A stretch of DNA of 64,000 nt from Phytoseiulus persimilis. Taxonomy: Eukaryota > Arthropoda > Arachnida > Mesostigmata > Phytoseiidae. The position numbers were made by a program, and so were the translations under genes. This document shows, piece after piece, positions 1 through 64,000 of the stretch (position 1 is the first letter of the stretch; each line of letters starts with the position of its first letter). Under the pieces are notes generated by a model. That model worked only from the letters and a program-made list of their open reading frames with translations, had not been told where the DNA came from and searched no databases. The DNA is taken from contig CM075104.1 in NCBI GenBank assembly GCA_037576195.1, forward strand, positions 19,670,211 to 19,734,210, in the 5' to 3' direction.

Positions 1-70
1 AACCTCGTTCCCAAGTTCCCGTGTCGATTTCTCAATAATTCTCCACATGCTGTCAGAACGTTTGCATCCG

Positions 71-355
71 TCAGAATGCACCAATCGTTTGAAGCGCTTT
101 GCATTCATCCCACTTATGTACAGTGGCGGTCAATAAAACAGAGCTCGCAGCTCCTTTCCAACCATACAGAACTTCTCCGGAAATGTCCCGAATATCGATC
201 ATCGAATCATCTTGCAGAGGGAGTACAGAGCTTCCGACGCGTCCAAGATGCCTCCGTTGCGGCGGAAACTGGCTTTGAAGTTTGCCGATTTTCAGATTGT
301 TCAGGTGGTTTTCAAAGTCCGGTTGGTCGGAACGATGGTGATTGCGAACTGCCAT
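71..355 (-). CDS. hypothetical 94-aa protein, single exon candidate
   Basis: An intact ATG-to-stop frame of 94 codons that I do not recognise. The start was chosen because it is the first ATG below a TATA-like box (388-396, minus strand), which would give a 5' UTR of only about ten bases. The predicted product is hydrophilic at its N-terminus, with basic and Asn/His-rich stretches. The C-terminal half contains an acidic turn (DDSMIDIRD) and an aromatic segment (GEVLYGWKG). No signal peptide, membrane segment or known motif is visible. The opposite strand carries a frame of nearly equal length, so the call rests only on the TATA spacing and balanced composition. It could be a chance frame. Confidence 0.22.
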   Translation of the reverse strand: MAVRNHHRSDQPDFENHLNNLKIGKLQSQFPPQRRHLGRVGSSVLPLQDDSMIDIRDISGEVLYGWKGAASSVLLTATVHKWDECKALQTIGAF

Positions 356-387
356 AGGTGGATCATATTGTGGAGAAAAAGCAAGAG

Positions 388-396
388 TATTTTATA
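388..396 (-). promoter_or_regulatory. TATA-box-like motif
   Basis: TATAAAATA on the minus strand, starting 41 bases upstream of the ATG of the 71-355 frame. A start site about 30 bases downstream would fall near 366. The motif is common in DNA with A/T-rich patches, so its value is only supportive. Confidence 0.25.
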
Positions 397-3300
397 GTTC
401 TACTCTCATCCCTGGGAGTGGGAATCCCAGGTCGAGAACTTCGGAAGTTTCTGCCTAGATAGGTTATCGGTCAAAAAAAAAGAGCGTGCCAGGGGTCCCC
501 CTGGTGAGAGTGGGGGTTGAAAATTTTCTCCATCTGTCGAGCTCCCGGACAGTCTGTAACTCACCGAAGAAACCTCTCCTTCATCTTCTCCCGAACCATT
601 CATGGAGAATATATGGGATACATCCATTCATGGATCCGATGAAAACAGTGAGATATAGTGGCATCAAGTGGAGCTTTTTATATCTTTATCGACCATGATC
701 GGTGCCTGCATGGTTGTCATCAACAAGAAGAGAGCTCACGTTTGAGTCGAAAGCTCAGGAGCGGAGCGTCGAGGTTTGCGTTTCTCGGGTGATTTGGGAT
801 CGATGGTATCAATCGATTGCCTTCACCATATATTATCATGTATTCTTCGGTTCCGAAGAGCTGGAGGTCTGATATTTGCGAGCTGCCTGCGAACGGCTCA
901 GAACCGTTCGATTGTGGGAAGCAAGCGGGGCATGATAACGCATCTTGGACTTTTTATCGATTTTTGATGCCACCGTATGCTCCCCGGAGACTCGAGCGGG
1001 CGAATTGCCGCAGCGCTTCAAGCTTTATTGGCTGAATATGGTTCTGGTCATCCGGAATCATGTCCCATGTATCACGAACCTCCACTGACTAGAGATTCGT
1101 TCTGAGGAACCAAACGAATTAATATTCGGAGGGGATCCTCATTGCTCCAACTACAGAGCTAACGGCGCCGTCAGATCAAGAACAAAGCTCGTGCTGCGTG
1201 CCGAGTGAGCCCATGAGCCCCACTTCACGCTGAATGCGATGAGGGCAGTTGATTCGCGGGTTTCTGGGTTTCGGGTTCGTTGGGTTCGGTTGGCAATGGT
1301 ATAACTAAATCGAGAGCATGTGTTCGTGTTTGGAATGCTCCACCCCCGACCGTTCCTTCCCTAATCCACCCCGTCTCCCCGAAACGAGCACTCTTCCCCC
1401 TAAGCTGTCATGGATGATTTTGTCGTCCATTCGAGCAAACGTGTCATTAGCCGTATCAGCTCTCACAATCGGCTGCAACCCGGGATGAAGCCAGTTGCTC
1501 TTGGGTAGCGTCGCACGCCACGTTTGCATATCATCGATCCGCCGCGCTTCGATCAGAATCTCCATCGATGACCCCTCACACCGATCAGTTATTCCGATTC
1601 CAAGAAGGGTTTCCAAAAAATCAGGCCGAGCTCCAGCGCCCTTATTGACGGCGAGCCTGTGATACTAGCTCATCTAAGCTCATTTTCTGCCTGCCCGGCG
1701 GCCAACGACTCGACTGACCGACGCCAACTTCGGTCGAGGACGATCGCGTGGAGTAGGCAGCCAGACTGCATTAGTCTCGTTCCTCCCCGTGATATTCGAA
1801 TGAGAGCCTTCCGGTGCGAGAGGGGAGCAGAATAAACATAACACAAGATAAACATGACAACTTACACCGACTCACATTCATGAGTGCTCGTGCAAACATC
1901 TGCCGTACTCCGCGAGCATCGGGGAACTTGTTCTCCGCACGAAACGCAAAAGACGGACGATACGATCCGCTCGTTTCAGACACACGTGTACAGATCCTCA
2001 CTAGGATCCCTCGTCAGGGCCGGGAAATAACTTCCAGGCGTCTCGCTTTCAATGAGAGACGGGGCTCTCTGGCGGAATGCTCTCATCCAACCATCAGTGG
2101 GTTTTTAAACTGTTTGAGTGAAACTCGAACGTTCCTCGATTAGAACAAGACGAGGGAACGACGGATGATCAAACAGGCCCTTCAGATGGAGCGTTCTCGA
2201 TTCGGATCGACGGTGATCCAATACGTTGGCGCCCTTCTGAAGCTCGCGAAGTCGAGTATTCTCGCGCTCATTAGTGTGATGTTCGGCTGGCGTTTTCGGC
2301 GAGAAGCGCTCGACACCGATTCTGCTGACTTCGTCGACGAAATATTCATCGTCGCTGACATCCCACGAACGTCTAGAGTTCCTGGATGATCGAGCCACGA
2401 GCCGATTCGGTGACACGCAGAGCATATGACATTCGATTCTCCCATCGCATTCAGTATTTCCAGTCAGCGGTATCGCACTTCCTCCGATACTCTTACACTC
2501 TCTGTCTGGAACCCCGTTGAATATTTGTTCACCGTGTTGTCTATCTTGCATTTTTCACCATTAGTCAACAAAAGGAAATAAATCTATCACCAGGGACGTG
2601 CCTCATGGTATCAGGAAGAACGTCCAAGCAACTCCGCCTCTAGCCACCTCGAACTCATGGACTTTATTGGATACTTCATGGACTAGGGTCAGCAAGCTGA
2701 TCGTGGTTGCCCTTAGTTAACAGACTTCTGAGAGTCCGATCGTCCGAATTTCCACCGTCGTTCTGTATTTCGCATAAGATAGTCATTGTGAGTTACCCAG
2801 GGAACGCATCCTGCTCAAAAGAATGTATTGAGGAGGGGCGGCACGGCGCATGGCTCCGGGCAGATATTTCTCCGAAGCAGCCAGGGGCGGTCGATCCGCG
2901 GATCATAGATTTTCTTCCAGCGCAGAAATACGCTTTATTCCGAGCGTGCATATTGGGGCGTAATCGGCAGTGGAACGAAGAGATCGGAACGGAAGAATCG
3001 TACCGGGAGGCTTTAAAGATGGCGGCCGAAGCGGGGGGAATTTGAAGCTGATTTGGATTTCATTTGAGTTGTATCACAAATATATGATATCGCTCGAGTC
3101 ATGGAGCTTCCCCTCTTGAAGATTCTCAACTTTGTTCAGGATGGGCAAAACGTTCTCACTGAAACATTCAGTGGCGACTTGCAATCGCTTCGTTCTTCGT
3201 AGCAGCAGAGTCTACCGGGAAAGCTGCAGTTGCGATGCGAGGAACCACTGTCCATGGCGCATTCAGTATACCGACGATGATCAACATAGCGGGTTGTCTT

Positions 3301-5218
3301 GTGAAGTCTGTCAAGCATGCTTCAACGCTTTCCAACACGTGCACATCTCATACATCGACGGAACCAGTATGATTAGTGGGGGAACATCGCACACGATAAA
3401 CGAACGCCCAAATAGTACTACAATTGAAGATGATGAACCATTTCGCGGCCTGGATATGATTTTCTGTTGAGACTAACGACAGCTCTCCCCCGTCTGTATG
3501 TAACCGATTGATGAACCAGTGAAACGAGGACTCCACCGGTCTATTCCATGACCGTCTTCGGGACACTTTCCTCTCCGAACGGTCGTGGGACAACAAGACT
3601 TGATCTTCTCAACGATGTCAACGAAAAGTGGTAATGGAGACGCTCAGCGGAACGCCAATCTGAGTTCGCTGCCATATCAGGCTAATTGTACCACGCGCTG
3701 CGATCGAGCCATCGGTCTTCCGAAAATCCGCGAAGCGGGGGCCGCCCGCTCCGTTGGAGGGAGATCCCGGCCAGCAATAGAGGGCGTAAATTGCCGAAGT
3801 GTCAGGACAATCAGACAACTCGTGATTGACTCCATGCACGCGTCCCTTCCCCAAGCCAACGACCACGAGCAAACCCGCTCCAACCGGGCCCGTTGTGCAA
3901 AGTCACCCCGTACGCCATCACTATGCGTTGTGCGCTCCGCTTCCCACTGAATGAGCTCCCGGGAAGAGGGAGAGTCTCGTGGAATTCCGCTTCCCACGGA
4001 CGAGTGGCTCCTGGGAGCGTTCATGGACAAATACGGCAGCGGAGCAGATAGTCCTCCATGACCAACTGGGACTTATCGCGACTTCAGCGGCATGATTGAC
4101 CAGCCGCTGTCGTGAGAGAGGCGCGTGCATGGGGCTTTTTCACAGCGGTTTCACGCGCGAAATCGAGTTCTCGCTCGGCCCCCCATTCAAATTGCTGCTC
4201 CCTGAAATGTGAGTCCTCAAGAAACCGACGCCAGGATTCAACTCAGAGAGGGAACGGCATTCACTCGGCGCACATATCCTTCGGCTGGTGGTGGAGGGCG
4301 GCGTCAGAGCTTGGTGCGTGTTGTGTTTGTCGAATGAGGGATCTGACTCACGTTCCGCAGTAGGGTCCTGTTCTTAGTGGCGAACTCGGTTGCGAAGGTG
4401 AACGGCGGCATTCTTCCGCCACTGTTGTTTACCGCGAGCGCGACTCTCGGTCATATAACGCGTTCCGTCACCCGCTCGCTTAGTCTCGAGCCTTCGGGAC
4501 GACCCGGAAACCGACTCAGCGACCCGACCCACCGACCGAGGTCTACGGAGGTCGCTAGCTCGAGTGATCTCGGGTGACTCGAACGAGCCCGAGAATGAGT
4601 TCCTGCAACTCCACGGGCCGGCTCTCAGTCGTCGAGAGCTCAATGCCTTCCCGGAAAGCTGACTCGCTTGTCAATCTTCGCTATGACACGCTCAAGCACC
4701 GAGAGGACTCCGACGCCATCTCTTCTCTCGCGGGAGGGAGGCACTCCACGTACTCGAAGCACCGTAAACACTCTCCGGTGTCGGGAGAGACGAGTTACAT
4801 GATTCGTTAGCTGAAACGTTCGCAAGCTCCAGAGACCGTACAGAATACTTCGATCCGGGGAGCTCGTCCGCATTCTTCAGCTAGGCTGCGAAGCGCAGCC
4901 CTCTGCGTCTTCGAATGGCCATCATATAATTCTGTAGGAGACTGATCAAGATTCCGTTCCGACCCTATCGGAGGAGCAGTATCCGCTGGCTTGTTGCTGA
5001 TGAAGTTGTGAGACTGCTCTGATTGTGAGACGGATATTCCTCGCCGCGTGTCAACCCTTTGAGTTTCAATGTGGCTGCAGAAGAAAGTCCTCACGTATCA
5101 GATTACCTGAGACGACCACAGAGCATCTTTTGTCCCCGGAAACGCCTCTCCTAGTCCCCTACCTTTTTTGATCGCATACGGTACCTCTCACGGAGTCGGA
5201 AGAATTCAGCTGGAAAAT
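397..5218. other. no supported gene
   Basis: No frame here joins to a recognisable domain. The longest frames (for example 148 codons on the minus strand at 2105-2551, with plus-strand frames overlapping it) are within chance length, and several are open on both strands at once. No tRNA, rRNA or clear transposon ends were seen. Small genes or individual exons cannot be excluded. Confidence 0.5.
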
Positions 5219-5470
5219 ATGCGTGTGCTCAACGGATCGAGCGCGTGCGGCGACAGCACGTCCATCGACCGGCGCGTCGTCGCACGCGCCTTCCTCCTGC
5301 TCGACAGTGACGTGAGTTTCGCCTGCTGGGTGCGATCAGAATTTTCATCACATGAAAAGACTTTTCCAATATTGCAGTGCTCATCCGAATACATCTCGAC
5401 GCATCGTTGGATGGATGTAACGCCGACGCAGTTTTCACCGCGCAAAGAGGCGTCCCGCATGTTTCGGTAG
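5219..5470 (+). CDS. hypothetical small protein with one possible 66-nt intron
   Basis: A plus-strand frame from the ATG at 5219 to the stop at 5468-5470. It contains a well-formed short intron: donor GTGAGT at 5312, a pyrimidine-rich 3' stretch, and acceptor TTGCAG ending at 5377. The intron is 66 nt, a multiple of three, so spliced and unspliced forms are both open. Spliced, the product is 61 aa and has no recognisable motif. The residues before the intron are hydrophobic (AFLLLDSD). No neighbouring exon could be tied to it. The splice sites are the only support; the intron may belong to a different, unrecognised transcript. Confidence 0.15.
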   Translation: MRVLNGSSACGDSTSIDRRVVARAFLLLDSDVSFACWVRSEFSSHEKTFPILQCSSEYISTHRWMDVTPTQFSPRKEASRMFR

Positions 5471-8400
5471 TCTCGGCCCCCAGCGACTACCGGGCTGACG
5501 CATTCCTCATGATGAGCTCGCGGGAATCATTTCCGAAACCATGATCGCAGGGCTCCACAGAACACGAGCAGTCGTCGGATGAACCTCGTTCGAAAGACCG
5601 CTTACACAGTCCTGCCCATCGTTGCCATCTTCGGATAGATGCTCGTTGATTATGAGCGGCGCTGCTAATGCATATCACTAACCGACAACATGTACGACCC
5701 GTTACGTACAGCTGCCTTCACATTTATTATCTGCAACCGAAGCGAACCACAGCGACGGATTTGTGATCATCACCAGGATGCGACACGCCGTGTGGCGAAA
5801 TTCTCGAGCCGTCCCGCGACCCATTCCTCCCAAGGCGCTCTCGGATTTCCTCGGACTGTTCCATCAGCATGAACTTGTTTTCGGCTCGCTTCCGCTTCGG
5901 AGTACCTCAACGTCCCAGCCTCGACCTTTCAGTGTTTCGGGCCGGTCTTGCCATCGGCAGGAAAAGTCTCAGATCCCTCCGGCTGCAGCGAGGGAAGGCG
6001 CAAAAACAGCACGATCATGAACACGTAAGCGAAGTACGAATGCAGTGAGTTTCGCTTTGCTAAGGCTGCAAAAGCCAGTGGCAGATAATGTAGCGTGGTA
6101 CGTGGCGGAGACGTTGATGAAAGGCGTTTGGTTGGGCTCCCTTTTCCCGATAGTGCTGCTCTCACCAGTGGAGCGTTCCGATGATGCGATTTGGGGCAGT
6201 GAACGAAGAAATACATTCAATCTGAATCGAGGCTGACCGATGGCTCGGTAATCGAGAATCTGTCGGAGCCCCGCTTGACGCGGGTGAGAACCAATGTGCG
6301 GGCCCCGCAGCTTCGGCATTCCCGGCTCGTTTTTATTCCGATCGACGACGCATCTGAACGGAGCATCTTCCACCGAAATATAGGGAAGTGAGGCCAACCG
6401 CTTCTCTTGTTGAGAGGCTCTTCTGGATATCGCGCTCCGGCGCAACCTCTACTGGAGGATGCCTTCTTACTACATTTTAGTTCGTCTCCTTCCGCCGCTG
6501 CCTATCGAGGTCACTGAGGTAGAGGTCGCTCGCCGCAGCCCTTTCGGGACTGCTTCCGGTGAACTTGAGAAGCGTTCCGCTGCCTGCCTAGATATTGGTT
6601 CAGATCGTTCGAGGGCACAGTTTGGATCCGCTCATTCATCGAATCGGTTCCGATCATATTGAGTGACCCGCGTTCCGAACAGGGCCGAGCAGAGGAAGAA
6701 GGTCGAAAGGCGGTTTCTGATGTGACCGAGAACCGAAAAGTCAAGGGATAAGCACCGTTACATATTCATGGGCGGCTGGCGGCTTTCTACACAAAAATAA
6801 TGACATCAGCATGGGGAGGAGAAGCCCGGCCAGCCAGTTATCTCTCGGCTCTCGGGCTAAGACCTCGCAGCTCCGCTGTCCTGGGTGCAGGCTCAAGACC
6901 TGTGCCTTCCCTCCGTCCGGGAGCTCAAATCGCTGCTCCGTTTCTCAAAGAAACGACGTCGACCGTTTTTTGCTCACCTTGGAAGAAGAATGGATTATTT
7001 GGCCTACCATGACTACCAAAGCTCTAAGTACGTCCTCTGCCCAAAAAATGCTCACCTCTATTCCCTCGATTCGAGAGGGGAATGGTAAGCTGGGCGAGAT
7101 ATCGTTTTCACTTTTAGCAAGATCTCGCTCCTATACGGCAACGTCACGAAACCGGGACAGGGGAAAACGGGCGAAAAGCTCAAGAGTTGATGCGCGAGCG
7201 TCTTCGGAAACTGAACAAAATAGAGAGCATGTTAGCGTGGCAGAGGAAGGTCTGGATGAGTTCCTCCAGCCATGAAATGAGTTATGGGGCGCTCAAATTC
7301 GAGTCTTGCAACACGGCCGGCTCGCCGCCCACCGACGAAATGGTCGGCAAAAGCTTGAGCGAATCGTACCTCTTTTCAGGAGAGACTCAAAACCTCCGCT
7401 CGAGAACGAGGATTTGTTCCCATTGTCGGCGATGGCGTCCTCACTGTCGTGTTTGTCCAGATCCTTTCGTAATTCCATCCCAAGGAGTATATTTCGGAGT
7501 TTCGGCAGTCAGAAATCCGGCGAAATTCTCCTGTGAGTCTCCTTATCTGCGTTCCGGTCTCCGCTTACAGATCACGTGGGAGGTGAACCGTGCTGGCAGA
7601 AGCTGACGTGCAGTTCGTCGGCTCATCTGAAGGACGTACAGGGGTTTCGAGTCAGGGTCTTATGCAGAGGACTCCACCGAAAATCTCTCCGTACCCGTTT
7701 CTCGATGTGTGGGTGAGTGCCTCGCCCCGTGGGTGGATGTGACGGCAGACGGGCTTACTTGGCTGCCTAATGAGTGGAAGGACTCAGATCGAGGAAGCTA
7801 ATTATTCGTGCAACCTAGACTAACTTGATAAATTTTGCTGCTTACAAGCTTCTCTGTCTCCGGAACCAATTTTGGGTGACTCCGAAGAATCGATTATAAT
7901 CCGCTGTGAGAGGGTTGTGAGGCGTCGGTCCGGAGTTCTGGCTCTGGAAAGTTGCCTCCGGATCGGGATTCGGTCACTGTCCTCGGAAAAAATGCAACTG
8001 TTTGTTGATGACTCCATGTGCCGAGTCCCCTACTCTCGATCCTCGAAATCAGGTCGGTATCTCAGTCATCAACGATGATGTCATCATATAGCTGCCGCCT
8101 TCGGATTGGCCGGGTGCCACAGGACGGAAGAAGTAGTTGGTTTTCGACGATCGGACTTGCCGGCGACTTCCTGACCGGAAACGCCATTTGAATGAGCTCT
8201 GAACACGTTGTTTGGCATCGTGTCTGAAAAAATGCCCAACTCCGCCCATCAAGTATTGATCCAATCGATCGAGCCCAGAATCCTCCTTGAAGGTGCTCAG
8301 GAACATCAGGAATGATGCGAGCTCTAATGGAGTATTCGATCTACCCTCTGGCATCGAGACCAACTCCTGGAAACTTGCGTCCCCGCTCTAAGAAGACAGT

Positions 8401-11400
8401 TGTGTAGCACGGAAGGAACACGTTCGTGGAAATGTAAGGATGACGGAAGGGAAAGCGGTACGACGGGCAACAAGATACCAACAAGAACAATGTTCGAACA
8501 AGAGTAATTACCGACAAGTTCTCAGCAGCCCAGAAAAAGTTTCCGCTAGGTATCATTAGTGTTGTCGGAGCAAGTGGCGGACAGCGGCGTCAATTAGTCA
8601 ACTGTTTAGAAATGCCTCAATTATTCCAGCCGATGCTTCTGCGGAGGCGTTCATTATCCGTGAAGTTTGTTCCGGAGCTTCTCTTCCATCTTCGCAACAG
8701 TTGCGTCACTCGTCACATCCGTACGGCCGGTGCATCAAGCGACAATTTCACAGGCCTAACGTTGTGGGTCGCCACTTGGGGTAGATGTGTCGATTCTCCC
8801 GGGGTCGTCGACAAACGCCGAAGACGTTTCCAAAATATGCGGTATTAGACACACATTAGAACTAGAGATTTCCCGCTTATATTCGCACTCCTGATCCTAC
8901 TCGACTGCGCTCCTAGCTGTCGCGTGTCTGTTGAGCGGCTTCCATTTGTTTTATCAGGCCAATCTCGTCTCTGCGCGCACGCCCGCAAATGATGATCACT
9001 ACCGGATGAAGAATCTGTGCTAGGTTGAACATCTCGGAACCAGATTTCTAGGTGATCTTTTTTCCGAAAATCAGGAGCTCTGGAGCCCCGCCTCTCATTG
9101 AAAAAACCAACCAACACCTGTGAAGATTCCCTGTAATCATCCCGGGTCCGATAATTGTTCAATCTCCCTTGGAATGACGGATGTTGCACATGAGCTTCTG
9201 TTCGAATGAGGAAAGTAATCTAAAGAAAACTCATTGCCGGGGCAACCAGGTTGGGGAATGGCGAACAGCCAAAGAGCGTAAACTTTCTGCGGTCTATCGT
9301 TCCTATACAGTAGCTGCCTCATCCAGCGAACGTATGGAGCTCCAGCCGAGTTCCCACGAGGGTTTCGAAGCCCCGATTTTCATAGAATTCCGACCGGAGT
9401 TTCTCAGATGCAAGGGAGCGGTAGTGCATGGGCTGTATGAAGTATCGTGCGGTGCGAACGGCTCTGGCAGAAACGATCGCTCCAGGAGAACGTGTTTTGA
9501 AACGGCGACGCGAGAATCCGACAGATCCCACGAGGATTGGATTGAAACAACTGTCCCCGAACAATAAACCCGTTTCACCGAGCTCTCTCGCCGAATCATC
9601 ACACTTAGCGGCAGCCATGCGCTCGCCATGAGCGTCCACAAACACGCCGGTCGTTTTGCCAAGCGGTCGAGGCTCATTCCTGCCAACCAACATCGGTCTT
9701 GCCGGGTGGGCGGCACTCAATCCACGCTGGTCTCCATGTAATCCGCACAACACCTCGTATTAAAGGATGGAGCTGCTTTGTTCCCTCGTCGGAGCAAGTG
9801 CAAACAGCTCTGCGAAACGTCTAGTTTTGGCCAGAGATGCTGCAGACACCGCAACCCTCATCATCTGTGTGGCTGGAGCTTTCAACGCAGCCGAGTGAGC
9901 TTCTGGAATCCTCGACAGTTCGGAGCTCTGAATCCTCGAGGAAAACGTCGCGGCGCTCGATGTAATGACGTCCGAGTCCGTTGGGAGCTTCGATCGGAAC
10001 TCGCTTCGCCGCGAATCACATTTGAAACAGGGACGGTCTCGCTGTGCGATGGTGCGGTGGCGGTAGACTTCACTAAATCTCGCTAATGCCGCCGGATCGT
10101 AAGTGAGATCCGGGCGAGAGACAGTTCTGTGGAGCTCTGAGTAAATCTTGTCCGTCGTCTTTGTTGTGCTTGTCCAAAGCGAGCGGGAAACAGATGTCCA
10201 TTAATTTGTCTCCGTCGGACTATGAGCAACGCTCGCAATTGAACGATGGTCATTCAGCCAACTTGCCAGCCCACATAAAATAGCGGAATGAGCCCGGTGA
10301 AGTGCTGCGGAGCCGAGAAATGACACAGCATCCAGGCAGCACCGTAAAGATGGGGGACAAGTATTGAGGACACAAGGAAGACGTGAACAAGGAGTGCGAA
10401 GCCTCGAGCGCTATTGTTCCGCACAGCGGAGAAGACTAGAGCTCGAACCTAACCATCAGTCCGACTAACCGCTTTGACGGCGAGAGGGTCGGAAACCAGC
10501 AATTCCGATGACAGTATGCGCGTGCTCGTCCGAATCCGCGTCAGTTTTCGGGAGAGGCATCGGATACGTCGGCAGGAGCTCTCAAACGACGAGTTTCGCA
10601 GCTATCCTCTAGTTTCAAAAACTCCACTAGGTCTGCGCCGAGGGCCCCGACAGAAATCCCCTCTCTGCCAACGACAACAACGTGCAATGAACGCAACAGT
10701 ATCGGTGTTTAGGATTCGCTTCTTCCCACTCTTCCCCGAACGACAGCTCCTTCGCGAGCGGAACTTCCCGCTGCGTAGCGATAGCGTTGAATATTGAATC
10801 TCTGCCGATTCGGAATGCATTCATCCCGGGCAAGCATCGATACGGTTTCCTGAATGTCAAAGGAACCGCCTTTCATTTGGTCGAGCGTCAGGCAGCAGAA
10901 TAAGATATGCAGCACGTTGCGCTGGATGACGTGATGACAGGCTTGTCTAATTGAAGCGGGTTTCGATTCATTGTTCCCGCGAAGAGACCATGCTCCCCCC
11001 TCCCCGCTTCCTCTGAGGGCTCTCGCGCGACACAAATACGACGAAATCGCCGCACTCAACGATAAAACTCAGAAATGTTCTGCTCGCCCGCAACCTGCTG
11101 CGGACTAATTATCTGAATTATCAGCGAGGAGGAACCTCGGATCGCCACTCAATCCTCTCGATTTTGTTCTCGCTAATCATGGGCGGCGGAAACTCGTCGT
11201 TTATTCAGCCCAGTCATTCAAAGACAGACTCTCAAATCTATGGGAGCGATGGTCGTACCCGGGTGCTGACCAAAATCGAAACGATTCATCAAAACCCTTG
11301 CTGTAGAGAGTCAAAAGTGGACTTTCGGTTGAGCCTCTGGCCGGATCGCCACAGTGCTCGCTCAATTAAACCCAAACCGATCAAAATTCGGAACCTGGAT

Positions 11401-11978
11401 CTGTCGGCTGACGTTCCGACTGCGTTCGATCAAAAAGATATCCGGACGAGCCTAAACAGCTTCGTTCAAGTTCGTCGCCTTTCAGCTCCTGTTGGGGATT
11501 AACCGATCCGGCGTTCCAAAGTCGTTTGTAGCTCCGACGAATATTTCGCGGATACATATTTTCCATCGTCTCGACTCTCCCAAGCTTCACTTATTCTCGA
11601 TTGGAGCGAAAAAAATCATCACGAATGTCGATGAGTTTCGGAGAGAGTTCCATCATGTTCGCTTGATTTGTCCGAGAACGAAAGGCGATTCGGCGTGGAA
11701 GTAGAATCGCTCAGATGGCTTTCTCGGAACGCAACCATTTGTAACAGAACTGAGTGAGCTCCGGGATGTTCTAGACTTTTGCTTACAGCTTCGGGGCCTA
11801 TCTTCGAACTCACCAGCAGAACCCGATCGCAGATGAGATTGGCGCAGACTCAGGGCAGGCCGAGGATTATTGAAGCAGAATGTTCGCTGACGGGCATCTG
11901 ATAATGATAATCTTGCCAGGGCAGTCCCTCTTGCCGATGTCCTGTGAGATGTTCAATGCTTGATGACCGCTATCTTCC
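5471..11978. other. no supported gene
   Basis: Frames of 100-154 codons occur on both strands (6811-7275 plus, 5969-6445 minus, 9319-9753 minus, 9181-9567 plus), often overlapping one another. None shows a domain or chained splice sites that I could verify. No repeat units, tRNA or transposon termini were seen. Confidence 0.45.
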
Positions 11979-12278
11979 AGACTATCTATCGATGCGTCGG
12001 CTCGTTGGCCGTGTGGCATAAACCAACGCCTTGGGTGCCACGCTAAGCTAGCAATCGCGGGTTCGATCCCCGGCCGACAACAAAAATTTCTTATGTGGTG
12101 AAAAGAGGATTTAATTTGTATCAGAATTAAATCTGGACCATCTTAAGACCCAAGCCCACCGCCCGCAATGGGATTCGCGAGGCGATAGGGAGTGTTACTG
12201 AAGCAATACCGAAAGGTGATCCCAGGACACTTCTGAGGGCTGAATGGTTCAGCCGGAAAACAAAGACTATCTATCGAT
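11979..12278 (+). mobile_element. tRNA-derived SINE with 15-bp target-site duplication
   Basis: The insertion (11994-12263, 270 bp) is bracketed by an exact 15-bp direct repeat, AGACTATCTATCGAT, at 11979-11993 and 12264-12278, the hallmark of L1-type target-primed insertion. The 5' head is tRNA-like. An A-box-like TGGCCGTGTGG (about 12006-12016) lies in a D-arm with TTGG/CCAA pairing. A near-consensus B-box, GGTTCGATCCC, lies at 12060-12070. GTCGGCT at the head pairs with GGCCGAC at 12071-12077 like an acceptor stem. The anticodon-arm analogue has an irregular loop, so this is not a working tRNA. The body is unrelated to tRNA and contains a perfect 9-bp hairpin at 12108-12133. The tail ends in a short A-rich run. 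The exact duplication suggests a fairly recent insertion. It would be mobilised by a LINE elsewhere; none is present in the window. Confidence 0.85.
12060..12070 (+). promoter_or_regulatory. RNA polymerase III B-box of the SINE
   Basis: GGTTCGATCCC matches the type-2 pol III B-box. It sits about 50 bases downstream of the A-box-like element, a spacing typical of tRNA-derived promoters. Confidence 0.75.
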
Positions 12279-14770
12279 ACAGGGCTCCGAACTCCCCGGT
12301 AACGGTACTAGCCGACGGGTGCCGCGAGAGAGCTCGGGTTGGCGTGCCGTGGCGAATAATCTACGCCACTGACAACTCCGAATCAGACGGTGCGTTTGTG
12401 GGCAGCGACACCCGCCAGGCGTATATTCAGCTCAAGATCAGTCGATTTCAGGCGATCCTAGCCCACGAATCTCTTGTCGTCATTTCAATTTGGTGACTCC
12501 TAAATCGAGCCGTTTCCTAGGGGGGATGTGGCTGCCCGGGCAACAGCGGAACAGCGCTCTAGAGAAGACTGTCTTGACCGTTGCGAACTTCCTTTGCAAG
12601 AGCATGAAGCCTCAAGGATCCGTACACAACCAAACACCGTTCCACATACTTGAGATTGGCGGCGATGGCTTCCATGAGCAGACAAGAAAGTCCGAGGCAT
12701 TTCCGAGATGATGGGAAGGAATCATAAGAGCCATTCACCCTCGCAAAAACTCCTTGACAAATATCTCGGAATCAATCGGCGCATTCGCATCAGTGAATCT
12801 CTAAGTGAAAAATCGATCTCCCGATGTGAGCCTTCTCCGGCATGCTGAGAATTCAATGGAAATACGCAGGGTTCCGTACCAAGAGATGGCCGAGGGTAAG
12901 CGAGAAGAATATTTAAGGTTTCGTGTCCACGAGCACAAGAAGTGGATTGAGGCCGCAGCTCATTGATGGATGACGATCGCGTGGATATCAAAAGCGAAGC
13001 ACGCCAGATTTTCGTGCATTCTCACAGATGTTCCTGACTCTACCCTCGAAATTTGAGATGCAAAAACCCTCATGGGAGTTGAAGCGATCGTCCCGTAGAT
13101 GCGACATCGAATCCCTCACAATCGTTTTGCATCTTGGACTCGGCAACGTCCGCCGTTATCCAACATGTTGTTCAATCGGCATGATTTTTCGTTCCTGGTC
13201 GTGGCGTCACGCGAGAAGCCCATGATCCAGTGAGAAGTCCGCACTTGTTGGCTCGGCTCACGTACAGTAGCTAATATCATAACAATCTGTCAGCTCCCCT
13301 GATCACGAGAAACTCAAGCCTCGATTTCTGTAATTTAGTTGGCCTGTCGGAGGAAAGGTCCAATCAATAACTTCCCACCGATGAGACGGAAAGAAATGTT
13401 CTTGACGAATCGTTTCCCTCGGGATGTTCAACGAGACAATGTTTCTCAGAAAAATATCTCAGGAGCCAAATGGCTCTCGCCCACTCGAGTCTTCTCGATC
13501 ATTCACTGTTTTTCTGCAGACCAGGTAGCGGAAAGCGGGAGAAGAAGGAGGGGAATTCCTCGGATGTCCAATATAGACTAAATTTTACTGCTGTGGGTCG
13601 CCATGAGCGGTGGTCAAATATCCTTCAGCGGTCCTTCGCCATTGGGACTAGAAGGCAGAGGTGATAAAGAGTCCCCCTTCGAAAGAACATGACCGGTCTT
13701 TTATACGAGCCGAATCCGATAGAGGAAGATCGCTCCCTCCCGGCAAATCGTACGATGCACTAGACTAAATTTCTTCCGGCAACAGTTCCACGGACGAGGC
13801 TGAACTAATTGATGGGCCGATTGAACGCGAGGGGGGTGGAGCACGACGGTGACAACGCTCATCGCCAACGAGAACGGTTACCCGCTCCGTCTTCGATGTT
13901 CGTCTATTATCAATGTCGTTCAAGGAGGATGTCCAGTGACGAGATCTCTGCTGAGGACGATGGAACATTGAAGAACGAGGGTCGAGATACCGCTCTATCG
14001 CACAGCTCCCCTCCACTGAGCACGTGGTCGAAATTACCCCGGCCTTTTATCTCACGTCGGGAAACAGCATCCTGTTCGGGACAGGAGGAAGATGATGTCT
14101 GAGGAAAATGCATTCGTATTATTTTAGGTGCGCGGTGAATCTATCACCGTTGCCCAGATTCATGGAATTCACACGAATCCGGATCGCCATGCGAGCTTGA
14201 GACTTCCGACCGAGCGATGTGTTGCCACACATCGGCCGTTTCTTCTTCACCTGCACTCGATATTTCTCCCGTGCTAAGCCCGCAAGCTCACTCTTCTTGG
14301 AGCCCATCCGGATCCCTGAGTTCCGTGTCCGGAAGTACTCGTCGCCGGATCTGAATGCTCAATATGAGAAAGCAGAAGCGGGTGGTTTTGTGGAATGCAA
14401 TCAGCCGCGCTGGTGGAGGAGTCTCGCATGAGACGCTCGTGAGCGGTCATCAAGAAAGTGGCCACACGGAGGTCGCTGATCATCGGAGTACGGATGAGAA
14501 TCCAGGCTCGCTCTTCCTCTCGTGACCGGAGTTTTGCAGAACAATGAGATGAGAGATATTCAGCCAACTTCAGATGACCACGATCGCGTTATCCAATGTC
14601 GCAAGATCGCCTCATCTTTGGAAAGCAGCCGCCGCAACTATCAGCGGTCCTATGATCACGGCTCCTTGACAACTAAATACGCGTGATCGATGTGATGATG
14701 CGGAAACTCTATTGAAATCGATCATCTGGTTGACGCGACGAGAATCCAAGTCTCGGAAGCATATGGCCAG
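12279..14770. other. no supported gene
   Basis: No chained exons, RNA gene or repeat was recognised. Open frames are short and overlap on opposite strands, for example around 13765-14113 and 14274-14567. Confidence 0.45.
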
Positions 14771-14780
14771 GGATCCCGCC

Positions 14781-14882
14781 GGATTTGAGCGGAGGCCCGA
14801 TTTGAGCGGAGACCCAATTTGAGCGATTGCCCGATTTGAGCGAAAAGCCGATTTGAGCGAAGGCCCGATTCGAGCGGAAGCC
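14781..14882 (+). repeat. six 17-bp tandem subrepeats, left terminus of copy A
   Basis: Six consecutive 17-bp units, each containing TTTGAGCG or a one-base variant and differing from one another by 1-5 bases. The order of variant units is mirrored in copy B, so the array was inherited as a block rather than expanded independently in each copy. Confidence 0.9.
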
Positions 14883-15375
14883 AACAGCGGCTGTGGTACC
14901 GTTGCTTGCGCTAGAGTTGGGTCCGGCACCTTCTGATGGCGATCATGACTGAAGAAGAGCTGCAGCCTGCAGCCCTCGTTTCTTGAGCCAGTACCATAAA
15001 ACACTGCTCATGGCACCGACGAGAGCCTGCGTTCTCTGAGTCCAATTCCTTGAGGGAGTTCAAGACACCGATCGCTTATTTGAAGGCTTGCGCCTCATCG
15101 AAGAGCTGCTCTCAACGCCGCTCGCTACGCTCGCGGGGCACTCCGATTCTCGCTAGTCGGTGAGCCGTAAATGGCGGCGACGCAAAGAATAGTAGTGGTC
15201 AATGATGAGCGAAGGTTGCCCTCTGGTCGAATCCACGAAGCTCAGCGGAATACTTGCTTCGCACTCCGGCACAACGCGCGCAGCCAGTCCTGCCAGGCTC
15301 TACCTGAAACCGATACATTCGAAAGGAACGAAGTGAACCAAGTTCGAACCACACCAGCGTTTTCCGCACCGCTGC

Positions 15376-15495
15376 TGTCCGCTCAAATCGGGCCTCCGCT
15401 CGAATCGGGCTTACGCTCAAATCGGGCCTTCGCTCAAATTGGGTCTCCGCTCAAATCGGGACTCCGCTCAAATTGGACCTCCGCTCAAATGTAGC
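15376..15495 (-). repeat. 17-bp tandem subrepeats, right terminus of copy A
   Basis: About seven units in inverse complement of the left array (CGCTCAAA core), ending in CTCAAATGTAGC, a terminus shared with copy B. Confidence 0.9.
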
Positions 15496-17022
15496 CAGGC
15501 ACGTTGTGGACCGTGATGGAATCATCCGCCCGCAAACCGGGGGCGCCTAAAGGCTGATCTTGAGCGATCCTCGTGGAGAGAAAGCCAGCGCGAGCATCTG
15601 TAACGGGAGGATGGAGGCTGCTTGTTCCGAATTCTCATGAATCTGGGACCGTTACGTCGTCTGAGGCGTGACGGAAACGCTGGTCGAATAGAAGCTCGAA
15701 TTCATTGAGGAAGAACTAGGCGTATGAGCCTTGGAGGAGCGGCGCGTTTCCGCTAATGGCTTTTCTGATTGAGGCTAAACGAAGCTTGTCGCTCTGGTCG
15801 CGGCCGCATGGACCATTCCGAAGAATAGGTGGGACTTTGTGAATTCGCTTGCGTTGAATGACTCAGACTCGCTCTCCATTTCGCGTCGATGGATGCTTTC
15901 GGTCCAATGTATTCCGGGCGCAATCAATCGGATGCTCACATTTCATCGCATGAGTTCTCAATATGAAGTTCCAAATGACCTGGAGAGATCTGCGTTCGAG
16001 GGAACCTGGAAGCTCTTTGAGATATCGCGCTTGTTTGCCGAGCAAGCGCCGCAAACTGTATGGAACATACCGTAGGAACCCAGCTCGTTTGTTCCGAGGG
16101 CACTCTGATAGAAGTAGTACCGCCAGCTCGTGACAATAGGGAGCCCCAAATAAGGCTGGACAAACATCAGCCAACGGCATAGAAGCCCTTCGACGACTTC
16201 AGCTACCAAACACGATTGTTGTCACGACTCCCCCCGCGGAATTATGCGGCAAGCGCGATTGACGGCATCGGCGCTCCGATCCTGCTCCTATCTACGGTAT
16301 CTTCATCGCTGCACAAGTCATCCTTTTCGAGGCACTCTACAAACCTTGGACAAATCGAATGTGCCCTCCCCATTGAACAAGACGAAGGAACGCGACTTCC
16401 CATTGCAATAGATCGAGACTTTGAGAACGGAAAAATCGATCATTTTCACAGTTTGTTTTCGAGTGGCTCCGCGTGATTGATTCAGTAGCTTGGTGGAGTC
16501 CAAACCTCCCTACTCTGTCCTTTGACAGGCTTTCTCTCGCGCTACATTTCAGATCTGGGGACAGAAAGGATACGGAACAGGCACGGCTGGTTTGGCTCAA
16601 CGCTGATTACTTGAGGACTCCGAAGCACGATTCTGTGACTGGAAAAGAAGAAAAACCGGAGTTGAAATCGCGTTATCAATTGCTAGGAATAACCTCACCC
16701 TGCAGCTGACTATCTCCGATACGTAAGGGCTCGAAATAAGTCGCTCGAAAATTCAACCGCATCGTTGGACGCTCCGAGCGGAATGATCTAATTTCGAGAT
16801 CAAGTCAAAGACTCTTGACATTCCCACACCGACCAGGCCCCTCCCCTCGCGTCGAGGTCGGTACTCATTCCAGTGGTTGGAGAGTCCGCTCCGCAGATAT
16901 CGATTGAGCTGAGTTGATTATTCAAAGCTACGCCAAGTGGCTCTGAGGGAGAGCCATCGCGTACGCAGAATCAGCTTGAAATAGCCCGTTTGTTCGACAA
17001 GTCCGTGCTTCCTCAAACGGCT

Positions 17023-17044
17023 GGGGGGGGGGGGGGGGGGGGGG
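17023..17044 (+). repeat. G22 homopolymer tract
   Basis: Twenty-two consecutive G residues. Such a run can form a G-quadruplex and is a polymerase slippage site, so its exact length is also likely to be an assembly uncertainty. Confidence 0.95.
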
Positions 17045-20000
17045 AAGCCGTCGGCGTTAGATGTGGGATCCTTCTCCAAGCGGTGCTCCGGAGATGCGGG
17101 GATAGTTCGCTATCGACGTTCCGTTCCCAAGGTCGTTCCGGCCATCGATGGAATGATCCTCTCTTCCAAGAACGTGTGTCGACCGATCTCGCCATGGCGG
17201 ACCCGCCAGGAATTTGGCAACTTGGTAACCGCTTGTCAGCTCGGAAGCTGTTACGAGTCCGACGTTTTCCTTGTTCGACGGATTCAGCTGTATGTCTAAT
17301 CGTGGCCTTGGTTCAACCACAGCTCTTCGACTGCATAACCAGCTCAGTTCGGCGGGACTGGTTGACGGCAAGACGAGTTTGGAGTGAGTATTGATGTTAC
17401 AACAGTGTCGCTCCGAGAACCTTAAACACGTGGGTTTATGTCTGAAACGTGCGAAACTCTCTCTCGTAGATGTCGGGGAACTACATTACGGGAGAGTTGT
17501 ACTTCGCAGCGCTGAAGCCGTAAACTCCCGCCAGTATATTTCCTGCCGAGCTTTGGGCTCTTTGTGTATTCTCACACGGTTGGCACAAGGAGGAAGGTTT
17601 CGGCACAAACGAGATCATGGGATCGGGTCTCCTCAGATGAGACTCTCCCTGGAAACACGCTCATCAATATCCAGAAGAGGAATCGATTGACGAGTGAGTG
17701 ATAGCTGGAAGTGGGAGCTTGTTCGAAGGGCCTCGTTTGAGCGATGCTGCGACAAGAGGCTTTCTGATGAGAGAATCCCGCGACTTGGATCAGATCGACG
17801 CCGTGATCTGATTTCAAAGTTTCGACGTGAATTCCGACATTCATCGTGGAATCCTAATTATAACGTATTCCGACAGTGTTCGCGATCGGAATTTCGAGGC
17901 AGTGGAGTTTAGCGTTGGAAAAGAGTCAAACGGGCGGATAACAAGGAAATGCTTTCACTTCCGAGTGCTGCCGTGATGAGCTTTGACACACAATCCTACA
18001 AAACAAGATTCTGCCCTGCCAGTCGCAGACAACAAACGATGGAGTTCGTGTCACCGTTGGCATTCAATTATGCATCGCTTTCGCGTTTCTTCCACGCGTC
18101 ATGGATGCGTTGGGGTACCCCCTGACGACGCCCCGATCCCCAGAATCCTTCAGGGAACATCTTAGTAGCTATGAGACTCCTCTCTCATGTCACCCACGCG
18201 TGACACGCTTATAAATCAGGAGCGATTTGTAATACTTGTTCGTGGGAGTAAATACTCGAAAACATCTTATTGTGGATGATAACGCCACGCCTGCCTGACG
18301 CTGCTGTTCGTTTGAAACACGCGATCTTCCAAGAGAGCGTCAGCAGTGGTGTGTTCTCAGTCATGGAGGTACCCTGCAGAAGAATTCCCTCCGAAGGGAC
18401 GTCACGGCGACGCATAAAGGATCAGCGGGAAACATCGCCGGACAATTGTTCGGCGGACAAAAACCTGCCATCCAAGGTCGAGATTTCAACTACAGTTTCG
18501 TCTAGAAATTTTCGTCTTGATTCAGGGTTCGTGACGGCCATTTTCTTGTGACAAGCGAGGACAAGCTTTTGAGATCGAAAGTGAATCGGAAGTGGATTTT
18601 CAGCTCTGGCTTATGTAACCAGAAGAGTTCCAGCCTCAAGCTCAGTCTCGAGGTCTTCCAAGATTATATTATTCATTGAAGTCGAGGAAGGTTCGGTTAT
18701 AGAATTCATACCCGAAACCATCATATCGCCGATGGATATCTCTTGGAGGATTTACATGGCAGACGAGACGCTCGCTTCGGGTGCTCCACCTTCGAGCACC
18801 GTCGGTATTACATGCGAGAGACTTCGTCTCATTTCTCGCGGTGTTTTTCCATGAAGCTTCCCCGGTGGAGTGAATTGATTCGAGTCGATCTCGAAATCTA
18901 GGACTCGGCTCTCTACCTAAGCTCCGTGATGATCGGTGTTCTTGTATTCCTAGCCGTGGCTCCGATATTTCTCTCTCCGCTGACATGGAAAGCCAAGAGA
19001 CCCCGAAGTCCTCATACGTTTCGAGAGCGAGAATTCGATCTGGCGGAGCCGCAAGCCCGATTCTTACGCCCTCTGTGTACTCTCGGTGACCGAGAACTCA
19101 AGCGGAGACAGATCAGAACTCAGCGCGAGGGAGAGAGAAGCTAGAACCAGGGCGAAGCTAGGACGTGCACACGGACCAGTGATGCCGAGGAACCAATATG
19201 CTCTTCGAAGATGTGGAACTACCAACTCAAATTCTCTTTGTGAACCGTAACGGTCAGGGGCTTCTCATAACGAGGACTTTTCCGGATCCGGTGCGCTGCG
19301 AATGTTTTCTTTGCGTGTGTGAGCCTCAGACCAGAGAGCATTGACCTCTCTCCGAAAAACCAGTGTTACAGCATTTGGGAAATCAGGAATCGTCTCCTTC
19401 TGTTGAAAAGAAACTTGCTCTTGAAACAGCCAGGGATGGCATTTCGAAACGTCCCTAATGGTGTCCCTTGTTCGTGCGCAAACAATGAACGAGTGCCGTT
19501 TCGAGCGGTTGCTCTTCGGGGATTAGGACGTCGAAGCGATCAAAGGGGACGTTATCCAAACGAGTCCCAAAGGACGAACATCGCCGTTTTTACAAGATGC
19601 TCGATGTGGTTTCGCACCCAGCCGGTCAGCCAGCCACAGATGGTGACCATTCGTCAGTTTGTCCGCCTGTCCAGCTGAACGGCTGAACATTACGCGTAGA
19701 ACGACTCTGACGGCAGGCCTTGCCGCTCGCCTAAGTGGTCCGCTCTAACAGGACACGGGACCGACAGCGACCGAATGTGACGACACGGCCTTCGGAAGAC
19801 GAACGAGAGCGCCGTCGCTCTGATCACAGAGCTCGAGAAGTTCTTTTCCTCCAGAGCAACAATACAAACTACGTTAGGACTCTATCGATTGTTTTTCACT
19901 CCTGGAGGGAGGCCGGGGGAGCACGGTGTGAGTACGCCGCAGTTTCAGAGTTAACAACAGCCTCGGGAAGCTCCTGAAGAGGAATCTCCAGGGCTGTATA

Positions 20001-21150
20001 ACAATCGGAATTTAACATCCCGTCCTCTCTCAAACGGTTAGGACCTTTCCCTGAGGAAGTAGGCGACCTCCCTGTTCCGGAGGGTTCGGCCCGATCAAAG
20101 AGGTCAGCCTCGCTTACAGTGGATGGATAAAGGATACACGAACCGGCTGGAGTGGGACGAGGGTTTCTGTTCACGTTTCAGCAGTCACAGGAGAAGAGAA
20201 GTGGCCCTCGGGCAATCTACGTACGCAGAGCATGACTTCACGCCTGCTCCAATTGAGTCCACCAGGAGCGTTTGTTAGGGAGACATGAGCGAATACGCCT
20301 GGGCATGTAGAACCCGATGTCGGTATGGGAATAAATCTCCCCGGCAGCTCGGTGGGAATATTCAAACGAAGCGGTCAGCTGTGACTGATCCCCCTGCGCG
20401 GTCTGATTCAAAGGGAACTATTCGCCACGTTCGTGGATTTGAAATTTCCGCAAGTATGGAAAAAGGATTCGCTCCCAGGGATCCTCCACATATCAATCGG
20501 GAATGCTGGCTTGCATGATGAATCGGTCCGGGGTCGCAGCTCCCGGGGAGGGGGATCCCCTCTTCCACGAGGGAGATTGAACGCCAACTCAATCAGCTTC
20601 AACCACGGTCTCGCGAGTCGGAGCACTGATTTCTGAACGGGACTCCATTCACGGCGGAAATATCGAATGAGATCGTCCCCCCATAGCTGTGCAAAGTAAT
20701 CTCAGATCGAGGGGATCCGTGGGACTGGAACGCTGGCTGAACGAGAGACTCGAACCTCCACTGTTTGGCTGCAACGGATTCGTGGACGTCGAATGTTAAT
20801 TAGAAGGAGGATTACCGCGCATTTTGACATTCGAGATTACTTCCTCGGCAGAATTTCCGCTCTCCGCTCCTGAAACTCGGATCGCACTGCTGTCGAATCG
20901 TGCCCGCGTTCGTGGCTCACTATATGAACAGCTCGAGTGGAGAATTTGAGGATGACAACTTCCAAGTGTCCTCGACTCGAGCAAGAGCGGAAACTTGAAT
21001 CCTGGCGCGATTCCTCCACCCTCGTATCGATCCGCCGAGTCGATGGTGAACATGACACTCTGCGTGCCCGTCCCGGATTCGCGAGATATGACGCTTCCCT
21101 CGAGCGCTGCAACGGCACCGAAACGTTGCCTGGAAGAGACGACTTTCTGC

Positions 21151-21154
<4 letters not shown>

Positions 21155-21181
<27 letters not shown>
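21155..21181 (+). repeat. TC dinucleotide microsatellite
   Basis: An uninterrupted run of about 13 TC units. The overlapping minus-strand frames that read as Arg-Glu repeats are translations of this tract rather than evidence of a protein. Confidence 0.95.
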
Positions 21182-24100
21182 GGAACGCGCCAATCGTCCC
21201 CAGGAGCAGCAAGGGAGGACGTTCTATGAAGACGCCGCGATAGCCAGCGGGATGCCACTACGAGGCACCAAGAGAAGAGAGTCCGCGGGGGAAGATTTTG
21301 CACGAACTTTCCAGCGTTGGAGTTTCCTCCGGCCCTCTGATGATCATCGACACTTGAGTGAACAGAGGGGGAGAATCGAATCCGGAATTCGTCACCGCTG
21401 AGTTCCTTCGAGCTTGGGAGTGGCGAGTTTGACTCTTCTGAAAACCTGTTCAGTTCTGAGCGATTTTCACACCGACGAAGTATCAACTTATAGCTTACGA
21501 AGGTGAAATCTTAATCGAATCGGAATGGGAGAGACATTCTGGAAGTTTCCCGGAGAGGAACTCCAATGATTCGAGCAGAAAGCGAAGCGATTGTTTGCGA
21601 TTCCCATTCTGACGTCATTTGTCATCGCAGCCCAATCGATCGAACAAAAGACTCGAAGATTGTTTCTCGGAGGCAGCTTCCGCGACTACAACTGGTTGCC
21701 GCAGGCTTGCGCAGTCGGGATGGGACGCGTACAACGTCGGGAGAGGATATCCGTTTCAGATCCTCGGAAGTCGGTGAATCAAGCCCGACTTCCTCGAGCG
21801 TAATTTGTTTAGCATAACTTTTTCATGTCGGTTTTTATGTTCCCGTCCTGAGAGAGCTGAGCAGCCTTTTCGCGGGGAGGAACAAGCGACGAGGGTCAAG
21901 TGGAAGTACGGCCAGTCCGGACTCTACTTCGGATTGAGAGACTTTCGAAGAGAAGACGAGAAAACGCTTCACTTGGTTTCTCTGTCGAGCGGCGGAGTTT
22001 TACTTCAGCTCGGCGGCGCTGGCTCTGCATTCTAGTCAGTCACATTTCCGCTTTTTGCAGCATCGGATCTGTCAGATCCGGAATTCTCCGTGGGGTTTTA
22101 TGGCGGGCTGTAAAATAAATCAAGACTCTGTTTCATATCTGGCAGACGGACATGTGCTCTGCCGGAGTGTTCAAGTATGATCGAGCAGAGAGTGAAAAGA
22201 GGATTATTTGATTGACCGAAAGGAGACAAGCCGGAGGGCAGGAGTTTCGATTTAATTTCCTGGGGATCGGGCTTCTGCTCCCGAAAGGAACGCGGTCAGC
22301 CCACTGGTGCGCCGCCGCCGCCGCCCAGAGATTGGAGTGTTCGCTGATTGAGGAGGGACTCACCACCTTCCCAATTTAGAATTCAGAACGCTATTTTAGT
22401 GCCCGGACTCGCGGTCTCTTCACCAGTCTCTCACACACAACCCAGGCGAGGCTGCTGTTGCATCAATAACTGATAAGCTGGCGTCGTACTCCCTCCGGCC
22501 CATGTTTCTCAACATTAAAATCCGCGAGGCAAACATTTGATGATTCGCGACGATGCGCAGACATTGTTTTCGCCGATATCATGGACAAACAACCCCAGGG
22601 TCTCTTCCCCGCCCGCCGTAAGAATGAGCACCGAAAACGAGATGATGGAATCGGACTTGGATCCAGCTTCAACGAGACTTCAAGTCCCAACGACGGAATT
22701 CGCAAGGAGTCTCATCGTCAGGGAACCGATGGTCTCCGTGATACGAATCTGAAAAGAATTCTTCTCATTAAGCTCACTGCTTCGACTGAATTCTTCAAGC
22801 GCTGGGATGCGGAGCCATATTGGGCAAAAGAATTCCGGCCGGTCCTGCTGGCCGGTCATCACTCTGAGTGATATGTGGAAGTGAATACTCAGTTTTGCTT
22901 CCTGCATTTTTGTTGAGAGAACAGTAAATGAATACTATGGTGACGCGGGGAATTGAGGCATTGTGTATGCAATGGGACCCTCGAGGAACACTGCAATGAC
23001 CTAGCAAAGTCTCCTCAGCGATGCATCTGTGTTTGTCTCACAATCGGCGAGGGTCTTTACGCGAGAATGTCCTCAGTCTTCCAGAGATAACTGTCCTTCG
23101 CTCGGTGGGATCCGACTGTGGTCAGCTCACTTGTCCGCAGTGTTCCTCCTCTGTATTCCCTCATCTATCGAGCTTCGTCCCGTAATTCTGTTGTTTGCCC
23201 TCGCTATCGGGAATCTGCACGCGATATCGAGGTGTTCCGGGATGGAGCTAGCGAGAAACCGATAACGCTCCACCGTCTCGATTTCGCACTTCTGCCCGTA
23301 CAGCACCTCTTGCTAGAAGTTTTGGAAGGTGTTCCGCCTCGAAAGAGCGAAGGCCTTACTCAGCGCTCGTGACTTCACCTGCATACGTCAAACTGGACAG
23401 AGTTACGTCGTCGAAGGTAACGATCCCATCTGCTACAGCCGACCCCACCTGAGTATTACGCCCCACTGCCGGCTAACTAGACATCGTGAGACTGTGAGCT
23501 GCCAAGCGTAGCGAGAATTCGACGAACACCTAAGCATCGGAACGGATGTTCCGCCATTAGGAACAAATGATTGAGAACGGTCATGAGCAAAATCTCGCTA
23601 TCGGTAAAGGCGCACGAAGCCGGAACGGGTTTTATCGTCTATAAACATGCGAAACGTCCCCAACGCGACCCCGTCTGGTGCGGGGGATGATTGGACCGAA
23701 TGGAAAACCGGCAGCTTTGCAGGGCTTCACTCAAGAAGTCCCATCATCAGTCACTCGCTCATCGATCGGTGTCTCCTTTGATTTCCTCGAAAGAGTCTTC
23801 CAAGAGACTCGGTGAGGTAACCTGAGAAAAATGCTTCGTGCTGCTACTCGCAGCGGAGGTTGATCCGTATTCGATGGTCACAAAAACTGCATGCGCGGTT
23901 CGCTTGCTGTTGAACCTGTGACCGCCACGGAGGGTAGAATCTCTTCCAGCATGAGATGCACCCTTTGATCTCGAAATCGCTTCCGAGGGGGCAACATATC
24001 GATGCATATGAAGCCGGGCACTTCATCCGAGTAGCCTGAGGCGGAAATGCATTAAAAGCTCCTTGCGACCGAGCGCCGCCGCGTTCGGGTTGACTTGGAA

Positions 24101-24540
24101 ATCGAAAAGTGAAATTCGTATCCTGATTCAATCAGCGGAATGTTTCCCGCCTTCCGCACTCGACCGACTCCTTGAAATAGGAGACTCTGCCGACTCCGAC
24201 ACCAACTTCTCCCCGATTCTTGGCAGTTCCAGCTCCCTGGGTCCAAGAGCATCACTGAATCACGTATCCTGATCGAGCGACAGGCGCTGGATTAGCAACG
24301 ACGATTAGTGGCAACACGACACACTTTCCAACGTTGCCATCTCTCTCGGGAGGCTCCCTTTAGTTGTCAGCTTACGTTTTTTCTGAGCTTCCTGATCAAA
24401 CTTTCGATGATTCGACAGGCCTCGTTCGCTTGGACAAGAAGTAGTAATGTGGGGATCACGTTAGGCATCGGGCGTTTTTGTGAATAAATATAATTCACTC
24501 AGCCACGCCAATGGAAAATAATTCCCGTTACATGGAATCC

Positions 24541-24549
24541 GACAGAAAT
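24541..24549 (+). repeat. 9-bp target-site duplication, left
   Basis: GACAGAAAT abuts the left end of copy B and recurs exactly at 25280-25288. Nine bases is the duplication length of Foldback and Mutator-type elements. Confidence 0.7.
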
Positions 24550-24556
24550 GGTGCCG

Positions 24557-24674
24557 CTACATTTGAGCGGAGGTCCAATTTGAGCGGAGTCCCGATTTGA
24601 GCGGAGACCCAATTTGAGCGAAGGCCCGATTTGAGCGAAAGCCCGATTTGAGCGGAGGTCCGATTTGAGCGGAC
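24557..24674 (+). repeat. 17-bp tandem subrepeats, left terminus of copy B
   Basis: About seven units with the ATTTGAGCGGAGG core, the inverse counterpart of the right array of copy A. Unit variants appear in the same order. Confidence 0.9.
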
Positions 24675-25167
24675 AGCAGCGGTGCGGAAGACGCTGGTGT
24701 GGTTCGAACTTCTTTCACTTCGTTCCTTTCGAATGTATCGGTTTCAGGTAGAGCCTGGCAGGACTGCGTGCGCGCGTTGTGCCGGAATGCGAAGCAAGTA
24801 TGCCGCCGAGCTTCGTGGATTCGACCAGAGGGCAACCTTTGCTCATCGTTGACCACTATCATCCTTTGCGTCGCCGCCGTTTACGGCCCACCGACTAGCG
24901 AGAATCGGAGTGCCCCGCGAGCGTAGCGAGCGGCGTTGACAGCAGCTTTTCGATGAGGCGCAAGCCCTCAAATCAGCGATCGGTGTCTTGAACTCCCTCA
25001 AGGAATTGGACTCAGAGAACGCAGGCTCTCGTCGGTGCCATGAGCAGTGTTTTATGGTACTGGCTCAAGAAACGAGGGCTGCAGGCTGCAGCTCTTCTTC
25101 AGTCATGATCGCCATCAGAAGGTGCCGGACCCAACTCTAGCGCGAGCAACGGTACCACAGCCGCTGT

Positions 25168-25271
25168 TGGCTTCCGCTCGAATCGGGCCTCCGCTCAAAT
25201 CGGGCCTTCGCTCAAATCGGGCCTTCGCTCAAACTGGGTCTCCGCTCAGATCGGGACTTCGCTCAAATCGG
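25168..25271 (-). repeat. 17-bp tandem subrepeats, right terminus of copy B
   Basis: Six units with the CGCTCAAATCGGGC core, the inverse counterpart of the left array of copy A. Confidence 0.9.
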
Positions 25272-25279
25272 GCGGAATC

Positions 25280-25288
25280 GACAGAAAT
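25280..25288 (+). repeat. 9-bp target-site duplication, right
   Basis: Exact repeat of the nine bases at 24541-24549, directly after the last position similar to copy A. Confidence 0.7.
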
Positions 25289-27868
25289 CGGGAGCGTTGG
25301 GTCCCCACGCCAGCCTGTGTCGACGTAGATTCGCCGTTCGGACTCAAACGGATGTTTTTCTTCATCCGAAACTCCTAGTGGGAGGCCAATATGTCCAGAA
25401 GGGACGGAGGGATCGCAGTTTCCTTAACGACAACCCACTACGCATCAACAACACGGAAATTCGGGGAAAGAGAGCATCAGGACTCTCCAACTCCGTATTT
25501 CAGCTCTCTCCAACTCCCGTCCGGGTTCGGAGTCTCGTGGGCTTCCAGCTTGTTCAGGCAGATGAACCTCTTTCCGTTCGGCTTCGATAGGAAAAACTTC
25601 CGGATGAAATGCAGATCATTTATTGAAGCAAAATAACATTTCTAAGCTATGGACTCGTAGATTTCAACAACGGCATTGGTCTCCGGGCGCGTAGCCACTG
25701 CCATGCTTCATTTCCTGCTTCCTTCCTTCCGTCCTCTTGGTCGTCTGAACCTCATCCCGATACCTTCTCATTTGTCGTCAGAGCTCACGACGATCAGTAC
25801 ATGAAAAATCTCTCAAAATCGAAAACAGCGGTTCCGCAACGGAACAATGAAGGTCTTGGTACAATAGTTTAGCTAATGACGTCGTTAACCATTGTTACCG
25901 GAGCAATAGTTTTCCTATACTCGGACAACAAAGGCGGAAATTCTGTTCCATTTTTCTTTGTGAAGCTAGAATCTCCGTAACTGAGTAGAGAACTTATGAA
26001 GCGCGAGATGCTAGGTTGATACGGAAACTTGAGTTTCGTGTTCTAATTGCTCCTCCGGAGCCTCTGAAGTTCATTTGCACTGTTCTCCTCTTTCGTTCCG
26101 CAGGAAATGACTTTTGGAGAATACTTATCTTTCGAAAGCATCGTGAAAGAACCGGCGTCGGTACTGACTGGGAGAAACCTCAACATCAAGGTGAATTCAC
26201 GAGCGTGATCATCCCGATCCAGCTGTGCAGTTCGAACGCACAGCTTGTTGAGCATCATCGCAAGACACGAGTTTTTAGATTTTCTGCAAGCTTTCCCCAT
26301 TGTGATCTTTCGACACGAAACGTCGACGACTAAAGGGTTTTCGGAGAGAATCGGTGTGAATAGAGCCCGCCTGAACGTAGCCATCCGAGAGGACGTCACA
26401 GTGGTTGAATTTGGTTCTTCCCCTCTAGCGGAACCTCAAAGTCTGAATCGATAGCTGAAGTACCAGTTGAGGTTCGAGAGTGGGGCGGAGTTGTTACGTT
26501 ACTGCATTGTAGTACAAAATGTTGGAAGTCCCGCGGTGGGATCCGAACATATGCTGCAGGTCGTGGCCTCTCATCCCTGCTTGAGAGCCGTCATCTGTTC
26601 CTGACGTGGTATAATACTGGGTAACGCTACACGCTCGGTTTGTATTCAGTCCCATACTCGCGTGATCTGCCATCTCATAAACTCTTGTGTTGTTCAACTG
26701 CGGCTAAGTTCACCACAAATAATAGTTTTGCTCAACGATGGCTACTCAATAATTACATTATTATCCCTTACACGCTCATAGGGAGTGTTGGAAGAAGTGG
26801 AGGATTCGAAGTTTGTATCGACGTGGATTCGGGCGAATTGGTCGTGCGATTGGGTGATAGGATGTGTTTTCCAGGGGCTCGGAGCCTGCGATGGCGAGGA
26901 GGGTTTGCGGTTTTTTTCCGCGGGTGATGGGCTCTTCCGGGGCACCGGAGGCTCACCTCGTCACCGGAAGTAGTGCGGGTACGGGTTCTGGTGGTGAGTG
27001 GAAAAGTTGTGTTTGTTTCAGGTTGCGGCTACGAATGGGCTGATATCTGATTCCGACGAAGACCGCGCTGCAAGCGCAATACACCGAATCTTTGCGCGGT
27101 CCCAGTTTATATGTATCACATTGCAGCTAGAGCTTGGCCAGTTGCATTCTCCAATGCGTGATCGGCCATATTTGTTTCTCTGGGGGAGGGGAGGAACAGA
27201 GATTTCTTTTCATCTCTTTGTATGTTTCTCGTAAGAATTTCCGACAGAAAAGACACTCATACTCATAACGCTAGTGATAAAATGCAACACACGGTTCGAC
27301 TCATATATCGACTTTCTAACCGTCTTCGTTTGGCAACTGTGCAGCCGCTTTGTTTGAACTTGCGCATCAATCGAGTCATCGCGATTCGTCCCTGGTTCCG
27401 CGGAGATATCGATGCGATGTTCGGGAGGTTGTTGGTGAGTCCGTGTCGACGAAGAGTCACAGGCGAATGAGTCATCGGAGAAAGGAGCTGTCTCGCCGAG
27501 ACGCGTTTCGTATCTCCTTTTTTTTCCTGCTGCCGTGAGAGAAATCTTCCGATATTCGGCAAATTGAGATGATCAAAGTAACGAACACCAACCAGCACGA
27601 AGATGTTTCCAGGAGTGATGCGCAGTTTCAAAACGGCTCAGAGCTCGTAGACTTTGAGACGGAGTGTGGGGACGGTGCTGTCGCTTCATTCTCCTCCTCC
27701 TAGAGTTCAAATCTTTAGCGGCGCTTGCTTTGTGTCCCCTTGCTCCTTAGTTGAGAGTTGAGACCCTTGATGCCCCCGCTGTCTCCCTGTTATTTCCTCC
27801 GACGGGTTTCCGTGAAGCAACAACGAGGAATTTTCCCTCCATTTATAGTTGGAGCGAGGTGGAACGGC
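25289..27868. other. no supported gene
   Basis: No gene recognised between copy B and the Ras-like gene. The stretch 26785-27000 is unusually rich in G and T on the plus strand and ends in a donor-like GGTGAGTGG followed by a TTTGTTTCAG acceptor-like site. This could mark an unrecognised exon junction, but no frame there is convincing. The minus-strand end of this interval (below 27869) would hold the 3' UTR of the Ras-like gene; no exact AATAAA is visible on that strand down to about 27400. Confidence 0.4.
26530..26610 (-). mobile_element. possible tRNA-derived SINE fragment
   Basis: Read on the minus strand, an A-box-like GGCTCTCAAGCAGG is followed about 40 bases later by TGTTCGGATCCC, which resembles a pol III B-box. 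No cloverleaf closes and no target duplication was found, so a degraded SINE or tRNA pseudogene is the most that can be claimed. Confidence 0.25.
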
Positions 27869-27991
27869 TTAAGAAACGGTGCAATCGTCATTAGTCTTCA
27901 CTTTGTTCTTTTTACTCGTGCGACGAATCAGCGACCTTGATCTGGGCTTCGACTTGAGCGCCGAACAATTCTGCAGAGCGGACGGTGGTTC
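27869..27991 (-). other. last coding exon of the Ras-like gene (CAAX exon)
   Basis: Forty codons following a good acceptor (pyrimidine-rich, TCGTTGCAG ending at 27992). It encodes an Arg/Lys-rich segment and ends DDCTVS-stop. Skipping this exon would leave the GTPase without a prenylation signal. A second possible acceptor at 27971, also in phase 0, would shorten the exon by seven codons without changing the tail. Confidence 0.8.
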
Positions 27992-30900
27992 CTGCAACGA
28001 ATAACAAGCTCCGTTCCAGTTCGGGCCTTGAGCGTGTCGATCGACGCGACGACTGCCGCCGGCGAGGCTTCCACTTTGCAAATCTCACGACTGCTCCAGC
28101 AACTTGGGAAGCTTCGCTCGAGAGGAGCGGCGGCGACTCCCAACGAGCACTTCCTGGGGATTATTTCTTCCGAAAGAAAAGGGGAAGTACGAAGCCCGCT
28201 GGCGGGAGGACAGCGAGTACTTCGAGTTACTAGAGGATATCTTGGGATGTTCGGAGACAGTTTGGCGCGAGTGCATCTCAAACACAAGAAACAAGAGGCA
28301 CATTTTAGGAGGACACTGAGAGGAATTCGACGCGGAACGCCGCTCGCCTCGCTTCTTCGCGAACCTGTCTTCGTTCAGGGACCCACTCACCGTGGGGAGC
28401 TGCTCCTTGGGGCTGCTGAATCTTTTCGGTAGATGTACCGAGGATCTCCTTCGGAGCTGCGGGGTCGTAGGGACGCTTTCTACCAAGGTCTTGAGTTGAA
28501 TCCCCGACAGAGGAATGAACGAGCGGAACACCTCCTGCACGTTGCTCCCTGTAATTCGCACGCAAGACTGAATCTTCAGATACCGCTGGTTTCAATCTCT
28601 GAATCGCTCGCTACGGTCGCGTCGAGGAGAACGTTTTCCAGTCGAGTCGTTGGGAGAGAGAACATTAGGCAAGGCTCAATTTTTCGCTTGAACGCCTTTA
28701 CCACTCGAAGTCGCTTGCCAGGAGCGGCGTGTTCGTCCAAGGGCTCGTGTTGGTGCATTGAACCGTATTGAAGCTGGCGACGACAATCAGCAAGTTCGAC
28801 AGGTGAACAGAGTGAGTAACCTTGAGCGTTCAGGTCGAGTATAATCTCAAGCAGAACATGGAGACAGGATACTTTATTACGAGTCGGGGATGCAGTTTTT
28901 CTACTTCCGCGGCTATGGTGGACGAGTCTCTTTGCGGTTATAGACTTCTTGTTCTCGGAAGGGACTGTGCAGTGTTTTCCCAGTTTTCCACCCTGCTCCT
29001 GGAGCCGAAGTGTATCTTTTCGAGGACTTGGTGATTTTTTCGGAGCCTCGCGAGTATTTCACAAGCGCCCCGCATCGAGGTCATAACGCCAAGTCAGATC
29101 GAAGCCGGAACGGAGGGACGGAGCTGTCATGTGGGACTCCCCCATCGCAAGATAAAAGAGCTTGATTTTGAATATATGCAAGCTATCAACAGCATTCGAA
29201 AGCTGAGGGAACACCCAAGAAAAGAGCTCTCTTCCAAACTCCTATAATGAGTCATGTGACCGGAATAAATAACGGACGAGGCCCAATGGACGAATACAAT
29301 AGAGAAACTGCTCCCGGACTCACTGAACGCCTGAGGAATGATCCCATTCTCTTCTGCTTCTCAACGCATTCCACATTCAGAATTTTGTGCGGTCGCTCAC
29401 TGCTGCTGTCTCGGAATCGCTGACTTATAGCGTCTAGGTAAACGCCACTTTCGTATTCTCCATCCGAAAAATGGTCTGGTGTGAGCTTTGCTCAGTAAAG
29501 GAAATCGGAGAGAACCTACCGTCCTTGGCAGAGCACTCCACGAGCTTCGTCTTCAATCGAGGGAGTTCGCAGTACAGCCACTCGCTGACGTCCTGTTTGC
29601 TGACCTCCCGGCGCAGCTCTGGGGTGTCGTTTTTATTACCGCAGACCACGATCGGAAGATCCTGTGAATTCCTAGTGTGTCACTCCAGGAGTCTCGATCC
29701 TTCCCGGCAAACCATAAATGAGGCTTCTCCAGCCGGGAGATTCGTGTGATTTTCGTTTTTACTTCGCCCTCCTCCGCCAACAAACGAGCGGCTCCCGTTG
29801 CTAGCTCCGTCAACGCAGACGTTCATCTCGAGAAGTTTGAAAATTTCACTTGTTTCACTTCTCGAGGTCACCGGCGTCAAACTCAATGCACTCGTCGATT
29901 TGTTCCATTCGGAGGTTTGCTCACCGCTTCTCTGACCGTAGGCTGAGATCATGGAGGTTTTCTCACGCCTCTACGCCGTACACGGTCGGGTACAGCGGAA
30001 GCGTCAAAACCAACCGGGTTAGTTCAGTCGCCGATACGAAGAGGCGGGAAGAATGTGAGGACGATAACAAGCAAAGATATTCGGCAGTTTGCCGCTAGGA
30101 ACGGAATTTACGAGGAGCATCTGCGCTTTACGAGCTTGGACTCCCATGTCGACGTTGTCGCTGACCGCTCGAAGATTTCGCTCCTTGTCGGAGAGTGTAA
30201 TCTGCGGAGAGCGCGGTGGGTGAAGACGACAGCACCTGATCAGCGCGGCTCGTCCGACCACGTGCGATTCTCGCGGTCGCTCCCTCGGAAACTCTGTTCC
30301 CACCACTCGAGCACCTTTCCGCGCCCAGAGTTTCCTCTGGTGTTCGGATGAAACCGAAATATACCGAAACAGGAAAATATCTCCTGTAGCCCTGAATTTC
30401 CCACCGCACGGACTTTTGGTTCCCCTGCTGTGCGTCCCCTAATGGCTACGGAGCCACTTCTGAATCCATCAATCAGATAGCTTCCAGAACTCGGCGTGAG
30501 GGGTGCACGTCCACTCCTACGCGTTCCGCTCCCGACGCACTTTCGGCGCTCCGCGAGATTCCGGGCAAACGGGACGACGGTTCATGAAAAATTAGTGCCT
30601 TCCGCGTTCCCGCCCATCGCTGCCCGCGCCCTTCGCCCGGAGTTCGTGTCACGCAAAAATGCTTCACTTGTTCTCTCGAAGCTTCTCGAAACACGCTTCA
30701 AGCCGTGCCGAAGGGGAAACTTCGAATGTGGCACGACATCAGGTCGGGTTTAGTTCGAGGAGTGCCGGCCGAAGTGCTCGATAATCGCCTATCGTACCTG
30801 GTAGTCGGGTTTGCCTTCCCGGATTTCTTCGAACGATTGCTTGAGCATATCAAAAGAGTTGGGATCATCGATGGCGTAAACGAGTAGGAACGCCTGGCCA

Positions 30901-31505
30901 TTCGCGATCGAGAGCCGTCGCATCGCCGGGAACTGGTTGTCTCCAGCAGTGTCGAGGAAATCAACCTGGAATCGTGGGCGAAACACATGAGTCGGAGCTG
31001 GGTTCCCAGCTGGAAGCGGATTTCTCTCGAGAGCGGCAGTAGCGAAGACTTTAAGGCACTCCAAATGGGAGGTAACTCGCGGGTCCGCCTAATGAGACCG
31101 TTGCTGATTCGAGGTCAACACGGAACACTCAAAACTTAAAACTCTAATTCCGAGCTCGTGGCTTCGGAGGTTCCGTTCTCATGCATCGCGGAGGCAGGTT
31201 CCGTCACGGAAACCTCCGCTGTCTCATTTGTCGTACCGTCCGAGGCAGTGACGTCTACGGGACTACTAAGAGTTCCTGCTACTCCACCCCTGAGAATGAT
31301 CGTTCGATCTTTGCTAGCTTACCTTTAGAGTGACTTGTTCGAGATTGAATTCCTTGAAGAACATGTCTTCCACTGTGGGTCGGTATTTGTCCAAGAAAGT
31401 GTTGAAGAGGAATTTTCGCAATAGGCAACTCTTGCCCACCTTGGGCCCACCAAGAATGACCAGCCTCACACGCTGCTCGTTCTCGTCCAGAGGCATCGCG
31501 GGCAT
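27869..31505 (-). CDS. Ras-superfamily small GTPase, RASD/Rhes-DiRas-like, five exons
   Basis: Exons, in transcript order: 31505-31323, 30965-30798, 29661-29520, 28548-28391, 27991-27869. All junctions are GT-AG (donors GTAAGC, GTACGA, GTAGGT, GTGAGT) and the phases fit, giving 257 aa. Motifs: P-loop GGPKVGKS (19-26), switch I Thr44 in YRPTVED, DTAG (66-69) followed by FPAMRRLSI (73-81), NKND (126-129), ECSAKD (159-164), RRRSS (197-201), a basic stretch (240-249) and a C-terminal CTVS box. The family binds GTP and signals from membranes after prenylation; FPAMRRLSI and the long C-terminal extension point to RASD or DiRas. Equivalents of Ras G12 and Q61 are P21 and D70, so weak, GAP-insensitive hydrolysis is inferred. 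An ATG at 31565 is in frame, but an acceptor-like TTTCCACTCAG ending at 31536 suggests an upstream noncoding exon and a start at 31505. The splice into the last exon is inferred. Confidence 0.9.
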
Positions 31506-31825
31506 CGCCGAGGACTGGAAGTAGGATCGACGGAACTGAGTGGAAACGGCGACATCAGAACACATTCACTGAGGCTGAGGTATTGAAGAGGCCAGTTCCA
31601 AAACGTCACATCTCCAGAATCACCGCTTCCAGGATTCTCCCAAAATATCGTAGGGGGCTCGATACCTCGCACTTCACGGAAATCCTGAAATCCTTGTATC
31701 CCTATATTTTTTCGCATAACTTCCATTTTCGACTGAAATCAGCCAATGCAACCGCTGTCCCCGCTGAACATGACTTGAAACTGTATCCTCCTCCTCATGC
31801 TATCAAGTCATGTCGTCGGATCTAA

Positions 31826-31827
<2 letters not shown>

Positions 31828-31889
<62 letters not shown>

Positions 31890-31894
31890 TCTCT
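31828..31894 (+). repeat. TC/GA microsatellite upstream of the Ras-like gene
   Basis: A 67-bp TC tract with one interruption near 31885. On the gene's own strand it reads (GA)n and lies about 320 bases upstream of the preferred start codon. In arthropods, GA tracts near promoters can bind GAGA-type factors; that role is inferred here from position alone. Confidence 0.95.
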
Positions 31895-34800
31895 GATGAA
31901 CATCAGCATCTAGTGTGAGCTCGAATGCGCAATCCATCTTCTCTGTTTTTTTTTGCACTCAACGGTTGTAGAGATTTCAGGCTTCCAGATTCGAAACGTC
32001 ACATTCGGCCGATATTATGCCGACCCTATTTCCGTGGGAATTTCGATCGTTCTCCAGGAATCGAGAGCGCTCCGCGGCTGTGTTACCTTCAGAAAGTACC
32101 GAGAGAATGTCGTCGAGAAGATGAAAGACCGCAGTTTTTCGTTGTTCTCCCAGAAATCGAGGAAGAGGAGATGCGACGTTCAAGAACCCGACTCTTCGAT
32201 CGCAACTGACTGAGGCATGCGGTCGCTGGGAAACAGCCTAAAAGATAATGCCCCGTTTCGAATGGCATTGATCTCCAGAAGAGTATTCGTTTCATTCGGA
32301 AGCGACACTCGAAGAATTGGGTATGGTGGAGGGCTCGAGAAGCGGCTTTTCACGGCTATTTGTCGAGAATGTGAGACCTCGGGTGGGTAGCATAATGACC
32401 ACTAGAAGAGGCCGAAGAATGGGATATTGAGGGAAATTCCGTAATCGAACGGCGTTTGCTTGAGAGGAAACAGCTTACAGGGAATTTTGAGAGGTCGGGC
32501 AGGAACTCGAATCGCGATCGTGTAGGTTGGAATAAATAAATGATCGTGAGACTCGGATCGAGGTTATCATAGGCGGTTCTCGAACCTCAAGCCACTCTGA
32601 CTCGTCGAGCAATACGAGTTCGGTGTCGAACTCGAAACTTATTGTGCCTATCAGGTTGAGATCGGTTCGCGGAGTGGGTCCGAGTCTTCACTGGGTGAAC
32701 TATATGGTTGGACGGGAGAAGCGCCTCCTTGCAAGCGTGCCGGCTTTACATATGTACATCAGAGAAGTGGAACGAACGCATTTTCAAGTATTATTATTAT
32801 TTTTATTGATGGATTTCAGTGAGTATCGATTGATGGTGAGCTCCGACGTTGAGTGTTTCAATGTTGCGAGTCTGCGCGCCACAAGGAGAGACAGTTCGCA
32901 CGATCAATGTCTTCATGGACGTGGGGTTTGATAGACGAAAAATTCTGCCCCTGTCTCATCGATAAATCCATCACGAAACACCCGATGCATCGATTCCGCA
33001 TACTTTGGACAACAGGAGAATGCGTGCATCTAGTGTTCATCTCGCACATATGATGCTGCTGTCGGACCACCGGAACCACCGCTCCCAGAGAGGAGTTCAT
33101 GGTGATGAATTTCATTCGATGGGGAGCCACAGTCTCTGAGCTAGAGGAGACTTTCATTATTCACGGGGAGGGGGACATGAGGGTTGAGCATCTGCGCTAA
33201 TAGTCGCAGAGGTCCAGAACACTCCCCCCCTGCTTTTGCCGAAGGTCGTTGACGAACCCATGTTTTGAAATATTTGGATGGATACCAAGTGTCATAAAGA
33301 AGCCTTCTGCGCCGCCGGGTTCCGAAGGATTCCATTGGGCGGCTGTGCTGCCGCGCATCCAAGAATCCAAACCCTCGCCAGCTCAACGAGCCCTTTGCAA
33401 GGGCGCTTGCAGAAAAGCAATCCTCCCAGATCGAAGGATCCCGAGGAACAACAAGCGGATCTTGTCGGATGCCCGAAAGTCGGGTATCGCCTCAGGCCAG
33501 GAACGGGGAAAGGACTCGTTAATGTTCATGGCGCCTCCGTCGGCGTTGTAGCTATTCGGATCTTCGGGAATCGAAGGAAGATCCCTGGGATAAGGATGTT
33601 CCATGTTTAGGATTTGGGAATCTTTCGCTCATAGGACCGAATCTAATCGGTCAATTCTTTCGAGCGGCCAAAGCTCGTTCCAGCACGCCGACGAGCCAGC
33701 CGCCGTTCGTCTGAGTTTGACTGGAAACGAATGTCACCCTTTCCTCGAGGCGATGCGTTTTATGTCGAACTCGGAAGGGTTACAAATTCAGAATCTCAAG
33801 CGTTGAAGAAAAATGGCAGCGCGTCATCCCTTCGGAGAGCCGAAATTTCAGCGTTGTTCTCGTGAAGGATCAAGCGATTTGTTCTCTCGAGATCTATGAG
33901 GATTCTTAATTGCTGAGCCCGAGCTCCTCTCGGTGTCTTCAGCTGAAAACAGCGTCTTCGGGAACGGAATCCTGAGGTTGTTCTCCTATATTTCTGCGTA
34001 GCAAAAGTGCGCGCTCTGAGCTCCCAGCAACGACACTGGAAGCATTTCATATAAATAGGTTATCAAGAAGATAATCCTCACAGCCGAGGATTCCGTTCGT
34101 GCTGCCCACTATCGCCGGAGCGCACCGTTCGGTATCGGGAAAACAGAGGGGATTCCTAGTCGCGACACCGGTCGTGCCGGCAAGTTTTGGGGCCGCGTTT
34201 CAAGCAAAAGTCCCGAGGTAGGAAAAAGAAGCGACCTGTTGGAGGTCACGAAACTAAACTTCATCGATCGCTCCCACGAATGAGAAACTGGGATATTTTG
34301 GAGCGATACGGATCGAACAGGGCGCTCATCAGCTGCCCAAGACGAACATCTGTGCGGCAATATAGTGAAGTAGCATGGCAGTATCGGCAAACCAAACTCC
34401 GACGTTTTCAGGAGGAAACTCTCACACATCCGATGTGATGTTTAGGCGTTGCCGCACTTCGTCCGAGATCATCCTAATCCCAATATTTTCCGAATCAGCA
34501 ATTCCCGCCGAACGCTTCCCGAGTTTGGGCTTCTGCGTCCGATCGCCGAACAAAAAACGTCGGTGAATGGCTACAAAACTCCCAGTTCCCGAGGACCTGC
34601 TGGCGGCGGCTGGACGTCTACCCCGTCTAGTTGCGCACAATGCTCGACCCAGTCCGTTGACCACAGATGTTAGAATGCTAAACATTCGTAGCGCTGCCGC
34701 GATAGCCGCCAAACAGAATTGAATCTACGTCGTTTACCTCCCGAGCCGTGGACTCTTTCGCGCGAGTCCGCCATGGCCGCGGCGGCCTTGCCCAAATTTT

Positions 34801-35305
34801 TTCTTGCGTGGTTGTTGCGAGCAACTCTGTGTTCGCGTTTCCCAGAGGAAACGATCTGGCCCCGCCACATCGTCGTAGTCAGCAATGACCCGAGCTGCGC
34901 CGGAATCTTACGCCGTCTAAATTTAAGCAACAACCAAAAGAAGAAAGGAGCCAAGCAGAACACGCGAGAGTTCAACCGAAGGTCCCCCGCACTCGACACA
35001 GCTCCTTTGACATCAGCCGCAGGCCGGCCCGAAATTTCCCACATTCCTTGCGTTGTTTCCCAGAGACTCAAAATTAACATTAATGACTCGGCTCCCAGCG
35101 TGAAAGACCGGGGGAGAACTGCAGGAACAACGTTCTTTACTCAAGGGAAGTGTTTCGAGGAACGGTGGGCATATCGGAAGCATGCCTCCTCAGCAACGCA
35201 TGTGAACGGGATGAGGAAGGAGTCACGTTTCATGACGTAAGCATCAATGTGACCGACTCCTTAGCAGGTCTCGGCAGCCTGCACTCGGAACTTTTTACGG
35301 CTCCG

Positions 35306-35325
35306 GAGGAGGAGGAGGAGGCTAG
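35306..35325 (+). repeat. short GGA trinucleotide repeat
   Basis: About six GGA units. Too short to say more than that it is a simple repeat. Confidence 0.6.
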
Positions 35326-36679
35326 TTACGCTCAAAAAACCCGCAGAAGACATCCAGCCATGAGATTTCACCCCGCTCGGGAACTATTCCCTCCAAGATG
35401 AACCTTCCAGCCGCAGCACATCGACAGTCTGCGGCTCTCGCGCAAATTGGAGAGTTGCCTGGAAACTACGCGAAACCCAACAGGGAACAACAGAGCCGGC
35501 CGTGCCAGACGACGAGTCACGCAGCGAACCGCGTTTCGGCCTAGCCGCTGTTCACGTCGCATTTTGAATCCAACTGTCCCATTGAGCACAGCGCTGGAAG
35601 AAGGACTCCGTCCGCGAGAACTCGTTTCGATACGAAACGAGGCCCCCCATTATAAAGTTCGAGTGTCCACTGGGTCGCATCCGCACTCGATGAAGAGGCA
35701 CCTGTTCCCTACGGTCAAGTGGCCAGTGGCCGCCTTCCGTTGATCACACCCCCACTCTCAAACACAGGATGTTTGTCCTGAGCGCTCCCAGAGTAAATTT
35801 TCTCGCAATTCTCGACAAGATCCGTTTTTATAGGTTCGTCTGGCGTAACGAAATTTGACTTGCTGTAATTCTTCCCTTCCCTCAGGGAGATGAGTCAAGT
35901 TTCGTCCGTGTACGGGAGGAGCCTCCTCCGTGGGGAGTCGTAGAATGTTTTCGAGAGCTCTGCCGCAGTTTTTCCTGGGCGGCGCGAAACTCCTACGGCC
36001 GGTTTCGCCAGCTGGCCAACAAGCCGACGAATCATCGCCGAGGGACAAGCGCGTGGATTGATCCCGCCACTACTCGGGCGGGCGTCGAGTGCCCGCTTCA
36101 TGAAAGGCTGGTGAGGGCTGACATCGGATCTCTCGTTCAAGGACGATCTACGGTAAAAGCCCGCCCGAGATAGTGTCGGAGGCTGCTGTTGTTGTTTTGT
36201 AATCGCATGGCGCGCCGCCTCTGCTATTGATCGAGTCCTATGTAGCAAGTCTTACACAAACTTTCGCTGATTGGGCAAAGAAGATACGCGAGCTTCACAC
36301 CGTCGGAGGAAGGGCTCCACCGGCGAGAAGCGTGGCCGTATCGATGCCAGCGTTGAGCTCATAGCGAGACTAGGAACGAGATGATGAGAATCAGATCCGT
36401 CCCGGGTCCACGAAGAGGCGGCGATCCTCCGTAAAACCGAACAACGGAGCATCTCATCACGCGGCGAGAGACGGGATCTCGCACCGCCAATCGAGACTGA
36501 GTTCACGAGTCCGCTGTATCGACTTCGAACACAATGACAGCCGCGGGAGGGCTCTGAATGAAACGCGCTCCGATAATCTTTCGGAGTTATGGACTCCAAC
36601 AGTTCAGCTTCCTAGAAGCCACTTTCCGATGCTCGGTAATCCCTCTCAAGGTCTGACAAACCTCTTAACTCACAAATGG

Positions 36680-36770
36680 CCGGGGAAGTATCCGCACCGG
36701 CATTCGAACCGCGAGTTCCGGCGAACACTCCAGAGGAGATCCGAACTCATGTGCTCGCGTATCGGAGGAA
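36680..36770 (-). mobile_element. possible tRNA-derived SINE or tRNA pseudogene fragment
   Basis: On the minus strand GGTTCGAATGCC, close to the B-box consensus, is preceded about 45 bases upstream by AGCACATGAGTTCGGA, a weak A-box. A related ATG-TTCGGATC string occurs in the 26530-26610 fragment. No acceptor-stem pairing or target duplication was found. Confidence 0.25.
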
Positions 36771-38137
36771 GACGATAAGTCGTCGTGCGATCCAGCCCTC
36801 ACAGAGATGAGGAGCGAGAATGCGCTATTTCGCCGAACGTTTCGTTGCCAAGAGGAACCTCACTGGCTTTGTCGTTTGTTCTTCCGTGAGACCGCGGTTC
36901 CGCCTCAGAGCCGCTTTGTTCCCTTCGCGGGATATCTTCGGAGGCGTTCCGTTACAGAAACGCACCAGGCGAGGCTCCCTCTGCATTTCTCCGTTGTAGC
37001 GTGACAGCATCAATGGCGACAAAAACTGCAGCGGTGGCGGCGACGGCGGGATCTCACCAGCAAACTACTCTTCCAGCGATAAGCGATACATTCAATGCTT
37101 CCTGTTTTCATTCGGAAGGAGCGGGGCTTTCCGTGGAACGATATTATTATCACTGGTCACATACAAAAAAATGAATGATGCGCTCTCATTCACGGAGCGG
37201 GAAACACGCAGCTGCGAAAATCGGAGCCTTCCCGGTTGCCCTGGTGACTCACAAAACTCGGTCATGGCTCCGGTTGCCGCCCGCCGTAAATCTCGGACTA
37301 TCCCGCTTTCCACAAAGTCACGAAAGAAAGACCTGACTACAAATCAGAGAATGAAGCGGGAGAAGTCTCGCGGAAAGTATCTGATGGTACCTCGCTTGTA
37401 GATGAAGTGATGAGTCGGAAGAATGAGATAGAGTCGGTTCGTATCCTCTCGTTCCAGCAATTCACATCTTTGATGATCGAATCAAACGGAGCACAAGGAA
37501 CGGGTTCAGAGTCCGGGGAACCGACTGAGGAAACTATTCGGCTCCTTGACGGACAAGCTCTGGGCTATTTTGTGGTACATGTGAGCTCCTTGAAGCCCTC
37601 GTCCTCGCCTTCGCCCTCGTCCTCGCCGAAGGGGAGAGTGCACGCCTCCCCGAATCCCTCCCGCAGGAGCCGACGGAGCCCCGCAGTCTGACGAGCCCGG
37701 ACGCATCCCGGATCCCGCGGAGAGCGCTTTAACGAACAATGATTGGTTCTGAGTTTGGGTCAAACTTTCGTGCTCTCCCTGTTTGAGTTGGAAGGTGATC
37801 TCGAGAACGCTTGCATGCTTTCGCCGGAGGCTTTCCTGAGCCTGAACGAAAATGTCATCATTCACAATCGATCAAGCTTCCGGTCGCGGGAATATCTCCC
37901 TCTCTCTCTCGCGGAGAAACTCTCCGCAGCGGCAGTTGATAGCGTTTCGTGACTTGATCAGTCTCCCCGACAGATCCTCAACGAGGATGATGCGAAACAG
38001 GTTTCCTTGCGCAGGCGGATCTTCGTCCGAAACTCGAGCCCGGTCAAGTCTCGATAATGTCAGCTCGCGGAATACATCTTTGTCCAGAACTCGGTTCAAG
38101 CTCCAGGCTTTTTCATGACAGCAACCCATGTGTCTGA

Positions 38138-38466
38138 GTCAGTAGGAGCTCGTTCGCGCGAGCGGGGCTCGTCACGCAGTGGCGGCTCATCGTAAACTCT
38201 GAGCTTCCGTTATTGTTTCGCTGCTCCGTTGGAGGGGCTAATGAAGCGCTGAAGACGGTGTTCTCAAGGTCGTCATCATTCAACAATCCTGCCAGACCGG
38301 CCGACATCGCTCAGCTGATGAGTGTGAGCTCTGTTTCGTTACGTGCTGACGCGTCTGTTTTTTCTCCGTGTTTCCTCTCGCGCAGTTGGGGCGATCCGGA
38401 AACGAGAACCATCAGCGCCTAGTCTGCCGAGTTCCTCTCGCGAATGAATTCCTCCTAGCAGCGTGA
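38138..38466 (+). CDS. hypothetical gene fragment with a canonical 62-nt intron
   Basis: An open plus-strand frame from 38138 runs to AGT at 38321-38323. It is followed by donor GTGAGC at 38324, a strongly pyrimidine-rich tract, and CGCAG ending at 38385. Joined in phase 0, the second exon gives 26 more codons to a TGA at 38464-38466. No start codon is clear; the frame may begin in an exon further upstream. No motif is recognisable. The opposite strand has an equally protein-like frame from ATG 38307 (MSAGLAGLLNDDDLEN...), so strand assignment depends on the intron alone. Confidence 0.18.
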
Positions 38467-41400
38467 TGACATCGTAATTTGCGACGGCGGAAAGAGCCCG
38501 TGTATCACACAGCATTATCTTGTTACGAGCGAGGGCGATCTTGAATCAGATCACTCGTCGATCGACGGGCCGCGCTCCAAGGAGCTCTCCTTCGGGTCGA
38601 GCGCTCGCTGCGGATCGAAAACAGGGGAAGACAGCAGACGATTCTAGCCCGATATTTCACAGGGGGAGAACATCAACAATCGTGTTCGACAGTGGTCTTG
38701 GTGGGCTCCGAGAAGTCCCACTCGCTCCGTGAGATGAGCGGGGCAGAACTCAGCGCATCATGTCTTCAATCGAGCTCGACTCGTCCTCTCGGCTCCCGCA
38801 CCGAGAGATCTCTGTCGCCGCCGAAACCTGTGTTCTGCATTTGCTCCTCCATGGGAAGTTCTGTGGTCAACTCCTGCCTGGGGCAGTTCTGCTGCTGCTG
38901 CCGATGACAAAAAGATTGAATATCGTTCGCCGCTTCAGGGAAAGAGGCTTCACTTCTCGGGGGCCTAGTCTGCGGGCGGCTCGACGTGGTCCTGGCAGAA
39001 GCTCAGGGACTTCGAATACGCTGCAGTGACTCCGGCTCCTCGAAAGGAATGGTTGCATATCGATGCCGAAGCTCTGCGGAGCTGAACGAAACCTCACAGA
39101 GTCGTCGGGACGACACTGATGGCGACGCGGACTTGAATATCTCCCCGAACCAGCTCTGCTTCAGTGCGTAAACAACGGCTCCTATCGACTAGGAACTAAA
39201 CGTTCTCCTTCCACGTCTGTCGGACGAAGTGGTTGTCCGAATGTAGACAACCGGCTCTGTCTGTGACGCGCGCAATGCATGTGAGATGAGCCCAAATCAC
39301 AACTGGAGATTCACTTTAGCTGGGGAAAAAGCGGGCTCGTCCGGCAGAGTGCGCACCAACCACGGGATTTTCGCTAAATCCACATGGAATGACTCGTCAC
39401 TTTGGTTGGTTCGCTGGTACGTAAACTGTGACTCGTCGCAGTTTGCTCCTACTGTTCTGGGCTCATTCCGCACAAGATTATCGATCGGGAGCGCTGCCAA
39501 TCATAGCGTTCTGGAACGGCGCCGGCTCATCCATTTCACGTTCGCGCACCTCTGAGCTCTTCAAACGCGGCGTAAAACCGTATTCCGATGCGACTCTCGA
39601 GGCCTCTGATTTCCCGCCGTGAACATCTCCACACCAACACAAAGACGTCGTTCCGTGCTCTCACACTTTGTTGTGAAACAATCTCGCCGAACAGGTTCGT
39701 GGGTTTTGTCGAGCATCCGCAGCACCTCCAGCGGTTTGTGATCCGATGGAATATTCATTGCAACGAAAGATGCTCACCAGCCATCCGGCAATCTGCGTTG
39801 TCAGAGCGCGATAACTCCCGGCACGACTTGCGTGCGTCGGAGTTATCACCTACAGTACGCGTTGCGAACACGCTCCAAGACCTCGATTCCTGATGCAATA
39901 ACCACTCACTAAACGGTCTCGCTTATCGCTATGAAGAGGGCGACGGTATTCGAGCGTCCTCATCCGAGCATGACCCTCTGATGTTAGAGGCGAGCTCTGC
40001 GGAGGGCGGTCACAGTTTCCGGGAGGTAGCGGTCGTTTATATCGACGGAGGTGCACGTCAGTTTTCTTGGGGTCGCTCATATGAAAACCATCTGAAAGGC
40101 TCATGTCCCGCGGCCTGCGTTCGAAAAATGTGCGCTTCGCCGCGGTTGATATGTCTGTAAGTCGAAGCTGGTCAGTTCTCTGATTCGGCTCCGCGCGACA
40201 AGCAGTTGCGTCGATTCTCGGCAACTCGAGTGGCTGGCTTTCAAATTAGGACAGGCGCACCTGCACTTTCTCCCTCTCGGAGGAAAATTTCTTCTCCAAA
40301 AAGCGAAGAAGTCAATATCAATTCAAATAACCCACATTGAAGACATCGATTTCAGTTTCCGTGACAAGTGACAGACACCCGTCTTCCCATTTTTCAAGGC
40401 TCCCCTCATGAGGATGGAGTGCTCCGGTCGCATATCTCCTTTTTGTGCGTCCCTTCGTCGGGAGGGAAGCGCACATTGGTTCCCGCAGATTCGAGCCCCA
40501 CACATGGCAAGACCTTTATCCGATTTCGTGAGCTTGATGCAGTTCTTCCCACGGACTTTAGTCTTCGTTGGAACGTGTTTCTCGAATGGCACGCTGGAGT
40601 TTCCATCATTCTCCTGGGCCTTTAGGTTCCACCTAAACAGAGAGGGCAGGGGTCCACCGTCGTCATCAGTCAGTCTTCGCTTTATGAAGCAACAAATGGA
40701 GCAGAATGCATTACGAAAACTCAAGCATCGACGGTCTCGAGCAATACCCATAAAACGCTGCAGCGTGACGACACTCCCAACGGGCCCCGGCTCCCATGGT
40801 TTTCGATCCCGCCCATTTTTCAAAAATTGCGACTCCGGGATCACGAGCGTTTTTGTTCTCGTTAGCTTTGAACTTGCATCATTTATCACTCATCCACTTT
40901 TGATATCTCAATAAAGTCTCCAACATATTGGCTAGGCCGGGTGGGTCGCTACAGCAGCCCTCGGGAGATCGAGCGCTTCGTAGACAACGCGAATACAGTA
41001 TGGAGTCATTGCTTTCAAGAAACATCCGTCGACCCGCGGTGTTCGGAAGTCTCCCGGCACGTTCGAATGTCCAGGACCCTCTGGAGGAAATGAGCTTTCA
41101 TTAACCCATCCAGGCTTCGCATCATGAGTTCTGATAATACTACGCCTAGAGTCCGGCCGGTTGATTTGTGGGAAAGCCGCCAACATTTTCGACATGATTC
41201 GGCCTAATTCCCGGAACAAGATGAGGGGTTGTTCCACAAACAGGAATCACTGAAGTTTGCTCCGAGGCATGTTGTGAGCTGCCGATCACGTTCGCTGCTC
41301 AAAACGAGACGTGACCCGGCAAGCTGTGCCTGCGCACGGCGGGGCCCCGGGAGAGCGCGGTCTAGCGGAGTTGGAAACCGCTTTTAAATCTAATCACCCG

Positions 41401-44400
41401 ATATGACGTCTTGGACAGGTCGTGTGACCGGGGCATACCTTCAGTGGCGGATCGTCACAAGTTTAGAACAACGCTCGTTGCAAACAACAATCATTTAGAG
41501 CATCCTCGGGATCAAACCAATACCTATATACGCAACCTGAGAGAGGGAGAGGAGGAGAGAGCTGCGGAGTACCATAACAACAATCCGGAAACAGGAGATC
41601 CCGAAGTCCGATACCCAATCGCCGATTCGGATGAGAACTTTCGAGGCGCAGGGACTTTTGTTTCAACGTTTCTCGTCACGAATATATTGTCCTCGCCAGC
41701 GATTCCGATCGACTCGTGGATAATGAGTGAGTCGGCACGGAATTCTCATCGCGAGGGATTTATCAACGCGGTGCTCCGTTACACGCCGTGGTCAAAAATG
41801 TTCCCAGCTCCGGAGATGAATCACCGAACGCAGAGAATCGCGGCTGCTCCCCGCCGGGAGACGTTTCTGGCTCTCGGAAGGTTCCGGCGAGAGGGAAACG
41901 ATAATTGAATTTGCATCCGCTGTCTCGCGTCCAGGACGAGTCCCGCGTTGTTAGTTCGGCGACGCAGCCAGCGGAAGTTGGCCGATGGTGGCCTGCTCTA
42001 ATCTGACAGAGATCGTTCTCGACACATCGTCACAGACCTCAAGAGTTCCGGTCGGCATTCTATGCACACGGGACTTCCCGGGGGAAGTTTGTCGGAGCGA
42101 ATATGTGAGAGGATCAAGCTGCCACGGCGGAAGGGTTGGAATATTCAATCACTCAAATTTCCAGAAGAGGAATATTTCAGATAAGCTCGACCAGCACGAA
42201 TCCAGAAGGGATTCCCGAACGCTCCGGCTAGCTAAATGTCGCCAACCACGAGCTCCGAGCGCAGGGACTTCCAGCGCGCAGCCGGGCCTGGCAGTGCACG
42301 TGTGCCGCAGGAAGACGATGACATGGAAACTGAGCCTCCACGTCGGACGCATTAGCCGACTAAAACGGTCAGGCAGGTTTTTTTGCCCGCAGCTTACTTC
42401 GACATCCCGGTCCCGCCTCTTGGCCTTCTTCTACAAAAACATCCAGGGTCCAGAGACAGGCAAGCAGCCGAGCGGACGTCATTCACACTTCCAATCGGCC
42501 GCCAGTTAGGGAGCCCTATATTTGGAAACAGCTGCCACTCAGGCATCGAGTCATGGCGATGACTAGTTGTCACAATATGGACATAGTGATCCCGAGACCT
42601 CAGTCGCACCCGCGATGTCCTTGAAAGCAGCGCATTTCAACACCGGAGGAGTGATCTGATCTTCGATTCTGGCAGATGCCTCTGATGCGGTCCAGCGATG
42701 CCCGAAACCGTCGCGCTCCGGACCTTGCAGTCCATCGCTACCCGAGCTTTGGAGCCAGAGACGTAACACTTATGTGAAGACACAAAAGAGGAGCTTTCGT
42801 AACTTATGCCGCGGTTGTTGTCAAGTGAAGAAGACTCCATATCGCAGAAAAGAATGCTCCGCTCAGCCCTGTTTTCCAAGTCGGTAGGATCGCCGACTCG
42901 GCGACTTCCAATATGGGAAAATGAACAACGGCGGAACCATGCGATTCCCATGGCCTGGGAAAAGTTCCAAGTGGTGAAAGTGCGTCTGTTCAGGGAAAAC
43001 TCTGCGAGTCCCCGAATTTCCCTTACTGGCAGAAACCGGGGTCTTTCTTTCTCTGAGGATCTGTTTTGACGCCGAACTCGGGGCTTCCACAAACGGGACA
43101 ATTGCCGTTTCGAAAAGTTCCCGGAATTTCTCACAAGGGTTCCTCTCGTGCGGTTCCCCCGGGCGACGGGAGGACGGCACGTGTTTCCCAATTTTCAGAA
43201 GATAGGCTCACGCGGAAAGCCTCTTGTGGCCGGTGAGCACCTCATCAAACCCAACTGACTTGGAATGTTGGTGACATCCTCTTGAAAGGGACCTTGCGGA
43301 GGCTGCTGGTCCTCTTGAACTTCAATTTGCGAGATTTCTTCCCGAACGATGGCGTCATATTCACAGTTTCCCACTTGTGTCGTACCAACTTCCTACTCTG
43401 ACCGTTAGCCACTCCCTCTGCTGATGGATTCAGGGCGAAAATTCAGGCCTGCCGGAGTTTTCCTCTGCTTGATGCGGTCCATGTTGCTCTTCGATATGGC
43501 CTTGATGCGGAGCTCTGGTGCAAGTCGAGTGTCTCATAGTTGGGTCCTGGTTTCTTCCCTAGCGATCCCCGCGCGGATCCGTGTCCGCGCCTGCCTGCAG
43601 GGCTCATCGATAACTGACTGGACTTCGGTTCCAGCTCGGTCTATTGACCACAGGACAGGAGTCTCGGAATAAAATATTAGGCATACACGATGAGAGAAGC
43701 TTCACGGATCAGCAACCGATAAAGTCGGGTGTTGGCGTCTTGCTCAACCGCTCCCATAACGTATCCTCGCTCGAGCTCCACGGGGGCTGCCGACAGCGAT
43801 GCGAGGGCCGATACTGTCAATCTTAGCTCGTTGTTCCCCCGAGCTCATCAAATTCTCCGCTCAGCCGCGGTCGGTCTCGTTCGAGTTCGCTCCGATGCAC
43901 AGCCACGAACCTTCCCATTAAGTCGTCACCTGGAATCCAGCCTCATGCTGTTTTTCCCTGGAACAGCGGATCGTTCGATGATGATCGCGATAATCTGCCG
44001 AAAAAAGCATTGCCGTTGTATCCAGAATCGTCGGAGCTCGTGGACCTAACTCTATCGGCGAGAGCGCAGGTTTCCGATTGCCGATCCGGAATCTGAGAAT
44101 GATGTTCTAACGATGTTAGAGATTCGGTTCCATGTTTATCACTAATAGTCCATGTCAACTGCGCCATCCACGCCATATGTCTGAGCCAAAATCCCACGCA
44201 TCTGTACTATGAAACTAGCTCAGCCTGCCGCTACTCTGCGTTTCTCGTGTTGGTTCCGCTCGGGGTTCCTTGCACGAGCAATTTCCGTGCATGCTGTAGG
44301 CATCGGGTCGCATTGGAGAGTGGTTCATAAGAAGTGCAGTAGTCGTGAGGTCGTCTAGCAGCGGAAATCCGAATACGGAAATTTGAAATGGCCCACAGCC

Positions 44401-46364
44401 CAAGCGGAATATCCCCGGATTTTAATTCGTCTGCATGTAAGTGCAGGGAGTGCGAGATATAGACACATGTCAAGAAACGAATATAGAGAATATTTACTAA
44501 ATAAGAATATTTAGAAGAAAAAAAACGTAATACCATACAAATCAAAGCGGAAACTTCATACATGTAGACCTGAATGTTGGGAATATTCCTCGCAGACAGA
44601 AAAAGCGATAGGGGAGGCAAGGGAAAAGCGACCCAGGAAATGAAATCCGTTCCTCCGTGCTATCGGCTGGTAATTGACGGCTTTCGGGTCAGATAAAGTT
44701 GACACAGGCTCAACGAACTCCTCCTTCCGAGGCCTGGCGGATTCCCCCTCGCCGCGAACATCCTTGGAATTCACGTGGGGAACATCCAAACGTAAAGGCT
44801 GCTATCGGCAGGAAACGTCATGTTGACGTTAACTACCCGTCAACGCTCCACCCAAGATTAACGGGCTCCGCAGCGAACCGGAATGAGAGGGGTAGATATT
44901 CCGAGAGAGAGAATTGAGCTGCCCACGGAAGTAGAGGCGTCGACACTGGACGAAGCCGCTCGATATGTTTCTGCTTCCCTCTCGCTCTCTTTCGAGTAGG
45001 ACGCGGTCGAGGCCTTTTCGAATGGGAATCGAATCCACTCATGTCCGTCGTGCCGTCGTCCCGGAAGACTTAGACATTCCAGAGTGTCTAGACTTCACGA
45101 GCAATGAAGTGAAGTTCCCGAATACCACGAACAGGAATGTACGCTCGGACAGTGATGGCAATTTTCGCGAATATTACCCGAATCTGTCAAGGTGGGACAG
45201 TTAATGGCCGGGTGGAAAACAGGCTGAGAAAGCTGGGGGAAGGTGATCATTAGTGGAGCTTTATCACTACGGTCTCTTGAGTAACGATTTATCAGCAAAC
45301 ACGGGTGGAGTAGAGCTGAACTGACACAAGTTGATGCGTGCTCCATCTACTCCGCCCGCCGTTTTCACACCTTCGCTTGATGCAAGTGTTGATACACGTT
45401 TCATCGGAACTGATTCCGCGAAAAGGTCCGGTTCTTGAAACGACGATAAGCCCGCCATGGGGAATTAGTATGGTCATGCTCGAACAGAGTGATCAGGAGT
45501 GGGACATGAATGTGACGATGAGCGACTCACGCACCAAGACTTGCTAGCGACACCCGGTGATCACGGCCCCGTTTTGAAGCATGGCCTCCGGCTCTGGATC
45601 GGTGTCTGTCGGAGTACGGGGAAGTTAATTCTCGAATAAGTCAGCAGCGAACTTTGTTCGGCCACTCCGCGGAACGAGAGGCGAAAATGATTTATTCGAC
45701 AGTTTTGGACTCTGCTCCGCCTGTCCTAGTTTTAAGGAGACTGTTCCGAGCAATAAATTGTCTGTGACTTGGAGCTTCCGCCGAGGGGTCATTTAATTAG
45801 ACATACTATCAGCTGACTCTGCATCCTTCCGGGCCGGGAAGCCTGTCACACTCCTTAGTTGGAACTGCTGCCATAGAAAAGGCTGCAGTCGGATAAGATG
45901 AGGGAGTCCAGTCCTGTAAGAATAAGTCCAACACGATGTTCCAACACTACCTACTGTTTCGTTCCGACACAGAGTGCCTTCTTCCTGGCATCTGAGAAAG
46001 CAATTGTGGAGTCAGCCCTGGATAACCCTGGGGGATGCGGAATTCGCAGCGGAACCCCTATCGAGTCTCCCGTGGAAGTCCGGGCTCAATCAGGGATGTC
46101 TCACTGTCGACCTTCACCTGAGTTTTCTTCACAATCTGCCGGCTTCAAGGCTCCTCGAGAATACTCGAATCGATTCAATAAAGCTTCTGCCACTTCCGAC
46201 ACGGCACGGCATCCACCTTCGCTTTTGAAAAATGTCCTTCTACTTTGAACATAAAGTGCCAACCCACGCACAGCCCGGAAGAGAGATTGGAGATCGATGG
46301 TTTTTCCTCTGTCTGCTTCTGCTCCTCTTGAGTTCCCTCCTTCGATCAGGAGAACGAGGGTAGG

Positions 46365-47694
46365 ATGGAAGACGAACTTCAGTCTGAGTCGAAGAAAATC
46401 CCTTCCTTCATTCAAATTCCGTCGGAGCATTCCAACGCAGACGTTCGGGGGAGGGCTTCGATTAGGGAAGCGGAAACAAGAGAGCGATGCTTGGAGGAAC
46501 GAACGGAGAGAGGACTCGCTCCCATTAGTTTCTCGGAGACTATTCCCGAGCGAAACGGCGGTCCGAGGATCTAGAGTAAGACTATCGCGGCAACAGCAAT
46601 AAAAGAAACAATAGGATGATGTTCGCCGCGCAACAGATCGCCGCCGCTCTGATAACAAACAACGTCCACTAAACCATTCAACGGAAAGAAGGTCCCAAGC
46701 CAAGAAATCACGCTCGCTTCGTCGGTTTGTTCTCAAGTTTCGTTCGAGCAGGAGCAGGATCAAATATAACGGACTCGATGACGTACTTAGCAGCATCGGA
46801 ACGTTCCAATTGGAGTTGGCCTCCCGTCTGGCCTTCTGCCTGAGAATACTTCAAGCTCACTTCCGTCTCTTCAGATAGATGATCATCTCAAGAACTCTCT
46901 CAAGCAAATCGTGTTTCAGGAATTGAGTGAAGAAGAGGTCGACCCACTTATGAGCCAGCATTCCAGTCGGACATTCTCATGTCGTTTACGGAGTCGATTT
47001 CTCCTTTCGCTGATCACTTCGTCATAAAAGAAAACAAGTCAGACGGAGATTTCTCATTTGTCCTCGACACGACGGGGGGACTCCTCGCTAGCGATGGTCG
47101 TTGTTCCAGATTGAACTGAGTGCGATCAAGTCCCACACCAGATTCTCCGTAGAAGCCATTCGGAAATCTGTCAAAATACTGAACGGGTCGGATCAGGTGG
47201 GTGACGTTGGAAGCAAAGTTGTTGGGAATTCCGAAATTCCGACCAGAATCGCGGAACAGAAGAGTCTACCCGCTGCTCGAGCTTTCAAGTTCTTCAAGAA
47301 GATATGTATTGCTGGCCCAGTTGATGCGAATCCTATCAATATAGTCAATACTTCCAAGCATATCATTAAGCTGGTTGCGCAAAAGGTCAAAGGTTCGATT
47401 TTTGCGCCTTTAAGCGAGTGGAACGGGCTAGCACTGGATTCCGCTACTATATTCTCGGCGATGCATACTCTTATGTAAGTTCCAGTCCATCCTGGAAGTT
47501 CCTGATTTTCCATCGGCCTCGATCGTTGACTCAATTCGAAAGTTCACAGCTATGTCACATTCATCCATGACGTTGACCGGCATCTTTCCCATCATCTGGG
47601 GTTGTATATGCAGGACATCTCCTGGCCCGCTCTCGAAACTATTGTGGCGAGGCTCAATGTGCCTTCATGGATTCGCCGGCTGCGTCCAGACAGT
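46365..47694 (+). CDS. unidentified multi-exon gene or decayed gene; last two exons best supported
   Basis: The best-supported part is a frame open from 47101 to 47474. It ends at a strong donor (AT|GTAAGT, 47475) and joins after a 75-nt intron (TTCACAG ending at 47549) to an exon at 47550-47694, which ends at donor GTGAGT. Phase fits, and the join reads HTL-I-YVTFIHDVDRHL. The segment just before and across the join is moderately hydrophobic. Upstream on the same strand are further protein-like frames: 46365-46574 from an ATG with an acidic, Glu/Arg-rich product; 46600-46875; 46874-46990; and 46966-47097. These need either weak short introns or frameshifts to connect. I do not recognise the protein; no catalytic motif is visible. 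It could be a live gene with missed introns or a pseudogene. No stop is assigned, since an exon after 47694 is implied. Confidence 0.38.
47475..47549 (+). other. canonical 75-nt intron
   Basis: Donor GTAAGT and acceptor TTCACAG, with a TTGACTC branch-like site about 20 bases before the acceptor. Its removal joins two open frames in phase. Confidence 0.5.
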
Positions 47695-48707
47695 GTGAGT
47701 CCAACAATTAGAAATACACCTGTGAGGAATCAGTCTCTTTCACTCCTGATTGGAATCCTGGACTGCGCACGTTTCGAGTTCAAGTTTGCGACGCTCGTTT
47801 TTCAACACGTTCTCCTCCTGTTGTAACACGGGGGCCGGGAAGCATCACATTTCGGATTTTTCGACCAGAATCAGGAGTTTTCAAAAACTCCGGCGGGACA
47901 TTCAGCGCAGCGTCGAATCTTTTTCAACAGCTAATGCTCCCCGCTGGCGGTAATTGTTCCGTTGGTGTCCAGCGCTCGTTCTGCCGCTCCGGGTGAGGAG
48001 TTCAGCGATCGAAATTCGTGGAGGGACATAACCACAGATAATGGAGGAGTTCTGCTCCCCGGCTCTATAAATCACGACTGTTGCTCGCATTGGAGCTGCT
48101 CGACCTCGCCTCGTACCCCTCCGAGGAAGCATCATCAATAATTCCTATTACGCAATTATATGAAAGTCGGCCCTGAGGCTACTACCACGGATAGGCGATC
48201 GGGCGAGCATGAGCTCTTTCTCACAACGCTTGGCTGGATTATTTCGGTTCTGCGCAACCAAGGTCCGTACGGACCTCACGGCAATTTTGAAACAAACAGC
48301 GTTGAGTGGAAGAGAGACTCTGAAAGGTCGGTTAGATGAGCTGGAGCGTCCGCTTCCCACGGCTGGCGATTCCTCCACTCATCTCGTAATGTTATATAGT
48401 TCCCACACTGAGCTCCCCGCGTCGGCAAAAGACCGGGTTTCGAAACAGGTGTGGCCGGGACGAATAACAAAATTGCTAGGAGCGACTATCCACCTGCTCC
48501 GAGGAATTTCAGTGAGCTCTCATGGCGTTCTGGGCGTAATTAACGAGAATTAGAAGCGCGGGATTAACATGGAGTTATTCGAGAGAACTCCAAGCTGTGT
48601 CAATCCAGCGAGGCTCTCACCAGGGAGTAGGGGTCGCGAACGCCCGGTTCCTGGAGCCGGGTTCCTGATTCAGCCCGAGTTCGAGCCGCTATCGATGTCG
48701 CTCGGCT
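47695..48707. other. no secure gene; one open frame of 114 codons
   Basis: The plus-strand frame at 48209-48553 starts at an ATG and has a donor-like GTGAGC near its end. No matching acceptor or domain was found, so it is not called. Confidence 0.4.
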
Positions 48708-49053
48708 ATGAACACAAGTGAGAGGTTCGCTCGCTGCCTACGTAGATTGGGGCGCACCAAGCCCCAAAGTGCGCGATCCGCGTTCGTGAGGGTGCTCTAC
48801 AGGCTCACTATCGGATGGCACAAAGTGGGAACCAAGTACCCGGTTCTATGCGGGTCCGGGTCTCGGCCTGCCCACCCCGACCAGGGAGCTTTCTGGATGT
48901 TCTCGTCAGCGGTCGATCGGTAACTTTTATTTTTTGCTCTCGTGACCATTTAACTTCGTACGTTCCAGAGGAGTTGACACTGCTTTCTCATGGAAGGTTA
49001 TCACCCCCGAAGATTCTCCGATTTCGCCGTTCAGGAGAATTCTGTCCAGCTGA
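48708..49053 (+). CDS. hypothetical 98-aa protein, two exons
   Basis: An ATG at 48708 opens a frame of 70 codons plus two bases, to 48919. A compact 49-nt intron (48920-48968, GTAACT to TTCCAG, with a long T-rich stretch) follows, then a second exon to a TGA at 49051-49053. Phases agree, and splicing removes the TAA that otherwise ends exon 1. The product is basic at its N-terminus and has Trp/Gly-rich stretches (GWHKVGTKYP, DQGAFWMF). No known domain. It lies on the same strand as the 46365-47694 candidate and could be a downstream part of that locus. Confidence 0.25.
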
Positions 49054-52000
49054 CGGTTGATGTCAAAGACTTAGACATCTTAGATTTTCCCGTCCTATAC
49101 ATTTCATTCTGCTCGATTTCGCCGAGGAATGAGTATCCTTCGAACACGGCAAAAAAGGGTGGCCGAGGAAGAGTTGCCTTCTCCGCGAGATGATTGTTTT
49201 GGATTGTGATGATGATTTCCAGAGCAGGACCATCGAGAGACAATCGATCGTCCCCATATTGAAACTCTCGAGAAATAGACCGCCGTCCATCTCATGATTT
49301 GACGGGCTTCCCCAGGCTCTCACGGTTCGAACCTTGCGACTTCTTAGCACGTTAATCCGGAACTCATGTGATCCGCGGTTGAATCCAAAGTATTATGCTG
49401 CTATTCACATAAAATTCCATCCGCGAGTCGTCCTCAAAATGACTCGACCATTCTAGAAGAAGTAAGAGCAGCCGAATCGAGCACATGACGACAAGGCTCA
49501 TACCGTGTACGATTGTGCTCCTCGGATCGACATAATACTTCCACGCATCCGTCGAAGATAGATGAACGAGCAACGGGAACCCAGATCCTGGCAGAGGAAT
49601 TTCAACCGTCACCATTCCACAATGCCTCAATCGCCAGCGCGGCAATCACAGCACCTCCTAGAGGGAGGCTCACTGGGAAGCAACGTTGAACGATTCTCAT
49701 TCGTTTATGGTGAAGGTTGAACGACGACGAGAGCAGCGGGTGTGGCTTCGGTTGCCCGATCCGCCCATTGATTCTCATACATGGTTGGAGGTGAACGTAC
49801 AACCTTTGTGCGGAGGCGATTGAAGCAAGCCTGGTATATAAAAGCCTCCATTCTGCTCCGAGCGATTCGGCACGCGGCAACATGTACCATTACGTCACGA
49901 CTGATTCAAGTCAGAAACGTTGCCCTACTTTTTGGTTTTGAATAATTCCCTCGGGAGGATTATCGGTGTAGGGTGGGGGTGCGTAGTAGTGTAGGGCGGG
50001 GGTGCGTAGTAGTGTAGGGCATGGTCGCTACAGAACGGTTCTCGATGAGGCACAATAGCCGCAGATCGCTTGCACACGCTAGGCATTGTGATGATAACGA
50101 ATTCGGTTGCATTGAGATATTTTCGGGATTGCGGGAATAGAAAGGCTGATGTGCATCCGGCGCCTGCAGGACTTTCAGACTGCGGGGAAGCTCCTCGCGG
50201 AGCGTTAGGAGGCTCGCGCGCATCACTCCGAAAAGACACGAGCTCTGCATGCCGGGCCTCAATCACGTTCAGAGTTTCCCATGGTGAAGCGGGCCGATAT
50301 ATCTGATGGAATCGGAAGGTTTGACCGAAACGCTGTCTGCGAGTGGAGCATTCGTCGGAGTGGATTCCTTCCAGAACATCACATGTCGTCCACGATGGCT
50401 TCCTCGATTCGACCCGATTGCGCTTGTCAAAGCCAACCGAAAGCGGAGCAGTTTTGGACTTTCTGCAGTTTCCTCGGAGTTTGGAGAAGGAGTCGTGACT
50501 CTCTGGAACTCAGCTCTCCATCCATTTCCTGACTCCCTTGAAGCGACCGCATATTTCGGAGCTCAGAAGACGCCTTCGTCCGATCGAGACCAGGATCAAC
50601 GCTGTCAGCGAGATAGCCGATTTAGCCGAATCACGGGCCCCATCGGAGAGCTCGCTGTGCCCAAGGTGATGGTCCGTTTCCGCTAGCTCAGAGGAATCGA
50701 TCGCAGCACTGTCCTCTCCGAGCGTAATGGAATAAGAGAAAAATCATCGCGCGAGCTCAGGCACAAAGAAGTCCCCAGCCCCCGAGCCATTTTCGTAGCA
50801 GTCCTGGAGACGATCAAGGGAACTAGCGGGCATTGAACCTTCTCGAAAAGTGGGAGCAACCCTGCAGGGGTGGAGGATTTCGGATTTTCGCGCGAGCAAC
50901 GCCGGACAGGATGGCTGTGCGGGGAGGGAGAGCTATCGATCGCTCTGGTGTCATGTTACACTCCGAGGATTTTCCCTTTAATTCTTGTTCTGTCGCTCCA
51001 CAGAATTCAGAAGGCACGCCGAGGCAAGGCGAGAACACATTCCCGCTCGTCGAATGCTTCGTCGAGCCGAGCTACGGACGCGGGAATTCGTGACGGACGG
51101 CGGAGTTTGGCAACTCTCGCCTGGTCACAAGCCCTACAAACAATGGTGTCGAGATTTCCGTTGTAGGAACGGGAGAAATCGCTCCCGAAACGCTAAACCG
51201 TCGCTTCTCGTCCCATTGCCGCGCTCCCTGCTTCCGTCGTAAGAGGCCTCCGCTTCGTGCTCGTAGCTGATTTCCGGCAGAGAAACCTGAGAGATGTTTC
51301 CGAACGCTTGTCCGAGTTCTCCTCAGGAAACATCAACTCAGGCACGGCACTGGCTAAATCGAACGGAGCTGCCTCGCAATTGAGTTGCGTTGACCTCTTA
51401 GAGTGCAACCATCATTGCCGGCATGGTGAGGAGGCTCGCTGAGGACTACGGGTTCCGATGATCATTCTCCCGAGTCCACGCGAGTGGTTCGGGTACAGCA
51501 GCCTGCATAATCAGGAACCATTCGATCTAAAGGTGCCGGGAGAACGGTTCGTCTTTCAGTCTCGTATTCGGATTGGGTCCCTTCTGTTCAACTGCGACTC
51601 CGCTCAGGTTGAAAAGTCCCAATCCACCGAAGGTCAGAAGTCGAACGAACTCGACAGAAAATGACCATCACAGAGTCAATTTCGGACCGAGATTCTCGCA
51701 GCCAAGCTTCGCCCATTCGTTCGAGATCGAGTGGACGGAAGTCGATTATTCCCCCGGTGTTCCTCGGGAAAAAGGCAACGATCGGAGTTGTAAGGACCGT
51801 CAAGGTCGTTCATCCTCCAAAACGAATTTGCTCAAGCATGTTCCATTTGCCGCGGCCAGTCGAAGGGGGGAAGGGGCAACGGTTGCGCCCGTAATTAATA
51901 TCAGAGACGATCCAAGTCGGGCATGTGTGCGGGCAATCGCAATCAGGGACTCGAGTAGGGGAGAAACCGTCGTTTCCGTCATCGTAGTAATGTTCGCAAT

Positions 52001-54097
52001 GCATCGAGCCTCCTGGGTCGTCGAACAGTTTTCGCAATGCTTCCTTGATCGGCTGCTCAGAACCGATTACTTTCCTTCGAATGTAATCCGCGTCGCGAGC
52101 GATTGCGGCCACCAGAGCCACGAGGCGGGTATTTAGCTACTGTTCCCGCTGGGTCTCGTTCCCCGGCTGGACCGGAGCGAATCGTCGCGAATCCGGAGCG
52201 GCTCAACATCGTTTGCTCGGAGGAGTCCAAACGAGGGGAAAAGCAAACGTTGACTGAAACGAACTCCATTTGCTTCTGCTCGGCAGCTGTTTGAACACGA
52301 CGGTCCAACGGTCATATTTCTTCGCTACTGTTTTTTTGATCATCGGCGATGGGGCCCGCGAGGGAGCCGGGAGCCAGCGGACGTCAGGGAGGAGGACACA
52401 GGCTAACGCACGCGGACTCGGGGGCCAACAAACGGACGGAGGGTGGAAACCCGAAAGAGGGAGAGCGGGCCGAGCCCTGGGAGTGACGGGCGGGCGAACG
52501 GGATGGCTTGGCGGCGAACGGACACTGAGCTCTGTCGAAATTGGACACGGAGAGATATGACGGACATTTGTTCTGCTTGCTCCCCCTCTATCACTTTCAT
52601 TTAGTTCCTGTCTCTGGGTTTCCGATTCTTTCAATACAATAAGGCGGCGCGATCCGGAAATATTCCTTCAAACTCGTTTCTGGAGCGTTCCAACGTTCGG
52701 AGACGGCACGTTCCCCTAATACCCTCTGTGATGAGCTACGATGTGACAACATTAGAACGAGGGAAACTTTTCGCAGGCCGTGTCTTTCGGAAGAAGTTGA
52801 ATGTCGTCCGCTCAGTCAGTCGGAGTGACTTTCAGGGCGCTGAGGCTGCTCTAAATTCCACTCAGGGCACCCAGTCAGCAGCTGACTTTTGTTCTTTTCG
52901 CGCCGCACGAACAGTCGGCGTTGGCAGAGCTCTGAATATTCGACTTCAATTGAAGCAGCGGCGATTCTTGTTCGCGAACAATTATTATCGGGTGCCTCGT
53001 GTTCCGCGGTTCTCGCTCATCGCCGATGCATTCTGAGCGCTCGTCCTCATCAGAGGAAGAGCACTCGTCAGTCGCTATTGTTTCGACACGATCGGGCGAC
53101 TCCCATTGGTCGTTCTCTCCCGGGAGCTGAATTCTTCTTCGAGTGGCTTTTTCGCGGACTCGGCCGACGAGCAATCAGAACCCGATTAAGCGGAGCGGAG
53201 CTCGTCGAGAACCTCTCCTCGCGTCCTGAAATGTCGGTCGAGAAAAGCCAAGTTGCGAAACGATGGTTTCGATTCCTGTTTCGAGGTTCTACCAAGCTCC
53301 CGGGAAGATAAGACTCCCTTGCCGATCCGGTAGTCATGAATGGTTCCCGAGTCATGGTGAGCCGCAGGGTTTTCCCCGAAGGAGGGTGATGCTTCGTGAC
53401 GTACGGGGCTCAGTGTCGCCCGGAATGGAGTATGGGCTCTGTCGCGATAGTTCTGATGTCGGTGATCACGTTCGATCCTCTCGCTACGTGGAATCGTCAC
53501 ACCAAAGGCAGCCCGCGGATCGGAACTGATCCGTCTAGACACGATGGCTCAAAATTGATCTTCGATCGCTTTCCGAACTGGGGAAGGCGTTCATGTGTTT
53601 ACGTTCCTACCATGAGGAGGCCGACTGGAACGAAAGACCATCATTGCAGAACGGCTGCCACACTATTCAGAGCCGACTTCTCAACTCACAAATTAATTCT
53701 CCAAGCTCGATCATGATCTCTAGCCAGATTTGGTCGCCTTCTCGCTAGGAGCGACCGGATAGTCAGCTTCCGTTCTTTGCGCTTGTATCAGGTCGCCGGA
53801 GGTCTGCGACCCGCTTTTCCGAAGTTCAGGATCGATTGTTGAGGGGAGGGTTTCCGCCTCTGGAGTATTATCAGCTGCCGGTTCGTGGTCATCCGCCCAT
53901 GCGCGAAGCACGGAGTTTCCGAGTGGAGCAGTCGAACCACATCGCGGGGACGAAGTTGGGTTGGGAAAAGGATGAGATCGTCGTCTGGCGAACGCGCCAC
54001 CAACCGTGACTAGCGAAATGTCACGGGTGTAGGACCGGAATGATGTAGAGACTCGCTACAAGGGGACGCCAGGGTCTCTTCTGCGCTCGCCTCCGTG
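49054..54097. other. no supported gene
   Basis: Frames up to 187 codons (51573-52136 plus, with 51810-52121 minus inside it) occur without domain or splice support. The minus-strand frame at 51810-52121 has a Cys/His-rich centre (CDCPHTCP) but cannot be extended convincingly. No RNA gene was seen. Confidence 0.4.
49966..50020 (+). repeat. 23-bp tandem repeat, about 2.4 copies
   Basis: Units at 49966-49988 and 49989-50011 differ at one base, and a partial third unit follows. The unit is G-rich (GGGTGGGGGTG), read on the plus strand. Confidence 0.9.
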
Positions 54098-54110
54098 CCC
54101 CCCCCCCCCC
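54098..54110 (+). repeat. C13 homopolymer
   Basis: Thirteen consecutive C residues, likely to vary in length. Confidence 0.9.
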
Positions 54111-55240
54111 AATGCGATGAATCCATGCCCGAAGTCCCACTTCACGGAAAATCCCAATGAAGTCTCCTCCTCGAGCGCTGGTCTCCTCTGTCCAAAACCA
54201 CTGCTATAGTGTGAAACCCGGAGTTGCATGTGCTTCCAAGACAAAGAGTGCCCGATTCAGAGTTCTTACAGACTGCCGTTAGCTCCGAGCATGGAGCTTT
54301 TGTCGCGTTTCAAAGCAGGTTTTATATTCGTGCCCTGTCGGAGTATCAGGCGTTTTTGTGGACGGGTACACTGTGATCGACAGTAATGACCACCTGTCCA
54401 ATCGGCCTTCCCACGGGATCTGCCGAGCTGGAACGATAAGACTGTACTGCTCAATCGATCCCCCTTATGTGAGAGTCAACTCTTTACTGTGATTATAGCT
54501 GTACCGTTGCGAAAAGTCTTTGAGCGCAAGCGCAGCCAGGCTCTACTAGCTCGTTAGATGCTCGATGGTCCCGCTCGTCGAACTAGAAATCGGTTTCCGA
54601 GTTTTTCTCCCTAACGATGCCTCGAAGAGGGTGGTATGGGGCGCTTGGAGCAATGTCTGTAATCATGGTCATGGTCTCAGATTCCATTTGCCTCTTCAAT
54701 TTCAAGATTCCTCTCTTTAGTGGGAGTCATTGGTGACTGGAGCTCTCTGTCCATGGTTCTGGGGTTGTGTGAAATTATCCGGAAAATCGCGTTTCAGAGC
54801 AGTTCGATCACCCAGATGATAGCCTTCAATGAAATTTGTTAGACAATATGTGCAGCATCGATGACAAAAAAACATCCATTCCAGGCATATGAGGTGATGC
54901 AACCCGTGCATTGTGATCACGCAAGCAGACTACTGTTATCGCGGCAGCTCCTTTTCAGAAAGCCCTATCGAAGGCTGGACCGTTCGTTCGATCAACCTGC
55001 ACAAATCTCCACGCTTCCTCTCTCTATGCTCGCTTCATTACTTCAGAATGTCCTCTGAGGGCGGGAACTCGGAGAGAACGAGATGGGCGAATGATATTGT
55101 TGCGTCCAAGTGATTCCCTCACGAAGTTCGTTGCGAACCAGTCGAGCTGTGTCTTCGACACTGCGAAGATCCGAGGATCACTAACCCTGGAAAAGCTATA
55201 TGAACGTTGACGTATCTTCCGAGCCGACCAAGAACCTTGG
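54111..55240. other. no supported gene
   Basis: Short frames only. One at 54913-55113 on the plus strand has the same orientation as the decayed frame that follows and might be part of it, but no link was found. Confidence 0.4.
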
Positions 55241-56258
55241 ATGAGGAAAGAATCAAGTCGACAAAAGCACAGCTCGTCAGCTAGGAAAGGATGTCCGTCA
55301 TTTGGAATATATATATCGTCTATTGAAATTCATGCGACAATACTTCTGTCGACACCCAAGGCGCCTGAAACGCAAGGAAGACTCCTCGCCGTGGTGACGG
55401 AATCCATGGCGACCTCCACGCGGCACCCATCTTGGGAGCGAGATCGCGATCGCCGGCCATACGAATTAAGAGATGCTATCGAACAGTATCGACGATCGCA
55501 GGTGCTTGCGAGAACTAGCAACTGCGCGCCGGACAGCTATTCCTGTTCCACGTGGAACAGAGAGAATGCATACGACTCAATAACAGACTAACCCAACCTC
55601 CGCGATGACGGCGACACCGAGAGTTTGAAACGCTCTCAGACCGAACGTCGCAATTCTTCAACGTATCTGGAAACTCACAGAACTAGTTCCAACTTATCGG
55701 GTAAAATGTTGTCGGCAAGCTACATCCCGTGCTGCACAGGAGAGAGACAGGACGTGAACGACACGGTTCTCCCAGCCGACTCCGTGTCGGATCCGGGGCG
55801 AATGCTCGAGACAAGAGAGGCGTCATATAGTGAAAGCAGGAAGCAACATGACGAATATGAAGAGGGCCTTCGTGATACTGCGGCAGCGAGACCCCGACTG
55901 GAGTATCCCACCAGGCGCCAAAGCTTGCTTGGGTCACCTTGAATGAAGACCGGAGGTAGGACGGCGAACGAGCTCCAGGAAGGGCTCTGATAACCCAGAA
56001 GTGCTACCAGGCGAGAGGATTGAGTTCTATGCCTTCCTCGTCCATCGAGATGCGAAACTTATGGGCGTCGAGTGCGTAAATAATACTGCGCGAATTCTGG
56101 ACTATCACAGTCTCGGCAGAAAGCTATCCAAACAAATGCAGAATCAACGACATTACTACGGCGAGAAATTACTTGGCCAGCTCCAATGTTTCATCATCGA
56201 TCTCGGGCGGGTTGCAAATGATTCCGAGATGAAGCATGCAATTCGTCGTCACGGATAA
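55241..56258 (+). pseudogene. unidentified decayed coding sequence
   Basis: One plus-strand frame is open from 55241 to 55942 apart from a single TAA at 55589-55591. Both halves read as hydrophilic, Arg/Glu/Ser-rich protein. The first contains WERDRDRRPYELRDAIEQ and the second SRKQHDEYEEGLRD. A frame from 55947 to 56258, in a different register, continues with a more globular-looking segment (IEFYAFLVHRDAKLMG). About 1 kb of same-strand open sequence with one stop and one register change suggests a former gene or element ORF. Exons with unrecognised introns are the alternative. No family was recognised. Confidence 0.25.
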
Positions 56259-59200
56259 TCCGCCCATCACGTATGGAGTGGGTATGGATTAAATGTTAGG
56301 GGACATCGCAGCGAAAAGCGAAAGAACTGGTTAATGGCCGTTTGGATTCGCGGCGGGATTTTCTATAGCTTCAGCCTCAATCCACCACGCGTGGAGATTC
56401 CCGATTAGTTCCTCTTCCTCCTCCTTTCTGAAGAAATCTCATGGGGCGCTGAAGCCACCAGATACCACGAGGTGGACTGTTTTGTCATTCGTCGTGCGAG
56501 AGTACTTGAATTAGGAGATCTTATCTGCTTAGCGACAAAAACACCACTTGCGCGTCGGCTCCGGCCGAGTTTTGCGTTCCTACGCGGGGAAAAGGAAGTG
56601 AAGGCGGTGATTTCTTGCGAAGATCGAGCCCCGCAAGAAATAGAAACAAAAATCCGTGAGGGTCTACGACCGTGAACTCTCAGGCGCAGCATACTTCCCA
56701 GGAATCACTCCGGATATCGAAATTCTGGATAGTGGAGGTTTAGAACCCTAGGAAACGACGCTTCTCGGGAGCATCGTAAAACTTCCGTTGTTCCATCCAT
56801 TCTGCTGAAGGACTGCTTTCTGTACAACAGAAGTTCGGTGTTGATGTATCAGCGGGCGCCTCGAAACCTGCATGTTCACGGGAAAGTCATCCGATCGGAG
56901 TGGATTTTTAGGTCGAAAAGTATCTTGCCCAGCACATGGTTCATGACCCGCGTCTTCACGAAGTGTCGTCCGACCATGATCAAGCCTCAACTCGAGTAGC
57001 CTCCCGCGTGCCCAGCGTGGGAGACTGGGATAGAAGCTTAGGGAACGACGGTTTTCAAAGAAATTATTGAGCTTCGAATCGTGACCTGTGCGCCGCTAAA
57101 GGAATGCTCCGTAACGGACTCTTGCTTGTGATAAGTTCGCCGACGCCAGGTGACCCGCGTCGCCAAACAAAGTCGCCTGACCAAGATATGGCCTTGCGTC
57201 GAAAAGTATCTCGCTCAGCGTACTGTGAGTAACTGGCGTGTTCACGATTGTGCAATCCGATCAAACTCAAGCTTAGGCTCGAGAAGTAGTGTCGGGAAGA
57301 CGCAGCACCACACCGGTCACTCCGAACGCAGCTACGGCTGGGCATCGGCTGACTTGTTGGAATCTTCTCTGTTGAACTAAACTGAAAATCCTCCGAATCG
57401 ACATTGGTGGCCCTTCACCCACTGCAAAAACGCGCGAATTACGCCGCAGTCGGAAAAATCGCGTCGAGCCCTGAAATCTTCTTAAAACACTCGAGTCAGC
57501 CTGAGTGTGAAGTTGCGCGAACTTCCATTTCCGTCCAAAGGTTGGAGGTGTGTAGCCAAGGAGGCCATCTCAATGTACAATGGAAGGAGCTCGTTGCTTG
57601 CTTCCACGTCGCTTAGGTTCCTGAGCAGATTGGCGGTCGGTGCTGTTTCGTCGAATGTGACTTCCAAATTCTAGGTGATGCTCGGTTCATATTATGGCGA
57701 GATGTATAAAACTATTCATGAACTCCGACTCAAAAAAGTCTTCAAAAAAGGTCTGCTTGTCAGCTCTTTGGGTGAGATCCTCCGCAACTGAAACGCATGA
57801 CAGTTGACTTGGCGGTGCTGATACGTTCAAGTTTTTCCTGGGTCTGTTGGGAGCATATTTTGGGGCACGGTCTCAGAGCCTTCCTCACACATCCCCTTAG
57901 GGGCTTCATTGCTTTCGAATGAATTATTGCGAAAGTTTTCTCGTAGGAACGGACTTGGGACCGAGAAGTCTTGGGGGCGGATCCGGGGCCCAACTATCTT
58001 GATCCCGAGCTGGCAGAGCCGCGCTCCTCCAACCGCGCTATCTGTCCGTGCGCATGCCTCAACTGCGCTGAGTGTCGACGTTGTTCAGCCATGTACCCTG
58101 GTGCGCACTGGTAGAGCGCAGAGTGGCCCTTCTACTTGAGCTCATTTCCCGTGGATGACTCAACAAGGGCATGCTTACGCGCTCCCCTCGCTCGCCTTCC
58201 CTAACCTAACCTCATCGAATTCCCCGCCAAGCTCCGTGTCGGCTCGTAGTCAAACGGCTCGAATCGCTTCGCTCGATCTCCAGAGGCCAAACCGTACCGG
58301 ATCTCGCGGCACTGCTTGCTCGTCATTGAAACGAAGTCAGCGCAACCAGGCCAAGGAGGGGATCATCGACATATGATGCGCTTCGAGATGTCCAATGTTG
58401 TCGAATCCGTTCGCTTCGTGTGCGGCCTACTCCATGCGTAACTGAAGGCTCAATATTGTTGCGGCTGGAATCAGGGTAGGAGTCAAGAGCAACATGCATG
58501 AAGTAGGAAACGTGCATCAGAGGATCGGGCACCAGCTACGCGAATCCCACTCACCCGAATCCAAATAACTCTCTCTCACCGCAAAATCCTCATGCGTTAA
58601 AGCTCTTTGTGCATGGCAATTCGCGCTGATAGAACTTCGGGAGTTCAACTCAACCAATGCTACCTTTCTCTCGGGAATGATGTTCGAGAGTTCCAGTCTC
58701 CTCTCTGGCTTGGAGTTTTCAATATTTCTATTGGGACTCCAAAAGTCGTCCTTCACAGTAAAGTATCGTTTTCAATACTCTCATAGATACTATCTCGTTA
58801 GTTTACTGGTTAAGAATCGTCAAACGTGCCATCGCCTGCTCTGCTGCGCGCGCTTTTGGGGAAAAACGGCCACATACCGGAGGATATAGGAGATCCCGCG
58901 AGTTTTTGCTCGTGGGTTTCCATGATTCTCTAGCCATATTTGTATTTCTCACGTCACATCTGAGGCTGGCGATTTGTGGGAATACACTGTACATAGCGCT
59001 GTAAGTTACTCCACGAAAACGACTTCTTATATTCGTTTGGGTTCCACCCCTGTTGCGTCAGTGGAGTGGATACCTCTCCCAGTCAGTTTCTATGCTTCTC
59101 TCAGGGATCCGTCGTGACTCTAGACTCTAGAGCGTGAGGATTTGGCTGTGAGAGAGATTAATTTGGATTCGGGTAACTGGGATACGACGCATCAGAGTCA

Positions 59201-59738
59201 TGATCGAGACCCCGGCAACCCCTGACCACATATTGGGAGTCATCGATACCTCATGACCAGAGTCTGGATGTGTCGGCATTAATCATTAAACACATAGTCG
59301 AAGGCTCAACTCCTTACTCCTCCTGGCTATGAGTCGTTATTTTGCGATCTATCCATCTTGCCACACATGTATCCATGTGTGTGCCTGGATGGTGACCAAT
59401 AGATGACGATTGAACTTACGAACTCTGGGCGCGACCGTACTCATGACTCGAAAAATCATCAGATTTCACTGAGAACATATTTCCGTGCCCATTCACCCGG
59501 ATACGCAATTTGTCGGAGATAACCAGCCCGGGAACTCATAATTCTTTCTTTTCTGTAGACACTGGGGAACGTGGAGATTTCGAGAATCTATCCGACATCG
59601 TATCCGAACTCCGTCTCGTCTAATGGAGCGAATCACAAGGTGTTCATCGGAAGTCGAGGATTTTCTTACCCTTCCTTCTTCTGAATATTTCGGTGGAGAA
59701 TGTTCCAAGAACTTTCCGCAGTGGGGTTTTTTTTTAAT
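56259..59738. other. no supported gene
   Basis: Only short frames (up to about 95 codons), none with a recognisable motif or verified splice sites. No repeats stood out. Confidence 0.45.
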
Positions 59739-59969
59739 CGGCTTCCCTGAGGAGCACGAGCGATTGAACCGAGGACGACATTTTGTAAACATAACAGTGA
59801 TTTTTGTGATTCTGATTCGATAAGTCTTCGACTTCAAGCTCTGGACAGATCCTCGCCATTGGTTCAGTGGGTGTGGGGAATCCTTTGCCGCATCCAACGA
59901 AATCAATGCGAATTGGATCGGTTCACTCGAGACGTTTCACAGGCGATTTTTTAGAAACGGTTCAAAAAA
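59739..59969 (+). repeat. diverged dispersed repeat, unit 1
   Basis: Aligns over its length with 60803-61036 in the same orientation. Shared landmarks are CGGCTTCC, ACATTTTG, GTGATTTTTGTGAT, CTCGCCATT and CTCGAGAC followed by TTTCACAGG. Identity by eye is about 70-75%, so the copies are old. Confidence 0.7.
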
Positions 59970-60540
59970 CAACTAGAAATTCTTTGAGGCTTTCCATCGG
60001 AGTCCATTATCGCCCGATATGAGCTTCTCGGATAATATGATTGCTTCTGCTGATTGATATATCCTCCATTTGGCAATGGTCGAAGAGGGTGACTCTGAAG
60101 GAGATGAAGTTCTCGCGTGAAATTCGTCCTACTTTCGGCCCTAGGCTCTTCTGGTGAGCCCATGAAGGGAAAGGGGTTCGCGTGGTCCGGACCGAGCCAG
60201 CATCGAAAGGAAACTCTGGAGCCTCTTCCCCGCTACAGCTGAGTGTCAGTGCGTAATCGAGTCGCTTTCCAGAGCTTATTCATAAACCGTAAGACATGGT
60301 ATATTCGCGATGATTCAAAGTTTGCAGGCTGTGACAAGAACAATAGCCAGAATGCCTTGGAGAGATAAGCACGGTTCACGGACTGAGTGAAGTTTGATGT
60401 CATCGACCGTAATAGAATTCGAAACCGCAGCGAAATGCACGCTGCACAACATCTTGTCGAAACGAGATTCGCGTCAATCGGTGGAGAATCGCTTTTTTTG
60501 AAAGACCGCAAAAAATACCAAATTTTTTTTCCAACTCCGC

Positions 60541-60622
60541 CTTCAAACTGTTCTTCCTAATTTTTTCGGATGCAGCAGAGAATGCCCCTCATTTGCTGAA
60601 GAAATGGCGAGAATCGGTCGAA
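60541..60622 (-). repeat. diverged dispersed repeat, inverted partial unit
   Basis: The reverse complement matches the middle of the unit at 60803-61036 (CGACCGATTCTCGCCATTTC onward), giving an inverted pair about 290 bases apart that could form a hairpin. Confidence 0.7.
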
Positions 60623-60802
60623 GCTGAACACTTTTTCATTAACCCGAAAATCGAGCCCATTCAGGTTGTCTTCCGAGGACGAAAAACTGGAAAAGCTCAC
60701 TTTTTGAACGAGAAAAAAGTGGTCGGGTCGACCCGGCATTTCCATATTCGGCTATATTGGACCGATCTAATAACTTTTCGCCATAGAGAAATTTTCCGAG
60801 TT

Positions 60803-61036
60803 CGGCTTCCATGAGAAGATACGGGGCGATTGGACCGAGGCAACATTTTGCTAAGAGATGAGTGATTTTTGTGATGCTGATGCGATCGGTCACCCTTCCT
60901 CGTGGTTTGACCGATTCTCGCCATTTCTTCAGCCCATGAGAGGCATCCTTTGCTGCATTCAGGAGAATTATGTCGAACAGAATCGGCTAACTCGAGACAT
61001 TTCACAGGAAGTTTTTAGGAAAAGTTTGAAGAAAAA
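60803..61036 (+). repeat. diverged dispersed repeat, unit 2
   Basis: Direct relative of 59739-59969 and inverse relative of 60541-60622. The plus-strand frame at 60858-61292 crosses it and is more likely repeat sequence than a gene. Confidence 0.7.
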
Positions 61037-61227
61037 TTCGGCATTATTTGCGATCTCCCAGAGGGGACACTTTCCCCACCAGTTGACACGGATCAAGCTG
61101 GAAAATAGGCGCCATCCTTCCAGCTATCGATCGGATAAAGAATTTCCGAAGTCAGACCATTTTGACCGAGTTATGACAAAAATAAGGAAGGGTAGGAAAA
61201 TTCCCGACTTACGTGGACCACCCTGTA

Positions 61228-62140
61228 TCACTCATCTCTCGGGAAACGGGGCTGGCGCTCTTTGCGAAATACCGAAGGTGAAGGTATGGTAAGGCCGACT
61301 TGGGAGGGTGTCAAGGAGTATGGTTTGATTGACCCGAAGAGTTCGGAACTCCGGAATTGGGCCAAATCAGAGAAGAAGCCAAAGGATCAGATAGGAGAGA
61401 TCGGGCGCTCAAATGAATACGAAAGTTTCCTCGGGAACAGGGTTAGGTCGACCCAAGATAGCCCCCAGAAGAACAGTCGGGAAAATCCGAAAGTATGGTG
61501 CGATCGATCCAAGAGAACTGTCGGACGTGAAGTCGATCAATCCGGCACTTTCTAGGGCCATTCTTGAGGAAGCTAGAGACACAATTGAGAAAACGCTGAT
61601 TTCTCATCGAAAAAACGCTCTCTTCATCTCGAGAAGAGACTGAGGGTGCGTTGAATTTCTCGATCTAGCTGACGTCGTCGATAGAGTATACCATTCTAGC
61701 GACATATGTTGTGTGGATACGCATTTATCCCGAGTTTCTCCGCCGAAACGGTCCACCCCTCGAAGTTCTAAGGCGCTCGCGGGTCTGAGGGGTGTGTCTG
61801 GCACCTCCGCTCGTCATGCGGTTCACACGACGACCTTGCGCCATACGCTACGTTTCCGTATTTCCGAGAAATGCTCTCAAGTGCCTTGTTTCCATCGGAA
61901 TAAATCATATGGTGACTGGACGACGATCTCAGAATGCGTGGGACTAATTTCATCCACGGATTACACTAGCATAAATCGGATTCGAGCGGAGATTATTGGA
62001 TCCGCCTCTTGCGATGCCACCTTGGAATCGGAGGGGCGAAATGACAGCAAGAGGAACCACACGAAATAACGATGAACATCATTCGGCACTCAGAAGCTTT
62101 TTCACATAATATTTGATGTACGCCTTTACATCCTACACAT
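61228..62140. other. no supported gene
   Basis: A plus-strand frame at 61413-61643 reads as a charged, helix-forming product (SRAILEEARDTIEK). It lacks a supported start context, splice sites or domain. Confidence 0.4.
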
Positions 62141-62464
62141 TACCTATACACCACATCACTATTCGCGTTCTCACCGAAGTCCTCGAACGAGAAATCGGCG
62201 GGAAATTCAGCATAAGTTCAGGAGAGAACTGAGTCTGATTGTTTCCATTGTCCGACCGAGCGGGGCACCAGCAACGACGGCAACACGGCGCGTATGCTCT
62301 TCGGATCATGCTCCGACGGCTGACCCTTCAGACCCTTAGCTGGTCTATGGGCTCCACATCATCTTGGAAGCAATCAACTGTCGCCCATTAGCGTTGTGAG
62401 GCGGTCCGCCCCGAGCATCAAACGAAATCCATGAGAACGCGAATAGTGATGTGATGCATAGGTA
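62141..62464. mobile_element. MITE-like element with 33-bp terminal inverted repeats
   Basis: The left arm at 62141-62173 and the right arm at 62432-62464 are inverse complements at 31 of 33 positions. The right arm begins TGAGAACGCGAATAGTGATG. The element is 324 bp and encodes nothing recognisable. No clear target-site duplication flanks it, so the outer limits could lie slightly further out. Confidence 0.65.
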
Positions 62465-64000
62465 GATGGTTCCTGCGGATTCTCTCGTGAACAGTTATCT
62501 AGCAGCTGATGAATTCATCTTCTAGAGACGTTCATTTGAGTTCTCCATACACGTCGGAACTGTCGTCCTGGGAATGAGAGAAGAGTCCACGCCGGAGCAA
62601 TCGGTAGCGAGCATTTCGAGTGCCCAGAGGAGCCCATCGCAAGCGTGGAATATCTTCAGCTGCGTCGGAAGGGCGGTTGCGTCAGCAAAAGCTTCACGGA
62701 GTCATCCCTGGCTCCAGGGCGTTCACTGATGACAAGGTCTTCACGTAAGTGGCATGTATTTGTTCTTAGGCAACTGGGTTCAACGTTCGTGATGGGACGA
62801 AGAGCGAGTCGGAATCCGCACAGACGTTCAAATCTTGTATCGAGTCCGGATGAGATTCTAAAATTCTGGAGTGGCCGGGTTCGGAATCATGTCCATCTTT
62901 GAATGCGACCTCGGGACGAAATCGAGCTCCTGTTACACATTGGGGGTTAAGGTCTCCAAAGACCCGGTGAGGAGATGGACAGAGAAATGTTTTTGAAACT
63001 CGAAGCCTCGCAGTTGAAAATATGAAGCCACTCCTCCACCTCTAACCGTTTCACTTTCACCTTAGATGGAAAAGACGACAAGCCGGAACATCGGGCGTTG
63101 AACCCGATTGGGAAAATGCTCGTGTATCTCGAAAGATCTCGAGGAGTGAACGACGCCAATGCTGTTGCTCGGCAAGCAGAGCATCATGAGCGTAGAGCGT
63201 TGTGAGCGCCCACTCTACTTTCCAGGAGCTTCTGTAAACGCCGCTCCCACTCGAGGCAGCCCTTCCTCGAAGGGCAGGGAATCTACACCGGAATCCGCCA
63301 TCTTCTCCGACTACCTGGTCCCAGTGCGCGATCTCCTCCGTCGTATAGCTGTGTAGGTCATTCATCTCAGATACGCACCACATCTGTGCTGCCCACGGAG
63401 CGCTAACCCACCGGAATGTTTGTCATCCAAACAGAGAACGCTGATTTCGGAAGTTTCGTTGGTGAGGAACTCCGTCACCAAGACCTACAACGGAGAAGGC
63501 CCGCGGCGTCCCACACGGGCGAAGATTGTGTGTGTCTATGATTCTCGAATCCTTCCAATGGAGGTAGTGGTAGCTTGCCGAGTGGGACAGACTGTGAGGG
63601 GCGACCCTATGACAAGTTGCCAACGTGAGGAATATCAGTTACCGTTTCCGTGGTCCGATCAGAAATTCCGTCAACTGCTGAAGAACTTCCCCCAGAGGCG
63701 TTTACAGAGAGCCGAAGTGGCTGTAGGATGCGTCATCAGGGTGTTCTGGGCTATCAATGGGTGTTTATGTTGCTGTTTACTCTTGTGGGCGACGGGTTGC
63801 AGAAGAGGGCGCGAAGTCCGTCTCAGGAAAAAGTCGGGATTGAACGGCTCAACCGTCCATCAGGTTTATTCTTCGCGCGAGGACCGAACGTTGTGTTAGC
63901 ATATTTTCCCTGAATGCCGCACACGGATCGACCGAGCGCTTGTGATTCATGACCGAAACTGCACTCGGGGGGAAATGGAAAAATCGCGACGCCACCGACT
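62465..64000. other. no secure gene; one 159-codon frame
   Basis: The plus-strand frame 63420-63899 is intact but starts at a non-ATG codon. It contains one hydrophobic, Cys-rich stretch (INGCLCCCLLLWATGC) that could span a membrane. The length is within chance. An overlapping minus-strand frame at 63057-63383 is equally protein-like. Confidence 0.35.

Follow-up and report, generated by a model that had tools for sequence, protein, structure and literature searches.

Two Foldback Elements in the Window

The DNA analyzed here, referred to as the window, is a stretch of 64,000 nucleotides from Phytoseiulus persimilis (contig CM075104.1, positions 19,670,211 to 19,734,210). It contains two copies of an element of about 730 bp, each bounded by arrays of a 17-bp unit that face in opposite directions. 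Copy A lies on the forward strand from 14772 to approximately 15502, its 3′ edge being placed by eye, and copy B (730 bp) occupies 24550–25279 on the reverse strand and carries both end motifs. TRF detected period-17 arrays at all four ends: in copy A at 14778–14876 (5′ array on the forward strand, units of the ATTTGAGCGGAGGCCCG type, score 121) and at 15378–15490 (3′ array in inverse orientation on the reverse strand, score 163), and in copy B at 24561–24673 (3′ end of the element, forward strand, score 163) and 25169–25273 (5′ end of the element, reverse strand, score 140). Two such copies had already been reported in a preliminary description of this DNA, which set their outer limits at 14771 and 25279; the latter agrees with our data, whereas the left limit is placed here at 14772. 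The interiors, for which about 20 mismatches in 493 bp had been given, are identical in 460 of 480 aligned columns (95.8%), and the mismatches counted are indeed 20. Among the 40 copies of the family compared below, the closest relative of the copy B interior is 99.0% identical and that of copy A 97.1%.

Copy B is flanked by a perfect 9-bp repeat, GACAGAAAT, forming its left (24541–24549) and right (25280–25288) target-site duplications; an exact 9-bp flanking duplication of this copy had been described before. Copy A lacks an intact duplication, and its terminal motif at the 3′ end is altered, so that the automatic search missed it. A single strand of copy B is predicted to fold into a long hairpin with −207.7 kcal/mol compared to a mean of −132.7 kcal/mol for shuffled sequences (n = 20; z = −16). 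The foldback architecture is supported. Searching the window against Rfam yielded no match at gathering scores, and no tRNA was detected in the window. TRF also reported runs of the dinucleotide TC at 31828–31894 and 21155–21181.

A Dispersed Family with 9-bp Target-Site Duplications

The genome searched comprises 181 Mb in 127 contigs, four of which are 28–55 Mb in length (contigs are denoted by C and a number in the following). A pattern of two 17-bp units matched the genome 382 times (187 + 195) with up to one mismatch as compared to 0 matches for the reversed control, so the arrays are not a product of chance. Full or partial copies of the element are dispersed at at least 40 places (best 40 of 156 candidates scored), and these 40 copies, namely A, B, and L009–L046, were analyzed together with their flanks. 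Pairwise identity of the interiors ranges from 79 to 99% with a median of 93.5% (780 pairs), a spread that points to copies of several ages, some of them fairly recent.

Outside the arrays, the family has conserved asymmetric end motifs, GATTCCGCCCGA... at the 5′ end and ...TGTAGCGGCACC at the 3′ end (also written GATTCCGCC... and GGTGCCGCTAC...). Allowing up to two mismatches, the 5′ end GATTCCGCCCGATTTGAGCG was found 85 times in the genome and the 3′ end CGCTCAAATGTAGCGGCACC 74 times, with no match for either reversed control. Of the 85 5′ ends, 49 can be paired with a same-strand 3′ end no more than 30 kb away, in 43 cases at a distance of 244–883 bp. The number of units per arm, counted as unit cores with up to two mismatches in 30 copies, varies from 1 to 12 at the 5′ end and from 2 to 18 at the 3′ end with medians of 6; insertions, deletions, or rearrangement affect the counts of L020, L021, L027, L032, and L046.

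For 30 of the 40 copies, both ends were found; L011, L035, L037, L038, L039, L041, L043, L044, L045, and A, in which an end was not located, were left out of the duplication count. A perfect 9-bp direct repeat abuts the ends in 17 of the 30 copies compared to none of 870 swapped flank pairings, and a perfect 10-bp repeat is present in none of the 30. With the edge fixed, at least eight of the nine bases match in 19 copies (swapped pairings, 0/870) and fewer in the other 11. Shifting the edge by up to two bases brought five of these 11 to eight of nine, 24 of 30 in all, the 870-pair control having been run with no shifts.

Empty sites were searched for with the joined flanks of 13 copies, keeping one duplication; for 12 of them, the best 40 of 148 candidates were scored. 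Paralogous sites lacking the element, with matches that span the junction, were detected for four of the 13: L019 (C1:44803603, 99% over 177 bp), L024 (C4:502430, 96%; C1:2254524, 91%), L016 (C3:36068317, 94%; two others at 90-91%; one gapped, 80%), and L017 (C1:47966442, 82% over 111 bp). The joined site of L017 falls within a frame that resembles reverse transcriptase, with an RVT_1 match of 24.3 bits (E 3e-5) that stays below the curated cut-off of 29.6; the translation spans the joined site, and the frame meets a stop further on. L020, giving gapped matches of 74–78% and ungapped ones of 86–90% that reach only 17-18 bases to the left of the junction, was not counted, and the other eight copies matched only their own flanks with no empty site among the matches listed.

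The 9-bp duplications (17/30 versus 0/870) and the empty sites (4/13) identify the 730-bp elements as a transposon family. The preliminary description had looked for support to many copies with 9-bp duplications, which the genome contains, and had named as contrary outcomes only two copies with no empty sites, or a satellite or segmental duplication including flanking DNA. The former does not apply to a family of at least 40 copies with empty sites. The latter might be suggested by the arrays, which are tandem repeats, and by L038, L043, and L044, which share flanks and represent segmental duplicates. For the remaining 37 of the 40 copies, however, 400 bp of flanking sequence revealed no mutual similarity at E 1e-5, and the 9-bp duplications likewise argue against a satellite or segmental duplication; the empty sites refute this explanation, and we assign it practically no probability.

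The 400-bp stretches flanking L043 (C3:34202152–34208679) and L044 (C108) are more than 99% identical, suggesting that C108, a small contig, represents either an alternative haplotype of C3 or a duplicate of it that was not collapsed.

Longer End Pairs

A genome search with the profile PF10551 for Mutator-like (MULE) transposases gave 220 candidates, 150 matches of which were scored. Among these 150, no transposase was found between paired ends of the 17-bp family. Two of the 85 5′ ends have a scored MULE match within 15 kb, and neither is a plausible parent. The one at C3:34131106 concerns a 466-bp copy that has both its ends and is located next to an element of the L049 type described below, and at C1:51921052, no 3′ end was found within 30 kb; the matches are regarded as chance or a neighbour.

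Six end pairs exceed 883 bp. L048 (2.9 kb), a copy located 1.4 kb past the right end of the window, is interrupted by another inserted element with the duplication GATGGAGAG, and in L020 (1.4 kb), unrelated sequence separates the interior from the 3′ end as seen by eye; both were therefore rejected as longer relatives. The element inserted in L048 (approximately 410–2420) has long inverted repeats, likewise recognized by eye, and an ORF of 135 aa. Two pairs of 2.1 kb are L043 and L044, each other's duplicates. The pairs of 6.8 kb (C3:16864036–16870813) and 22 kb on C3 have one 3′ end in common, and between their ends, no MULE was found among the matches listed.

Foldback Elements Encoding a MULE Transposase

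A near-match to the 3′ end of the family, 2 kb from a MULE match, led to L047, an element of 3916 bp (C3:305654–309569). It is flanked by a 9-bp duplication (GCATTCTAA), carries a 16-bp unit in inverse terminal arrays, and contains ORFs for FLYWCH (E 1.6e-8) and MULE (E 2.7e-11) domains, which are separated by insertion of a repeat of approximately 125 bp. A MULE copy at C4:23184704–23186838 matches L047 as far as position 3792, adjacent to the right array. The dispersed 125-bp repeat, interrupting the L047 transposase at approximately 2796–2922, also occurs in the window at 12146–12264 and is 93–98% identical at at least 20 places among the matches listed. Inspection by eye showed that one end is A-rich and that an 11-bp direct repeat flanks the sequence on either side, and based on these features, it may be a small SINE; an Rfam search with the repeat gave no match. 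A related copy at C2:5791907–5795686 is without the repeat as judged by coordinates. Beside the L047 element, an ORF of 235 aa (L047 5186–5893) is enclosed by inverted repeats at 4996–5150 and 6334–6497; its motifs are reminiscent of a Tc1/mariner transposase.

Searching the genome with the L047 protein yielded L049 (C3:357621–361032), an element of 3412 bp with the duplication ATTTCCACG and inverse arrays with periods of 15–17 and 32 bp. L049 contains an uninterrupted frame of 496 codons from stop to stop (475 from the first ATG) with FLYWCH (E 6.4e-11) and MULE (E 9.9e-11) domains; putative DDE residues, picked by eye, are D215, D277, and E412 in stop-to-stop numbering. Between the L047 and L049 proteins, identity amounts to 62% in a stretch of 264 aa and to 51% in one of 186 aa. 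A PDB sequence search with the L049 protein gave no match at E up to 1. Near-full copies of L049 are present at C3:32303657 (96%) and C3:34132974 (94%). In addition, coordinates indicate at least eight shorter places in which the beginning of L049 is fused to the final 700 bases, for example C3:5523396–5524334, where L049 1–200 is joined to 2690–3412. The architecture of these deletion derivatives is like that of the 730-bp element.

The preliminary description had suggested looking for a longer relative with a transposase between the same arrays. Relatives with a transposase do exist in L047 and L049, but their arrays consist of other units, and among the 150 scored MULE matches, none was found between 17-bp arrays.

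The domains of L049 bear on an assignment to Rehavkus/NOF-type elements. Rehavkus has 9-bp duplications and a minisatellite before its 3′ end (PMC6446971), and the 730-bp family shares such duplications and minisatellite-like arrays. Rehavkus transposases, however, possess a PHD finger (PMC6446971), whereas for the protein of L049, a relative of the 730-bp element, the Pfam search listed a FLYWCH finger but no PHD finger at E up to 1; moreover, the 730-bp family carries arrays at both ends. On this comparison with Rehavkus, an element of the Rehavkus/NOF type is considered very unlikely.

An End Block Shared by L047 and the 730-bp Family

In addition to its own arrays, L047 contains a recognizable version of the 3′ end of the 730-bp family. 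L047 1012–1216, located directly inside the left 16-bp array, aligns with the 3′ end of copy B (71% in 205 columns, E 2e-29), and L047 1003–1056 with its terminus (78%, E 2e-7). In the window, the homologous parts are 24545–24580 for the terminus (88.9%, E 2.7e-5) and 24629–24776 on the forward strand for the subterminal part (76.9%, E 7.5e-16). The aligned block comprises the terminal motif, approximately three 17-bp units, and more than 100 bp of subterminal DNA, and a form likewise reduced to three units is seen in L048, a copy of the 730-bp family.

A nested insertion as a single event in L047 was considered and rejected since the array-plus-block arrangement recurs at at least eight places, L047 included (best 40 of 1271 candidates scored; matches starting at query position 54 or before and running past 500). 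It is readable in L033, a second L047-type copy, in which the motif is shortened and the block is the same as in L047. The exact variant end CGCACAAATGTAGCGTCACC occurs at five places in the genome, four of them inside L047-type matches. BLAST detected nothing related to the family's 5′ end in either L047 or L049, no right-hand counterpart of this end in L047 (a partial resemblance seen by eye was dropped), and no block of the L047 type in L049.

The sharing of terminal sequence with L047 also speaks to the preliminary assignment to the Foldback/Galileo class, of which the Galileo part is not supported. An element of the Galileo type, which belongs to the P superfamily and is marked by a THAP-domain transposase and by long ends with internal repeats, would have similar termini, namely inverse arrays and a short middle folding back. 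The duplications, however, are 9 bp here versus 7 bp for Galileo (PMC3573991), and L047 encodes FLYWCH and MULE domains. We consider such an assignment extremely unlikely. A search with the P-element profile PF12017 gave 0 matches, with 14 of 14 controls equally silent, and does not enter into this judgment. The 9-bp duplications and the related elements point instead to Foldback elements of the FLYWCH-type MULEs such as Tm1 and Muta1.

The array ends of the 730-bp family have probably turned over. One way would be that the ends of Foldback MULEs change as an array within an array, the terminus of one family being the subterminal block of another, so that new ends could emerge by addition of an outer array or exposure of an inner one. 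We put this forward tentatively as a possibility; if true, such turnover might enable transposon families to exchange one transposase for another or to evade it. Alternatively, the 730-bp family might descend directly from an L047-type element instead of a lost parent, the subterminal block of three 17-bp units having become a terminus after loss of the outer 16-bp arrays. This would fit the block adjoining 16-bp units in both L047 and L033 and the presence of only approximately three units in L048 as well. On the other hand, the 5′ end and the remaining interior of the 730-bp family were not found in L047, and the change may have run in either direction. Such a direct descent is considered less likely than not.

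Relationship to Known Elements and Proposed Mechanism

Taken together, the 730-bp family very probably consists of nonautonomous Foldback transposons of the FLYWCH-type MULEs. It is a further family of a known kind of element and not a new kind. Tm1 is a Mutator/Foldback family of root-knot nematodes (Meloidogyne) and resembles the 730-bp family in asymmetric short end motifs, composite inverse arrays with variable unit number, mostly 9-bp duplications, and many MITE-like copies (PMC3169594). Its units are 13–15 bp long, and an autonomous member encodes a FLYWCH+MULE transposase (PMC3169594), whereas no autonomous copy is known for the 17-bp family; unit and interior of the latter differ from the Tm1 sequences as printed.

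Muta1 and other MULEs of Aedes aegypti, designated “type2 Foldback,” likewise combine a terminal motif with short subterminal tandem repeats and 8-9 bp duplications, and they have nonautonomous derivatives with other interiors (PMC5225508). Muta1 contains a FLYWCH finger as do L049 and L047, and its DDE residues (D214, D283, and E419; PMC5225508) are placed similarly to those picked by eye in L049. The Aedes units differ in measuring 9–15 bp compared to 17 bp here; Muta1 was shown to move in yeast (PMC5225508). Tetris/DAIBAM of the Drosophila virilis group are also nonautonomous foldback elements; they have 8–10 bp duplications and ends in common with another family, and no autonomous parent is known for them, but the repeats inside their ends are approximately 220 bp long (PMC4079207). 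Galileo, although resembling the 730-bp family in internally repeated inverted ends with changing repeat number, differs by its 7-bp duplications and P-type transposase (PMC3573991). A 2026 survey of arthropods describes MULEs as widespread, and nothing on the 17-bp unit was found in its abstract and results (PMC13359780).

By analogy with these elements, the 730-bp family is probably moved in trans by a MULE; that a transposase of the L047 or L049 type does so is a guess. As in known MULEs, the repeated units would be bound by a DDE transposase carrying a FLYWCH finger, which would pair both ends and then excise the element, to be inserted by joining to 9-bp staggered cuts. The 730-bp element would contribute the ends only and may have been derived from an autonomous parent, not found in the genome search, by loss of the transposase region. 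Unit numbers could shift by slippage or unequal exchange.

By itself, the 730-bp element is ordinary selfish DNA, and the family is a well-delimited addition to the animal Foldback MULEs. In this genome, foldback MULEs that differ in their array units occur side by side with deletion derivatives and a transposase gene free of interruptions, a good natural setting in which to study the role of the repeated units (transposase binding, end pairing) and the way such ends change. At one place, C3:331108–337010 (partly L033), one copy of the L047 type, several of the L049 type, and one of the 730-bp family lie within approximately 6 kb, forming a cluster of foldback MULEs.
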